This document shows positions 1-64,000 of a stretch of DNA of 64,000 nucleotides, piece after piece. How positions within the stretch are numbered: position 1 is the first letter of the stretch; each line of letters begins with the position of its first letter. The notes below the pieces were generated by a model that searched no databases, was not told the DNA's origin, and worked only from the letters and a program-made list of their open reading frames with translations. Both the position numbers and the translations under genes were made by a program. This stretch comes from Methanolinea sp. Its GTDB lineage: Archaea > Halobacteriota > Methanomicrobia > Methanomicrobiales > Methanospirillaceae. Location of the stretch: NCBI GenBank assembly GCA_024518585.1, contig JANIHI010000006.1:1-64000 (forward strand), read 5' to 3'.

Positions 1-127
1 ACGGTATAGGTCCCGGCGGCAGTATAATTATGCACGGGGTTCTGGACGGTTGCATTGGATGTCCCGTCACCGAAGTTCCACTGCCAGGCGGTAGGGGAGT
101 TGGAGGAGAGGTCGGTGAACTGGACGG
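1..127. repeat. Direct repeat copy 1 (PKD-encoding), identical to 1171..1297
   Basis: acggtataggtcccggcggcag...gtcggtgaactggacgg is identical base for base in both copies; sequences diverge after position 127/1297. Confidence 0.95.
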
Positions 128-2711
128 TAAGGGGGTATTGGCCAGATGTCGGGGACGCGGAGAATTGGACAGATGGTGGAACAGGGTTGACGCTTTCGGT
201 CCCCCAGGTCACGACGGCGGGTTCTGGGGATACATGTTTTCTGACGGCAATCCTATCACATATCGCACTGTTTGGAGTACCCCAACTTGTTATTGCTGCA
301 GGTAAAGAATCGGATGGTATCGTTGATGATGTTGTCCTGGTTGTCCCATCGATAACAAATGTAGCCGATGTCGATGAGATTCGATATACCTCAACGTTGT
401 GCCAATTGGTATCAAGTGGGCCAAAAAGGTCAATAAATGTATAGCTACTACCACTAAGTGTTTTTCCTTGGAATTTGTTAGAGCCATCAGTGCGGGCAAA
501 AATGATTACTTGCCGCGAGGCATCAGCATTGTTGAATCCAATTGCTGGATATGAAACCGAACTGGTTGTTGCTTGTTTCCACTTTCCCATGATAACGTGA
601 TTACCACCGAATGTTGCTTTTGAATAAATACCCTGGTATGCTGACTTAGATGCCGTAACTGTTACGACTCCGCCACTTACGATCACCGTCGGTGTGCTGC
701 CACCAATGTTCCATTTAGTCGCATTCAGGCTGGTCCCCTCAAAATCATCGAAGAACAGGAACGTTGCATCACCGTTGGAGAGGGAGGTTGCCGCGGGGTT
801 CCCGTAGTAGAGGTAGAATTGAGTTCCGGTGGTGGGGATGGAGGGGACCCTGACCCAAACGATGGCGTAATTAGATCCGGTCTCCTGGACCCAGTAGGAG
901 AGGACGGTATTGTCGGTAGTAGTGAACCGGACATCCGAGAAATCCGGGTTGACCTTGGTTCCGAGGTAGACGTTCTCGCCGGTATCGGTACCGGTCGTGT
1001 TCCAGACTTTGAACCGGACCTGGTAATCGGTGAGCGGGGATGAAGATCCGGAGATGGTGTGGAGTTTGCGGTAGGACCAGCCGGAGAGGAACGGCGGGGG
1101 TGGAGTGACGGTGATGTAGTTGGATTTCCGGGTGGTGTTGGAGCCGTAAGAATTCGAGACGGTAAGCGTGACGGTATAGGTCCCGGCGGCAGTATAATTA
1201 TGCACGGGGTTCTGGACGGTTGCATTGGATGTCCCGTCACCGAAGTTCCACTGCCAGGCGGTAGGGGAGTTGGAGGAGAGGTCGGTGAACTGGACGGAAA
1301 GCGGCGCTACACCAGTGGCCGGTGTGGCCTTGAATTCTGCGATCGGGCCAGGGACTGGGGAGACGGTGAGCTCGTACAGTTCATTGTTTATTTCGCAATT
1401 TCCAGACCGGATTTTGAACCATCCCGCCTCGCCCCAGCCTGTTCCCCAACTGTTCTTGCATATCCAGTATGTTCCTCCCCCATCCTGTCCATACCCGACA
1501 ATGACGATGGCATGGTAGCCTTCGAAATCGTCAGTTGTATTTTCATAGATGCCTGTTTTATAAGAATAGAAGTCTGAATAGACAACGAAAGTTCCGATTA
1601 TTGGTCCTCTTGTCAGCGCGTCCTTGATTGCTGCTTCATTGTTAAGGGGGTATATCCGGTGCCATTCTGATATACGGTTAGCTCGGCTGCAACCAGGATT
1701 ACAGGTGGTCACTTGTGCCTTGTAAGGGAAACAGGACTCGTTCATGACACCTTGATTGAGCACCCAGTTGAGGGGACAGCTCATAGTGGCTCCGTCACAG
1801 CTCCCGCATCCCGGACAGGAGAGAAGGTCCTGCTCCGCAAAGTCTGGGTTGAGGTTAGGGTTGTTGTATGCAATTTCCATCCGGGACTCAAGTGTCCCGA
1901 GGGTTGCAAATGCCCAGCAACTCCCGCAATCCCCCTGGTTGCGGATGGGGGTTGTAAAGTCACCGCCATTAACCCTCCAGTCGAGAGAGGGAGGAACGCT
2001 TTGGATACCAGATGAGAAATTTTCGGGTGAAACACCCGATCCCCCTTCCGAACTGAATGAATTTTCTGTTGATACATGTATGAGACCAAGCATATTTTTG
2101 CGTTCGTTGTCAGGCAGGTCGAATACTGATGTCCACCCTGCTACCCATTTCTTCCCCTGCGCTTTGATGGCTGATTGGATATTTTCCAATTCCTTTTGTT
2201 TTCTCTCCCGGAAAGCAAGAGAACTTGCGGGGGTCTCTCCCTGTTTCTCTCCCTGTTTGACCGTGCATTGGAGGCATGGTATTTCCTCTCCCATAGTGGA
2301 GGAGGGATTGGGATCTGCGAGGGAAGGGGAAGCGGGAGTAATTGCCGGGTCAATGCTGGGGAAAACCGTTTGAGTCGGGGTTGTAATGATTTCGGAATTG
2401 ACTTGTCCTACGAGGAGATCGCTGCCGGGCGGAGTGGACTCCTCTGCCTGATCAGAACCCCCCGGAGTTGATAGTGACATTGAGAAAAGAGGAGGACAGT
2501 CATCATCATTCTCCCCGTCGACCTGGGATACTGGCCCTTGGTGAACCTGACAAACCAATCCCTGTGAATCATTGTCAGTGGCCTGGATTGCTGCCCCGCT
2601 ACAGGAGATGCATTCCTGTTCAATTTCGTTTCCTGCCGCAGTCCCTATGATGCATAAAGAAAGGAAAATGGTAAAAATAATAACCCCATAAGTAATTTTC
2701 CGGACTTTCAT
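1..2711 (-). CDS. Secreted papain-like (C1) cysteine peptidase with PKD and DUF2341/LamG-like domains (C-terminus beyond window)
   Basis: Manual translation from ATG at 2711: MKVRKITYGVIIFTIFLSLCIIGTAAG (signal peptide), ...PSLDWRVNGGDFTTPIRNQGDCGSCWAFATLGTLESRMEIAYNN (Q-x-x-CGSCWAF papain active site), YHAIVIVGYGQDGGGTYWICKNSWGTGWGEAGWFKI (His/Asn regions), then PKD (PLSVQFTDLSSNSPTAWQWNFGDGT), DUF2341-like segment (FLSGWSYRKLHTISGSSSPLTDYQVRFKV...FYLYYGN), and a second PKD. Open to the left edge, so absent from the ORF track. Confidence 0.93.
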   Translation of the reverse strand, partial: MKVRKITYGVIIFTIFLSLCIIGTAAGNEIEQECISCSGAAIQATDNDSQGLVCQVHQGPVSQVDGENDDDCPPLFSMSLSTPGGSDQAEESTPPGSDLLVGQVNSEIITTPTQTVFPSIDPAITPASPSLADPNPSSTMGEEIPCLQCTVKQGEKQGETPASSLAFRERKQKELENIQSAIKAQGKKWVAGWTSVFDLPDNERKNMLGLIHVSTENSFSSEGGSGVSPENFSSGIQSVPPSLDWRVNGGDFTTPIRNQGDCGSCWAFATLGTLESRMEIAYNNPNLNPDFAEQDLLSCPGCGSCDGATMSCPLNWVLNQGVMNESCFPYKAQVTTCNPGCSRANRISEWHRIYPLNNEAAIKDALTRGPIIGTFVVYSDFYSYKTGIYENTTDDFEGYHAIVIVGYGQDGGGTYWICKNSWGTGWGEAGWFKIRSGNCEINNELYELTVSPVPGPIAEFKATPATGVAPLSVQFTDLSSNSPTAWQWNFGDGTSNATVQNPVHNYTAAGTYTVTLTVSNSYGSNTTRKSNYITVTPPPPFLSGWSYRKLHTISGSSSPLTDYQVRFKVWNTTGTDTGENVYLGTKVNPDFSDVRFTTTDNTVLSYWVQETGSNYAIVWVRVPSIPTTGTQFYLYYGNPAATSLSNGDATFLFFDDFEGTSLNATKWNIGGSTPTVIVSGGVVTVTASKSAYQGIYSKATFGGNHVIMGKWKQATTSSVSYPAIGFNNADASRQVIIFARTDGSNKFQGKTLSGSSYTFIDLFGPLDTNWHNVEVYRISSTSATFVIDGTTRTTSSTIPSDSLPAAITSWGTPNSAICDRIAVRKHVSPEPAVVTWGTESVNPVPPSVQFSASPTSGQYPLTVQFTDLSSNSPTAWQWNFGDGTSNATVQNPVHNYTAAGTYT
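1171..1297. repeat. Direct repeat copy 2 (PKD-encoding), identical to 1..127
   Basis: See copy 1. Confidence 0.95.
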
Positions 2712-3130
2712 CTCTCCACCTTGCACCGGTCTTGCCACCCTGTTTGATCGGTGGCGATTGTTCCTGAAAGTATATTCATCCCCCTTAATTAAATAGTGAG
2801 GAGGGGGTAACCTGCATGATGCAGGAATGGAAAATAACCTGGCTTTTCCTCTCAAATTATTGTTAACCAGATATAAAGGGGTCTTCGATATTCGAATAGG
2901 TAGTGAGGAGCAATGGGAGAGGCGACCGACTCCACACCGCTAGAAAAGATCCTCCCGCCACGCCCCAAAGGACGTCCCTGCAGCTGTTTGGAGACTGACG
3001 TGTCATGGAGAACGGCAAAATTTTTTTCATCTTTCCCCGTATAATACAGCGATGAGATGAAAAATACCAATTCGAGATAAGCCTTTAGAAAAAGAGAAAA
3101 AAAAGCTTCCGAGACAGGAATCACCACCAT

Positions 3131-3976
3131 TCACACGATATCCGCGTAATACTGCTCCACCTTCCGGAAGTAAAACGTCCCCGTCACAAGGAGGACGAAG
3201 ACGACTGCAAGCGAGACCCATATCATGCTGCCCGGCGGACTCGTCCCGAGGAGGGCCCACCGGAACCCCTCGATCACCCCCGCCATGGGGTTTAACCCGT
3301 AGAGTACCTGCCACTTTTCGGGTAACAGGGAACTGGGGTAGACGACGGGAGAGGCATAGAGCCATATCTGGACCAGGAACGGGACGGTGTACTGGAAATC
3401 CCTGTACATGACGTTTAATGCCGAGAGCCAGATGCCGACCGAGAGCGAGGCGAGGACGGCGAAAAGGACAAACAGCGGGAGGAAGATGACGTTGACCGTG
3501 GGTGCAAACCCGTAATAGACCATCAGAAGGACAAGTATCGAGAACGCGACCACGAAATCGACCAGCGGGGAGAGGATCCCGGAAAGGGGCATGACCAGGC
3601 GGGGGAAGTAGACTTTCGTGAGGATGTTCTGGTTCTGGACCATGCTCAGGGTCGACCGGGAGAGCCCCTCCGCAAACAGGGTCCAGGGGAGGAGTGCGGC
3701 GAAGCTGAAGAGGGGGTAGGGGACGCCCTCGGAGGGGATCTTTGCGAACCCGCCGAAGATGACGGTGAAGATGACCATCGCAAACAGGGGCTGGATGATA
3801 GCCCATGCCGCCCCAAGGGCCGTCTGCTTGTACCGGAGCTTCACGTCCCGCCACGTGAAGATGTAGAGGAGCTCGCGGTATGCCCAGAGTTCCCGGAAGT
3901 CCACGGGTACCCACTTCTTCGGGGGAGTGATGATGGTGACCGGGAGATCGTCGGGAGCTGGTGTCGACGCCGTCAT
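3131..3976 (-). CDS. ABC-2 type polysaccharide/polyol-phosphate export permease
   Basis: FRELWAYRELLYIFTWRDVKLRYKQTALGAAWAIIQPLFAMVIFTVIFG... with ~6 TM segments, typical Wzm/TagG-like permease. Confidence 0.9.
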   Translation of the reverse strand: MTASTPAPDDLPVTIITPPKKWVPVDFRELWAYRELLYIFTWRDVKLRYKQTALGAAWAIIQPLFAMVIFTVIFGGFAKIPSEGVPYPLFSFAALLPWTLFAEGLSRSTLSMVQNQNILTKVYFPRLVMPLSGILSPLVDFVVAFSILVLLMVYYGFAPTVNVIFLPLFVLFAVLASLSVGIWLSALNVMYRDFQYTVPFLVQIWLYASPVVYPSSLLPEKWQVLYGLNPMAGVIEGFRWALLGTSPPGSMIWVSLAVVFVLLVTGTFYFRKVEQYYADIV

Positions 3977-4022
3977 GATGTAACCCTGTTCTTCGTATTC
4001 GCGTGCACCGGCGGAAAAGCTT

Positions 4023-4991
4023 TCAACAATGGTCCGGTTCCCCGGTGGTACCCGTTCCGAGAGTCTTTTGGTACCACTCGATCGTCCTCTTTAACCCCTC
4101 TTCGAAGGGGACTTCTGCCCGGAAACCAAATTCCCGTTCTGCACGGCTCACGTCGAGGCCCCGCCGCGGCTGCCCGTCGGGTTTTGTCGTGTCCCAGACA
4201 ATTTTCCCGGAAAAACCGGTGTGCCGGGCGATGATCGCCACGAGTTCCCTGATCTTGATCTCGTTGCCGGCACCGATATTCACCGGGTCAGGCTTGTTGT
4301 ACCGCTCGGTTGCAAGGACGATGGCCCGGGCAGCATCGTCAACGTACAGGAACTCGCGGGAGGCGCTCCCCGTCCCCCATACCTCGACGACCTCCTCCCT
4401 GTTGCAGACAGCGTCGGAAAACTTCTTAATCAGCGCCGGGATGACATGGGAGCTCTCGGGGTTGAAGTTGTCATGGGGGCCGTAGAGGTTCACGGGCAGG
4501 AGATAGATCGCATTGAACCCGTACTGCTGGCGGTATGCCTGGCACTGGACAAGGAGCATCTTCTTTGCAAGCCCATAGGGCGCGTTGGTCTCCTCGGGGT
4601 ACCCGTTCCAGAGGTCCTCTTCCCTGAAGGGGACCGGTGTGAACTTCGGGTACGCGCAGACGGTCCCGAGGACGACGCATTTTTCGACCCCGGCCTGGCG
4701 AGCGGCCTCGATGACCTGTATCCCCATGATGGCATTGTCAAAGAAGAGCTCGGCAGGATACTTCTGGTTAAAGCCGATCCCGCCGACCCTTGCGGCAAGG
4801 TGGATGACAATATCCTTGCCTTCCACCGCTTTCTGGCAGTTTTCCCACTTCCGGAGGTCGAGATCGCGGCTCCGGGGGATCGCGAGCTGCGCGGCTCCAA
4901 CCCCCCGCTTCAGCAGCTGTTCGACAATGGCACTCCCAAGGAAACCGGCACCGCCCGTGATGAGGATGCTCTTCCCATCCCAGTAACTCAC
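4023..4991 (-). CDS. fcl: GDP-L-fucose synthase (NAD-dependent epimerase/dehydratase)
   Basis: [25 protein letters not shown] Rossmann motif; [16 protein letters not shown] and [21 protein letters not shown] typical of Fcl/WcaG. GTG start at 4991 inferred; the ORF-track extension to 5141 is in the gmd coding region. Confidence 0.92.
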
Positions 4992-4995
4992 CGCT

Positions 4996-6054
4996 CTAGT
5001 CCCCCTTCCACCACTTGTTGCCAAACCTCTTTTCCAGTATCCTGTCGCCCTCACCGATGGGCTCAAGCCCGAACGCCCGCATGTCTGCGTCCACCATGAC
5101 CTTGACCAGGTCACCGAACCGGACCCGGGCCTTCCAGCCAAGAACCTTTTCTGCCTTCCGCGGGTCGGCGATGAGCACGTCCACCTCGGTCGGGCGGAAG
5201 TATTTCTGGTCGATTCTCACGTGCTCGTCCATGTCGAGGTCTGCGTACCGGAACGCTGCCTCCACGAACTCCTGGACGGAATGGGTCTCACCCGTCCCGA
5301 TCACGAAGTCGTCAGCCTTGGCCTGCTGGAGCATCATCCACATGCATTCCACGTACTCCGGCGAGAAACCCCAGTCGCGCTTTGCCTCGAGGTTCCCGAG
5401 GGCAAGGGACTTCTCCCTGCCCGAGAGTATCCGTGCAATACCCCGCGTGATCTTGCGTGTCACGAAGGTCTCGCCCCGGCGGGGGGACTCGTGGTTGAAG
5501 AGGATGCCGTTGCAGGCATACATCCCGTACCCTTCCCGGTAATTCCGCGTCATCCAGTAGGCATAGACTTTCGCACACGCGTAGGGACTGCGGGGGTAAA
5601 ATGGCGTCTCCTCGTTCTGCGGGGGGTTGGAGCCGCCGAACATCTCGCTGCTCGATGCCTGGTAGAACCGGACGCCGGGGTTGCTCCGGCGGGCAGCCTC
5701 GAGCAGGCGGGTCGTCCCAAGGCCCGTGATATTCCCGGTGTACTCCGGGGTATCAAAAGAGACCCGGACGTGGCTCTGGGCGGCAAGGTTGTACACCTCG
5801 TCGGGGCGGACCCTGTCCATGATGGTCGAGATTTGCTCGGAATCAGAGAGGTCCCCGTAGTGCAGGAAGAGTCCCGACCCGCTCGATGCTGTCCCGGCAA
5901 TCTCTGCCTCGGGGAAGATGTGGGCGATCCTGCTGGTATTGAGCGACGAGGACCTCCGTACAAGGCCGTGCACCTCGTAACCCCTCGAGAGGAGGAGCTC
6001 GGCGAGGTAGGAGCCGTCCTGCCCGGTAATCCCGGTAATCAAGGCTTTTTTCAT
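4996..6054 (-). CDS. gmd: GDP-mannose 4,6-dehydratase
   Basis: [40 protein letters not shown]..., [43 protein letters not shown]. Confidence 0.96.
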
Positions 6055-6226
6055 GGTACGACCCGGATAAGTGAGAAATATATTCGCACCGGGAGGCATA
6101 TACCTTCCCGTTTTCCTTGGCAAGCGGCATATCCCGTGGAAACGTTGAGGTAGGGCTGGCACGGGTGTTCTTATCCCAGGCATTACGAAACCCGCGCAAT
6201 CCCCCCTATATTTACCAGGAGTGAAC

Positions 6227-6237
6227 TATTTAAGCAT
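6227..6237 (+). promoter_or_regulatory. TATA-like box for the tRNA-Arg gene
   Basis: ctatttaagc about 27-30 bp upstream of the tRNA 5' end. Confidence 0.5.
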
Positions 6238-6261
6238 CCAGGCGAGATAACTATAGCCAGT

Positions 6262-6333
6262 GTCCCGGTAGGGTAGTGGATATCCTAGAAGCCTGCGGAG
6301 CTTTTGACCCGGGTTCAAGTCCCGGCCGGGGCG
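6262..6333 (+). tRNA. tRNA-Arg (anticodon GCG)
   Basis: Cloverleaf folded by hand: acceptor GTCCCGG/CCGGGGC + G73; D arm GGGTAGTGGATATCCT; anticodon stem GAAGC/GCTTT with loop CTGCGGA (GCG); T arm CCGGG-TTCAAGT-CCCGG. No intron. Confidence 0.93.
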
Positions 6334-6343
6334 TCTCTTTCCT

Positions 6344-7291
6344 TTACCGGTTCCCAAGCGGGATACCGCGGTGCAGTCCCGCCCTTTGTGCTGCTTCCAC
6401 CGCCTCCTTGTACTCCTTGACCGTCAAGCGACGGTTCAAAACCTTCAATCGCGGATCTGCCAGGAAGTCCCCAACCCTCCCGCAGGGGCGGTACTGGTCC
6501 ATGATGTTGATGTAGGCATCCCGGGATACCCTCTCTGCAATGAATGCAAAGACCCGCCCGCTCCCGGCAAGGCCGCCGGGGAGGACGAGGTGGCGAATGA
6601 TGAGTCCCCTCCGTGCAATTCCCCTTTCAATCACCAGGTCGCCGACCTGCCGCTGCATCTCCACGATCGCCGCCTCCATAATTTCAACGTACCGGGGGGC
6701 TTCGGAGAGAACGAGCGCAATCTCGTCATCTGCATACTTTGCATCCGGCATGTAGATATCGACGATGCCGTCGAGGATGCGCAGTGTCTCGACCGAATCG
6801 TAACTGCCTGTGTTGTACACGAGGGGGATGGCGAGACCCTGCCCGGCGGCGATCGAGACAGACCGGACGATCTGGGGGACAAAGTGGGTGGGCGAAACGA
6901 GGTTGATGTTGTGGCACCCCCTGTCCTGGAGCCAAAGCATGATCCGGGCCAGTTCCTCGCAGCTGACCTCCCTGCCATACCTCTCCTGGCTGATCTCGTA
7001 GTTCTGGCAGAAGGCACACCGCAGGGAACACCCTGCAAAAAAGATCGTACCGGACCCGGAACTCCCGACCAGGGGAGGCTCCTCTCCAAAGTGGGGACCA
7101 AAAGAAGAGACCTTCGGGAGAAAACCTCCCCCGCAGTACCCCGTCTTTCCGGCGGACCTGTCAACACCGCACTGCCGCGGGCAGACCCGGCAGGGTGAGA
7201 GTAGCTCCCCGGCATGTTTCACACGCCGTTCCAGTTCCCCGGACCGGTGCAAAGAGAGGTACGATGGCCCGCTTTCGTATGTGCCCGCCAT
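6344..7291 (-). CDS. Radical SAM protein, pyruvate-formate-lyase-activating-enzyme-like
   Basis: CRVCPRQCGVDRSAGKTGYCG ... GTIFFAGCSLRCAFCQNYEISQ (CxxxCxxC variant). Start MAGTYESG at 7291 chosen. Confidence 0.85.
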   Translation of the reverse strand: MAGTYESGPSYLSLHRSGELERRVKHAGELLSPCRVCPRQCGVDRSAGKTGYCGGGFLPKVSSFGPHFGEEPPLVGSSGSGTIFFAGCSLRCAFCQNYEISQERYGREVSCEELARIMLWLQDRGCHNINLVSPTHFVPQIVRSVSIAAGQGLAIPLVYNTGSYDSVETLRILDGIVDIYMPDAKYADDEIALVLSEAPRYVEIMEAAIVEMQRQVGDLVIERGIARRGLIIRHLVLPGGLAGSGRVFAFIAERVSRDAYINIMDQYRPCGRVGDFLADPRLKVLNRRLTVKEYKEAVEAAQRAGLHRGIPLGNR

Positions 7292-7443
7292 GGATGGTTC
7301 TTTTGTCATCCCTGTATTGGTTTCTCCCCTTATTGGGGTATCGGGCAGCAGCTCCCAAAAAGAATATGGGGAGGGAGACATACTGGAGTAGTAACGGCAC
7401 TACCACGCTGTTTAATCCCCAGGAAAACGAGGTGAATGAGAGA

Positions 7444-7848
7444 ATGGTGAACCTGACACCCGAGATGAAAGAGACTTTTGCAAAGATCAAGCTCTTCCCG
7501 GTGGCAACCGCTTCCAAGAAGGGAGTTCCGAACGTCGCCCCGATTGCATTCGTGATCATGGCCGCCGATGACACCCTCTGGCTCGCGGACAACTACATGC
7601 ACAAGACCCTCGCAAACGTGAAGGAGAACCCGCACGCGGCGATCTACATCTGGGACCCGGACGCAAAGAAGTGCTTCCAGATCAAGGGAACAGTGGAGGT
7701 CAAGACCGCGGGTCCCGACTACGAGAAGATGAAGAAGATGGTCCACGACAAGAAACCGGAACTCCCGGCAAAGTCCCTCCTCGTGATGAAGATCACGGAA
7801 GTCTTTGAGTGCAACCCCGGCCCCCACGCCGGGAAGAAGTTACTGTAG
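7444..7848 (+). CDS. Pyridoxamine 5'-phosphate oxidase-like FMN-binding split-barrel protein
   Basis: MVNLTPEMKETFAKIKLFPVATASKKGVPNVAPIAFV...LWLADNYMHKTLANVKENPHAAIYIWD. Confidence 0.85.
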   Translation: MVNLTPEMKETFAKIKLFPVATASKKGVPNVAPIAFVIMAADDTLWLADNYMHKTLANVKENPHAAIYIWDPDAKKCFQIKGTVEVKTAGPDYEKMKKMVHDKKPELPAKSLLVMKITEVFECNPGPHAGKKLL

Positions 7849-8066
7849 ATCTCCCCACACTTTTTTTGACCCTCTCCCCGGCCGGGTAGTTCCCTTTGGG
7901 CCTATCACAATTTTCCGTCGGGTAATGGGGATGTGCAAGAGAGGCAATTGTCCCCCCATCCTTGCGTGAGGATAACCCACCGGAGTCATGCCATCGCCGC
8001 ATGTATCCAAAATCAACCGGGAGATCTCAAAAAAGAGGCTGTAAAAAAAACAGGGGAGTGGGGGGA

Positions 8067-9260
8067 TTACTCTTTCCCCCGCTTTCCCTGCTCCGCCAGC
8101 CGCGCCTGGATCCCGTAGTAGGCCGAGACACCAATTGCGTGGCACTGGTCGATCGAGGTCGTATCGAACGAGACGAGGTCACCCGAGTAGAGCCCTTCCG
8201 GGGACGACCGCCCCAGGACCCTGCAACAGCCCTTGAACATCTCCACCTCGACCCTGCCCGTGACCCTCTCCTGGGACTGCGCGATGAACGCAGAAAGGTC
8301 ATGGAAGAGCGGCTCGTGGACGAGGCCCATGTAGGCGAGTTCCGACCATTTCTCGTCGACGATGTGCTTGAAGGCGAGTTCCTGGCGGGTGAGGGTGAGG
8401 TGCTCGAGGTCATGGTGGGCCAGGAGGAGCACGGTGGCTGCCGGGTGCTCGTAGATCTCACGGGCCTTCAGCCCGAGGATCCGGTCCTCGATCATGTTGT
8501 TCCTCCCGATGCCGTGCCGGCCGGCCCGGGTATTCAATTCCCTGATCAGGTCAAAGGGTCCGTATTCCACGTCGTTGAGCCGGTGGGGGATCCCCTTGAT
8601 GAAGTCGATCGCAAGGATCTCGGGCGTGTCCGGGGCATCGTGGGGAGAGACGGTCCATGCATAGATCTCCTCGGGCGGGTGGTAGGCAGGGTCCTCGAGC
8701 ATCCCTCCCTCGATACTCCTGCTCCAGATGTTTTCGTCCACGCTCCACGGCCTCCCCTTCCCGACGGGGACGGGGATATCGTGTTCTCTGGCATAGTCGA
8801 TCTCCCAGTCCCGCGTGAGGTTGAGCTCACGGATGGGGGCGATCACGTCCAGTCCCGCCATCCGGAATATAAAATCGAACCGGAGCTGGTCGTTTCCTTT
8901 CCCCGTACACCCATGGGCAACGGCATGGGCACCTTCCCGGGCTGCAACCGCGACGACCTCCTCGGCGATGAGCGGGCGGGCGAGCGCGGTCCCCATCGGG
9001 TATCCCTCGTAGGAGCCGTTTGCCCTGATCGCCGGGAGGATGTACCCGGTGACGAACTTCTCGCGGGCATCGATCGTGTAATGCGTATCGGCCAGCTTGC
9101 GACCTTTCTCCGTCGCGGTCCTGATCTCTTCATCCCGCTGCCCGACGTTCACCGCGACGGTGACCACGCGGTCGTACCCGTAGCGCTCCCGAAGGAGGGG
9201 GATGCAGATCGATGTATCGAGCCCGCCGGAATAGGCAAGGACTACCGTTCCCTTTCCCAT
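8067..9260 (-). CDS. argG: Argininosuccinate synthase
   Basis: [42 protein letters not shown]. Confidence 0.97.
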
Positions 9261-9466
9261 TTTTCATGCACTCCTGGCTGTCTATTGGAAAAGATAATAC
9301 CTATTCATTGCCCCTTTCGCGGTAATAATGCTATTTTTTTGTGGGGGACGGACAGGGGGATGTGAACCGGGATGAGAGAACGTCCCCGGTCACGCTCTCC
9401 CAGCACTGTGAAATCCGGACAATGGAGAGGATCCGGACGGGGAGAAAAAAAATGAGAATCGGATCC

Positions 9467-12400
9467 TCACATCGCCTCGAGGTAGTGCGAGAGTGGCTCA
9501 ATCGTGAGCTGCTCCTTCCTGATTGCCTCGATTGCCATGGTTGCGGCCCTCGCCGCCTGGACGGTCGTAATGTAGGGGACACCGTAATCCACGGCCGCCC
9601 TCATGATCTGGTAGTGGTCCTGCCGGGATTGCTTGTCCGTCGGGGTGTTGATGATGAGACGGATCTCGCCCCGCCGGAGGAGGTCGATCGCGTTGGGTGA
9701 CCCTTCCTGGACCTTCCTGACCTGGTGGGCCGGGATCCCTGCGCCATTGAGGTATTCAACGGTCCCCGCGGTCCCGTAGAGACGCAGGCCCATCTCATGG
9801 AGCTTGCGTGCAATCGGGATGACCTCGTCTTTCTGTTCCTTCGAGATCGAGATGAAGATGTTTCCCTCGAGGGGGAGCGAGTTATCGGCCGAGACGCAGG
9901 CCTTGTAGTACGCCCGGCCGAAGTCGTAGTCAATGCCCATGACCTCGCCGGTACTCTTCATCTCGGGCCCGAGCACCGTGTCCACGCCGGGGAGCTTGTT
10001 GAAGGGGAGGAGGACTTCTTTCACGGCCACGTGGGAGAAGGCCTTTTCATGGTATGCCAGGTCACGGAGTTTCTTTCCGATCATGACCTTTGCCGCTATC
10101 TTTGCCAGCGGGATACCGGTTGCCTTGCTCACGAAGGGGACAGTCCTGCTCGCCCGGGGGTTTGCTTCAAGGACAAAGACCATGCCGTCCTTGACGGCGA
10201 GCTGGATGTTGATGAGGCCAACAACGCCGAGTGCACGTGCAATTTTCCGGGTATACTCCTTCACGGTCTCGATGATGGAAGGCGGGAGGGACTGGGTCGG
10301 GATGACGCATGCCGAGTCACCGCTGTGGACCCCGGCCTCCTCGATGTGTTCCATGATGCCGCCGATGAGGACATCGGACCCGTCGCAGACGGCATCAACG
10401 TCAAGCTCAATCGCGTTCTGGAGGAAGGAATCGATGAGCACCGGGTGGTTCCGGCTCACCCTCACGGCCTCCTTCATGTACCCCTCGAGCTCGATCTCGT
10501 CGTGGATGATCTCCATCGCACGACCGCCGAGAACGTAGGACGGCCGGACGAGGACCGGGTACCCGATGGCCGCGGCCTTTTGCCGCGCCTCGTCGAGGGA
10601 ATAGGCAGAACTGTTGGGCGGGCTCGGTATCCCGAGCTGGTCGAGGAGGACGCTGAACCGGTCGCGGTCCTCGGCGATGTCCATGGAGTCGGGGGATGTC
10701 CCGAGGATCCGGGTGGCAAGCCCAATCCTTTTCAGCTCCGCATGGAGGGGTACTGCCAGGTTCACGGCGTTCTGTCCGCCGAACTGGACCATGACGCCCA
10801 TGTAGGTATCTTTCCGCAGGATGTTGACGACGTCCTCGAGCGTCATGGGTTCGAAGAAGAGGCGGTCGGAGGTGTCAAAGTCGGTGGAGACGGTCTCCGG
10901 GTTATTGTTGACGATATGGACCTCGACGTTTTCCTCCCGGAGTGCCTTGACGGCGTGGACCGTGCAGTAATCAAACTCTATCCCCTGCCCGATCCGGATC
11001 GGCCCCGAGCCAAGGATGAGGACCTTCTGGCGGTCCGTCCGGGGGATCTCGCACTCGGTGTCCCAGGTCGAGTAGAAATAGGGAGTCCGGGCGGGGAACT
11101 CCGCGGCACACGTGTCAACGATCTTGTAGGTCGGTTCCCCGGCCGTCTCCCGGACCTCGTCCGGCGACATCCCTGTCAGCGACGCGATCTCGGCGGCAGA
11201 GAACCCGAACTTCCGTGCACGCAGGATGTCTTCCCTGCCGGGATTTCCTGCAAGTTTCCTCTCCATCTCGACGATGTTTTTGACCTTCTCGATGAAGAAC
11301 GGGGAGATGTGTGTCAGGTCTGCAATCTCCCCGACAGAGAACCCGGCGCGGACGGCGTCAAAGAGCGTGTGGAACCTCTCGTCCGTGGGACGGGAGAGGA
11401 TCATCCGTATCTCCGCGGGTTGCGTGTGCGGTTCAATGTCGGTATCAAGGGACCGGAGTGCCTTCTTGAAAGCCTCCTCGACGGTCCTGCCGATTGCCAT
11501 GACCTCACCCGTGCTCTTCATCGAGGTGGTCAGGGTCCGGTCCGCGTTCCTGAACTTGTCAAACGGCCAGCGGGGGACCTTCACCACGATGTAGTCGATG
11601 GCCGGCTCAAACGATGCCGGCGTGCACCCCGTGACACTGTTTGTTATCTCGTCGAGCCGGAGCCCGATGGCGATCTTGGCGGCGACCCGCGCGATGGGGT
11701 ACCCCGTGGCCTTGGAGGCAAGGGCAGACGAGCGGGAGACGCGGGGGTTGACCTCGATGACGCGGTACTCGCCATCCCGGTAAGCAAACTGGATGTTGCA
11801 CCCTCCCTGGACATCGAGTGCCCGGATGATCTTGATGGCAGCACTCCGAAGGGTCTGGAACTCGTCGTCTCGGAGGGTGAGGATGGGAGCGACAACGACA
11901 CTCTCCCCGGTATGGATGCCCATCGCGTCCACGTTCTCCATCCCGCAGACGATGATGCAGGTATCGGCGGCATCCCGCATCACCTCGAACTCGATCTCCT
12001 TCCAGCCGACGACGGACTCTTCGACGAGAACCTGGTGAATGCGGGAACGGGAAAGCCCGATCTCGATGATCCGGACAAGTTCTTCCCGCGTGTGGGCAAT
12101 GCCACCCCCCGAGCCGCCCAGGGTATAGGCAGGGCGGATGATCGCAGGGAGCCCGACGGTCCGCAGCGCCTCCTCGACCTGGTCCATGCGGTTGAGTATC
12201 ATGCTCCGGGGGACCGGCTCTCCAATCCGCTCCATGAGTGCCCGGAACTTCTCCCGGTCCTCTCCCTGGTAGATTGCCTCAAGGGGGGTGCCGAGGATCT
12301 CGACCCCCGCGAGAGCGCCCCGTTCGGCAAGTTCCGCGGTCATGTTGAGACCCGTCTGCCCCCCCATCCCGGAAAGGATACCGTCGGGTCTCTCCTTCCT

Positions 12401-12634
12401 GATGATCTTCTCGATGATATCGGCCTTGATGGGCTCGATGTAGATCACGTCCGCCATTTCTGGGTCGGTCTGGATCGTCGCCGGGTTCGAGTTCACGAGG
12501 ACGACCCTGACCCCCTCTTCGCGCAGCGCCCTGCATGCCTGGGAACCGGAGAAGTCGAACTCTGCGGCCTGTCCGATCTGGATGGGCCCCGACCCGATCA
12601 GGAGAACCTTCCTGATATGGGGTTTCTTTGGCAT
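9467..12634 (-). CDS. carB: Carbamoyl-phosphate synthase large subunit
   Basis: KVLLIGSGPIQIGQAAEFDFSGSQACRALREEG, duplicated ATP-grasp halves, C-terminal MGS-like domain. Confidence 0.98.
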   Translation of the reverse strand: MPKKPHIRKVLLIGSGPIQIGQAAEFDFSGSQACRALREEGVRVVLVNSNPATIQTDPEMADVIYIEPIKADIIEKIIRKERPDGILSGMGGQTGLNMTAELAERGALAGVEILGTPLEAIYQGEDREKFRALMERIGEPVPRSMILNRMDQVEEALRTVGLPAIIRPAYTLGGSGGGIAHTREELVRIIEIGLSRSRIHQVLVEESVVGWKEIEFEVMRDAADTCIIVCGMENVDAMGIHTGESVVVAPILTLRDDEFQTLRSAAIKIIRALDVQGGCNIQFAYRDGEYRVIEVNPRVSRSSALASKATGYPIARVAAKIAIGLRLDEITNSVTGCTPASFEPAIDYIVVKVPRWPFDKFRNADRTLTTSMKSTGEVMAIGRTVEEAFKKALRSLDTDIEPHTQPAEIRMILSRPTDERFHTLFDAVRAGFSVGEIADLTHISPFFIEKVKNIVEMERKLAGNPGREDILRARKFGFSAAEIASLTGMSPDEVRETAGEPTYKIVDTCAAEFPARTPYFYSTWDTECEIPRTDRQKVLILGSGPIRIGQGIEFDYCTVHAVKALREENVEVHIVNNNPETVSTDFDTSDRLFFEPMTLEDVVNILRKDTYMGVMVQFGGQNAVNLAVPLHAELKRIGLATRILGTSPDSMDIAEDRDRFSVLLDQLGIPSPPNSSAYSLDEARQKAAAIGYPVLVRPSYVLGGRAMEIIHDEIELEGYMKEAVRVSRNHPVLIDSFLQNAIELDVDAVCDGSDVLIGGIMEHIEEAGVHSGDSACVIPTQSLPPSIIETVKEYTRKIARALGVVGLINIQLAVKDGMVFVLEANPRASRTVPFVSKATGIPLAKIAAKVMIGKKLRDLAYHEKAFSHVAVKEVLLPFNKLPGVDTVLGPEMKSTGEVMGIDYDFGRAYYKACVSADNSLPLEGNIFISISKEQKDEVIPIARKLHEMGLRLYGTAGTVEYLNGAGIPAHQVRKVQEGSPNAIDLLRRGEIRLIINTPTDKQSRQDHYQIMRAAVDYGVPYITTVQAARAATMAIEAIRKEQLTIEPLSHYLEAM

Positions 12635-13698
12635 CAGGCCAGCCTCCGGAACATCGTGTCAAAGAAGGGTATCTCAGTATCCCGGGGACCCCCGTGGGCC
12701 TCGGGGTGGAACTGGACGCAGGTGATGTCAAGGTACGGGTCTTCGAATCCCTCGAGGGTCCCGTCGTTCACGTTGGTGTAGATGACACTCGTCCCCTCGG
12801 GAAGGGTCGATGCATCAACGGCATACCCGTGGTTCTGGGTCGTGATGTAGATGCTCCCGTCCTTGTACCGGACGGGCTGGTTCGTCCCCCGGTGCCCGAA
12901 CTTCATCTTGTACGTCTTTGCCCCGAGCCCGAGGGCGCAGATCTGGTTGCCCATGCATATACCATAGATCGGGAGGGTGCCTGCCAGTTCTTTCACGCAC
13001 CGTATTGCGTGCGTGGCAAGGACAGGGTCCCCGGGCCCGTTGCTGATGAAGAGGGCGTCGGGCCTGCACGCGGTCACCTGGTCCGGGGTACAGTCATGGG
13101 GAAAGACGTGCACGTCCGCATCCCTGTGCCGGAGACTGACGAGCATGTTCTTCTTCAGGCCGAGGTCGATGAAGGCGATCCGTTTCCCCTTCCCGGGGAT
13201 GCGGTAGGGCTCCCGGCAGGAGACGTCGGGGATGAGGTCGACCTGGGAGAGGGGGGGAGCATTCCGTGCCAGTTCAATGGCCCTTTCGCTGTCATCGTTC
13301 CCCACAACGAGGCCAGCCCGGAGGGTCCCTTCGACCCTCGTTTTGATGGTGAGCATGCGGGTGTCAACCCCCTGGATCCCAAGGAGACCATTTTCTTCAA
13401 AGAACTGCGAGAGCGAGGGCCAGGCCTCGGGGACGGGGCAGACTTCCCGGACAACGCACCCGCGGGCCCAGACCCTCGGGGCCTGGAAATTCATCCGGTC
13501 GACACCGTAGTTCCCGATCGTCGGGAACGTGAACATCAGGATCTGCCCGTGGTAACTGGGGTCGGTGAGAGCTTCCATGTAACCGCCCATCTGCGTGGAA
13601 AAGACAAGTTCTCCTGCGCACTCCCCCTTCCCGCCAAATCCTTCACCGGCCATGCACGTGCCGTCTTCGAGGCCCAGAACCGCCTTCATGGTTTCCAT
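12634..13698 (-). CDS. carA: Carbamoyl-phosphate synthase small subunit
   Basis: KAVLGLEDGTCMAGEGFGGKGECAGELVFSTQMGGYMEALTDPSYHGQI; glutaminase PIYGICMGNQICALGLGAKTYKMKFGHRG. True start may be MKAVLG, a few codons in. Confidence 0.97.
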   Translation of the reverse strand: METMKAVLGLEDGTCMAGEGFGGKGECAGELVFSTQMGGYMEALTDPSYHGQILMFTFPTIGNYGVDRMNFQAPRVWARGCVVREVCPVPEAWPSLSQFFEENGLLGIQGVDTRMLTIKTRVEGTLRAGLVVGNDDSERAIELARNAPPLSQVDLIPDVSCREPYRIPGKGKRIAFIDLGLKKNMLVSLRHRDADVHVFPHDCTPDQVTACRPDALFISNGPGDPVLATHAIRCVKELAGTLPIYGICMGNQICALGLGAKTYKMKFGHRGTNQPVRYKDGSIYITTQNHGYAVDASTLPEGTSVIYTNVNDGTLEGFEDPYLDITCVQFHPEAHGGPRDTEIPFFDTMFRRLA

Positions 13699-13807
13699 AT
13701 ATGGTGTGCGGGATATGTTTTAATAGGTGTCGGGATACGGGAAAAAGCGGAATTTTGACCCTTCTTCCCGTGGGGGGAGGGGAGGGCAGGTCCCCCCGGA
13801 TGAGGTA

Positions 13808-14734
13808 TCAGACCTCCTGGAAGAGGCTGAAAATATCGTCAAAGTCAACCCTGCCGTTCCCGTTGTAATCAAAGGGGTTGGGAACGAGGTTTTCTTCCAG
13901 CCATTCCAGGGAAAGGAAGAAGACGACCACGTCATCGTAGTCAACCCGGCCATTTCCGTTGATATCTTCAAAATAGCCGTCCCCGTCCGGGTCGCCGGGC
14001 AGGGAATCCTGGCCGGGGAATGGGGATAAAAGGGGAGCCGCCACGCGGACACAACCAGGGACGCTCCGCGTGGAATTTCCGGTCGCCGACTGGACCGAGA
14101 GGTTCACGGTATAGTTCCCGGCAAAACGGTAGAGGTGCGTCGGGTCCCGTTCATGGGAAAGGGCCCCGTCCCCGAATTCCCACTCCCACCCCGTGATGGC
14201 GGGACCGGAAAGGTCGGAAAAATTGACCTGGAGGGGGGCATAGCCAGAGGCCGGGGCGCAGGAAAAATTAGCGGCGGGAGGATCGGGAGGGGCAGGAGTG
14301 GGTGTGGGGGTCGGCACGGGTACCCTCGAGACTGTCAGGTCAAGCCACTGGATCGTCCCTGGAGCATAGATGGCAGCCTGGTCCGCTTTGTGCCCGTTGA
14401 TAAAGAATTCTATCATCACCAATCTCCCGTCCGCGATGTCTTCGCCGAGTGGCTGGACGACCAGTTTCTTCCCAAACATGCAGTCACTCGCGTACTCACC
14501 TTTCACCGTCGTCGTGATGCGCCCCCTCTCGTTTCCTCCTATCGTGGCAGTGATAACGGAACCAGGGGGGGCAGGTTCTCCGAGAATGGAAGCCTTTCCA
14601 AAGAATTTGCAGGGGAGAGGGGTATCGGAGTGTACCGGTGCAGCCAGACTCCCGAGGAGAGCGCAGATCAAGATAAAAAGGGAGAAAGCCCGGATCCGGT
14701 GAACCATACGTATTCCAGCCTTTTTCCCGTTCAT
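13808..14734 (-). CDS. Secreted protein with PKD domain and C-terminal dockerin type I-like repeat pair
   Basis: Signal peptide FSLFILICALLGSLAAPVHS; PKD (PLQVNFSDLSGPAITGWEWEFGDGALSHERDPTHLY); C-terminal duplicated Ca-binding segments DINGNGRVDYDDVVVFF / DYNGNGRVDFDDIFSLF. Confidence 0.85.
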   Translation of the reverse strand: MNGKKAGIRMVHRIRAFSLFILICALLGSLAAPVHSDTPLPCKFFGKASILGEPAPPGSVITATIGGNERGRITTTVKGEYASDCMFGKKLVVQPLGEDIADGRLVMIEFFINGHKADQAAIYAPGTIQWLDLTVSRVPVPTPTPTPAPPDPPAANFSCAPASGYAPLQVNFSDLSGPAITGWEWEFGDGALSHERDPTHLYRFAGNYTVNLSVQSATGNSTRSVPGCVRVAAPLLSPFPGQDSLPGDPDGDGYFEDINGNGRVDYDDVVVFFLSLEWLEENLVPNPFDYNGNGRVDFDDIFSLFQEV

Positions 14735-14946
14735 CCCTTATGTATATATATTTTACCCACATTCTGCGTTGTCTGACCTTGGATCCGGGAAAAAAAGTCA
14801 GAAACCGACAGAAGGGTCGGGGGACACGACGGTCTTTTCCATGCCATTTCTGCTTGCCATTCTCTGTCAGTTTCTGGTTTTTCAAAATTTATGCCGCTAA
14901 AAATAAAAATTATGCGAAATAAACATTTTTTTGGGAAATTAAAAAG

Positions 14947-14956
14947 TTTAAATAGT
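14947..14956 (+). promoter_or_regulatory. TATA-like box upstream of pdaD
   Basis: aaaaagtttaaatag centred about 30 bp upstream of the proposed ATG at 14981. Confidence 0.5.
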
Positions 14957-14980
14957 TACAAACGTGAAAATTTCTTCAAT

Positions 14981-15535
14981 ATGGTCGTCCCAAGCAGAAT
15001 CTTTTTCACAAAGGGGGTGGGTGTTCACCGCGACAGGCTCGCCTCCTTTGAGCTCGCGCTGCGCAAGGCAGGAATCGAGAAGTTCAACCTTGTCTACGTT
15101 TCGAGCATCTTTCCTCCCAACTGTAAGATAGTCTCTGTGGAGGAGGGGTGCCGCCTGCTCGAACCAGGGGAGATAACCTACTGCGTGATGGCCAAGAACG
15201 ATACAAATGAGCCGAACCGCCTCATATCAGCTGCAATAGGACTTGCGCTCCCCAAGGACGCAAACGAGTACGGGTACCTCTCCGAGCACCATGCCTACGG
15301 GGAGACGGCAGAAAAGACGGGGGACTATGCCGAAGACCTGGCTGCGACCATGCTTGCGACCACTCTCGGAATCGAGTTTGATATCAACAAGGCCTGGCAG
15401 GAGAGGGAACAGATCTACAAGGCGAGCGGGAAGATCATTAAGACGACTCAGATTTGCCAGTCGGCGCAAGGGGACAAGAACGGGCTGTGGACGACGGTGA
15501 TCGCGGCAGCAGTCTTCATCACGAACAGGAGCTGA
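14981..15535 (+). CDS. pdaD: Pyruvoyl-dependent arginine decarboxylase
   Basis: [49 protein letters not shown] (SS self-cleavage site), [17 protein letters not shown]. Confidence 0.93.
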
Positions 15536-15546
15536 AAAGCCGGGAA

Positions 15547-16029
15547 TTAAATCAGTCGGATCGTCCCGTCAGCGGTCTTTACACTCACTTTTCCCTTCTC
15601 GGCGGGATAGAAGGTGATTGTTCTCCCCTGGACACCACCCACATCCTCGGCAAGGATGCGGAGGTTCCATTTTTTGAGGTGGAACCGCACGGCTTCGATG
15701 TTCCGATCCCCGATGTTCAGGTTACCCGAAAATGACTGGAACATGGAGGATCCCCCGACGATCTTTGCCCCCAGCGCCTCTTTCTTCGAGCCCTGCTTGT
15801 TCAGTTCCCGGACGAGGAGTTCAACGGCAGTATCGGCATACTTCGCCGGCCGGTCAGTGCGCCCCTGGGAGTCGGGGAGCATGATGTGGGCAAGTCCCCC
15901 GGTATCCCTTTCCATGTCATAGACCACGAGGCCAATGCAGGATCCAAGGCCGATGGAGGACATCGGGGATCTCCCGATATGGTAGTCCCCTATCCCGACC
16001 ATCACGACCTCCTGATTAGGGCTCTGCAT
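15547..16029 (-). CDS. cheD: Chemoreceptor glutamine deamidase CheD
   Basis: VGIGDYHIGRSPMSSIGLGSCIGLVVYDMERDTGGLAHIMLPDS; SSMFQSFSGNLNIGDRNIEAVRFHL. Confidence 0.95.
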   Translation of the reverse strand: MQSPNQEVVMVGIGDYHIGRSPMSSIGLGSCIGLVVYDMERDTGGLAHIMLPDSQGRTDRPAKYADTAVELLVRELNKQGSKKEALGAKIVGGSSMFQSFSGNLNIGDRNIEAVRFHLKKWNLRILAEDVGGVQGRTITFYPAEKGKVSVKTADGTIRLI

Positions 16030-16041
16030 TCCCTTCCCCGG

Positions 16042-16647
16042 TCATTTCATCAGGTTCTCGAGCATCGCCAGTATCTCGTTCAACATCGGCTGGTTGGGCA
16101 GGAGGAACAGGTTACTCGTGATCTTGTACTGGTCGCTGTGCAGCTCCGTCCGGAATATCACGACCTGGTTGATATCAGAAAAGTCCTGTGCGGCCAGGAT
16201 CGACTGGAAAGCTGCATGGGGCATATCGATGATGAGGGAAGGGGGCGAGGGGAGCATGATGATCGACAGGAGGGTTGCCGACGCATCGAGGAACGCAGAG
16301 ACCATGATATTGCCAATCTCGAGGAGGGCACTGTGGTCCATCTCTGTCAGGTCCCTGTCGAGTTCGGTCATCCCGAGCATTGCATTCGTCAGGCGGACGA
16401 CAGAGGTCTTTGGGATGTGCAGGAGCACGTAGCCGCCGCCCGAGACTTCTCCCTGGATCTGGAAAATGACGAGGGCTGCGGGTTCGTCACTGACGTATTC
16501 GTGAACCTTCGCTATATCGACAACGTTGATCTCCGGGACTTCCATTCCGATATTTGTCGAGAGCATCGTGGAGAGGGTGGTTGCTGCATGGGCAGCCCCG
16601 ATGTTCCCAAGTTCCCTCAATGCATCGGATTGCTGAGTTGTAAGCAT
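16042..16647 (-). CDS. cheC: Chemotaxis phosphatase CheC
   Basis: LRELGNIGAAHAATTLSTMLS ... ALLEIGNIMVSAFLDASATLL. Confidence 0.94.
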   Translation of the reverse strand: MLTTQQSDALRELGNIGAAHAATTLSTMLSTNIGMEVPEINVVDIAKVHEYVSDEPAALVIFQIQGEVSGGGYVLLHIPKTSVVRLTNAMLGMTELDRDLTEMDHSALLEIGNIMVSAFLDASATLLSIIMLPSPPSLIIDMPHAAFQSILAAQDFSDINQVVIFRTELHSDQYKITSNLFLLPNQPMLNEILAMLENLMK

Positions 16648-16651
16648 TTTT

Positions 16652-18625
16652 TTAGGTCTCCTTGATAATTGAGTTCACGTCAAGGACAGGGACAACTTCA
16701 CCGTCACCGGGAATGGTAACACCGGAGATACCTCTGACCATGCCGACCACCTTCGAGAGTGGCTTGATCACGACCTCCTGCTGCCCCTCGATCTCGTCGA
16801 CGGCAATGCTCCTCTTCCTGTTCTGGTACTGGAGGACGACGAGAATACTGGTGGAAGGCGACAGCCCGAACATGTCACCCAGCCGGTCGAGCGGGAGGAC
16901 TTCGTCGCGCAGGACAACGGTCTCCCGCCCGCCGATAAAGTGGACCCTCTCGGGGGTGAGGCCTGCCACCTCGACCACGTTGTGGATCGGGATGGCGCAC
17001 CTTCTCCCGTTGATCCTGACCATCATCACGGTGACAATGGCCATCGTGGGCGGGAGGAGGAGTTCAAAAGTCGTGCCCTCGCCCTCCCGGGAATTGACCC
17101 GTATCGTCCCGTGGAGTGATTCAAGAGAAGTCCGCACGACGTCGAGCCCGACGCCTCTCCCGCTGATATCGGTGATCGTGTCGGCGGTGCTGAAACCGGG
17201 ATGGAAGAGGAAGTCGATGATCTCGTCACGGGTCAGGTTCCCGGCATTTTCCGCTGAGATCAAACCCTTCTCGATCGCCTTCCTTTTCACCTTCTCCACG
17301 TGGATCCCCTGCCCGTCGTCTTCGACAGTGATGATCACATTGTCACGGTCCCTCCTGGCAGAGAGGCGGAGCGTTCCCTTGCGGGGTTTCCCTGCAGCCT
17401 CCCGCACGTCGGGGCTCTCGATTCCATGGTCGATGGCATTGCGTATGAGGTGGAGGAGGGGATCGTTCAACCCGTCCATGACGCTCCGGTCGAGTTCCGT
17501 GTCACCCCCTTCAACGATGAATTCCACTTCCTTCCCCTCCCGGTTGGCAATATCCCGGACAGTGCGGGGGAACCTGTTGAAGATGTGCGAGAGGGGGATC
17601 ATCCGGATATCCATCATGAGGGCCTGGAGATCGGACACGGATCGCCCGATCATGCTGAGAGTCTCCTCGAGTGCCTTGATCTGGTGCTCGCGGGCTATCT
17701 CGGTGATGCGGCCCCTGTTGATGACGAGGTCCTCGACGAGGTTCATCATCGTATCGAGTCGGCTGATGTCAACCCGGATATTTTTGACCTCGCGGCCCTT
17801 ATCGGGCTTGTCCAGCTGCCGCGCGGGCTTTTTCTCTTCCTGCGGCGGGGGTGGACCGCCGGCAGCGGCAAGGCAGATGGGGGGAGAGCCGGGGGCATCG
17901 CGATCAGACAGGAATGCAGAGAGGACGTCCGTCGTGCCTGCAATGGCCCGGATAGCATCGATCCCGGCATCGCTCTCGATCTCGACCTCAAACTGCCTGT
18001 TGAAATCTCCGTCCTCGACGACCGAGCGGTCAGGCGTGATCGTCCCGAGAGTCCCGATCTCCTCGAGGTTCTGGAGTATGATCATCGCCCGGAGGTTGGG
18101 GTTATCGCAGGTATCTTTCAGACGCACCGAGAGCAGGTAGTGACGGGAACCCGTGGCCTTTGGTTCATCGATGACTCCGGCACCGCTTTCAGCCTTTTCC
18201 TGATAACTGGTTCCAGGGTGGACTTCGGTTACCGGTGCCTTTCCCCCACCCAGCCAGCGCTTGAGGTCAAGCTCCCACTCGTCGAGATTCTCCGGCATTC
18301 CCGGTCCACCGGCCTCGATATCGTCAAGCATCGCCTCTATCTCATCGGCAGCGGCAAGGAGGGAGTCCATGAGCTCCCGGGAGACGGACAATTTGTTGTT
18401 CCGGATCTCCTGGAAGACGTCCTCCATGGCGTGGCAGAGGCGTTCCATCCCCTTGAACTCCATGGAGGCCGACATCCCCTTGAGCGAGTGAGCCGACCGG
18501 AATATCTCGGCGATTGCCGTTTCAGAGGCTTCTGTCTCGAGGAGCAGGAGATTTTTCACGATATTTTCGTGGTTCTCCCGGGATTCAGCGATGTAGAGTG
18601 ACCGGTAGGCATCGAGTTCTGACAT
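16652..18625 (-). CDS. cheA: Chemotaxis histidine kinase CheA
   Basis: Hpt AEIFRSAHSLKGMSASMEFKGMERLCHAMED; HATPase LIRNAIDHGIESPDVR; CheW-like C-terminus. Confidence 0.97.
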   Translation of the reverse strand: MSELDAYRSLYIAESRENHENIVKNLLLLETEASETAIAEIFRSAHSLKGMSASMEFKGMERLCHAMEDVFQEIRNNKLSVSRELMDSLLAAADEIEAMLDDIEAGGPGMPENLDEWELDLKRWLGGGKAPVTEVHPGTSYQEKAESGAGVIDEPKATGSRHYLLSVRLKDTCDNPNLRAMIILQNLEEIGTLGTITPDRSVVEDGDFNRQFEVEIESDAGIDAIRAIAGTTDVLSAFLSDRDAPGSPPICLAAAGGPPPPQEEKKPARQLDKPDKGREVKNIRVDISRLDTMMNLVEDLVINRGRITEIAREHQIKALEETLSMIGRSVSDLQALMMDIRMIPLSHIFNRFPRTVRDIANREGKEVEFIVEGGDTELDRSVMDGLNDPLLHLIRNAIDHGIESPDVREAAGKPRKGTLRLSARRDRDNVIITVEDDGQGIHVEKVKRKAIEKGLISAENAGNLTRDEIIDFLFHPGFSTADTITDISGRGVGLDVVRTSLESLHGTIRVNSREGEGTTFELLLPPTMAIVTVMMVRINGRRCAIPIHNVVEVAGLTPERVHFIGGRETVVLRDEVLPLDRLGDMFGLSPSTSILVVLQYQNRKRSIAVDEIEGQQEVVIKPLSKVVGMVRGISGVTIPGDGEVVPVLDVNSIIKET

Positions 18626-18631
18626 GGCTTT

Positions 18632-19660
18632 TCAGTTCACCATCCCTTCAACTGTCTTTGCAATCTCGGCCCCGATCTCGTCGAGGGGAAGGACCCGGTC
18701 CACGCAGTTCCGTGCAAGTGCTCCGCGTGCCATGCCATAGACAAGGCAGTCCTGCTCCCGGCAGACAATGGTGCTCCCCCCGTTCTGCTTGACCGTTGCC
18801 ATCCCCTCACCGCCATCGTTCCCCATGCCCGAGAGGATGACGGATACAACCCTTTTTCCGAAAACCGTCGAGGCAGAGATGAACGTCTTGTCCACGGCGG
18901 GGCGGACGCTGTGGAGGGGAGGGGACTGCGAGTGGATGATCCTCCCACCTTTCTGGCCGTTGTCGCCGAGGTAGGCGGATATAACGGAGTGGTATCCGGC
19001 CCGGGAGACATACACGTTCCCCCGGTACAGGACGTCCCCGTTATCGGTCTCCTTGACGGGCATCCTGGATATCCGGTTCAACCGTGTCGCGAGTGACGCA
19101 GTAAAACCTCCTTCCGGCATGTGCTGGGTTATCACCATGGCAGCCGGGAGGGGGGATGGAAACGATGACAAGAGTATATCGAGCATTGGCGGCCCGCCGG
19201 CAGACGCACCAATCACGACGACCTGGTCGGCAATTCCCGGTGCAGGTTTTTCCACCCGCGTGACGTATGAAATCCGGACCAGGTTATGGATCTTGCCGAG
19301 GAGCTCCCGCCCTATCCCCCGGACGGCGCTTATGTCCTTTGGCTTGAGCATGAAGTCGTCTGCGCCAAGCGCCATGGCTTTCCGTGTCATCTCGGCTCCC
19401 TCTGACGTGAGGGACGAGAGCATCAGGACGCGGGGGAAGTCCCCGGAGGGGGGTCGGTTCCGTAGGACTTCAAGGCCGTTCATCCGTGGCATCTCGATAT
19501 CGAGGGTCATGACGTCAGGGGCATACTCCTTGACTTTCTTGAGTGCATCCACGCCATCGACCGCTGTTGCGACCACTTCGATCTCGGGGTCTTTCTCCAG
19601 CATGTCCCTGATCATGGTCCGCATGAAGAGGGAATCGTCAACGACCAGGACGCGGATCAT
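18632..19660 (-). CDS. cheB: Protein-glutamate methylesterase CheB
   Basis: MIRVLVVDDSLFMRTMIRDMLEKDPEIEVV receiver; VVIGASAGGPPMLDILLSSFP; ILSGMGNDGGEGMATVKQNGG. Confidence 0.96.
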   Translation of the reverse strand: MIRVLVVDDSLFMRTMIRDMLEKDPEIEVVATAVDGVDALKKVKEYAPDVMTLDIEMPRMNGLEVLRNRPPSGDFPRVLMLSSLTSEGAEMTRKAMALGADDFMLKPKDISAVRGIGRELLGKIHNLVRISYVTRVEKPAPGIADQVVVIGASAGGPPMLDILLSSFPSPLPAAMVITQHMPEGGFTASLATRLNRISRMPVKETDNGDVLYRGNVYVSRAGYHSVISAYLGDNGQKGGRIIHSQSPPLHSVRPAVDKTFISASTVFGKRVVSVILSGMGNDGGEGMATVKQNGGSTIVCREQDCLVYGMARGALARNCVDRVLPLDEIGAEIAKTVEGMVN

Positions 19661-19664
19661 CGTC

Positions 19665-20036
19665 TCATGAGCCAAGCACGTTCTTGATCTCTTCGAGGAC
19701 CTTTGGGGCCTGGAAGGGCTTGACGATGTATCCCTTCGCCCCCGTCTTGATGGCAAGCTTGACCATCTGTTCCTGTCCCACCGCCGTGCACATCACGACC
19801 TTGGCATTCGGGTCGATTGCCCGGATCCCCTTGAGGGCCTCGATACCGTTCACCTTCGGCATCACGACGTCCATGGTGACGAGGTCCGGCTTGAGCTCCT
19901 GGTACTTGGCGATTGCTTCGTCCCCGTCACCCGCTTCGCCAACGATGTCGTGCCCCCCTGAAAAGAGGATATTCTTGAGGAGGGTACGCATGAAGAGAGT
20001 GTCATCCACTATCAGAATTCTCCCCATATCTACCAT
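19665..20036 (-). CDS. cheY: Chemotaxis response regulator CheY
   Basis: GRILIVDDTLFMRTLLKNILFSGGHDIVGEAGDGDEAIAKY...VTMDVVMPKVNGIEAL. Confidence 0.95.
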   Translation of the reverse strand: MVDMGRILIVDDTLFMRTLLKNILFSGGHDIVGEAGDGDEAIAKYQELKPDLVTMDVVMPKVNGIEALKGIRAIDPNAKVVMCTAVGQEQMVKLAIKTGAKGYIVKPFQAPKVLEEIKNVLGS

Positions 20037-20099
20037 AGTAAAGGTAAATCCGAAGAATTTAAATATTTAATGATTGTCACCGCTCAGACCGCCCGGTTA

Positions 20100-20909
20100 T
20101 CACTGCGATGGGGGCTTTACTGCCTCGGTGATGAACCGGACTCCCTTGGGGGTCAGCTGGACTTCCCTCCGGACGAGAACGACCTCGGCGAGGCCAAGCT
20201 TGAGGAGCCTGTCATAGATCTCGTCGAGGTTCTTGTGGGGAATGTTGAGCATGTTTTCGATGGCATGGGAGTCCATCCCGCTGTAGATGAGCATGCCGAC
20301 CTGGGCAGAGAGGGGGTCCAGTTCCTCCCCCGTGACCTCGAGGTCTTTTGTTGCGTCCTTGAGGAAGTTGATGAGGATCTGGAGGGTGGAGAGGGGACAG
20401 AGCACGTAACTCGTCACGACGTCCGAGTTCTCCATGTGGTCAAGCTTGAGGACATCGACCTGGTTTTTCTGGACCTCTTTTTTTGTCAGCTCCATGCTTG
20501 TCACCTCCTTGAGGGCGATCGAGACCTGCTTGTTCTGGCTGACGAACCAGATCGTGGACTTGAGAACGGCAATTGCCCCCTTCTCCCACGTTGCATTCGT
20601 CACGAGAACGCCACCCCTGACGGCCGGTGACATGAAGTAAGCCATGAGCCTGTACGCGCTGCACGACATGGCGATAAAACGCTTCATTGCCTGGAGGACC
20701 TTCTCCACGCTTGCGATCTTGTAGGTGGTGGGCGGGTCTCCCTTGGCAGTGATAATGAGGAGATTTTTCTTCTCCACGAGGTCAATGACGGACTTGTAAG
20801 GGATAGCGGCCTTCAGTGGCTCCAGGATAGTCATCCCATCCTGCTGGAGGTCGATCTTGCCGACGACCCATTTCCCGTTCTTCTCGATCTTGACCGGAAC
20901 CACTGCCAC
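20100..20909 (-). CDS. cheF: CheF-like archaeal taxis protein
   Basis: 269 aa, position between cheY and arl genes, C-terminal winged-helix-like segment (AIENMLNIPHKNLDEIYDRLLKLGLAEVVLVRREVQLTPKGVRFI). Confidence 0.8.
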   Translation of the reverse strand: MAVVPVKIEKNGKWVVGKIDLQQDGMTILEPLKAAIPYKSVIDLVEKKNLLIITAKGDPPTTYKIASVEKVLQAMKRFIAMSCSAYRLMAYFMSPAVRGGVLVTNATWEKGAIAVLKSTIWFVSQNKQVSIALKEVTSMELTKKEVQKNQVDVLKLDHMENSDVVTSYVLCPLSTLQILINFLKDATKDLEVTGEELDPLSAQVGMLIYSGMDSHAIENMLNIPHKNLDEIYDRLLKLGLAEVVLVRREVQLTPKGVRFITEAVKPPSQ

Positions 20910-20927
20910 GTGGGATGCACCTCGTCT

Positions 20928-22064
20928 TCATTGATCCTTTGGTTTCCGGGGTGAAAGGAGGCTCTCGAGCTCTTTCTGGAGTTCGGATGCATCCACCCGT
21001 ATATCCTTTAAGTCCCTGATAAGGCTTGCATATTCGCCCTTCTTCTTTGCCTTGGCCTCTGACTTGAGGGAGGCCATCAGGTCATCGTCCTCGCGCTTCC
21101 CGCTCCCGAATGAGATCATCTCCGTCTCGGGTTGGGGGGCTGGTGATTGAGGCGGACTCTCCGGTTTTGGACCGGTCGGCGATGCAGGGGTTCCCTTTTG
21201 CAGAGGAGCGGCTGAAAGTGCAGCAGGGGACGGGGCGGCTGTGCCCTCGGGCTCCTCTTCCCCGATATCGATACCCTCGATATCAATCGACTCGAGGCCT
21301 TCAAGTGTCTCCTCGGGTACAGGAACCCCGATATCTCCGGCCTGCCCGATATCGTCCTTGTGGGCTTCGAGAATCTCCTTTACCTCGTCGGCGTCGTTTG
21401 TCTCGTCGAGGGAAATGGGCTCCTCCTCCATCGAGAGGGCAATATCCATCTGGGAGACTTCTGCTTCCGGTGCGGGGAGTGACTGGTCAGGCACCATCCC
21501 GAGATCGGTGTCACCGGGGATTGAAAACTCCCCCGGTGTCTCCATCCCGTTCAGGAGGTCGGGGTTGAGATCCTCTCCGACGAGTGAAGCGAAGGGATCG
21601 GTCTTTTTTTCCCTCTCGGCAGGGGGAGCTTCGGGGACGATGTCCTCGAGTGATGTGACAGGTTCACCCTGGATGGTCTTCTCGAGGAGTGTATCGATCT
21701 TTTTTATACGGGCCTCCTCCTCTTTCCTGGACCGCTTCCCTTTCCGAAAATCTGACCGGAGCACGGCAAACGCCCTCTTCAAAGATGAAAAGAAGTGCGA
21801 TGCCCCCCTCTCCCCTCCCTCTCCAACAGCCTTCCGCTTGCTCTCCCCTCCCTTTTCCGGGGTCTGCTTCCTGGGGGACGCGGCCGGTTTTTCCTTTCTC
21901 TTCAACGAGGGAACCCTGACAGTCCCGGTTGAGAGGAGAACAAGAATGGCAAGGACGACTGCACCGACCAGGAGGTAAAAAAAAGGAATATCCAGAATGA
22001 GCATCACGGTCCCGAATGCCATGATGGCAACAAGCAGGACGACCCTGGTCGTGGACTCTTTCAT
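20928..22064 (-). CDS. Uncharacterised 2-TM protein with long acidic low-complexity region and C-terminal coiled coil, inside che-arl cluster
   Basis: MKESTTRVVLLVAIMAFGTVMLILDIPFFYLLVGAVVLAILVLLSTG then >250 aa E/D/P/S-rich; C-term ASLIRDLKDIRVDASELQKELESLL. Confidence 0.8.
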   Translation of the reverse strand: MKESTTRVVLLVAIMAFGTVMLILDIPFFYLLVGAVVLAILVLLSTGTVRVPSLKRKEKPAASPRKQTPEKGGESKRKAVGEGGERGASHFFSSLKRAFAVLRSDFRKGKRSRKEEEARIKKIDTLLEKTIQGEPVTSLEDIVPEAPPAEREKKTDPFASLVGEDLNPDLLNGMETPGEFSIPGDTDLGMVPDQSLPAPEAEVSQMDIALSMEEEPISLDETNDADEVKEILEAHKDDIGQAGDIGVPVPEETLEGLESIDIEGIDIGEEEPEGTAAPSPAALSAAPLQKGTPASPTGPKPESPPQSPAPQPETEMISFGSGKREDDDLMASLKSEAKAKKKGEYASLIRDLKDIRVDASELQKELESLLSPRKPKDQ

Positions 22065-22065
22065 G

Positions 22066-23661
22066 TCAGATCCCCTGGAACGTGGGAATATTGAAGAACA
22101 TACCAACTATTACCGGGGCAACGATATAAATAATGCCGGTGACACCGAGGATGAAACTTGCAAAGAAATAGTACATGTAGCGGTCGCCACCCATCACGAT
22201 CTTCCCGGCAAGGATATTGGAAAGGGAGAGGATTGTGATCATGATGATGACGTAAACCCCCATCTCGGCTTCGGGAAAACTCACGAAAAGGTTGATCCCT
22301 CCACTCAGTGAACCTGCAATCGAGCCCTGCTGGTGGAGTGCTGAACTACTCTCCCCGAGGGTTGAAATAACACTCCCGATGGCCTTTGACATGGTGATCA
22401 TGATGTGGAAGAGGAAGAGAAAGATACCGACCATCATCGCGTGCATGGGTACGAGGAGGATAACGAACCCCATCGCCAGGTTGTTCCGCTTTTCACGCAG
22501 GAGGACCTGTTCGAGCATCGACGAACCGACGATCTGGCCGATGACATCAGGCTTGCCCCCCAGTTCCACGGCATCCCGGAAGATATTGAGATACTTGTAG
22601 ATGAGGTTGCTTCCATTTTCATTGACGAACCGCTGCCATACAAGTTTCTCATCAAGCCCGAGGTTCAGTTTTGAATAGACACCGTTGATGAAGGGTTCGA
22701 GTGCCTCGAGTGATTTCCTGTCGATCTCAGCCAGGGCACTCCCCACGGTTATTCCCTTACCCCCCATCACGGCCCCGAGGCTCCGTATGAATGTCGTGAA
22801 TTCAGAGTCGCGCAGGACGATGTTCCGGTCATCCAGGTAGCCGATGACCCCCAGGGGGAGGAGGAGGAGTCCCACGAGGAGCATGGAAAGCCCCATGTTT
22901 GATGTGAGGATCCCAAGGAGAATAGCTCCTGCGAATGCGAGGGGCACGATCTTCTTTTCAAGGCGCCGGATGAGTTCCTGTTCCCGGGAGCCTTTTTCCA
23001 GTCCATGTGTCTTGTCATCTGATGGGACCGATTTGTACATGGTCACCAGGCCGAAGAAGGAGACGCAGATGACGATCATGTAGGATGATATCAGGGTCTG
23101 CTGGATATTATCGGGTGCAAAAATTGCAACCGAGAGCATCATGATGATCCCGACAAGGGTTGCGGAAAAGAGCATCGCGATGTAGGCATCGCTCCATTTC
23201 TTGAGCATCTCGAGCCCCTGCTCGTAGGCGTTCCGGTACACGCTCCGGATGGTGGCAAGCTCGCGGGTCAGGAAGTCCTCGTCGGGGACGCCGGATTCTA
23301 TCGAGTTTGAGTACCGGTGGAGCATGCTCCGGAGCATGTCGTTCTGGACCTTGTCCGCAATGAGGGAGAGGGCCTGGACGTAGCTGTAGTTCCAGCGCTT
23401 GACGAAGAACTCGACCCTCTCGATGTACTTGCAGGTGACGTACTCCTTTCGTGCGGCTGTGTAGGCAAAGATCTCGGGCCGCGTCGCCTGGGCCGTCGTG
23501 ATGGAGGCCATGTAGGTGACCATGAAGAGGAGGTCCGGCCCCATCCTCTTGCTCTCATCAAGGGATGCCAGTTTCTTTTTAAGAGAGGTGCCAAGGTCCT
23601 GGAACGGGATCTTACCAGCATTGGCGTGGCGAACCTTGTCACCGAAACCTGTGAGAGGCAT
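22066..23661 (-). CDS. arlJ: Archaellum assembly protein ArlJ (FlaJ)
   Basis: Polytopic T2SF/FlaJ-type protein directly downstream of arlI; 531 aa. Confidence 0.93.
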   Translation of the reverse strand: MPLTGFGDKVRHANAGKIPFQDLGTSLKKKLASLDESKRMGPDLLFMVTYMASITTAQATRPEIFAYTAARKEYVTCKYIERVEFFVKRWNYSYVQALSLIADKVQNDMLRSMLHRYSNSIESGVPDEDFLTRELATIRSVYRNAYEQGLEMLKKWSDAYIAMLFSATLVGIIMMLSVAIFAPDNIQQTLISSYMIVICVSFFGLVTMYKSVPSDDKTHGLEKGSREQELIRRLEKKIVPLAFAGAILLGILTSNMGLSMLLVGLLLLPLGVIGYLDDRNIVLRDSEFTTFIRSLGAVMGGKGITVGSALAEIDRKSLEALEPFINGVYSKLNLGLDEKLVWQRFVNENGSNLIYKYLNIFRDAVELGGKPDVIGQIVGSSMLEQVLLREKRNNLAMGFVILLVPMHAMMVGIFLFLFHIMITMSKAIGSVISTLGESSSALHQQGSIAGSLSGGINLFVSFPEAEMGVYVIIMITILSLSNILAGKIVMGGDRYMYYFFASFILGVTGIIYIVAPVIVGMFFNIPTFQGI

Positions 23662-25530
23662 CTACATGGAGTCGATATCGATCTTGAGGAGTCCCTGTTT
23701 CTTGATCTTTGTCATCATGTGATAGAGGTCGTAGAACCCGGTGTACCCCGCCTTGTGCAGGCGCTCCAGGATCCGCGCCCTTTTTTCCACCTCCTCGTAT
23801 ATCGCGGCCTTCTTGTGCTCCGGGATGCCAAGCATCGTCGCGATCTTGTTCTCGAGCAGGTAACTGCTCCCCCGGCCGGTGAACTCGTGGGTGTCGGTCA
23901 CCGGGTCCCAGTGGAACATCTCGACGAACGAGAACCCCTGGGTCTCGGGGTTGTACCCGACGAGCTCGTTGACGCTCAGCATGCGGCGGACCGTCTCGCC
24001 GGTCGGCCTCTTGACAGCGCTCTGGATGACCACGATGTTGAGGTTGTCCACGTAGGTCTTCGGGATGTTGATCGGGTCACCGCAGAGACGCTGGATCAGT
24101 TTTTCAACGGACGCCGCGTGGAACGTGGAGAGGACGGGGTGGCCGGTCTGCATCGCACCGAACGCGACCGACCCCTCGACACCCCGGATCTCACCGACGA
24201 GAATCTGGTTTGGACGCTGACGGAGGGCGGCCTTGAGGAGGTCGAACATCGTCACGTCCGATCCCTCGCCTTCCCCCTTCCCCTTGCCCTTGGAGACCTC
24301 CCTCGTCCAGTTCTTGTGCGGAACCTGGAGCTCGGGGGTATCCTCGATGGTCACGATCTTGTTCTCCGGCGGGATGAAGGCGGTGAGGGCATTGAGGCTC
24401 GTCGTCTTGCCGCTTGCCGTCTCGCCGCTCATGAAGAGTGACATCCCGTTCTCGATGCAGATCCACAAGTAGGCCGCGACCATGTAATCGCACGTCTTGA
24501 ACTCGATCAGCTTCAGGATGCTGATCGGGTCATCCATTGCCTTCCTGATGGTGAAGTTGCTCCCCTTGCGGCTGATGTCAGTACTGTAAACGATGTTGAT
24601 ACGCGACCCGTCGGGGAGCGTTGCATCAACGATGGGGTTCCGGTAGGTGATGGGTCTCTTTGTCCTCTCGGCGAGCTTGATCACGAACGTATCAAGTTCA
24701 TCGGTGTTGTCCCAGCCTACGACCGCCTTCAATCCCTTGAATATCTTGTGCTCGATGAAGATCGGCCCGACCCCATCGACGGTGATATCCTCGATGTACC
24801 TGTCGTTGATGAACGGCTTGAGGAGACCGACATCGATCTTGTCCCGGATGATCATGTACTCGATGGCCCGGTACTCCTGGGGAGTCACGATGATCCGACC
24901 GTCCGGTGTCTGGGGTACGTGGGACAAAACTAATTTTTTATGTGCACTCGTCTTTGCCGTCAGGTCCTTGTTCAGGAAATCTTTCAGCTTTGCGCCAAGA
25001 CCTTTCTGGCCGGTCTTGCCCGCAAGGGCCGGCAGTTCCTCACCCGGTTTTTTGACGTAGAGGACTTGGGCAATCAGCCTCTTGAGGACTTCGGCACGTT
25101 CCTCGTCGGTGACCGGGTCTTCCTCGAGGGCATCGAGGAGGTCGACAAGCTTGATCTCGACGGCCGGAAGGAGCTCCTTGACGCTGTGCATGAACGAGGG
25201 GTCGACGGGGATGTAGTAGTTGCGGACATCGTTGGGGTCAAAAAAGATGTGGACAAAGACCGTGTCGTCCGCCGGGTAGATGAGGTTGGGGTCGGTCATC
25301 GACTTGAGGTCCCTCTTGAGCTCGGAGAAGAAGAGGGGGATCCCGTACTCATCGACAGGGAAGATATGGAGGTATTCGAGGAGGTGGGGTGCCTTTTTCA
25401 CGTACTCCTTGGCATTGACCGGCAGCATGCGGTAGAGGGCACATCCCTCAATGTTGTTCGCACAGTCGTTGTCCTCGGTGTTCTCTGCCGGCTTGAAAGG
25501 GAGGGTGAGCGCTGCGGTGAGGGCGGGCAT
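23662..25530 (-). CDS. arlI: Archaellum motor ATPase ArlI (FlaI)
   Basis: FMSGETASGKTTSLNALTAFIPPENKIVTIEDTPELQVPHKNWTREV ... LVGEIRGVEGSVAFGAMQTGHPVLSTFHA. Confidence 0.97.
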   Translation of the reverse strand: MPALTAALTLPFKPAENTEDNDCANNIEGCALYRMLPVNAKEYVKKAPHLLEYLHIFPVDEYGIPLFFSELKRDLKSMTDPNLIYPADDTVFVHIFFDPNDVRNYYIPVDPSFMHSVKELLPAVEIKLVDLLDALEEDPVTDEERAEVLKRLIAQVLYVKKPGEELPALAGKTGQKGLGAKLKDFLNKDLTAKTSAHKKLVLSHVPQTPDGRIIVTPQEYRAIEYMIIRDKIDVGLLKPFINDRYIEDITVDGVGPIFIEHKIFKGLKAVVGWDNTDELDTFVIKLAERTKRPITYRNPIVDATLPDGSRINIVYSTDISRKGSNFTIRKAMDDPISILKLIEFKTCDYMVAAYLWICIENGMSLFMSGETASGKTTSLNALTAFIPPENKIVTIEDTPELQVPHKNWTREVSKGKGKGEGEGSDVTMFDLLKAALRQRPNQILVGEIRGVEGSVAFGAMQTGHPVLSTFHAASVEKLIQRLCGDPINIPKTYVDNLNIVVIQSAVKRPTGETVRRMLSVNELVGYNPETQGFSFVEMFHWDPVTDTHEFTGRGSSYLLENKIATMLGIPEHKKAAIYEEVEKRARILERLHKAGYTGFYDLYHMMTKIKKQGLLKIDIDSM

Positions 25531-25534
25531 GGGT

Positions 25535-26281
25535 TCACACCTTTGCCATCGATATCGGGATGATCTTCATTCCGTACCCGGGGTGGACCTCGAAGGAGAC
25601 CAGGTTCCCGGTCGTCTTGCGGGCACCCCTGACCTTGACCACCTCGAGGACCATGACGTACTTGTCCCCGATTAAGGCCTTCTTCATGGAGAGGTGGGCG
25701 TCGCAGATGGAGCGGATCCGGACGAGGGTGTCCTCCTCAAAGGCGTAGGTATGGAGGGTGATCAGGATAGTCTTCCCATGGTCGACGAGGTTCTTGCAGT
25801 TCGTCAGGAACGTGAGGATCGATGCCTGTTCGGTGTATTCCGTAAACATCGTCAGCGAGTCGATGACCGCGACCTCGGCCTTGCTCCGCCGGATGTGGTT
25901 GACGATCCGCAGGAGGATACCGTCCATCTCCTCTTTCGTCCACTTGAACCCCACCATGTGGAGGTGGAAGAGGCGGATGTACCCCCAGGCGAAATAATCC
26001 GAGACGTCAAGGCTCATGGACTCCATCTGCGAGAGGAAGCTCTTGGCGGTCAGTTCGGTGGAGTAGAGGTCAACGCGGAGCCCCTGCTTCATGGCCCCCC
26101 ACATGATCTGCTGGGTGAGGACGCTCTTTCCGGTATCGTTCTCCCCCTCGATCAGGGTGAGGGAGCCAAGGGGGATGCCGTCTGCTATCTTCTTGTCGAT
26201 CTCGCTGTTTCCGGTCGAGAGGATGTTCTTATCCTCACCACCGAGAAGGCTCGAGAGTCCCTCGTTGACTGACTCCACCAT
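25535..26281 (-). CDS. arlH: Archaellum ATP-binding protein ArlH (FlaH)
   Basis: IPLGSLTLIEGENDTGKSVLTQQIMWGAMKQGLRV; RecA-fold, adjacent to arlI. Confidence 0.95.
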   Translation of the reverse strand: MVESVNEGLSSLLGGEDKNILSTGNSEIDKKIADGIPLGSLTLIEGENDTGKSVLTQQIMWGAMKQGLRVDLYSTELTAKSFLSQMESMSLDVSDYFAWGYIRLFHLHMVGFKWTKEEMDGILLRIVNHIRRSKAEVAVIDSLTMFTEYTEQASILTFLTNCKNLVDHGKTILITLHTYAFEEDTLVRIRSICDAHLSMKKALIGDKYVMVLEVVKVRGARKTTGNLVSFEVHPGYGMKIIPISMAKV

Positions 26282-26366
26282 GGATTATACTGAATTATAT
26301 ATCGCAATGTTAATATAAAGTGTTCCTTACCGGATGTAAGGCTGATACGGGTGGACCCTGAACAGA

Positions 26367-26855
26367 CTACTCTTTATACGAGTTGGGAATCCCGTTACCT
26401 GTTACAATTTTGAACCTTTCTGGTGTTATTCCCGAATAGGAAACAGACATGTTCAGGATTTCCCCGGGATCCCACTGGTTCCTGTATATTTTTTCCTCCG
26501 TGTAATCACCATCAGTGATACTCACGTCTGTCCAGTGTCCCTCCGCCGGTTCGGACCGATACGTAAAGAGGAACCACCCCGACGAACTATCGTAAAGGTA
26601 TACATCGATGTACCCGAAATTCCGGATAGGTTCCCTCCCGGTATTCAGAATTTCAATGGTGAGCGGGGAACCGCCTGACGAATTTGCGACCACTTCCATC
26701 GAGGTCCCAAGCATTTTGAGCTGGAGATCCGTCATGTCCTTTTGAGCCGTGGAGACAACCTCGCTCGTCACAAGGGTGCTGCCTGCAAGGACGTATGCAG
26801 TGATGATGATGATGACGATGCCAAAGGCTGTTGCCACGAGGGACGCTGCTGCCAT
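26367..26855 (-). CDS. Archaellum stator-type protein, ArlF-like (F/G assignment tentative)
   Basis: N-terminal TM AASLVATAFGIVIIIITAYVLAGS + beta-rich ectodomain; between arlH and the ArlG-like gene. Confidence 0.75.
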   Translation of the reverse strand: MAAASLVATAFGIVIIIITAYVLAGSTLVTSEVVSTAQKDMTDLQLKMLGTSMEVVANSSGGSPLTIEILNTGREPIRNFGYIDVYLYDSSSGWFLFTYRSEPAEGHWTDVSITDGDYTEEKIYRNQWDPGEILNMSVSYSGITPERFKIVTGNGIPNSYKE

Positions 26856-26867
26856 GGTTTTCTCATC

Positions 26868-27338
26868 TCAACTTCTCGTAAAGGTCAGGTCCCTCCTCAC
26901 GCCATTCGGGAGGACAACCGCAACGTAGACATCTCCCCCACTCCCCGGGAGGAGGTCCCCTGCATCAGTAACGGTGATGGTGAGGGTTTCACCTGGGTCC
27001 CAGTAACTGTTCGTGTTCTCCTCGATTGTATACCGGCCGGATAAAGACCTCCTCTCGAAATTTCCCGGTGCACCGACGTAGATATCCCCCGTATTGATCT
27101 CGTTTGTATGCAAGCGGGCAGACCCGACATTTTTTACCCATACTTTAACCGTTGTCGCGTTTGCAAATGTGTTGACGATCCGAAAGTCCGTCCGCATCTT
27201 CGTATCGGCCTGGCTCGAGACAGATCCAAACGTGTCAGCCGTCCGGTAAATGGCAGGAAAAATGGCATTTATCAGGACACCGGCGGCAATCACGGCACTG
27301 ATGAGAAACAGCGCGGTGACGATGGTCTCGCTGGACAT
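26868..27338 (-). CDS. Archaellum stator-type protein, ArlG-like (F/G assignment tentative)
   Basis: TIVTALFLISAVIAAGVLINAIFPAIY + VKVWVKNVGSARLHTNEI...WDPGETLTITV. Confidence 0.75.
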   Translation of the reverse strand: MSSETIVTALFLISAVIAAGVLINAIFPAIYRTADTFGSVSSQADTKMRTDFRIVNTFANATTVKVWVKNVGSARLHTNEINTGDIYVGAPGNFERRSLSGRYTIEENTNSYWDPGETLTITVTDAGDLLPGSGGDVYVAVVLPNGVRRDLTFTRS

Positions 27339-27344
27339 GTCACT

Positions 27345-28277
27345 TCAGAGTCTGTCCCGGGACGGTAAATACTCTCTCTTCTTGGACTCCTCTTCGGGGT
27401 GTTGCCCGGATGCCAGGAACTTCTGGGTGTCCCTGGTCTCCCTCTTCTCCATGAGGACCTCGATCATGTCCCTGTCAAGGGTCGAGTCTGACGGGTTCAG
27501 GATGTGGTTGAGTTCGTACAGTTCCGAGACAAACTCGTCGGCCCGGATCTCGTGCAACTCCCCGATGCTGGTCGGCATCAGCCGGGCCATGTCTTTTACG
27601 AGCTTGCAGGACTTGTCAGAGATGTAGCCCATCGCGTGGTAGGCTTCGAGCATCAGGTCGACCCGGTCGTGGCCGTACCTCTTGACGTTCCGCGAGGTCC
27701 ATTCAAAGAGCCGGAAGACCTTCTGCAGCCTGACCTTGTCACCGGCAGCAGTCCGTGCAGAATCTTCTTCCTTCGGGAGGATGGCAAGCTGGGACTTGAG
27801 TGCAGCGAGAAGGTCAGCCTCGCTCTTTGCCACCTCGTGGCCGGCAGAAACGCCCGCCGGGGTACTGCCCGGGGCAGGGTGCCCGGGAATACCGTGCAGG
27901 CCTTCCTGTCCCTGCGGGCGTGGCTGGTCTGCCGCCGGGGTTTTTGGTTCTGCCCCTGCTGCACCTCCCTCAGAAGCCCCTTTCTGCTGTATCTGCGACG
28001 TCGACTTGATGGCCTCGGCAGCCGATTCAAGGGCACTTGACGTATCTTTCATGACGTTTGCCATCCGTGATGCGACCTCGCCCCCCTGGTCCCCCTTTCC
28101 GCTGACAACGATAGGGTTCTCAAGGTCGTTCATCCGTTCACGGATATCGATGAGCAGCCGCTTGATGGAGGTCTTGATGAGCTCGACCTCGTCCTGGAGC
28201 TTGAGGAGCTTGACCTCAGGGTCGTCAGACGAGGCAGAGGCGATGATGTGGTCCACCTGGGACTGACTGACTGCCAT
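27345..28277 (-). CDS. Archaellum cytosolic ring protein, ArlC/D/E-type
   Basis: N-terminal coiled coil, low-complexity linker, C-terminal FlaD/E domain (LFEWTSRNVKRYGHDRVDLMLEAYHAMGYIS...ADEFVSELYELNHILNPSDS). Confidence 0.87.
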   Translation of the reverse strand: MAVSQSQVDHIIASASSDDPEVKLLKLQDEVELIKTSIKRLLIDIRERMNDLENPIVVSGKGDQGGEVASRMANVMKDTSSALESAAEAIKSTSQIQQKGASEGGAAGAEPKTPAADQPRPQGQEGLHGIPGHPAPGSTPAGVSAGHEVAKSEADLLAALKSQLAILPKEEDSARTAAGDKVRLQKVFRLFEWTSRNVKRYGHDRVDLMLEAYHAMGYISDKSCKLVKDMARLMPTSIGELHEIRADEFVSELYELNHILNPSDSTLDRDMIEVLMEKRETRDTQKFLASGQHPEEESKKREYLPSRDRL

Positions 28278-28338
28278 ACTGTGTAATAGTCACTGCTCAC
28301 TCTTTATAAACATTATCTTCGTGAAAAAAGGAGGGGGT

Positions 28339-28929
28339 TTAAATGAGGATGTTCACGTTGTCGATTCCGGCCGGGACCTTCCGAATGATGGGGTACGCTG
28401 CGCCATCGGCGGGAAGGAGCGTGATGGTGAACCTCTCGTTCGGGACAGCAGTTGTCGGGACACCGATGAAGATGATGAACTGCTCGTTTGGCTCGAGGAG
28501 GTTGTCACCATCGTCATTGATGGTCGCATTAATACCCCATTTGGGGGCACTTCCTGCCTGATCGCCAGTTATATAGATGACTGGTTGGCCATAATCGGCC
28601 CCAGTCCACCGAGTCCTCTCGTCTGAATAGGATATGGCCATCTTGGTCACGTCGAGGGGATTCTGGCCAGCTGTGAGCCCGATTGTGAACTTCGTGTAGT
28701 TCAGGTACGGTTTATAATCGGTTGTTAAGTTGTTGATCCCATAGACATTCCCAATGATCTCGAAGCTCGAACTCGCGGATTTGACACCGGCATACACGGT
28801 CTCCTGGCTCTTCTGCGTCGTGAAGAACCCCGCCCCGAGCACGACGTACGAGAACACCGCGGCAACGACCACGAATGCGATCAGCACAATGGCCGCTTCA
28901 AGCCCGGTAAATGCGTCTTCGCGGGTCAT
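28339..28929 (-). CDS. Archaellin (second gene of tandem pair)
   Basis: MTREDAFTGLEAAIVLIAFVVVAAVFSYVVLGAGFFTTQKSQETVY, class III signal peptide and archaellin core. Confidence 0.94.
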   Translation of the reverse strand: MTREDAFTGLEAAIVLIAFVVVAAVFSYVVLGAGFFTTQKSQETVYAGVKSASSSFEIIGNVYGINNLTTDYKPYLNYTKFTIGLTAGQNPLDVTKMAISYSDERTRWTGADYGQPVIYITGDQAGSAPKWGINATINDDGDNLLEPNEQFIIFIGVPTTAVPNERFTITLLPADGAAYPIIRKVPAGIDNVNILI

Positions 28930-28930
28930 C

Positions 28931-29545
28931 TCAATACACCTCGTAGACTCCACCCTTTTGCATCCCTGCCGGCGTCCTCTTCTGCAAGAGCAGGGAGGCT
29001 CCGACGTCCGGCTTGATCTCAATGGATACTAGTTCATTCGTGCCAACGTCAACTGTTGCAGGGTCTCCGGCCTGGCCCCGTAATTCAATCAAAACCTGGT
29101 AAATCTCGTTCGGTTCGAGCAAGTTATCTTCAACGTCATCAGAAGAGGGTGCAAGGATACGGGTCCTCACGACCTTTGCATATCCCGACGTCGTGGAGTT
29201 CTGGTCGATGTAGATCTTGGTCTGTTTTGCCGTTGAGACCGTGTAGGTTATCTTTGACATGTCAACGTCATTTGCACCCGATGCAAGCTTCAGGGTAAAG
29301 CTGAGGTTATTTACCTTATTTGCTTCTGTTGCATCGGCCTGCATGACAACCGGCCCTGTCGTGGCGAGGTTGTTGCTCGCCTGTTTCGTGCCGGTATAGA
29401 TCGTCTCCTGGCTCTTCTGCGTCGTGAAGAACCCGGCGCCGAGCACTACATACGAGAACACCGCAGCAACGACCACGAATGCGATCAGCACAATCGCGGC
29501 CTCGAGCCCGGTGAACGCGTCATCGTTCCTTTGATCTTTTCTCAT
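28931..29545 (-). CDS. Archaellin (first gene of tandem pair)
   Basis: MRKDQRNDDAFTGLEAAIVLIAFVVVAAVFSYVVLGAGFFTTQKSQETIY. Confidence 0.95.
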   Translation of the reverse strand: MRKDQRNDDAFTGLEAAIVLIAFVVVAAVFSYVVLGAGFFTTQKSQETIYTGTKQASNNLATTGPVVMQADATEANKVNNLSFTLKLASGANDVDMSKITYTVSTAKQTKIYIDQNSTTSGYAKVVRTRILAPSSDDVEDNLLEPNEIYQVLIELRGQAGDPATVDVGTNELVSIEIKPDVGASLLLQKRTPAGMQKGGVYEVY

Positions 29546-29563
29546 AGTCTACACCTCGCATGA

Positions 29564-29584
29564 CTAACGGATCCCTCCAGTTAG
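29564..29584 (-). promoter_or_regulatory. Hairpin in the archaellin 5' leader
   Basis: Minus-strand RNA CUAAC-U-GGA-GGGA-UCC-GUUAG: 8 bp with one bulge and a GNRA loop; TATA-like AAATATTTATAAA lies just upstream near 29610-29622. Confidence 0.5.
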
Positions 29585-29696
29585 CCTGCATCTGTAGATT
29601 ATCCTCTCCGTTTATAAATATTTGCCTCATGTACCCCGTTTTTTGGCGGAAAAGGTATTTTGCGGGAGGGAAACCCTCGGGAACAAAAGGAAAAGT

Positions 29697-30866
29697 TTAA
29701 ATAGTGTTGTTCAATGCCTCGACGGCCCGCGGGTCGTCGATCTCCTCGAGTGCCCGGATCACCCGGAGCCGGACACCGGAGTCCTCGTCGTTGAGGGCCT
29801 CGATGAGGGGCTCAACAACGCGTGGGTCGTTGCACTTCGAGAGGGCACTCACTGCACGGAGACGGACGCTCCTGTCGGGGTCTTTCAAGGCAGCAATGAG
29901 GGTCTCGATGACGCTGTGGTCCCCGATCCGCCCGAGGGACTTGACGACCTCGCGCCGGACGAACCGGTTCTCGTCCTGCATCGCCCGGATCAGGACAGGG
30001 AGGGCCTCCCTGTTGCCGATGATCCGGAGGGCAATTGCAGCCCCCATCCGGACGTGCCAGTCGGCGTTCTCCATTGCCTCGATGAGGGCGGGGAACGCTT
30101 TTTCTCCCATCTCACCGAGGCCCTCGGCCGCCCCTTCGCGGCCGTACCGGTCCTCGTCTTTAAGGGCAGAGATCAGTGCCGGGATCGCCCTCTCGTCTCC
30201 TATCCTCCCGAGCGACTTTGCAGCCTCCCGGCGGACGTACCGGTTCTCGTCGGAGAGGAGACCAATCAGGGGGTCGACGGCCCGCCGGTCTCCCAGTTCC
30301 CCGAGGGCCCTGGCGGCCTCTTCCCGAACTTCGTCTTCCGGGTTGTGGAGGGCACGGATCACGTCCTCAAAGGCCCCTTCGAACTTGATCTTTGCCCGGA
30401 CCGAGGGGTGTTCCATGGCCTCTTCAAAGGTCTCCCCGAGGCCCGAGTGCTCAAAGAACCCCCGCAGGAACGACTCGACAAGCGTCCTGTCCTTTGCGTA
30501 GAGGGCAAGGGCGACGAAGATCGCGATGTCCATTCCCGCGTTGAGGAGGGCAATGAAGGGGTTACCCACAATCCCCTCGAGGAACAGGAACGTCGTGAGG
30601 AGGAGGATTGCGGCAATCAGGAGGAGAGTGACCTGGAGACCGCGGCGGGGGTACCAGAGAGCCATCAGGATGATCGGGATGAGGTAGAGGTGGGGGATGA
30701 GGGGGTAGACCGACCCGGAGAACGCCTGGTCACGGGAGACAACGAGGTAGAGCGTGAAGAGGAGTGATGTGACTGCAAAGACCGCGATGATGAAGAGCTT
30801 GAAGAAGTCCCGCCTCTCCTCGATCGTCTGGTGGGCGGATGCCAGGATGCGGGAGGAGGCAGGCAT
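29697..30866 (-). CDS. Membrane protein with N-terminal multi-TM module and C-terminal HEAT (PBS-lyase-like) repeats
   Basis: TM segments to ~150 aa, then repeats such as PLIGLLSDENRYVRREAAKSLGRIGDERAIPALISALKDEDRYGREGAAEGLGEMG. Confidence 0.88.
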   Translation of the reverse strand: MPASSRILASAHQTIEERRDFFKLFIIAVFAVTSLLFTLYLVVSRDQAFSGSVYPLIPHLYLIPIILMALWYPRRGLQVTLLLIAAILLLTTFLFLEGIVGNPFIALLNAGMDIAIFVALALYAKDRTLVESFLRGFFEHSGLGETFEEAMEHPSVRAKIKFEGAFEDVIRALHNPEDEVREEAARALGELGDRRAVDPLIGLLSDENRYVRREAAKSLGRIGDERAIPALISALKDEDRYGREGAAEGLGEMGEKAFPALIEAMENADWHVRMGAAIALRIIGNREALPVLIRAMQDENRFVRREVVKSLGRIGDHSVIETLIAALKDPDRSVRLRAVSALSKCNDPRVVEPLIEALNDEDSGVRLRVIRALEEIDDPRAVEALNNTI

Positions 30867-31226
30867 GGTATATTCAGTATGTTCTGGGGTACCACTTAAA
30901 CGGAACGGTGCCTCTGGGAATGACGGTGGGGAGGCCATTTTGTCCCCCGGTCCACGACGGTGCCGGGAACACTGGAAAATGGTCCTTTCCAGGGTTGAGC
31001 CGTCCTACACAGGTGGAAGGAGAAGAACCAGTGAACCCGGGGAACATCCCATTCATTATCAACTCCCTGAAAAAAGCAGGGGTGACCATGGCCGGAAAAT
31101 CACGTGCGATCCCGCCTGGTATGAAGGAGAACGTCACCCCCTCACAGACGCCAGCCGGGGAGGAGAGATTGCCTCTGCTTCTCCAAACCTATATGATCTT
31201 TCACAGTTTACATATCCTACCAGCCC

Positions 31227-31484
31227 ATGGACCTGATGAACATCCGCCCCTGGATCTTCTTTTACCTCATCTGCTTTGTCGCCCTCCTCCTCGCGACGAC
31301 TTTCATCGTCCAGGGGATAACCCCCCTCTTCTGGATGAGCTCGACCTTAATCCTCATCGTTGTCGGCTTCAACTTCATCCTCATTTTCAACGAGGTACGG
31401 GAACACAAGAAGAGGAAAGCAATGATGAAGCAGTTCTCGAACAAGACCGCACCAAAAGAGGCGGAAAAAGATGGAAAGAAATGA
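31227..31484 (+). CDS. Small two-TM membrane protein, uncharacterised
   Basis: IRPWIFFYLICFVALLLATTFIVQGITPLFWMSSTLILIVVGFNFILIFNEVREHKKRKA. Confidence 0.7.
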   Translation: MDLMNIRPWIFFYLICFVALLLATTFIVQGITPLFWMSSTLILIVVGFNFILIFNEVREHKKRKAMMKQFSNKTAPKEAEKDGKK

Positions 31485-32079
31485 GGGTGAACTCCGGGAG
31501 GTCGCGGTTCACTCGAGCGTCCACGAGGTGCGTTTCTGGAAGAATTACCGGATCCTGCAGAAGATGCGTGGCCACCTCGCGGACAGGGAGCGGCTGATCC
31601 GGGGGCTTGCTGCCGACCCGACACTCCCGGAGAAAACCCGGGACGAGGTGGTTTTTCTCCTGAAACGGGAGCAGGAGAGCAACCTGGCGGCATTCCACGA
31701 CTTCCTGGTCAACTTCGTGCAGATCGGCATGGCCAGCCTGCACCAGACACGAATCACCCTTGAATTTACTTTCCGGGAAGACGGGTCTGCGAGGATCGAG
31801 CGGGCCGTCCTCCACGTGGATGGGAGGGACGTCCCCCTGCCTGACGGGGAAGGACAGAGACTCCTGGCCCACCTTTCCCCGGCCCTCTCGGGAGAGGAAC
31901 CGGACAGGGGACTCATCGCTTTCTACGAACGGATAGAGGAAGAGTACGACCGGGGCGGTGGTGACCTCCTCCAGACGTGCAGCCTCGACCTCTGCAGGGT
32001 GATCTTCCCGGGGACCCTCTTCCGGGCGAGGATCAGGCTGCCGGCCACCTATTTCTGCAATGAAACCGTACCCCCCTGA
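31471..32079 (+). CDS. Uncharacterised protein, overlapping the upstream membrane protein gene
   Basis: 202 aa ORF overlapping the previous gene by 14 bp in the same direction; no family recognised. Confidence 0.65.
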   Translation: MERNEGELREVAVHSSVHEVRFWKNYRILQKMRGHLADRERLIRGLAADPTLPEKTRDEVVFLLKREQESNLAAFHDFLVNFVQIGMASLHQTRITLEFTFREDGSARIERAVLHVDGRDVPLPDGEGQRLLAHLSPALSGEEPDRGLIAFYERIEEEYDRGGGDLLQTCSLDLCRVIFPGTLFRARIRLPATYFCNETVPP

Positions 32080-32199
32080 CAGAAGGCACCGTGCCAGCAA
32101 AGAGATTCTGGTTTTTCATCGCTGCCGGTGAGATGGAATGTCCGGCCAAGGGAGGTTAGGTTTATCATATCAACGCTCTGTATCAGAGTGTGAGAGAGG

Positions 32200-32376
32200 A
32201 TGGATGAACTGAGTATCTACCTTGTTATTGGTGTCCTGATGTTTGGTATCGGTCTCGTCGCGGGGTTCCTCCTGATGAGTACGTACTATTCCAAGCGGTT
32301 TTTGGCGGTGGCCAGGGAATGCGAACGGGCCGACTCGATTGCACCGCTCATCACGGAGATGGAGCGGGAGTCTTAA
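32200..32376 (+). CDS. Tiny single-TM protein (58 aa), paralog of the next ORF
   Basis: MDELSIYLVIGVLMFGIGLVAGFLLMSTYYSKRFLAVARECERADSIAPLITEMERES*; below the ORF-track length cutoff, read manually. Confidence 0.7.
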   Translation: MDELSIYLVIGVLMFGIGLVAGFLLMSTYYSKRFLAVARECERADSIAPLITEMERES

Positions 32377-32394
32377 AAGGGTGAGGAAAATACG

Positions 32395-32583
32395 ATGGTC
32401 GATCCGACAGCCTACACGGTTATCAGCATCGTGACACTCTGCTTTGGGCTCCTGGTCGGGTTCCAGGTCGCCCACATCATGTATGTCCGCCGGCTGACAC
32501 GCCTCGCAAAGAGGTGCATCGATACGGGGACAATCGCACCCGTCCTCGTCGAGATAGAAATCGCAGAGGGCCCGGAAAAATAG
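32395..32583 (+). CDS. Tiny single-TM protein (62 aa), paralog of the previous ORF
   Basis: MVDPTAYTVISIVTLCFGLLVGFQVAHIMYVRRLTRLAKRCIDTGTIAPVLVEIEIAEGPEK; aligns end to end with 32200..32376. Confidence 0.7.
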   Translation: MVDPTAYTVISIVTLCFGLLVGFQVAHIMYVRRLTRLAKRCIDTGTIAPVLVEIEIAEGPEK

Positions 32584-32586
32584 ACC

Positions 32587-32988
32587 TTACCCTTTCTTGC
32601 CGGACTCTATCTGCCGCAGCATCATCCTTTTTAGTTTCTCGCGGCAGCTCTCGCCAAGTTCAGACCACCGGATGGATTCTATCTCGGCCCCTCTCCCTGG
32701 CTCTTCCCTGGTCGTGTCGACCGCCCTGGCAATATCGTGGTCGAGGGATTTTGCCTTTTCCCAGCACCTGAGGGCCTCTTCATCCCTCCCGAGGCCACCC
32801 TGGAGAGTAATGCCCTTGAATGCCCAGACATCGGCGTTTCCCGGCACGATCTCGAGGGCCTTGTCGTAGTACTCGACTGCCTCCTCGAACCGGCTCTCGA
32901 ACGCGAGCATGTCAGCCTTGAGGACATAGCCGTCGGCCGTGTTCAATGACCGGTCGACCTTCTTCCAGAACCCGGACTTCTTCTCCAT
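32587..32988 (-). CDS. TPR-repeat protein
   Basis: LAFESRFEEAVEYYDKALEIVPGNADVWAFKGITLQGGLGRDEEALRCWEKAKSLD. Confidence 0.75.
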   Translation of the reverse strand: MEKKSGFWKKVDRSLNTADGYVLKADMLAFESRFEEAVEYYDKALEIVPGNADVWAFKGITLQGGLGRDEEALRCWEKAKSLDHDIARAVDTTREEPGRGAEIESIRWSELGESCREKLKRMMLRQIESGKKG

Positions 32989-33131
32989 CGGACGGAACTG
33001 ACCTTTTTCCCTTATCAATCAATGCCCCCTCCTCCCTATAAAACATGTGGAGGGTATTGCCACCGCACGACGGGAAAACATACCCGGTCATGATAAACAC
33101 TTAAATAGAGGCAGACCCAACCCCCTTTCTG

Positions 33132-33830
33132 ATGGAAATGAGGGGGTATTTTCCTTTTCTGGTCGCGTTCCTCGTCCTTATACTGGTGCTCTCAGGGTGC
33201 ATCACTCCCCCGAAGGAAAAGGGGGCAGGTCCCGCGGGCCCCGGTGGCGAACCGGGGAAGTCAGGCACGGAATCTGCACCTACACCCACGCAGAAAATAA
33301 TGGACACGCGGGTCATCACCCCGGCGACACCCTATCCCACGCCCACTCCTTCAGTGACCATGCTCGCTTCCAGCACTTTACCGGTCTATACAGTCAAACC
33401 AACGTTTTACAAGGTCATTTACAGGAATAACCTCGATTTTTCCTACAGCGTCTCGGCTTACTCTGTGAAGGTTGAAAAGCCCCCCCTGATCATTGAGATG
33501 TGCCTTTCACCGAGGATGATAACCCGCAACGTCTGGTACGAGAGCAGGTATACGAACAAGGAAGACGTGTACGTGACCCAGACGGCGATCAGCCCTGCCT
33601 CTTACTTCGAGATCAGGGTCCGTGACAAGGCATCCGGCGATATCATCGAAAAGGAAGGATTTGGGAAGACCTACAGTGTTGAACCGTACAAGGTCCTCAC
33701 CATTCGCACATCAGGGGATTACCTGGTCGAATTTGCCGGAAACGATATCTCTGCCACGGTCCAGATGAGGGTCCCCGGTGACCCGGAACCAGGTGTGACT
33801 CCTGCAGGAACCCTCTCCTGCCCGTCATGA
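33132..33830 (+). CDS. Predicted lipoprotein, uncharacterised
   Basis: FLVAFLVLILVLSGCITPPK lipobox, P/T-rich linker, beta-rich domain. Confidence 0.75.
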   Translation: MEMRGYFPFLVAFLVLILVLSGCITPPKEKGAGPAGPGGEPGKSGTESAPTPTQKIMDTRVITPATPYPTPTPSVTMLASSTLPVYTVKPTFYKVIYRNNLDFSYSVSAYSVKVEKPPLIIEMCLSPRMITRNVWYESRYTNKEDVYVTQTAISPASYFEIRVRDKASGDIIEKEGFGKTYSVEPYKVLTIRTSGDYLVEFAGNDISATVQMRVPGDPEPGVTPAGTLSCPS

Positions 33831-34412
33831 CAGGGACGCGAGGTCGCGGGGGCTGTTGATATTGGTAAATGTCCGCAGATCCGGGTCCAGGTCGCGGAAG
33901 CTCTGTGCATCAACGTAACGGGCGGAAAGTTCTCCTGCGAGGCCCCGGAGGGAGGGAGGGTCAGACCTGACCAGGCAATCGAGGAGGGCGGACCTCCTGT
34001 AGACCGCGTGGAGGGGTTCCATCATCTCCCCGTCCCAGCGGGGTATGACGGCATCGTACTCCCCGATGAGGGAGAAGAGACGGGAAACGACAGCCGCGGA
34101 AACACAGGGCATGTCACAGGCACACACGAAGAGCAGGTCCCCGGATGCAGCGAGGGCACCGGCATGGAGACCCCCGATGGGTCCCCTCCCCCGCCTGATA
34201 TCGGGAACGCACAGGATACCGTTCATGTGCGAGAAACGGCTACACTGCCCGGGGTCTTTTGCAACGAGGACGATCTCGTCAACGACACCCCGCAGAGTGC
34301 TGACCAGCCTCTCGATGAAGGTCTGGCCTCCCAGGGTGAAGAAATACTTCTCCTGGCCATTGGCTCGCCGTGCCTCGCCCCCGACGAGGATTATTGCAGA
34401 CCGCCCGGTCAT
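33825..34412 (-). CDS. mobA: Molybdenum cofactor guanylyltransferase-like protein
   Basis: SAIILVGGEARRANGQEKYFFTLGGQTFIERL ... GRGPIGGLHAGALAASGDLLFVCACDMPCVS. Confidence 0.82.
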   Translation of the reverse strand: MTGRSAIILVGGEARRANGQEKYFFTLGGQTFIERLVSTLRGVVDEIVLVAKDPGQCSRFSHMNGILCVPDIRRGRGPIGGLHAGALAASGDLLFVCACDMPCVSAAVVSRLFSLIGEYDAVIPRWDGEMMEPLHAVYRRSALLDCLVRSDPPSLRGLAGELSARYVDAQSFRDLDPDLRTFTNINSPRDLASLS

Positions 34413-34775
34413 CGAACAGAAAAAATGTTCACGAATAGGCCTCCCCAACCCGGGGAGAATGCAGGGGGCTCCTCACCTGAATTCGAAACGTCCACTTCAC
34501 CACAGACCGGCATACCGGTACATTCGTTGGTGGGCATAAAATGGTTTTATTTTCTCCCCCGTCCGCGGGGAGGAACCGCGACTACCAGGTCACCTCCGGG
34601 ATAGGGAGGATAAACCAAATTTGACCGGCCTTTCGCTATGAGTGGAAAAAATCACGCCCAAGGGCCCGGAGGAGATCCAGGGATTCATTCAGGAACATGA
34701 GCAGGGAAAGTGAAAAGCAGGGAGTGGTTTTTTGAGAGCGGGAAGTCCAGATAAACTTTTCCGGAGATACGGGCT

Positions 34776-35216
34776 TCATTTCTTTCGACCCCGTTTTTCC
34801 ATGGCAAGGAGGTATTCCTTGATCTCGGGGCCGGGCGAGAACCCGCCGATCCCGTTGCGGGAGACCACGCGGTGGCAGGGAATAACGAGGGGGGTTGGGT
34901 TCCGCTTCATGGCGAGGCCCACGAGGCGTGGCGATACCTGCAGGATTTCCCCGAGTTCTCCGTAGGTCGCCGTCTCCCCGTAAGGGATCCCGCGTACAAG
35001 CCTGTAGACCTCCGAGAAGGGGTATTCCTCCCCGAGGGCAATGCTCCCAAGGACAGTGAGGTCTTCCGGCAACCCCGCGCAGTACCGCCTGATGGGGAGG
35101 GGGACCGCCCCCTCGAGGGGGAACGGCGAGAACCTGGTCCCATGGACCACGTTGCCCTCCCAGGTGACGTGGACGTGCCAGAAACCCAGCCGGCAGGACC
35201 CCTGCCTCATCTCCAT
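34776..35216 (-). CDS. ogt: Methylated-DNA--protein-cysteine methyltransferase
   Basis: IPYGETATYGELGEILQVSPRLVGLAMKRNPTPLVIPCHRVVSRNGIGGFSPGPEIKEYLL (PCHRV active site). Confidence 0.94.
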   Translation of the reverse strand: MEMRQGSCRLGFWHVHVTWEGNVVHGTRFSPFPLEGAVPLPIRRYCAGLPEDLTVLGSIALGEEYPFSEVYRLVRGIPYGETATYGELGEILQVSPRLVGLAMKRNPTPLVIPCHRVVSRNGIGGFSPGPEIKEYLLAMEKRGRKK

Positions 35217-37210
35217 GAACGGACGACCTCCTTGAAGTCCGGCAGCCTGCAGGGACGGAGTTCCTCCCTCATCCACGGTGCAAGACCCCTGTTCACCCTG
35301 CCGTCAAGGAACCTCCGGTCTCCCAGGACGAGGACACCCCTGTCCTCTGGTGTCCGGAGCACCCTCCCGAGTGCCTGGCTGGCACGGTTGATGGCCGGCA
35401 GGGTGTAGCAGAGGAACTCCCCCTCGTCACCGAACCGCCGGCGGTAATAATCAATGACCATCCTGCGGACCCGGTTGAAGGGTGCGAGGGGAAGGCCGAT
35501 GACCATCGCGCCCTGGAGTAATTCACCCCGGTAATCCAGCCCCTCGCTCCACTTACCCCCGCAGACGGCAAGGAGGATCCCGGCCCTGCCTGATTCGGGC
35601 AGGGAGAGGAACCTCCTCAATGCCTCTTCTGCATTCCGGGGGTCCCGGGGTTCAATGAAGATCTCTTTTGCGTGCTTTCCGGTGGAGAGGCGGCCGGCAA
35701 ATGCGTCAAGGAGCTGGTATGAGGGAAAATACACGGCAAGGTTCCCGGGCAGCCGGGAGAAGACCTCGATGTACTCCTGGATGAGCCGTGAATTCGACTC
35801 GTCCTGGCGCATCGAGAATGCCGTGGTGATGTCAGCGGCACAGATGACAAGGCGGTTTTCCCGGGGGAAGGCGTTTGGGAGGGAGAGCGTCCTGACCGGC
35901 CGGTCTCCAAAGAAGAGCCGGGCATAGCTCTCGACGGGAGAGAGCGTGCCTGATATGAGGATGCAGGCATGGTGTGACGTCGCAATCTCTCCCAGGCGTA
36001 TACCCGGGTCGATGCACCGGACCTCGAGGGAGACCTTCTCCTCGTCCTTCTGGAAGAGCGTCAGGAAGGAGGGGTCGCGGGAGGACTGGGAGAGGGTATA
36101 GAGGAACCGGGTCAGTTTCTCTGTTGCACTCTCGCGGAAATCACCGTTCTTGATATTCCTCTCGCGGATCTTCTCGGCGACCTCCATGAATTCCTCGACG
36201 ATACCATCCATTCCCGGGTAGAGGGAACCCTTTACCACCATCCTGTCGAAGATGCGCGGGTCGAACCAGTCTTCTGCCTCAGGGGAATTGCGGATGCCGT
36301 CCATGAAATCCAGGATACGGGGGAGGATGTCCTGGAGGGCCCTGGTGCTCTCCTTCTTCTTCCCGATGGAAGCGAGTTCCTGCCCGGCCATGGCGAGGGC
36401 AGAAGAGTCAATCGTCACGCTCTGGGCAGCGGCAACGGCATCACCGCAGTTATGCGCCTCGTCGACGAGGAGCACCGATGCGGAGGGGTCGATGTTCAGG
36501 TTCGCAAGGAGGTTCCTCTGGATCTCCTCGTCGAATACGTGCTGGTAGTTGAGGAGGATGACATCAGCCTTCTGGGCGGCCAGGACCATCATCTCGTAGG
36601 GACAGACCCCGGATGCGATATCCCCCATTTCGTGGGGCCAGCAGGTACTGCCAAGGACCCTCTCAGCAGCAGCCTGGAGCTCCGGGGAGGGGACCATCCG
36701 CAGGCCTGTTTCAGATCGGGAAAAGACCCTGCTCGCAATGAAGTAAGGACAGAGAAGAGGCCGTGCGGCGTCCATCCGGCGGACCTGCTGTTTGATATAA
36801 GGGTCACGGGCAGGCACGAGTGAGCCGTTTTCTGCCCGCTGGCGCATGAGGGACGAGGAGAAGGACTTGACCCCCTCGCACCGCCGGTAGACGTCGCCCT
36901 CCCCGCCGAGCGGGCACATGCCCCTCTTCCCGATAAGGTACGCGACCTTGAGCCCGGGCTTCTTTTTCCGAATGAGGGAGGCCTCCCTGATGAAGGTGTT
37001 CAACTGGCTCACGGTCCTGACAGCGACGAGGACCTTTTTCCCTCCCGCCCCTGCCAGCAGGGCAGCAAGCAGGCTTGACTTTCCACTCCCTGTCGGGGCA
37101 TCGATGAGCCCGATGCCGCCATCCCTCGCGCACTCCAACGCAAATTCCAGCATCTCCTTCTGGTGTGGACGGAACTCCGGGTAGGGGAAGAGGTCCCTGA
37201 TTCCTGCCAT
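35207..37210 (-). CDS. XPD/Rad3/DinG-like superfamily 2 DNA helicase
   Basis: FRPHQKEMLEFALECARDGGIGLIDAPTGSGKSSLLAALLAG; LLVDEAHNCGD; conserved Cys cluster region; HRVGRIxR-like ...QALGRVLRTPEDRGVLVLGDRR. Confidence 0.92.
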   Translation of the reverse strand: MAGIRDLFPYPEFRPHQKEMLEFALECARDGGIGLIDAPTGSGKSSLLAALLAGAGGKKVLVAVRTVSQLNTFIREASLIRKKKPGLKVAYLIGKRGMCPLGGEGDVYRRCEGVKSFSSSLMRQRAENGSLVPARDPYIKQQVRRMDAARPLLCPYFIASRVFSRSETGLRMVPSPELQAAAERVLGSTCWPHEMGDIASGVCPYEMMVLAAQKADVILLNYQHVFDEEIQRNLLANLNIDPSASVLLVDEAHNCGDAVAAAQSVTIDSSALAMAGQELASIGKKKESTRALQDILPRILDFMDGIRNSPEAEDWFDPRIFDRMVVKGSLYPGMDGIVEEFMEVAEKIRERNIKNGDFRESATEKLTRFLYTLSQSSRDPSFLTLFQKDEEKVSLEVRCIDPGIRLGEIATSHHACILISGTLSPVESYARLFFGDRPVRTLSLPNAFPRENRLVICAADITTAFSMRQDESNSRLIQEYIEVFSRLPGNLAVYFPSYQLLDAFAGRLSTGKHAKEIFIEPRDPRNAEEALRRFLSLPESGRAGILLAVCGGKWSEGLDYRGELLQGAMVIGLPLAPFNRVRRMVIDYYRRRFGDEGEFLCYTLPAINRASQALGRVLRTPEDRGVLVLGDRRFLDGRVNRGLAPWMREELRPCRLPDFKEVVRSWR

Positions 37211-37270
37211 CGTGCAGGAGTGTTGGAGCCCTGACTCTTTTTTATTATCGGGAAGAACCAACTTTTACCC

Positions 37271-38653
37271 ATGGCTGTCCACCCCATCGAGTACCGGTAC
37301 GGCACCGGCGAGATGCGCCGCATCTGGTCTGAAGAGTACCGTTTCTCCTGTATCGTCCAGGCCGAGATTGCCCTTGCCCAGGCATCGGCCGATCACGGTC
37401 TCATCCCCCGGTCCGCGGCTGATGCCATTGCACGGGGAGCGCCAAAGGCCACCCTTGCCCGTGCGAGGGAGATCGAGGAAGAGATCGGGCACGACATGAT
37501 GGCCATTGTCAGGGCAATCGCCGAACAGTGCGGGGAGGGGGGCGGCACCGTGCACTACGGGGCAACGTCCAACGACATCCTGGACACCGCGACAGGCCTC
37601 CAGGTCCGGGAAACCCTCTCGGTCCTCGAGGAGAGGCTCTGCCGCCTCCTCGGCGTCCTCCTCCGCCGGGCGGCAGAGACGCGAAACCTCGTGTGCGCCG
37701 CCCGGACCCATGGCCAGATTGGCGTGCCGACCACATACGGACTCCGTTTCGCCATATGGGCAAGTGAGGTAGCCCGCCACATCGAGAGGCTGCGGCAGGC
37801 AAGGCCACGGGTCGCGGTCGGCCAGCTCACCGGGGCGGTGGGGACGCAGGCGGCGCTGGGTGAAAAGGGGATGGAGATACAGGAGAGGATGATGGAGATA
37901 CTCGGGCTGTCAGCAGTCGACGTCTCCAACCAGGTCATTGCCCGGGACAGGTACGCGGAATATTTCATGCTCCTTGCAAACGTGGCAACGACCCTCGATA
38001 AGATCGGGATCGAGATCCGCACCCTCCAGAGGACCGAGATCGGGGAGGTCGAGGAGGCATTCGGGTCCCGCCAGGTGGGTTCCAGCACGATGCCCCACAA
38101 GAGGAACCCCATCAAGAGCGAGCAGGTCTGCGGCCTTGCCCGCATCGTCCGCTCCTCCGTCGAACCTGCCCTCGGCAACAACACCCTCTGGGACGAGCGT
38201 GATCTCACGAATTCCTCCTGCGAACGTGTCCTTTTTCCGGAGGCCAGTATCCTTACCGACCATATCCTGGTCCTGATGACAAAAGTCCTCGAGGGTCTGG
38301 TCCTCCGGCCCGACCAAATCGAGAAAAATCTCCACGTCCTCCACGGCATCAACATGGCAGAGTCAGTGATGGTCGCACTCGTGCAGAGGGGAATGGACCG
38401 GCAGGTGGCCCACGAGGTCCTCAGGAAAGCGAGCATGGAGGCCCTTGCCCGCAAAGTGCCGCTCGCGCAGCTGCTGGCAGGAATCAGGGAGGTGACGGCT
38501 CTCATTCCTCCCGGCGAGATTGAATCGCTCCTTGACCCGGCACGCTACATCGGCACCGCACCGCGGCAGGTGGACAGGGTCATCGCACGGCTTTCCCCCC
38601 TCTGCCAGACCCCGGGAGGGGAAGGGGGGAGTACCCGGTGGCAGAGGACCTGA
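37271..38653 (+). CDS. purB: Adenylosuccinate lyase
   Basis: VHYGATSNDILDTATGLQVRE; VGSSTMPHKRNPIKSEQVCGLAR. Confidence 0.96.
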   Translation: MAVHPIEYRYGTGEMRRIWSEEYRFSCIVQAEIALAQASADHGLIPRSAADAIARGAPKATLARAREIEEEIGHDMMAIVRAIAEQCGEGGGTVHYGATSNDILDTATGLQVRETLSVLEERLCRLLGVLLRRAAETRNLVCAARTHGQIGVPTTYGLRFAIWASEVARHIERLRQARPRVAVGQLTGAVGTQAALGEKGMEIQERMMEILGLSAVDVSNQVIARDRYAEYFMLLANVATTLDKIGIEIRTLQRTEIGEVEEAFGSRQVGSSTMPHKRNPIKSEQVCGLARIVRSSVEPALGNNTLWDERDLTNSSCERVLFPEASILTDHILVLMTKVLEGLVLRPDQIEKNLHVLHGINMAESVMVALVQRGMDRQVAHEVLRKASMEALARKVPLAQLLAGIREVTALIPPGEIESLLDPARYIGTAPRQVDRVIARLSPLCQTPGGEGGSTRWQRT

Positions 38654-38751
38654 AGATCCGTTCGATGCGTCCAGTTTTTTTCCAATGAAACAGGCTTTGG
38701 CCATTTTCACTATTTGTGCCCGGCCGCACGGCGGTCATGGGCAGATACCAC

Positions 38752-38773
38752 GAAAATCGCATCCGCGATTTTC
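38752..38773. terminator. Perfect 9-bp hairpin between convergent genes, possible bidirectional terminator
   Basis: GAAAATCGC-atcc-GCGATTTTC followed by attttg. Confidence 0.4.
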
Positions 38774-38941
38774 ATTTTGTATCCTTGTGTCCCGGAGAGA
38801 ATCACGTGGTTTTTGGCTCTTCGCACCTTTGAGTGGGTAGATGGGAACCAAAAAGGGGGGACTGCCTCGTCCCATCCTCCCATGAGGGTAGACCCGCCGC
38901 CCCCGACCACCCTGAAATGACGAAAGGGGAAAGGAAAGGTC

Positions 38942-39637
38942 TTACGCTTCCCCTTCAGGTTCTTCTTCCCTTTCGGGCTTCGTGAAAGTCTCCTGCAGGA
39001 TAATTTTCCCGATGCCCGGGATATTCTCGAATGCCTCGTGGATGATCCTGCTCCGCCACAACAGCCATCGGCGGTCATACATGATCCCCGGCGGGAGGTG
39101 GATGGTGAGAACCCCGGTCTCGAGTGACACGTCCATGTCCCTCCCCGCATACAGCCGGATAAGGCCTTTTACCTGTTCCACGGGGTCTGTGACGCACTCT
39201 TCGACCGAAAACCGGTAGGAGAGGGTCTTTCCGGCCAGGGGATGGTTGAAGTCGATGAGGACCCTGTTCCCGATGAGGTCAACAACCTTGCCCTCGCCTT
39301 TCTCGGGGATCTTGAGGATCATCCCCTTCTTTGGTTTCTCCCTGAAAGTATTCTTATTGAAGGCCTCCACCCGGCCGGGCTCATGGGCACCGAATGCCTT
39401 CGCTGGGGGGACTTCGACCTCCCCTTCCTCCCCGACCTCTTTCCCGACAAGGGCCTCCTCGAGGCCGAGGATAACATGGTGGCTCCCGACCCTTATCGTC
39501 ACCGGGCCGTATACAGCTTCGGGGTTGTAAATGCCCGCTTCTTTTGCCACTTGCTCATCGGTGGTATCAAAAACACTCCCCTCCACCCTGCCGGTGTAGC
39601 TGAGCCGGATAAAATCACCCATCTTGATTGCCATCAT
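38942..39637 (-). CDS. FKBP-type (SlyD-like) peptidyl-prolyl cis-trans isomerase
   Basis: GDFIRLSYTGRVEGSVFDTTDE...HVILGLEEALVGKEVGEEGEVEVPPAKAFG. Confidence 0.93.
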   Translation of the reverse strand: MMAIKMGDFIRLSYTGRVEGSVFDTTDEQVAKEAGIYNPEAVYGPVTIRVGSHHVILGLEEALVGKEVGEEGEVEVPPAKAFGAHEPGRVEAFNKNTFREKPKKGMILKIPEKGEGKVVDLIGNRVLIDFNHPLAGKTLSYRFSVEECVTDPVEQVKGLIRLYAGRDMDVSLETGVLTIHLPPGIMYDRRWLLWRSRIIHEAFENIPGIGKIILQETFTKPEREEEPEGEA

Positions 39638-40046
39638 AACACCCGGATATCCCTGGTTCTTGACGGGAGGAAAGGCTCCATCACCACCCCTCCCCGGAAA
39701 GGATTCCCTCTATAATTTCAAAAGTGGCGTTATATAGTTAATCGAAGGGAGCCTGGCTTTCCCCCGGTATCCCCACCCGGGTGGTCCGGGGGCATACCGA
39801 TTGACCGGAGTCCGGCGAAAATACCCAGCAATTGGTGTAATGGAGATGGAATAAGGGAAAGAGATGTTTTCTTTCCTTTAGCAGCGTGAAGTCCCCATCC
39901 TCCCGGGAGGTATGTCAAAGGGCTTTTGTCCCCCCGTCTCCAACTCTCATGGTACCAGAGGTTCACCATGTCCCCGGACACGGCAAAGAAGGAGAGACCG
40001 GGCGCGGTGCCTTCCCCCCGCCAGAATCCCCTCCCGGAGGGTCAGC

Positions 40047-40574
40047 ATGCTCGAAGTTGAACTGAAGGCCAGGGTCGCCGACCTCTCCCGCGTGCGGCAG
40101 AAGCTCACGTCGCTCCATGCAGAATTCGAAGGGAGAGTCCTTGAACGCGACCTGTACCTGGATTCGCCGAGCCGCGATTTTCGGGTCACCGACGAGGCCC
40201 TCCGTCTCCGCGAGGCCGATGGAAGGTTTACCCTCACCTACAAGGGACAGAGGAGGGGGGATTTTGCCCTCAAGGCACGGGAAGAGCTTTCCTGCGGCCT
40301 TGAATCGGGCGAGACCATGAGGAAGATCCTCCTTGCGCTGGGTTTTTCACCCGTTGCAGAAGTGGTGAAGTCAAGGGAATACTTCCGCCTCCCGGAGGCA
40401 ACCGTGACGCTTGACCAGGTAGAGGGACTCGGTGACTTTGTGGAGATCGAGATGAGGGACCCGGCCAGGACGTCACCCGAGGACCTCATCGGGCTCGCAC
40501 GGGACCTCGGTGTCACCGGAGAGCCCATCCACGAGTCCTACCTCGAACTCCTCGAGGCGTTGAAGGGGCGATAG
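40047..40574 (+). CDS. CYTH-domain protein (class IV adenylate cyclase / triphosphatase family)
   Basis: MLEVELKARVADLSRVRQKL (ExExK), RDLYLDSPSRDFRVTDEALRLRE, FVEIEM. Confidence 0.9.
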   Translation: MLEVELKARVADLSRVRQKLTSLHAEFEGRVLERDLYLDSPSRDFRVTDEALRLREADGRFTLTYKGQRRGDFALKAREELSCGLESGETMRKILLALGFSPVAEVVKSREYFRLPEATVTLDQVEGLGDFVEIEMRDPARTSPEDLIGLARDLGVTGEPIHESYLELLEALKGR

Positions 40575-40666
40575 GCCCGGGGGAAGCACGCAGTCGCCGG
40601 GTGCCGGGAAAAAAGGTCGAGGAAAAGAGGAGATCGGGGGGAGATCGAGGGACCTTCCACTTTTAT

Positions 40667-41308
40667 TTAGACCTGGACCAGTTCGATCCCGATCTCCTTT
40701 CGCACTTCGCCCAGGTGGATCATGGCACACTGCCCGAGGGCTGCCATCCCGGGGTTCACGACTTTTGTGCCTGCTTCCTCGGCAATACCCCTCTGTTCAT
40801 GGATATGTGCACAGCAGACCAGGTCAAAAGATGCCATGTGCTTCCTGACGCTCGCACTGCCGACGTGGTTTCCTCCCGCCAGGTCGAGGATGCCGAGAGG
40901 CGGGGCGTGCGAGATGAGGATGTTGTGCGTCCGCCGATCCATCCGGCCGACGAGGGAGGAGAGGATCTCATCAATCTGCTTGTCTGTCATCTCGAACGGT
41001 GTCGAAAACGGTGTCGGGTTTGATCCCCCGATCCCCACGAGGCAGACGGGGCCCATGCTGATGGACGAGCCATGGAGGCAGACGCAGTCGGAACGCTCCA
41101 GTGTGTCGAGCGTATCCCGCGGGTCGCAGTTGCCGGGTACCGCAAACGCAGGGACATCGATGCGATCGAAGAGCGCCCCCACGGCATCGGCCGGACCCAT
41201 GTTGGTGATGTCGCCGGCGATAAAAATTGCATCCGGGGAGAGTTCAAGGAAAGACTCGATCTTTCCAAATTCCCCATGCAGGTCGGCCAGCAAAAGAACA
41301 TCTTTCAT
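40667..41308 (-). CDS. Calcineurin-like metallophosphoesterase
   Basis: VLLLADLHGEFGKIESFLELSPDAIFIAGDITNMG ... AVPGNCDPRDT ... GGSNPTPF ... LISHAPPLG. Confidence 0.88.
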   Translation of the reverse strand: MKDVLLLADLHGEFGKIESFLELSPDAIFIAGDITNMGPADAVGALFDRIDVPAFAVPGNCDPRDTLDTLERSDCVCLHGSSISMGPVCLVGIGGSNPTPFSTPFEMTDKQIDEILSSLVGRMDRRTHNILISHAPPLGILDLAGGNHVGSASVRKHMASFDLVCCAHIHEQRGIAEEAGTKVVNPGMAALGQCAMIHLGEVRKEIGIELVQV

Positions 41309-41332
41309 GTGAATAATCATTCGAAGGGGTTT

Positions 41333-42433
41333 TTAAAAAAATCTTTGCGTCGGGTTACGCCACGTCCCCGTCACTTTGCCCTTCAGCGCGAGCGACCCAA
41401 GCATGCGCTCCAGTCCAGGGAGGAGGGGGCGCGGGCTTGTGCCTGCCAGCGGGGTTCCCGGGAGGGGCAGGAAGCGGTGCACGTGCACCTGCCCCCTCGC
41501 ACTCGTCCACCGGATGAGCTCTGCAGTCATTGCCTGGTCCTCGTCACTCTCCCCTGGTATCCCGACGATGAAATCCACGACGGGTGTCAAGCCTGCCTCA
41601 AGGGTCAGTTCGACCGCCCGTATGACGTCTTCCACGCTGTGTCCCCGCTCCAGGAGGGAGAGGACCCTGTCACTCCCTGACTGGGCCCCGAAGTGGAGGC
41701 GCGTGTTGCTGCAGTATGTCGTGATCATCTCGAGGGCCTGGTGGGTGACCCATTCCGGCCGGACTTCACTTGGGAAAGTTCCAAGGTAGATATTCTGCCC
41801 AGGCTTCCTGAGAGAGGCAAGGAGTGCCCTGACCTTTTCGAGGCGGGGGGTCTTTCCATCGGACCCGTATGCAAGGGCGTTTGGGGTCACGAACCGGGCA
41901 TCCCGGAATTTCCGGGCAGCCGTGACGATGGCCGGGATACTCCGGTGGCGCATTCCACGCCCAAAGATGCGGGGTGTCTGGCAGTACGTGCAGGAGTGGG
42001 GGCAGCCCCGCGAGATCTCGATGTAACCCTTCATCGTGGTAAAAGGAGGGTATGCATCGAGGCGAACGGAACTGGCAGGAGGCGAAAAGACATCACCGGT
42101 CGCAACACCCGGCGGGATCTTTCCTCCTTCCCGGATCGCGAGGAGGAGGGCCGGGAGGGTGAATTCCCCTTCGCCGACGACCACGTAGTCGGCAATTTTT
42201 ACCATTTCCCTGTGGCAGGCCGTGGCATGGGGACCGCCAACGATGGTCATACAGGGGGCATCCCGTATCTCGGGAAGGTAGCGGGGGAGGGAAAGCGAGT
42301 TCAGACTGTAACAGGTCACGTCTCCCTGGGGTGAACTGACAGGCCGGAGGATGAACCCTTCCCTCTCGCAGGCTGCATAGAGGGCAGCATAGGAGTTGCG
42401 CGATGCAGGGATGAGTCTCCAGCAGACGTCCAT
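41333..42433 (-). CDS. B12-binding-like / radical SAM protein (MJ1487-like family)
   Basis: TIVGGPHATACHREMVKIADYVVVGEGE; ISRGCPHSCTYCQTPRIFG (CxxxCxxC). Confidence 0.87.
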   Translation of the reverse strand: MDVCWRLIPASRNSYAALYAACEREGFILRPVSSPQGDVTCYSLNSLSLPRYLPEIRDAPCMTIVGGPHATACHREMVKIADYVVVGEGEFTLPALLLAIREGGKIPPGVATGDVFSPPASSVRLDAYPPFTTMKGYIEISRGCPHSCTYCQTPRIFGRGMRHRSIPAIVTAARKFRDARFVTPNALAYGSDGKTPRLEKVRALLASLRKPGQNIYLGTFPSEVRPEWVTHQALEMITTYCSNTRLHFGAQSGSDRVLSLLERGHSVEDVIRAVELTLEAGLTPVVDFIVGIPGESDEDQAMTAELIRWTSARGQVHVHRFLPLPGTPLAGTSPRPLLPGLERMLGSLALKGKVTGTWRNPTQRFF

Positions 42434-42593
42434 TTTCCCATGAGAATTGCATTTGCGGTATTCATGTTTTCTGTTCTCGCAACCGGTGGTCATCGGCAGT
42501 CAGTGGCAGGGTTAGTGCAACCGTGGCAGGGATTTTGTTTTTTGAAAAATCAGGAGGGGGGGCCAGGCCACCGTTCCCGGAAGCCCTCGCCCC

Positions 42594-43019
42594 TCAGCCC
42601 CGCGTCCTGTAGGGCACCATCTGGTCGATGATCTTGTAGGTCTGACCGTTCGTGAGTGTCACGAAGACCTCGAGCCGGTCATCAGTCCGTGACCCCTGGA
42701 ATGTCACCTCGGCACCCTTGTTTGCCTCCAGGTGTTTCTCGGTGATGACGCCGTCGGGAGTCGTCACCCGTACCAGGATATCTCTGACTGCCACCTGGCC
42801 CTTCCCACCGGCAAAGACGACGGTGAGTGTTGCATAGATGGGGTCCTTTTCGTTGACCTGGATCTCGACAGTGCTCTGGGGTGGCAGGGTCACCGTTGGT
42901 TCGGCCCCGCCGCTTCCCCGGCCCCACCCCTCGGGTTGCGCGGGTTGCCCCCCGAGGCACCCGCTGAGCAGTACTGCTCCTGATAACAGGACGAGGAGGA
43001 AGAATGAAGATCTTCTCAT
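42594..43019 (-). CDS. Predicted lipoprotein, uncharacterised
   Basis: MRRSSFFLLVLLSGAVLLSGCLGG lipobox. Confidence 0.75.
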   Translation of the reverse strand: MRRSSFFLLVLLSGAVLLSGCLGGQPAQPEGWGRGSGGAEPTVTLPPQSTVEIQVNEKDPIYATLTVVFAGGKGQVAVRDILVRVTTPDGVITEKHLEANKGAEVTFQGSRTDDRLEVFVTLTNGQTYKIIDQMVPYRTRG

Positions 43020-43058
43020 GGAGGAGTGTGGGGAGCCAGCATTCATGAGGGTATCCCT

Positions 43059-43475
43059 TCAGATCCCGGTATCGGGCAGGACCTCAACGGTCCCCTCGTC
43101 GCCATCGACCCGGAGGAGGTCACCGTCCCTGAGCCGGGAGATGCCCCCCTCGATCCTGTCGACGAGGGGTATCCTGCCCATGATGGCGCCGACCGCGATG
43201 ATGGGTTCGGCTTCCTCGTTAATCATCGCGGCCGGGGCTTTTTTATTGCGACTCAAGGCATAGAGAACGTACGACCCGACAGTCGACCCCCGGCCATGGG
43301 GAAAGACGAGGACCTTTCCCGTGATGACCTGGCCTTCCAGGGGATGGCCCTTCTCGACGACAGCTCCCGTCTCGGGGTCGACACCGGAGAGAAACGATAT
43401 CGGGGCGGGACTGACAAGTGCCCGGCCCTTCCCCGTACCCCCCGCTATCCCCCTGCCGTGGATGCGCATGATCAT
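43059..43475 (-). CDS. Aconitase X swivel-domain protein (DUF126; candidate phosphomevalonate dehydratase small subunit)
   Basis: GRGIAGGTGKGRALVSPAPISFLSGVDPETGAVVEKGHPLEGQVITGKVLVFPHGRGSTVGSYVLY. Confidence 0.88.
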   Translation of the reverse strand: MIMRIHGRGIAGGTGKGRALVSPAPISFLSGVDPETGAVVEKGHPLEGQVITGKVLVFPHGRGSTVGSYVLYALSRNKKAPAAMINEEAEPIIAVGAIMGRIPLVDRIEGGISRLRDGDLLRVDGDEGTVEVLPDTGI

Positions 43476-43513
43476 ACCACATAAATCTAGGGAGATCCAG
43501 ATATAGTGATAGC

Positions 43514-44677
43514 ATGGAAGAGAGCGTTATCCGGAACGCCGGAGCCGATACAGAACTGAAGATACAGCTAAAAATCCAGGACCTTGAGTCACAAGTCCTT
43601 GACCTCAAGGTCAAGAACGATGAGCTCCAGCGTGAAAATGCGCAGCTCAAGCGGGAAAATAACCAGCTCAAGCGCATGCCGCTGTTCGTTGCCGTCGTTG
43701 TCGACCTGCTCGACAGGGGGGAGGTCTACCTCCGCCAGATGGGAAACAACCAGGAATACTTGACACACGTCAACGACGAGATATTCCGGCAACTCAAGCC
43801 GGGGACAAAGGTTGCCGTCAATAATGCCCTGTCTATTGTGAAGATCGTCGGGACAATTTTTGATTCCCGTGTCAGGGTCATGGAACTGGAAGAGTCCCCA
43901 AATGTAACTTTCTCCCAGATCGGAGGCCTTTCCAAGGAGATCGAGGAGGTGAGGGAGGCAGTTGAGTACCCCCTCACAAAGCCCCATATTTACGAGAGGG
44001 TCGGGGTCGAACCCCCAAAGGGCATTCTCCTCTACGGGCCCCCCGGCACCGGCAAGACGCTCATTGCCAAGGCGGTTGCAAACCAGGCCCGGGCAACTTT
44101 CATCCGCATGTCGGGCAGTGAACTTGTCCACAAGTACATCGGTGAGGGCGCCCAGCTCGTTCGCGAGTTGTTTGCCCTTGCACGGGAGAAGTCGCCGTCC
44201 ATCGTCTTCATCGATGAGATCGACGCGGTGGGAAGCACGAGGACAAATGATGGCACGTCCGGGAGCGCGGAGGTCCAGCGGACCCTGATGCAGCTCCTCG
44301 CCGAGATGGACGGTTTCGACACCAGGGGAGACGTCCGGATCATGGCGGCCACGAACAGGGTCGACATGCTTGACCCCGCCCTCCTCCGGCCGGGCCGCTT
44401 CGACCGGGTCATTGCCATACCCCTGCCCGATGAGGAAGGCAGGAGGGAGATCTTAAAAATCCACACGCAGAGGATGACCCTTGGCGATGACGTCGACCTC
44501 CAGGCGGTGGTGGACATGACCAGGAACGCAACCGGTGCAGAACTCCAGGCAATCTGCCGCGAGGCCGGGATGAATGCCGTGCGCAGGGAAGCCGTCGCCG
44601 TCACCCAGGAAGACTTCCTGGGCGCGGTGAAGAAGGTCCGGGCAGAACAGACCCCGGATCTCCGGATGTACATCTGA
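43514..44677 (+). CDS. pan: Proteasome-activating nucleotidase (copy 1)
   Basis: Coiled-coil N-term, OB region, AAA+ [35 protein letters not shown]-terminus ...DLRMYI fits HbYX. Confidence 0.95.
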   Translation: MEESVIRNAGADTELKIQLKIQDLESQVLDLKVKNDELQRENAQLKRENNQLKRMPLFVAVVVDLLDRGEVYLRQMGNNQEYLTHVNDEIFRQLKPGTKVAVNNALSIVKIVGTIFDSRVRVMELEESPNVTFSQIGGLSKEIEEVREAVEYPLTKPHIYERVGVEPPKGILLYGPPGTGKTLIAKAVANQARATFIRMSGSELVHKYIGEGAQLVRELFALAREKSPSIVFIDEIDAVGSTRTNDGTSGSAEVQRTLMQLLAEMDGFDTRGDVRIMAATNRVDMLDPALLRPGRFDRVIAIPLPDEEGRREILKIHTQRMTLGDDVDLQAVVDMTRNATGAELQAICREAGMNAVRREAVAVTQEDFLGAVKKVRAEQTPDLRMYI

Positions 44678-44766
44678 TTTTTTTTCCGGGTCGTCCCCTT
44701 TTCCTGGTATGTGCGTAACCCTCTTTACAGGGACGGACCCATAGTGATTTTTGGGACCGGGAAACG

Positions 44767-45264
44767 ATGAGGGTCATCTTTGTACCCCGGGAGGGCGTTG
44801 ACCTCCACTCTGCCCTTCTCCTGTCTGAGACGAGCAGGGAGGCGCTGCGGTTCTACCAGCCGGAGAAGACTCCTGCGGGAGTGGAAGTGACGGTTGCCTC
44901 CCTGGGAAGCGGCCTCTCGCTTGCCTCTGACCTCCGGTGGTACGTCCGCCGGTACATGAGGGACGTGCTCTTCGAGATAGCACCCGGTACCTTCTGCACC
45001 CGGGAGCTGGCACAGGACATCTACTACGGCAGGGCCCCGGTCCTGAACAGGCGGTGGAGGTGGAAATGGGTCTACACTTTTCACCCGGAAGGACCGGTCA
45101 CCGGAAAATCCCCTGGATCAGATATGCCGGGGGAAAGGGAAGCTTCCGGGGGAGCCCCCGTGGGTGAGGAAAAAAGCCTCCTCCGGATCGACGTGTGGTG
45201 CACAAAAGACCAGTTCCTGGGAAAAAAGAAGGGGGACGGGGAGGAGGAAATCACTTCTTTGTGA
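44767..45264 (+). CDS. Uncharacterised protein
   Basis: 165 aa ORF, MRVIFVPREGVDLHSALLLSETSREALRFYQP; family not recognised. Confidence 0.6.
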   Translation: MRVIFVPREGVDLHSALLLSETSREALRFYQPEKTPAGVEVTVASLGSGLSLASDLRWYVRRYMRDVLFEIAPGTFCTRELAQDIYYGRAPVLNRRWRWKWVYTFHPEGPVTGKSPGSDMPGEREASGGAPVGEEKSLLRIDVWCTKDQFLGKKKGDGEEEITSL

Positions 45265-45586
45265 CCTTTTCTTCCCCAATTAGCTTCTTTGCAGTCATGA
45301 GTTCCCCAATCAGCTTCTTTGCGATCAGGAAGATGATCAGGGCGACGATGATGAAGTAGATGAGGTCAGAGAGGAACTGGCCCCATCTGATGACGATTGG
45401 GCCCAGGGCAACCTTTGCCGTCTGCCATTCTCCCCCGGGGATGAAGAATGTGAGGATGGGCATCACGATGTTGTCGACCAGGGACTTGACGAGCTGGTTC
45501 GCGGCCAGGCCCATGACAAAGGCAATGGCGAGCCCGATGATCTTGTATTCGGAGAGGAACTCCATAAATTCCTTCAGAAAACTCAT
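45251..45586 (-). CDS. mscL: MscL-family large-conductance mechanosensitive channel
   Basis: MSFLKEFMEFLSEYKIIGLAIAFVMGLAANQLVKSLVDNIVMPILTFFIPGG ... FLSDLIYFIIVALIIFLIAKKL. Confidence 0.85.
   Translation of the reverse strand: MSFLKEFMEFLSEYKIIGLAIAFVMGLAANQLVKSLVDNIVMPILTFFIPGGEWQTAKVALGPIVIRWGQFLSDLIYFIIVALIIFLIAKKLIGELMTAKKLIGEEKVTKK
45271..45330. repeat. Two imperfect tandem 30-bp units inside mscL 3' end
   Basis: cttccccaattagcttctttgcagtcatga / gttccccaatcagcttctttgcgatcagga; encodes AKKLIGE twice. Confidence 0.8.
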
Positions 45587-45743
45587 TTTTTTCACCTGGG
45601 GAAGAGGTAAGCAAAATAGTATTTAAAGGTTTTTCCCCGCGGCGCTTGGACAGGACGCGTGGGATGACCCCCGGTCACGGGTGACAAAGCAGGGGTAAAA
45701 ACCTGCCTGAAATGGAATCAAGAAAAAAGGAAAAAATGGATAC

Positions 45744-46982
45744 CTAGGCAAACATCGCGCCATACCCGCTCTTGAAGACATGGCGCTCGAAGTCCTGGCC
45801 GATCTTCTCGATCGCGTCGAGGAAATCCTCGCGGGAGACGGCTTCGCGTTCCCGGCGTATGGCAAACATCCCGGCCTCCATGCAGATCGCCTTGAGATCC
45901 GCACCGTTCTTGCCCTCCGTCAAGCCTGCAATCTCCTCGAGGCTCACGCTCCCATCCAGGTTCATCTTCCTCGTGTGGACCTTGAGGATGGCGACCCTTC
46001 CCTGGACGTCGGGGAGGGGTATCTCGATGATGCGGTCGAAACGTCCCGGCCGGAGGAGGGCACGGTCAAGGATATCGATGCGGTTCGTGGCACCGATTAT
46101 CTTGACATCCCCCCGGCGCTCAAACCCGTCCATCCCTGCGAGCAGCTGCATCAGGGTCCGCTGGACCTCCCGGTCTCCCGATGTGGTGGATTCCGTCCGG
46201 GACGCACCCACCGCGTCGATCTCGTCGATGAAGATGATCGTCGGCGATTTCTTCTTGGCGAGGTCAAAGAGTTCCCGCACGAGGCGTGCCCCCTCACCGA
46301 TGTATTTCTGGACGAGCTCGGACCCGACGACCCGCAGGAAATGTGCGTTGGTCTCGTGGGCAACGGCACGGGCAAGGAGTGTCTTTCCCGTTCCCGGCGG
46401 GCCATGGAGGAGGACGCCTTTCGGGGGTTCTATCCCGACACGTTCAAAGAGTTCCGGTTTCTTGAGCGGGAGTTCCACTGCTTCCCTGATCTCGTTGATC
46501 TGGAGGTCGAGACCCCCGATATCTGCGTAGGTCTCCTCCGGGCTCTCGATGACCTCCATCCCGTAGACCTGGGCATCGTAGCTCTCAGGGAGGATATCGA
46601 TGACCGCGAGGGACTGCTGGTTCAGCGTGCACCGGACCCCTGGCTTGAGCTTCTCGGGGTCGATGCACATGGAGCTCCGGACCATGAAACGGGGGCCTGC
46701 ACTGCTCCTGACAACGACCCTGCCATTGTCAAGGACGTCCGTGATTGTCCCGACGATCAGGGGGGGGCTTCGTAACTGCTCGATCTCGCTCTTGAGCTTC
46801 CTGACTTCACGCTCGTACCTGATCTTCTGGGTCTCGATGTATCTCTTGTCCGATTCAATCTGGCGGATCTGCTCGCGCAGTTCCAGGTTGCGGGTCTCCA
46901 TGTGGGTAACCCTGTCCAGGAGGTACCGGTAGAGCTCCTCGGGGTTCTGTGGTTCCTGGGATTGGCGGGCACTTTCCACCAT
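45744..46982 (-). CDS. Proteasome-activating nucleotidase paralog (copy 2)
   Basis: AAA+ [64 protein letters not shown]-terminal coiled coil; C-terminus ...GYGAMFA. Confidence 0.93.
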
Positions 46983-47013
46983 TTTTCTGCCTCGAATAAG
47001 TATATAGGGAAAA

Positions 47014-47532
47014 ATGTCTATAAAGATGTTTGCGACGAGTATGCAGTGCGAAATGTGCGGTGGCAGGATCCACGGCAATCCAAAGACTATTCGTGTGGAA
47101 GGGGCAGTCCTCGAGGTCTGTGCCCAGTGCGCCCGGTATGGGACGGAGGTGCAGGCACCCCAAAAGCCCGGGCCACGTGCAGGCGCTGTACCCCGCGCGC
47201 CTGTGGCAGGCACCCAAAGGAGGAAAAAGGATGTTTTCGACCTGATCGAGGGCGAAATCGTGGAGGATTACGGGGAAAGGATCCGCAATGCCCGCATGGA
47301 GAGGGGCTGGTCACAAAAGGAACTCGCATTGCAGCTCAAGGAGAAAGAACTCCTTATCAAGAAGATCGAGAAGGGAGACCTCATCCCTGAGGATGACGTG
47401 CGCCGGAAGCTCGAAAAGGCACTGAATATCCGGTTGATAGACTCGCCTGACGAGGAATCTGCGAAGAAGACCGGGGGAAAGGTTGTCCCCACCCTCGGCG
47501 ACGTGATCTCCCTCAAGAAGATCAAAAAGTGA
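47014..47532 (+). CDS. Archaeal multiprotein bridging factor 1-like transcription factor
   Basis: [34 protein letters not shown] zinc ribbon + [55 protein letters not shown]. Start could be 47026 or 47041. Confidence 0.9.
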
Positions 47533-47581
47533 TGCTTTTCCCCGGTGGGAGTTCCCGGGACTACCCTCCCTGTCCCGTCAT

Positions 47582-47590
47582 GTTTATATA
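47582..47590 (+). promoter_or_regulatory. TATA-like box for the aromatic operon leader
   Basis: gtttatatag, centred ~30 bp upstream of ATG 47616. Confidence 0.55.
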
Positions 47591-47615
47591 GACATTCCAC
47601 CAACATCTTTTCTTA

Positions 47616-47663
47616 ATGCTGGGTGAGTGTTTTTTCGCCGGTGAGGGTCTTTATCTTTACTAG
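47616..47663 (+). CDS. Candidate aromatic-rich leader peptide MLGECFFAGEGLYLY
   Basis: ATG CTG GGT GAG TGT TTT TTC GCC GGT GAG GGT CTT TAT CTT TAC TAG; 4 of 15 residues are Phe/Tyr; ~160 nt upstream of the aromatic operon. Confidence 0.5.
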   Translation: MLGECFFAGEGLYLY

Positions 47664-47770
47664 CAACGTCTCTTGCCCGTGCATTGGTACGCCTGTTCTC
47701 GTGTGGCCTTTGAAGGGAGCGGAGGCTTTCTTCGCGGACTGCACGTATTGTGGCTATTTTAGGTATTTTA

Positions 47771-47792
47771 GCTGAGTCCATCAGCCGTTTTT
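47771..47792 (+). terminator. Hairpin plus T5 tract in the aromatic operon leader
   Basis: GCTGA-GTCCA-TCAGC-CG-TTTTT, about 30 nt before the first structural gene. Confidence 0.5.
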
Positions 47793-47823
47793 GGTAAATG
47801 CGCTGCATGGATGGGAGTTTACA

Positions 47824-48624
47824 ATGAGAGGAAAAGAAATTCGCCTGGAACGTATCATGGACCGGAACACCGGCAAGACCATCATCGTCCCCATGGACCA
47901 CGGGGTCACAAGCGGGCCGATAGAGGGCTTAATCGACCTTGGACGTGCCGTTGACCTTGTGGCAGAAGGGGGTGCAAACGCCGTGCTCGGCCATATCGGG
48001 CTCTCGCTGCACGGCCACAGGAGGAGCGGGCGGGACATCGGGCTCATCCTCCACCTCTCGGCGAGCACGTCGATCGGTCCGGACCCGAACGAGAAGGTCC
48101 TTGTCAACACCGTGACCAACGCCCTCCGGATGGGGGCCGATGCCGTCTCGATCCACGTGAACATCGGGGCCGACTCCGAGGCACGGATGCTTGCCGACCT
48201 CGGGCGTGTCGCCATTGACTGCATGGAATGGGGAATGCCCCTCCTCGCCATGATGTATCCCCGGGGGAGGAAGATCGAGAACGAGCAGGCAGTCAGTCAC
48301 GTGAGCCTTGCCGCCCGGGTGGCGGCGGAACTGGGGGCCGACATCGTCAAGACAGTCTACACCGGTGACCCGGACAGCTTTCGGGAGGTGACGCGGGGCT
48401 GCCCAGTCCCTGTCGTTGTTGCCGGGGGGAGCAGGACGAGTGACAGGGCCACCCTCGAGCTGATCGAGGGGGCCATGGAAGGAGGTGCTGCCGGGATCTC
48501 CATCGGGAGAAACGCCTTCCAGCACCCGGCACCCGACCGTTTCGTCGCAGCGGCCGCCATGATCGTGCACCACGGGCACTCGGCAGAAGAGGCATACAGG
48601 ACACTCCAGGAGGAGAGGAAATGA
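47824..48624 (+). CDS. 2-amino-3,7-dideoxy-D-threo-hept-6-ulosonate synthase-like (class I FBP-aldolase fold), copy 1
   Basis: [37 protein letters not shown] ... [18 protein letters not shown]; located in shikimate operon. Confidence 0.88.
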
Positions 48625-49406
48625 TAGGAAAAGAGATCCGCATTGAACGCATCATGGACCGCAACACGGGCCGGTCCGTTATCGTGCCCATGGACCACGG
48701 GTTCACACTGGGCCAGATCGAGGGATTGAAGGACATGACAAAGACGATCTCAGAGGTGAGCGAGGGCGGGGCAAACGCCATCGTGCTCCACAAGGGGATC
48801 GTCAAGAGGGGGCACCGTCGACGGGGGAGGGATATCGGGCTGATTGTCCACCTCTCGGGGAGCACGTCCCTGAACCCTGATCCCAACGATAAGGTCCTTG
48901 TCTGCACGGTCGAGGAGGCAATAGCCCTCGGGGCCGATGCGGTCTCGATCCATATCAATCTCGGGGCCCCCAACGAGTCACGGATGCTGGAGTCGGCAGG
49001 GATGGTCGTCAAGGACTGCAACCGGTGGGGGATACCTCTCCTCGTCATGATCTACCCGCGGGGCAAGGGAGTGGACCCCACCTCACCGGCGACTGTCGGC
49101 CACTGTGTCCGCGTCGCCGAGGAGCTGGGTGCAGACCTGATCAAGACAAACTACACGGGGGACCCGAAGTCTTTCGGTGAGATCTGCTCGGCCTGTTCCG
49201 TCCCGGTCTTCATCGCCGGCGGGGAGAAGGCAGGGGACCTTGAAACGCTCACGGTCATCAGGGACTCGGTCCGGGCGGGCGGTGCTGGTGTGTGCGTGGG
49301 CCGCAACGCCTTCCAGCGGGAGAACACCCGGGCATTCGTCGAGGCCCTCTGCAAGGTCGTCCACGAGGAGATGGACCCCAAAGAGGCGCTCCGGGGGTTG
49401 GGATGA
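48621..49406 (+). CDS. 2-amino-3,7-dideoxy-D-threo-hept-6-ulosonate synthase-like, copy 2
   Basis: [37 protein letters not shown] ... [22 protein letters not shown]; 4-bp overlap with copy 1. Confidence 0.9.
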
Positions 49407-50389
49407 AGGAGTTCTGGGTGGATGCCCGGCCTTTTCGCAAGGAGATCGCGACGGCTGCACTGGAATCGGGGGCTGACACGATCGTTGCAGACTCGTGCCA
49501 GCCGGTAAAAGCGCTCGGGAGGGTGAGGGTCGTTGCCCCCGACGGGGACCTCGTCATGGGCCGGGACGTCTTTGAGGTGCACATCACCGACAAGCGGAGC
49601 GAGGAGGAGGCAGCAGGAAGGGCCCGGCAGGGGTACGTCATCGTCGATGCCGGTGACTGGACGGTCATCCCGCTCGAGAACCTCGTGGCCCAGGCAGACC
49701 GGATCATCGCGCGCGTAACGAACCCCGAAGAAGCCTCGCTTGCCCTCCAGGTCCTGGAAAAGGGAGTGGCAGGGGTCCTCCTCGCGACGGATGATCCCGC
49801 GCTGATCAAGGAGACAGGGGCCCTCATGCACCAGGGCGGGGAGAGGTTTGCGATAGTCCCCTTCAGGATCACGGCTATCCGTCCCGCGGGTATGGGTGAC
49901 CGGGTCTGCGTGGACACCTGCACGCTCCTCTCTGAGGGGGAAGGGCTCCTCGTCGGAAATACCTCGCGTGCCTTTCTCCTTGTCCATGCAGAAACACTCG
50001 AAAACCCGTACGTGGCCCCCCGCCCGTTCCGTGTCAATGCCGGGGCGGTCCATGCCTACGTCCTCTCGGCCGGGGGGAAGACCTCCTACCTTTCGGACCT
50101 TTCCGCGGGCGACAGGGTCCTCGTCGCAGCGAGCGATGGCGCTGCACGCGAGGTGACCGTGGGGCGTGTCAAGATCGAAAAAAGGCCGCTCCTCCTCGTG
50201 GAGGCAGAGGCTGACGGGGTCCCCTGCAGCCTGATCCTCCAGAATGCAGAGACGATACGGCTTGTCGCAGAGGACGGCTCTGCACGGTCCGTCGTTGACC
50301 TCGCACCGGGCGATACCGTGATCGGGTGCCTGAAGGAGGCCGGCAGGCACTTCGGGATGGCCGTGCGGGAGAGTATCGTGGAGAAGTGA
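49403..50389 (+). CDS. aroB': 3-dehydroquinate synthase II
   Basis: [31 protein letters not shown] ... GYVIVDAGDWTVIPLENLVAQ. Confidence 0.93.
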   Translation: MKEFWVDARPFRKEIATAALESGADTIVADSCQPVKALGRVRVVAPDGDLVMGRDVFEVHITDKRSEEEAAGRARQGYVIVDAGDWTVIPLENLVAQADRIIARVTNPEEASLALQVLEKGVAGVLLATDDPALIKETGALMHQGGERFAIVPFRITAIRPAGMGDRVCVDTCTLLSEGEGLLVGNTSRAFLLVHAETLENPYVAPRPFRVNAGAVHAYVLSAGGKTSYLSDLSAGDRVLVAASDGAAREVTVGRVKIEKRPLLLVEAEADGVPCSLILQNAETIRLVAEDGSARSVVDLAPGDTVIGCLKEAGRHFGMAVRESIVEK

Positions 50390-50395
50390 TTCCCC

Positions 50396-51220
50396 TTGAG
50401 GGTCGGAATCATCGGCGGTACCGGCAAGATGGGGACCTTCTTCCGGGCCGTGTTTGAAAAGGCGGGCTGCGAGGTCTGGGTCTCGGGAAGAGAGACTCCC
50501 TGCCGGGCAGAAGACATTGCACAAAACTGCACCGTGGTGATGGTCTCGGTCCCCATCCGGGAGACGGTCGCGGTCATCGAGCGGATAACACCCCTCCTTT
50601 CAGAAGACCAGCTCGTCTGCGATATTACATCCCTGAAGGTGGCACCGGTCAGTGCCATGCTCGCGTCACGGGCAAAGGTGATCGGGCTCCATCCCATGTT
50701 CGGCCCGACGGTCAAGGATCTTGCCGGGCAGACGATCATTGCAACCCCCGCCCGGTGCGACAGGGAGACGCAGGAAGAGATCCTCGGGGTATTCCGCTCG
50801 CAGGGAGCCCGCATTACCATCACGACCCCGGAGGACCACGACCGGGTCATGGCAGTCGTCCAGGGGCTCACCCACTATGTCACCCTCGGGGTCGCCGAGA
50901 CCATGCGGAGGCTCGGGCTCACTCCCCGCGAGACGCTGGACTTCATGAGCCCCATCTACCAGATCGAGATGTGCCTCGTGGGCCGCCTCCTCTCCCAGGA
51001 CCCCTCCCTCTACGCCGATATCCTCCAGCTCAATCCGCACGTCCCCCCCGTACTGGCCGCGTGCGAGGACTCGTTCGCTACCCTCAGGCAGGCCATCGAG
51101 GGGGGAGATCCGGGTAGCTTCGTGGAGATTTTCCGGGACAATACCCGGAATTTCGGCGACTACTGCGAGAGGGCCGCAACAGAATCTGACATGCTGATCG
51201 CTGCGATGGTGGGGAAATGA
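50396..51220 (+). CDS. tyrA: Prephenate dehydrogenase (TTG start)
   Basis: MRVGIIGGTGKMGTFFRAVFEKAGCEVWVSGR; GLHPMFGPTVKDLAGQTIIATP. Confidence 0.92.
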   Translation: MRVGIIGGTGKMGTFFRAVFEKAGCEVWVSGRETPCRAEDIAQNCTVVMVSVPIRETVAVIERITPLLSEDQLVCDITSLKVAPVSAMLASRAKVIGLHPMFGPTVKDLAGQTIIATPARCDRETQEEILGVFRSQGARITITTPEDHDRVMAVVQGLTHYVTLGVAETMRRLGLTPRETLDFMSPIYQIEMCLVGRLLSQDPSLYADILQLNPHVPPVLAACEDSFATLRQAIEGGDPGSFVEIFRDNTRNFGDYCERAATESDMLIAAMVGK

Positions 51221-52017
51221 GAGTATTTTCCCTCGGTCCCGAGGGCACTTTCAGCCACGAGCTGGGCTGGAGGTTGTTTGGTGATGCCGTCACTCTGGTT
51301 CCCACGATACGACGTATCTTTGAGGCCGTGGAGAGGGGAGAGGGGAACGGGCTCATACCGCTCGAGAACAGCGAAGCAGGGGGTGTCGGTGCCTCCCTGG
51401 ACGGTCTCCTTTCCCACGACGTCTGGATTACCGGCGAGGCCACCATGCCCATCCACCATTACCTCGTCTCCCTCGTCCCCCTCGAAGAAGCTGACGTCCT
51501 CTACGTCCATCCCCAGACCCACGAGCAGTGCAGCGATCTCATCGACTCCCTCGAGGTCCCGGTTGTCCACACATCGAGCAACGCCCAGAGTGCCCGGGAG
51601 CTCCTGAAGTCCGGGAAGGGCGCCGCAATCGTCTCCCTCCTGACTGCCCGCCTCTGCCACCTCCCCGTCAGGAGGTCCTGCGTGGAGAACAACCCCCAGA
51701 ACGTGACGCGGTTCGTGACGATCTCGTGCCACCCCTATAGCGGTCCCGACGCGGTCAAGGGGAGTATCATCATCGACCCGCGCGAGGACAGGGCAGGTCT
51801 CCTGCATGACATCCTGGGAGTTTTCTCACGGCGTAAGATCAACCTCACCCGGATCGAGTCCCGGCCGTCCAAGAGGGGCATGGGGTCCTACGTCTTCTTC
51901 CTGGACTACGAGTACTCGGGAGAGGACACCCGCTCCGTCCTCGGCGAGCTCGGGAAGATGACCTCTTTCCGGGATCTCGGGATTTACCCCGTGCTGGAGG
52001 TCCCCGAATGGAAGTGA
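51217..52017 (+). CDS. pheA: Prephenate dehydratase with C-terminal ACT domain
   Basis: FSLGPEGTFSHELGWRLFG; GLIPLENSEAGGV; NVTRFVTIS; ACT-like RAGLLHDILGVFSRRKINLTRIESRPSKRGMGSYVFFLDYE. Confidence 0.94.
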   Translation: MRVFSLGPEGTFSHELGWRLFGDAVTLVPTIRRIFEAVERGEGNGLIPLENSEAGGVGASLDGLLSHDVWITGEATMPIHHYLVSLVPLEEADVLYVHPQTHEQCSDLIDSLEVPVVHTSSNAQSARELLKSGKGAAIVSLLTARLCHLPVRRSCVENNPQNVTRFVTISCHPYSGPDAVKGSIIIDPREDRAGLLHDILGVFSRRKINLTRIESRPSKRGMGSYVFFLDYEYSGEDTRSVLGELGKMTSFRDLGIYPVLEVPEWK

Positions 52018-53276
52018 CCCTCCGGAGGGCAGGGCCGGTGGACTGCACGTTCACTGCACCACCTTCCAAGAGCTTCACGCACCGTGCCCTCGTTGCAGCC
52101 TCGCTGGCAGAGGGGACCTCGACCCTGGTCGACCCCCTGGAGTCGGACGATACCGCGGTCACCCGTCGCTCGCTCTCCTCCCTTGGGGCAGTCATCGGGA
52201 GAACCAAAGGGGGATACGTGGTCAGGGGCACGGGGGGTGTCCTCACCTGCGCAGGGGGGACCGTCATCGACGTCGGTGACTCGGGGACGAGCATGAGGCT
52301 GCTTGCTTCCATCGCCCTGCTCTGCGGAAAACCTGTCGTTCTGACAGGTTCAGCCCGGATGAAGGAGAGACCAATCGGTCCCCTTGTCCATGCCCTCCGG
52401 GCGCTCGGCGGGACGGTGACGTACCGGGAGTCAGAGGGTTTCCCACCCATCGTGGTCAGCGGGGGACTGGCAGGGGGAGAGACGACCATCGATGCACAGG
52501 TAAGCAGCCAGTTCGTCTCCTCCATCCTCCTGGCCTCTCCGTATGCGAAGGAGGATGTCAGCATCAGCGTCCTTTGGAAAGTTGCGTCCCCCTCCTACAT
52601 CGACATCACCCTTGCCGTGATGGATGAGTTTGGTGTCCCCGTCACGAGGGAGGGATACAGGCACTTTACAGTTCCTGCCGGTCGCCGGTACCGCGCGAAA
52701 CGGTACGCTATCGAGGGGGACTACTCGTCTGCCTCGTACTTCTTTGCCCTCGCCGCCCTCTGCCGCGGGAGGGTGAGGGTCAAAAACCTCAACCCGGATT
52801 CGTGCCAGGGCGACCGTGCATTCCTCGGCTACCTCCGGGAGATGGGGTGCGGGGTGCGGACCGGGGCAGACTGCGTGGAAGTCTCGTGCGAGGGGGACCT
52901 GCGGGGAATTGAGGCTGACATGTCTTCTTCTCCGGATACCGTCCAGACACTCTGCATGGTCGCAGCCCGGGCAGAAGGCCCCACGCGGATAACCGGCGTC
53001 GGCCACCTCCGGTTCAAGGAGAGTGACAGGTTACGTGAGACTGCCCGCCTCCTCTCGGTCCTTGGGGGAGATGCTCACGTCGCGGGAGACGAGATCCTCA
53101 TCAATCCCTGCCCGCTCCATGGGGGGACGATCGACCCGGGAAATGATCACCGCACGGCGATGAGTTTTGCCGTCCTGGGACTGGCGATGGGAAATGTAAA
53201 GATACAACACGCGGAATGTGTCAGTAAATCGTTCCCGGGGTTCTGGGAACAGCTCGCGTGCCAGGGGCTCGTATGA
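52008..53276 (+). CDS. aroA: 3-phosphoshikimate 1-carboxyvinyltransferase
   Basis: PPSKSFTHRALVAASLAEGTS; IDVGDSGTSMRLL; KESDRLRETARLLSVLGG. Confidence 0.96.
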   Translation: MEVTLRRAGPVDCTFTAPPSKSFTHRALVAASLAEGTSTLVDPLESDDTAVTRRSLSSLGAVIGRTKGGYVVRGTGGVLTCAGGTVIDVGDSGTSMRLLASIALLCGKPVVLTGSARMKERPIGPLVHALRALGGTVTYRESEGFPPIVVSGGLAGGETTIDAQVSSQFVSSILLASPYAKEDVSISVLWKVASPSYIDITLAVMDEFGVPVTREGYRHFTVPAGRRYRAKRYAIEGDYSSASYFFALAALCRGRVRVKNLNPDSCQGDRAFLGYLREMGCGVRTGADCVEVSCEGDLRGIEADMSSSPDTVQTLCMVAARAEGPTRITGVGHLRFKESDRLRETARLLSVLGGDAHVAGDEILINPCPLHGGTIDPGNDHRTAMSFAVLGLAMGNVKIQHAECVSKSFPGFWEQLACQGLV

Positions 53277-54658
53277 AGGTTGTACTGACAGGTTTTCGGG
53301 GGACCGGCAAGACTGCAACCGGCCGGATCCTCGCCCGTCTCGGGGGGGTCCCGTTTTACGACACGGACGCAATGGTCGAGGAGCAGGCAAAGGCGTCGAT
53401 CCGGGAGATATTTTCCGTGGAAGGGGAGGAAGGGTTCCGCAAACGGGAGAGTGAGGTGATCGCGAACCTCCCCGAAGGTCCATGTGTCATTGCGACGGGT
53501 GGCGGGGCCGTCCTCCTGCCCGAGAACGTGGAGACCCTGCGGAGGGGACGGACAGTCTTCCTCCTCCAGGCCGATCCCCTGACGATCGAGAAGCGCATCC
53601 AGGACTCGACACGCCCGCCCCTGACACCCATGGGCCTGCGGGCCGAAATCCGGCACCTCCTCGCCCTCCGCAGGGATTCCTACCTGAGTGCTGCCGACGT
53701 GTGCGTGGATACGAGTGCACGGAGTGCCAACGAGGTCGCGATTCACATCAAGCGAATCCTGACCGAGGGCACTGTGCCGGCGGGGGAGGTCCGGAAGGCT
53801 TCCCGCGCGATCATGCTGTCGGGAATTCCAAAAGAAGAGGCCCTTGAGCTTGCCGGGAAGGCAGAGACATTCGAAGAGAACCCGCTCCTCCGCTTCTTTG
53901 GGATCGCGGGCTACCCCAGCCTCCACAGCCGGAGTCCCCCCCTCTTCCAGGGCCTCTTCTCCTACTTTGGGATCAACGCCTTCTACATCCGCTTCCACGA
54001 CCCTTCCCTCTCCCGCATCCTCGCGCTTGCGCGGGACCTCGACGCCCGGGGACTCTCTGTCACGATCCCCTTCAAGCAGGAGATCCTCTCGACCCTTGAC
54101 TACCAGGACCCCCACATGTCTGCGATCGGGGCATGTAACACGGTCCTGTTCTGCGGCGGGAAGTCGTATGGGTACAACACCGACTGGGTGGGAGTCAGGG
54201 AACCACTCGGGCACGCGAAGGGGAAAAGCGCCGTTGTCCTCGGTGCCGGTGGTGCTGCTGCAGCCGCCGCTTACGCGCTCCTCTCGCTGGACATGGACGT
54301 TACTGTCCTGAACAGGACCGTCGAGAAGGCAGAAACACTCGCGGGCCGGTTCGGGTGCGCATTCGGAAAGCTGGCGGATATCGACAGGATCCGGCCAGAG
54401 GTTGTCGTGAATGCGACATCGGTGGGAATGGAGCCAGACCAGGGCAGTCCGCTCACCCGCGACCAGCTCACACCGGGCATGACGATCTTTGACCTCGTGT
54501 ACACGCCGCCGGAGACCCCCCTAATCAGGATGGCGCGGCGCGCGGGGTGCACCGTGATCACAGGCAAGGAGATGTTCATCCGCCAGGCACGGGCCCAGTT
54601 CCGGCACTTCACAGGAATCGATGCTCCCCTCCACATGGTCAGGGAGATGGTGGGGTGA
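53273..54658 (+). CDS. Fused shikimate kinase (P-loop AroK type) - shikimate dehydrogenase (AroE)
   Basis: N-term [38 protein letters not shown] ... [18 protein letters not shown]-term [35 protein letters not shown] ... [19 protein letters not shown] ... [15 protein letters not shown]. Confidence 0.95.
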
Positions 54659-55680
54659 ACACGTTTGGAAAAAACTTCCGGGTGACCACGTTCGGGGAGA
54701 GTCACGGCCCTGCCCTCGGCGCGGTCATCGACGGGTGCCCGCCCGGTATTGAACTCTCGGAAGGGGATATCGATCCCCTCCTGCGAAGGAGGCGGCCGGG
54801 AGAGCATCCCCTCTCCTCGCAGCGCAAGGAAGAGGACCGGGTCGAGATACTGTCCGGGGTCTTCAAGGGAAGGACGACGGGGACACCCATTGCCCTCCTC
54901 GTCAGGAACGTGGATGCCCGTTCCTCTGACTACGATGCAATCGCGGACGTTTTCCGGCCTGGTCACGCGGACTATACCTACCATGCAAAGTACGGGATCC
55001 GCGACTACCGTGGAGGGGGGCGGAGCTCGGGGCGGGAGACCGTCTCGCGGGTCGCCGCAGGGGCCGTTGCCCTGAAGATCCTGGGCCAACGGGGCATCTC
55101 CATCCGGAGCAGGGTCGCCGAGGTCCACGGCGCATCCACGCCGGAAGGTATAGGGAGGGAGATTGCACAGGCCGCCCTTGCGAACGACTCCGTGGGTGGT
55201 ATCCTGGAACTGGTCGCAAACGGGTGTCCCCCCGGTCTTGGTGATCCTGTCTTTGGGAAACTTGACGCCCTCATCGCGATGGCCATGATGAGTATCGGGG
55301 CAGTCAAGGGGGTGGAGATAGGGGACGGCTTTGCCGCAGCCCGGCTGAGGGGCAGCGAGCACAACGACCAGATGGACAGCACCGGTTTTCTCTCGAACCA
55401 TGCCGGCGGCATCCTGGGCGGGATCAGCACCGGCGCAGACATCATTGTCCGCATCGCCGTCAAGCCGACCCCCACGATCTCACGCGAGCAGAAGACGATC
55501 GACTGCCAGGGGAGGGAACGCGTCATCTCGGTATCGGGTCGCCACGACGTGTGTATCGTCCCGCGGATCGGCCCGGTCGCTGAGGCAATGCTTGCCCTCG
55601 TGCTCGTGGACGCCCTCCTCGAACAGGAAAAAATCAGGGCCTGGCTTCCCGGCCATGAGAATAACATCTATCCCGGATAG
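54655..55680 (+). CDS. aroC: Chorismate synthase (GTG start)
   Basis: [74 protein letters not shown]. Confidence 0.96.
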
Positions 55681-55727
55681 GGGAAGATAGAGAGGAGAAG
55701 ATCCCGCCGGGGAGTCAATCCCCGGCA

Positions 55728-56195
55728 ATGGCCAACAGGGAGGTGGATCCCATCGTGAAAGAGTCCTGTGAAAGACGATTGTTCTCCAAGAAATACGCGC
55801 TGGTCATTGCATGTGCCACAACCCTTGTTTGCTTTGCCCTCGGTGCCGGGTGCCTCTCCGTGCTCACCCAGACCGGGGGAGAGGGTGGGCCCGGTGCCGG
55901 GGATTCTTCCGCGCTCCGGGCGACCCTCATAAACCAGGATGCAGACTGGGGTTTTTCCCGGGGATGTACCTGGGAGACGACATTCCAGGTCTATAACCCC
56001 GGTTCTGCAGAGGAAAAGAACGTGTACCTGCACGTGGAACTCCTGAACGCGGGGACAGGCGCTGTCCGCGACACAAAGGAGCTCTTCTTGGGCACCGTTG
56101 GTCCCGGTGAGCAGAGGGTGGTGACAATCGAGCTCGATGGGGAATGCCTGAGGGACTATACCGTCCGGGCCATACCCCTCACCCGTGCCACGTGA
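55728..56195 (+). CDS. Predicted membrane-anchored/lipoprotein-like secreted protein, uncharacterised
   Basis: KKYALVIACATTLVCFALGAGCLSVL + beta-rich domain. Confidence 0.7.
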   Translation: MANREVDPIVKESCERRLFSKKYALVIACATTLVCFALGAGCLSVLTQTGGEGGPGAGDSSALRATLINQDADWGFSRGCTWETTFQVYNPGSAEEKNVYLHVELLNAGTGAVRDTKELFLGTVGPGEQRVVTIELDGECLRDYTVRAIPLTRAT

Positions 56196-56244
56196 GGGTT
56201 TCGCCTCCTTTTTTTTTTCACCCGGTCACTCCGGGCAAGGCGCG

Positions 56245-56907
56245 TCAGGCGTCCACCCGGGTGGCGATGACATCTTCCCCGGCGAGTACGCCGAGGACGT
56301 CCCGGGCCACCCTGACGTGGACCTGCCCCTCTGCGGTGGGGTGCCCGGCATGGCAGAAGAGGAACGATGAACCAAAGAGGGGGAGGATCATCCGGGCGAA
56401 GGAAAAACGGGATCCCATGATGCTCGTGATCACCGGTTTTTTGGCATGCAGGGTGAACGAGAGGAGGGAGAGGACATCGTCCCCCGACTGGGGGGAGACA
56501 ACGATCTTGGGGATGTCTCCAAAAGAGGCAAGGTCGGTGAGCAGGGCGGCAAGGGAAGAAGGGTCCGGCATCGAGGGTGTGTGGTAGGACGCAATGATGG
56601 TCTTTTTCCCGTCCCGCACGGCATTCCCAAGGGCCCGGAACCTCCCCTCGATGTCGACGTAAGTGGCATAGGGGAGGAAGGCCTGGAGCCTTTCCCACCA
56701 CTCGCCCGGGGAACCGGAAAACCGCCCCCCCTCATCCCTGCTGCGGAGCGTGAGGATGAGGGGGATATCCAGGGACTCAAGCGCTGCCAGGGCATCATTT
56801 TCCGCAAGACTGTCAGCAAGGTCCAGGCGCAGCTCGATGATGTCGGCTCCGCTTTCGCGGGCAGCCGGGATGAGCCGCGTGTCCGGGACCGAGGCCACGA
56901 ACTGCAT
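56245..56907 (-). CDS. aroD: 3-dehydroquinate dehydratase type I
   Basis: GADIIELRLDLADSL; KKTIIASYHTPSMPD; PVITSIMGSRFSFARMILPLFGSSFLFCH. Confidence 0.9.
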   Translation of the reverse strand: MQFVASVPDTRLIPAARESGADIIELRLDLADSLAENDALAALESLDIPLILTLRSRDEGGRFSGSPGEWWERLQAFLPYATYVDIEGRFRALGNAVRDGKKTIIASYHTPSMPDPSSLAALLTDLASFGDIPKIVVSPQSGDDVLSLLSFTLHAKKPVITSIMGSRFSFARMILPLFGSSFLFCHAGHPTAEGQVHVRVARDVLGVLAGEDVIATRVDA

Positions 56908-56966
56908 ATCCAGGGATCTATGGCAGGGAAGGAGACTTTAACCTGCCCCATGCCGATTTTTGAGGG

Positions 56967-59585
56967 ATGAGTATGCCCCCAGGATTGCAGGCGGGAGGGA
57001 ATTTGCCGGAACTCCTGGCCCCTGCCGGTTCAATGGAGGCTTTAAGGGCTGCTGTCGCCGCAGGGGCAGACGCCGTGTACCTGGGGGGAAAGCGGTTTGG
57101 CGCCCGCCAGCTCGCGCCGAATTTCACCCCGGATGAGATGCAGGAAGCGGTTGATTTTGCCCACCTCCGGGGCGTTAAGGTGTACGTCACCGTCAACACC
57201 CTCGTCCGTGAGGAAGAGATCCCGGGGGCGGCACAGTACCTCCTCTCCCTCTTTTTGATGGGCGTGGATGGTGTCATCCTCCAGGATGGGGGCTTGCTTT
57301 CTGTTGCCCGCCGTGCGCTCCCCGGCCTTGCCCTCCATGCATCCACGCAGTGCACCATCGCAACACCCGAAGGAGTCCTGTGGGCCGCGTCGGCCGGTTA
57401 CACGCGCGTGATCCTGGCGCGGGAAGTCACGCTCCCGGAGCTGGACGAAATCCTTGCTATCCCGCCGGAAAAGCGGCCTGGCCTCGAGGTCTTTATCCAC
57501 GGGGCACTCTGTTATTCATACTCGGGCCAGTGCCTGCTTTCTTCCCTGATTGGCAGGAGAAGCGGAAACAGGGGCATGTGTGCCCAGCCCTGCCGGAAAC
57601 CCTACCGGCTCGTGCGGGTCACCCCCGGGAGGGGCACAGGCCGAAAAACCGTTCAGGAAATTCGCACCCAGGGGCAGTACCTCCTCTCTCCCCGGGACAT
57701 CTGCTGTTACCCTGCTCTCCCCGAGGTCGTCGGCCGCAGGATCGATGCCCTCAAGATCGAGGGACGAATGCGGTCCCCCACGTATGTCGCCGTGGTCGTC
57801 TCTGCCTACCGCCGGGCGCTCGATGCGATCAGGCAGAACAGGGACTTTTTCAACCCCCTTGACCTTGAGACCATGGCCCTTGCCTACAGCAGGGACTTCT
57901 GCGGGGGCTACCTCCTCTCCAACGGCCCCGTCATGGCCCGCGAAGCGCCGGGTAACCGCGGCCTTTCCCTTGGCAGAGTGACCTCGGTCGTTCCGGGGAA
58001 GGGTTTTGTCGTCCATCCTGGTGCGCAGACGAAACCTTCTGCCGGGGATGGCCTCCTTGTCCTGTCTCCCGGGGGAAAGAGACAGCAGGGCCTCGTGATC
58101 GCGCGTGACGCTGTCAGGCGCCGGGACGGCCTCTTCATCCCACTGGCGAGGGGAGGCGTTCGCCCGGGCGACCTCGTCTTTCTCACGCGGAGCCGGACCT
58201 GCGCGGAGATGGCAAGGGAGATCGGAAGAAAGATGCAGGGGAGGCACCCCGTCCCAGTCTCTCTCCACGTCCGGATATCCCGGGGAGAACCTGTCCAGTG
58301 GAGTGCCTCCCTTCTGCATCCCCGTCGGGGCAGCATGCATGTCGGGGGACTATCCGGGGCCGTGCCTCCGGCGGCCCGGACACGCCCTGTCTTGGTTGAA
58401 ACGATACGGGAACAGCTCAAAAAGACAGGCGATTCACCGTTTTCCTTCCGTGACATCACGGTTGATTCGAAGGGGGAATTCTTTTTCCCGCTTTCTGCTA
58501 TCAACCAGGTCAGGAGGGAGATCCTGGCAAGGCTGGAAGCTGAATGGACCGCGGGCTTCCGTCCCCCGGCTGCAGACGTAAAACGCGCGAGGGCCTGCAT
58601 CCAGGCCATCGTGGATGAAGTCGTGCGTCCTCCTGCAGTCTCACCCCCGCTTTCCCGGGATGGCGGGGCCCCTGCCCTCACCGTATTGTGTGCGACACTC
58701 GACGAACTTGGTGCGGCGTGCAGGGCAGGGTCTGATGCAGTCTGCTTTGAACCCTCTGCAGGGTATGGTGGGCGGGATGAGATCTCCCTCGTGATGGATG
58801 GTGCCGCGGCCTGCCGCGCCGCGGGAGTGGAGTTTACCTGGAAGTTCCCCCGGGTCGCACCGGTCGGCTACCTGAAACGAGTACTGCCTAACCTCCCCGG
58901 GCTATTCCGTTCAGGGGGCATGCGGGTGATGGTCGAGGACCTCGGCCTTGCAGAAGCAGTCCATGCCCGTGTCCCGGCCATCGAGGTCAGGGGGGGGACC
59001 GGTCTCAACATATGGAATGCCGAATCTGCCCTGTTCCTGCACCCGCCGCTCGCAGGGTTCACCCTCTCCCCCGAACTCTCCCTCCCCGATATTGCCGCCC
59101 TGGTTTTGCATTCCCGGGTCAGATCCCCGCGGATATGGTTTGAGGTCATCTGCCAGGGAAACATCGAGGCGATGGTCAGCAGGAACAGGCTCCTCTCGGA
59201 GACGGTCGGGGACGCTCCGGAAAAAGAGGGGGAGTGGTATAGCCTCGCGGACGGGACAGGGCGTATCTTTCCCGTCTTTGAGGATGCCGAGGGGAGGACG
59301 AGGATACTGAACGCCGTGGAACTGACGCTCATTGACTATGTCCCGGCCCTCACTGCTGCCGGGATCAACTCCCTTGCGATCGACGCACGCCGCAGGGGCC
59401 CGGACTATGTGCAGGCCGTCACCTCTGCCTACCGTGCCGCCCGTGATGCAACCCGGGAGAAGAGATACACGACTGCTCTGTGCTCCCGGCTCAAGGAGGG
59501 GATAAAAGAGGTTGCCCGCGGGGGTATCACGGCTGGATACTTCAGGACTCCCCCGGGACGCGACCATGACTCCACCGCAGAATAA
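56967..59585 (+). CDS. Peptidase U32 family protein
   Basis: PELLAPAGSMEALRAAVAAGADAVYLGGKRFGARQLAPNFT; EVFIHGALCYSYSGQCLLSSLIGRRSGNRGMCAQPCRKPYRL. Confidence 0.93.
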   Translation: MSMPPGLQAGGNLPELLAPAGSMEALRAAVAAGADAVYLGGKRFGARQLAPNFTPDEMQEAVDFAHLRGVKVYVTVNTLVREEEIPGAAQYLLSLFLMGVDGVILQDGGLLSVARRALPGLALHASTQCTIATPEGVLWAASAGYTRVILAREVTLPELDEILAIPPEKRPGLEVFIHGALCYSYSGQCLLSSLIGRRSGNRGMCAQPCRKPYRLVRVTPGRGTGRKTVQEIRTQGQYLLSPRDICCYPALPEVVGRRIDALKIEGRMRSPTYVAVVVSAYRRALDAIRQNRDFFNPLDLETMALAYSRDFCGGYLLSNGPVMAREAPGNRGLSLGRVTSVVPGKGFVVHPGAQTKPSAGDGLLVLSPGGKRQQGLVIARDAVRRRDGLFIPLARGGVRPGDLVFLTRSRTCAEMAREIGRKMQGRHPVPVSLHVRISRGEPVQWSASLLHPRRGSMHVGGLSGAVPPAARTRPVLVETIREQLKKTGDSPFSFRDITVDSKGEFFFPLSAINQVRREILARLEAEWTAGFRPPAADVKRARACIQAIVDEVVRPPAVSPPLSRDGGAPALTVLCATLDELGAACRAGSDAVCFEPSAGYGGRDEISLVMDGAAACRAAGVEFTWKFPRVAPVGYLKRVLPNLPGLFRSGGMRVMVEDLGLAEAVHARVPAIEVRGGTGLNIWNAESALFLHPPLAGFTLSPELSLPDIAALVLHSRVRSPRIWFEVICQGNIEAMVSRNRLLSETVGDAPEKEGEWYSLADGTGRIFPVFEDAEGRTRILNAVELTLIDYVPALTAAGINSLAIDARRRGPDYVQAVTSAYRAARDATREKRYTTALCSRLKEGIKEVARGGITAGYFRTPPGRDHDSTAE

Positions 59586-59630
59586 GTTTTGCCCTCGTGG
59601 TCCCCAGTATTCCTTCGACAGGAGATCTCC

Positions 59631-60299
59631 ATGGGAAGACCTTTCATTCTCATCAACCTGAAGACCTACGCGGAAGGCAGCGGGCAGAGGGCCCATGCGA
59701 TCGCAGGAGCCGCCCAGCAGGTGGCAGACGAGGCCGGTGTCGATATCGGGCTTGCCCCAAGTTACATGAACATCCACCCGCTCTCCATGCACTACTCGCT
59801 TCCCGTCTATGCCCAGCACGTGGACCCGCTCCCGCCTGGTGCCCACACGGGGTCTGTGACCGTCGAGGCCATCCGGGAAGCCGGGGCAGTCGGCTCTCTC
59901 GTCAACCATTCCGAGCGGCGTCTCACGCTCGCGGACATCGAAGCGTGCGTCTCACGCCTCAGGGAGGCCCGGCTCGTCCCCATTGTCTGCACGAACAACG
60001 TTCCCACCAGCGCAGCGGCAGCGGCCCTCTCTCCCGGTTACGTGGCGATCGAGCCACCCGAGCTGATCGGGGGAGACGTCTCGGTATCGACCGCAAACCC
60101 GGGTATTATCACGGGAACCGTTGAAGCGGTCAGGAAAGTGAACCCGGACGTCCGGATCCTGACGGGCGCGGGGATCCATTCCGGGAAGTGCGTGAGGACA
60201 GCCATCGACCTTGGGACAGACGGCGTCCTGCTCGCATCGAGCGTGGTGAAGGCAAAAGCACCGATAAGTGTCCTGCGTGACCTGGTCTCCCTGCTCTAG
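59631..60299 (+). CDS. tpiA: Triosephosphate isomerase
   Basis: [65 protein letters not shown]. Confidence 0.95.
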
Positions 60300-60856
60300 C
60301 GGTTCACCATCAGGGATATCAGGTCGTGGGTCGTTATGACGCCGGCGACCTTTCCTCCCTCCGTCACGAGGACGGCGTGGTGGTGCTCGAGGATCCGGAT
60401 CACGGTCTCGATATCGGTATCGTGGGGGACGGTCGGGAACCCTGACTCCATGTAGTACCGGACCTGGTCACCGGGAGACCTGTGCGCCGTCCGGTTGTTT
60501 ATCGCGTTCAGGATGGCAGATTCCGATATGGACCCGACAGGTCTGCCATCATCGAGCACCGGGACCTGGGAGATCCCGTACTTCCCCATGATGTCAACCG
60601 CATGGGTGATGGTATCATCACTATCAACACTGATAACGGGGGTGTGCATCAGGCGACCTGCCGTGACCCTCGGTCTTTCCATGGCATTTAAGACGGCGAC
60701 GATCTTGCGGAGGGTGCTGACGCGGGGGTCCACGCTCCCCCTTTCAATGCGGGCAACCATCGACTGGCTGATCCCCGCTTTTTCTGCAAGATCGGTTTGT
60801 TTCAGACCGAGGAGTTCTCTCCTGGCTTTTATCTCTTCAGGAGTGGGGATATGCAT
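60296..60856 (-). CDS. HTH (Xre-type) + tandem CBS-domain protein
   Basis: [45 protein letters not shown]; two CBS units. Confidence 0.92.
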
Positions 60857-60913
60857 AGGGTGGTATTACCCTGGAGCATAAGGATGGATAAAACTATTGT
60901 ACGACCCTCATGT

Positions 60914-61262
60914 GGGGAGTGGGAGGAGTAAGCCCCCTTCTGTTCGGTGCGGCATTCAGCTATGCGCCATACCCGGGCAGGCGCTGAGCGACCCATGTGC
61001 CCTGTTCTGGCTTGCACCCGCAGGGATTCGCCGTTTCATCGCATCCTGCCCCTGTGCATCAGCGACCAGCAGCATTCCGGCAAGGGAACACCGCTGCGTT
61101 GCCCTTTTTTGGCTCGTTTCGCATCATGGCTGTGGGCAGGCCGTGTCGTTTCTGTGCCATTGCCGTGACTCTCGCCACCCGAACTTGCGTTACGGCTGCG
61201 CGCTCAGCAGGTGGGGGGACTTTCCTCAGCGGCACTGTCTGCCACCGTCGGCCGCACTCTCC
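60914..61262 (-). ncRNA. rnpB: RNase P RNA component
   Basis: Minus strand has conserved blocks GAGGAAAGUCCCCCCACC (CR-I), GGCACAGAAACGAC, GAAACGGCGAAUCCCUGCGGGUGCAAG, and 3' AAUGCCGCACCGAACAGAAGGGGGCUUACU (CR-V). Ends approximate. Confidence 0.92.
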
Positions 61263-61269
61263 CTCTCCC

Positions 61270-61298
61270 TATATAATTTGGCGGTACATTATATACAC
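61270..61298. promoter_or_regulatory. Back-to-back TATA-like boxes for rnpB (-) and the AMMECR1 gene (+)
   Basis: tatataatttggcggtacattatataca: one TATA-like element suitably spaced for each flanking transcript. Confidence 0.5.
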
Positions 61299-61301
61299 CT
61301 G

Positions 61302-61886
61302 ATGGAAGTACTCACGCCCGAGGAGGGTCGGCAGGCTGTGCGGCTCGCCCGCTGCGTGCTCGAGAAGAGAATCGGGAAAAGAGACGTCGATCTTCCCCCT
61401 CTCCCCCCCCGTTTCTCTAAGAAGAGGGGTGTTTTCGTGACGTTGACGGAGCGGGGCCAGTTGCGGGGGTGCATCGGGTTCCCGACGCCCGTCTATCCCT
61501 TGGGCCAGGCAATCTGCGAAGCGGCGTATGCTGCGGCGGTGCAGGACCCGCGGTTCCCCCCGGTGAGGGCAGAAGAACTCCCCCTCCTCCGCGTTGAAGT
61601 CACCGTCCTCTCGGTCCCCACCCCCCTTACCTGCAGGCCCGACGAACGCCCGGAAAAAGTCCTCGTGGGCACGCACGGCCTCATCGTTCGGGGCATGGGG
61701 AGGTCGGGCCTCCTCCTCCCCCAGGTCCCGGTAGAGTGGGGATGGAATGCACGTGAGTTCCTGGACCATACATGCCAAAAGGCGGGTCTCCCTGCCGGGT
61801 GCTGGAAGACCGGTGCGGTGGAGGTCCTCACGTTCGAGGGCCAAATCTTTTCCGAGGAGGAATCGCCCCGCGGGAGACAGGCATGA
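61302..61886 (+). CDS. AMMECR1-domain protein
   Basis: LTERGQLRGCIGFPTPVYPLGQAICEAAYAAAVQDPRFPPVRAEELPLLRVEVTVLS; ORF-track N-terminal extension overlaps rnpB and is rejected. Confidence 0.93.
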   Translation: MEVLTPEEGRQAVRLARCVLEKRIGKRDVDLPPLPPRFSKKRGVFVTLTERGQLRGCIGFPTPVYPLGQAICEAAYAAAVQDPRFPPVRAEELPLLRVEVTVLSVPTPLTCRPDERPEKVLVGTHGLIVRGMGRSGLLLPQVPVEWGWNAREFLDHTCQKAGLPAGCWKTGAVEVLTFEGQIFSEEESPRGRQA

Positions 61887-61970
61887 AGAGTAAAAGAACC
61901 ATTCCCGTCCTGCCGTCCACACCCGCGGGATTCGGGATGGACGGTCGTTTCGGGGGGAAAGGCAGGAGCA

Positions 61971-63416
61971 ATGTCCCTTGCTTTTGAAGTCATCGAGAAG
62001 GATATCGCGGGGCGATTGGGAAGGTTGCGGACCCGGGACAAGGTGCTCCCCACGCCTGCCCTGCTCCCTGTTATCAACCCCCACCTCCAGCCCGTTTCCC
62101 CGGCCGAGATGAAGCGCCTCGGTGCGGAGGGCCTGATCACGAACTCGTATATCTTCTCCCGGAGCGAGGAGTTCCGGGAAAGGACACTCTCCCAGGGCCT
62201 CCACAGGGTGCTCAGTTTTGATGGCCTGATCATGACCGACTCGGGGGCCTTCCAACTCTCGGTCTACGGGGACATCCCGGTGTCCAACGAGGAGATACTC
62301 AGGTTTCAACAGGCAATCGGGAGCGATATCATCGTTCCCCTCGATATCCCGACGCCACCGGATGCAGACAGGGCACGCGCGGAAAGGGAGCTTCTGACAA
62401 CCATGGCACGCCTTGCCGAGGCCCGTTCGCTGTGCGGGGAAGATGCCGTCGTCGCCGGGCCCGTCCAGGGGGGTATCTACCCCGATCTCCGGGAAAGGGC
62501 AGGGAGAGAGGTGGGAGAGATGGGTTTTTGCTTCTGCCCCATCGGGGCCGTCGTCCCCCTGATGGAGTCCTACCGGTACACCGAGCTCGTGAATGTCGTC
62601 ATGGCCGCAAAGAGGGGGATTCCGCCATCCTCCTGCGTGCACCTCTTTGGAGCAGGCCACCCTGCCATGTTTGCTCTTGCCGTTGCCATGGGCTGCGATG
62701 TCTTTGACTCTGCAGCCTACGCTCTCTACGCACGAGAGGGGCGCTACCTCACACCGTCGGGAAGTGCTACGCTCGCGGACCTTTCAGATCTCCCCTGTCC
62801 ATGCCAGGTCTGCCGCACGCACTCTGCTGCAGAACTCAGGCAGTCGGAGGAGAGGGAACGGCTCCTCGCGCTCCATAACCTGGCCGTCAGCCTCGGGGAG
62901 ATAGCCCGGATTCGGCAGGCGATACGTGACGGCGTCCTCTTTGAACTGGTCGACGAGCGCTGCCGGAGTCACCCCCTCCTCCTCGACGGTTACCGGACGA
63001 TGCTTTTGTTTGGGAGCGAGCTCGAAAGGAGGGACAGGGTGAGCAAGCGGAGGTTCTTCTACAGGGGGAGAGAGAGCTGCATGCGCACCGAGGTGATTCG
63101 TTACCATGCACTCCTGGAACGTCTCTGTCTCCCTCCCCGCGTCGTCGTCTCTCTGGACGGGCAGGCGAGGGAAGGATTTGACATGGTCCTCCCCTTCAGG
63201 CCGCCCTTTGGCCCCTATCCTCCTGAACTTGCAGAGACCTTTCCCATCGGCCAGTCCGAGGTCCCCCGCTGGGACGAAGAGATGGTCGCGAGGGGGTGTC
63301 AGGGGATTCGCGTTCTGAGAGAGACGCACCCTGAGTGCGTGATCGCCGTTGCATCACCCCCGGACTGGCACGGTATCATTACCCGGGAAGTGCCGGGTAT
63401 CCAGGTGATCCCGTGA
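61971..63416 (+). CDS. tgtA: Archaeosine tRNA-guanine transglycosylase
   Basis: [84 protein letters not shown]. Confidence 0.94.
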
Positions 63417-64000
63417 CCACCGTCGAGGTGAAACAGAGGGACGGTCTCGCACGGATAGCAGAGTGGTCGCTTGGGGAGAGGGACATCACCCTGCCTGCCG
63501 TCGAGGAGACCCTCTCCCTCTTCCCCGGGCTTGCAGAGTCCCGGATGGAAAATGTGCCCCTCTGTGCGGATGCAGACTTTGCCGGCCGTTACCTGGCGCC
63601 CGGTTCATGCTCGCCGATCCGGGTCCACCCGGCCGTCAGGAGGGATGTCCCGTCCGGTACATGTGTCCTTGTCCCCTGTTGGCATACGGCGCTTGCAAAC
63701 CCTCGGAAATACGTGGAATGGCTCATTGGGTTCAAGGACAGCATCCCGCCCGATACCGTTTTCTATGCCCCCGCCACGGCGCTCCCCTCGAACCTGGCCC
63801 TCCTCTGCTATTCCGGCTTTGACCTCTTTGATTTCACCGCAGTCGACCTCATGTCGGCGCGGGGCCTGGTCTGCCGGCCCGAGGGGACATACCCTGCCGC
63901 TGCGTGGGCAGGGGGGGACACCCCGCCTTCTGCGCAGGTCCTTTCTGACCTCAACAGGGCTATGCTCCTCCGGGAGCTCGAACTCGTGCGGTTCCATATC
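63413..64000 (+). CDS. arcS: Archaeosine synthase-like protein (ArcS/TGT-paralog family), partial at right edge
   Basis: GTG start overlapping the tgtA stop; [39 protein letters not shown]... in tgtA operon; family assignment partly from context. Confidence 0.7.

Follow-up and report, generated by a model that had tools for sequence, protein, structure and literature searches.

How does a methanogen adjust the synthesis of its aromatic amino acids? The question is raised by the region upstream of a large aro operon in a 64,000-nucleotide stretch of Methanolinea sp. DNA (hereafter the window). A sequence-only reading of this stretch had proposed leader-peptide attenuation of the operon, whose content was borne out by NCBIfam models: tyrA, pheA and the chorismate genes run in one direction with aroD apart, and the ATG of the first structural gene lies at 47824, as that reading had placed it. 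The operon opens with tandem ADH synthase paralogues (47824-48624 and 48621-49406, ~55% identical), and aMBF1 is the gene preceding the leader. The closest named relatives are mostly Methanolinea records, with protein identities of 87-94%. On the evidence presented here, a ribosome-mediated attenuator probably makes up the 5' leader of this operon; in it, ribosomes stalled during aromatic shortage would free the Shine-Dalgarno (SD) site of the first gene. The core of the earlier proposal is upheld by a conserved open reading frame (ORF), a codon run and a hairpin, whereas the particular ORF and the terminator that it had named are replaced. The features are collected in Table 1.

Table 1. Positions of the predicted features of the aro leader and operon in the window; asterisks mark stop codons.
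Feature	Position	Strand	Basis or remark
TATA box TTTATATA	47583..47590	+	ATG at 47616 is 33 nt after its first T
15-codon ORF, frame 0, possible leaderless uORF	47616..47663	+	Phe7 and Tyr13 conserved as TTY and TAY; function inferred only
Conserved 5' element ATGNNNGGTGRNYGYYTTTTYRCCNGTGRNNGYYTTTAYC at predicted mRNA 5' end	47616..47655	+	Exact matches; frames 0 and +1 both look constrained
Leader ORF, GTG start, 50 codons: VSVFSPVRVFIFTSNVSCPCIGTPVLVWPLKGAEAFFADCTYCGYFRYFS*	47623..47775	+	Frame open from 5' motif to leader stop in 70/70 strict-motif loci
Candidate partner of mRNA 5' end (AUGCUGGG with CCCGUGCAU)	47674..47685	+	Duplex test
Aromatic-rich leader end (FFADCTYCGYFRYFS), presumed sensor codons	47728..47772	+	F/Y/W fraction in 110 distinct leaders
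Hairpin 5' arm, directly after leader stop	47776..47790	+	Folding, z-scores, covariation
Hairpin 3' arm, ending directly 5' of SD sequence	47796..47812	+	z-scores; compensatory changes in 13 Methanolinea-genus sequences
SD sequence GGGAG of first gene	47813..47817	+	Equivalent site within stem in Methanoculleus and others
ADH (2-amino-3,7-dideoxy-D-threo-hept-6-ulosonate) synthase, first structural gene	47824..48624	+	TIGR01949, 344 bits, over cut-off
Rest of operon: second ADH synthase, 3-dehydroquinate synthase II, tyrA, pheA, aroA, aroK-aroE fusion, aroC	48621..55680	+	NCBIfam models
aroD, outside operon	56245-56907	-	NCBIfam models

The TATA-like box of the sequence-only reading is present, although it starts at 47583 (47583-47590) and not, as given there, at 47582, and wherever such a box was recognised in relatives its first T precedes the ATG by 29-36 nt. 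The 15-codon ORF MLGECFFAGEGLYLY* (47616-47663, ATG at 47616) is likewise present, and a comparison with relatives showed it to be conserved, with a length of 15 codons in 60 of the 85 motif-bearing loci. Its Phe-Phe and Tyr-Leu-Tyr had been taken as the regulatory codons. Both, however, belong to a conserved element whose +1 frame is read as well, and the aromatic run that relatives conserve follows ~110 nt downstream in this same frame, directly 5' of the hairpin.

In the window the ORF that carries this run is shifted by +1 against the 15-codon ORF; it extends from GTG at 47623 to TGA at 47775 and ends in CTYCGYFRYFS*. Of the 61 Methanomicrobiales genomes from which sequence preceding the first gene was collected, 58 yielded an equivalent leader; the three leader-negative genomes (G013, G029 and G056) are all without the first ADH synthase copy (best match ~1e-88 to 1e-90). 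Such a leader was also found in most of a set of 80 named records, three of which (L135, L164 and L165) were set aside as unclear, in Methanolinea, Methanoregula, Methanoculleus, Methanofollis and Methanospirillum, with C-termini such as YFGYFWYFN*, SFFFSFYQFFWY* and SYFYLFYFYFWF*. As an unbiased check on the codon-run test, for which the frame had been chosen by its aromatic content, we set the frame by the 5' motif alone. This +1 frame reached the same leader stop in 70/70 strict-motif loci after a median of 52 codons, and in these loci the median length before closure was 15 codons in frame 0 and 2 codons in frame 2. As judged from these comparisons, there is a conserved leader ORF between the predicted promoter and the first gene, as an attenuator would have.

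In 110 distinct leaders, 53.5% of the 14 codons before the stop specify Phe, Tyr or Trp; the other two frames give 10.7% and 19.6%. The mean number of such codons among the last 14 is 7.5, versus 3.6 in dinucleotide shuffles, with p<0.05 in 100 of the 110 leaders. Counted back from the stop, codons -1 to -9 have an aromatic fraction of 52-81% and those beyond -15 one of ~5-18%, the enrichment fading ~13 codons upstream of the leader stop. The order of F, Y and W drifts between relatives, as do the spacers, while the run itself stays, which fits the sensing of codons and not a fixed arrest peptide. The codons of this putative sensor are those for the operon's own end products, the second feature expected of an attenuator.

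The third is an RNA structure beside the codon run, and such a structure is predicted at the SD site. In the window the hairpin spans 47776-47812. Its sequence is wholly different between genera and its position is kept: the median distance between the start of the 5' arm and the leader stop, counted from its first base, is 3 nt, and that between the end of the 3' arm and the gene is 10 nt, the 3' arm ending within the SD site or immediately upstream of it. The mean z-score was -2.05 in the 105 leaders scored, versus +0.16 in a segment further upstream within the leader, and control means upstream of other genes were -0.48 (trpE), -0.63 (leuA), +0.90 (hisG) and -0.02 (ilvB). Among the 13 sequences of the window's genus three pairs have changed on both sides in a compensatory manner, and 88.5% of cells pair versus 33-45% when slid. 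In most families the hairpin masks or adjoins the SD site or start, the arrangement of a translational attenuator. Four genera (g18, g23, g25 and g29) depart from it, and SD blocking cannot simply explain them, since their leader stop lies ~100-230 nt from the gene. The ending FWFRQ*, together with a near-identical CTGCACC/GGTGCAG hairpin ~100-200 nt before the gene, is common to L186 and L187 (g29) and to L052 and L057 (g25). The occurrence of this form in two families suggests that it is older or was transferred and has another mode of action; with the hairpin so far from the gene, the controlled step may differ in g25 and g29.

We propose that the leader ORF, starting at or near the mRNA 5' end, would be translated before the operon, with its Phe, Tyr and Trp codons coming at the end, where the stop abuts the hairpin whose 3' arm holds or touches the SD sequence of the first gene. 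With aromatic aminoacyl-tRNAs in good supply, ribosomes would clear the leader and initiation at the first gene would be limited by the hairpin. When they are scarce, ribosomes would wait on the aromatic codons, those paused on the distal ones sitting beside or on the 5' arm; folding of the hairpin would be altered, the SD sequence freed and the operon translated. From the arrangement of these elements we infer stalling itself, the direction of regulation and translation, not transcription, as the controlled step. One point against the model is that stalls early in the aromatic run would not reach the hairpin.

To follow the effect of ribosome position on the SD sequence we used a model in which pairing is forbidden within the ribosome footprint and which yields thermodynamic estimates only. 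In families f4 and f5 (f5 being the Methanoculleus type), a footprint at the last codons or the stop lowered the modelled SD-opening energy from ~5-6 to 2-3 kcal/mol, a drop of ~2-3 kcal/mol. In the window's genus, where the SD sequence adjoins the stem but lies outside it, the modelled opening energy was 4.4 kcal/mol with a ribosome at the stop and 2.6 kcal/mol with no ribosome, and the same with one stalled in the run. Modelled SD opening shifts with ribosome position, in different directions between families, and both patterns appear compatible with more expression under starvation. The values for the window's genus, together with the place of its SD sequence beside the hairpin, also count against the model as drawn, since they would mean that the switch logic there differs or escapes the SD-opening model.

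Could the hairpin act on transcription instead? The sequence-only reading had described a GCTGA/TCAGC element followed by a T tract as the terminator. The element (GCTGAGTCCATCAGCCGTTTTT, 47771-47792) is present, but its stem is part of the larger hairpin 47776-47812, and the T5 tract (47788-47792) lies inside that hairpin and not after it. Nor is the tract conserved, T5 or longer being found in only 15 of 110 homologous regions, which speaks against a transcription attenuator with a conserved hairpin-T-tract terminator. On account of this placement and lack of conservation, translational attenuation is favoured over termination. That the hairpin and T tract nevertheless form a conditional terminator, or that loss of ribosome cover permits U-tract/aCPSF1 termination within the leader, seems to us unlikely: PMC7515710 was counted in favour of such control, as were the T5 of the window and the T-rich sequence that follows the distant hairpin in g25 and g29, but the 3' arm is placed at the SD site in most families, in addition to the scarcity of T runs of at least five and the position of the one in the window.

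The leader might also encode a functional small protein, for example a hydrophobic microprotein, with the hairpin incidental to it. Its N-terminal VNVFSPVNVFI is conserved and its C-terminal end is hydrophobic, as such a protein would have it, but the length ranges from ~35 to 75 codons across relatives and the middle is not conserved. A strong dN/dS signal over the whole leader was not found, pN/pS in the window's genus (g1, 13 genomes) being 0.68 versus 0.78 and 0.84, as would be anticipated if nothing but openness and the codon run mattered. Moreover, some lineages (Methanospirillum, L055) lost the N-terminal motif and kept the aromatic run, in which residue order drifts, and we consider a small-protein function very improbable. 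Equally improbable is a leader ORF that senses no amino acids and does no more than enhance translation, through coupling to the first gene or reinitiation there. The median distance of 48 nt from leader stop to gene start would suit such a role, which nevertheless leaves the cognate aromatic run, its confinement to the last ~13 codons and the hairpin unexplained.

The start of the attenuator leader overlaps the 15-codon ORF, which may itself take part in regulation. The conserved 5' element at this place has an exact match once per genome, at the aro operon, in 42 of 61 Methanomicrobiales and none in the reversed control, and its conservation is far beyond chance; the element ATGNNNGGTGA... 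is common to most regions upstream of the first gene in these 61 genomes. Mean column entropy is 0.49, 0.12 and 0.58 at positions 0, 1 and 2 modulo 3, with variation in the two third-position classes but not in the shared one; on this basis frames 0 and +1 both look constrained. Frame-0 codons 7 and 13 are TTY and TAY, each after YTT, at essentially every aligned site; Phe7 and Tyr13 show synonymous variation only, and the T needed for a slip to UUU is invariant. The frame-0 ATG is kept in 87 of the 88 loci whose +1 frame reaches the aromatic run. In nine loci (L022, L043, L044, L047, L051, L052, L054, L055 and L057) the ATG itself is in frame with the run; in L043 and L044 (g28) the AUG frame leads straight into it, apparently through a 1-nt net deletion within the 5' element. 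An 18-nt unit near the leader start (GTGAGTGT....) has an extra copy in L100, L107, L108, L144 and L149 and in Methanoregula loci, with both frames kept. A duplex test of the mRNA 5' end against its candidate partner ~58 nt downstream gave a z-score of -6.0 over 85 loci, a value not corrected for relatedness, and lends such pairing some support.

The frame-0 pattern may reflect a +1 frameshift, competing starts or a constraint on the RNA. A two-stage starvation sensor is conceivable, though we hold it doubtful: ribosomes would start at the leaderless frame-0 AUG and, when Phe- or Tyr-tRNA is scarce, undergo a +1 slip at YUU-UUY (Phe) or YUU-UAY (Tyr) that brings them into the frame of the aromatic leader, and the slipped ribosomes would then stall in the run and open the operon. 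With aromatic amino acids in plenty, they would terminate in frame 0, at about codon 16, without entering the leader. If true, starvation would be sensed in two stages at the aro operon. Direct initiation in the +1 frame, at GTG in the window and at ATG in some Methanoregula, would be simpler, and conservation of TTT in that frame alone would yield much of the frame-0 pattern.

Rfam gave no match to a leader or riboswitch up to an E value of 5 within 47000-48200, and no tRNA-like element was found near the leader. Neither consistent Leu/Ile/Val or His leaders were found at leuA, ilvB and hisG, nor any cognate-codon leader at the operons tested (trpE, leuA, ilvB and hisG), and the aro leader was not found in 17 genomes of other Halobacteriota orders. 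ORF, codon run and hairpin are conserved together upstream of the aro operon and are absent from the other amino acid genes tested. A candidate Trp leader on trpE was rejected, as the conserved GGTGATGCCGGTGGA(A/C)TGG is more readily explained as an SD sequence together with a start. This sequence, a TATA-like sequence and TGTACA boxes lie upstream of trpE in L071 (G000:C21) and its relatives L069-L083, and the boxes near the predicted trpE start suggest a TrpY-like repressor. In the window's genus trpE has CTG where relatives have ATG, a possible non-canonical or different start site.

Ribosome-mediated attenuation is a textbook bacterial mechanism. In enterobacterial trpL, pheL and hisL a regulatory hairpin lies between the first gene and a leader ORF with a run of end-product codons. 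The aro leader shares the codon run and the hairpin ahead of the first gene, but it is archaeal, it has its hairpin at the SD site and no conserved hairpin-T-tract terminator, a single run mixes all three aromatic amino acids, and it begins no more than a few bases from the predicted mRNA 5' end. In the ermC/cat-type translational attenuators of Gram-positive bacteria, which respond to antibiotics through arrest, a ribosome on the leader controls an SD-masking hairpin. A ribosome on the aro leader ORF would similarly control the hairpin at the SD site of the next gene; unlike ermC/cat, it would respond to aminoacyl-tRNA supply. The LEU element upstream of actinobacterial leuA combines a candidate leader peptide, a run of leucine codons and a structure involving the SD sequence; its codon run pairs with the SD sequence in the base stem of a pseudoknot (PMC1262725), whereas the aro leader has a separate hairpin after the stop.

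In archaea, control of aromatic amino acid genes is described for the TrpY repressor of Methanothermobacter and the TK0271 (Tar) activator of Thermococcus, and one paper describes the control of archaeal Trp biosynthesis as little known beyond TrpY (PMC6737238). Both are DNA-binding proteins that act at promoters without a leader peptide, unlike the aro leader. We found no archaeal ribosome-mediated attenuator in the literature searched, which left out most subscription literature, and this negative is provisional. The aro leader architecture would be a known bacterial kind of control in another domain of life. An attenuator here would fill a gap in our picture of how methanogens control the synthesis of chorismate, Phe and Tyr, for which we found only DNA-binding regulators of other lineages described. 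The aro leader would offer a tractable test of leader translation near archaeal mRNA 5' ends, and, as a case that extends across an order of methanogens, it would show that amino acids are sensed by ribosome stalling in archaea too.
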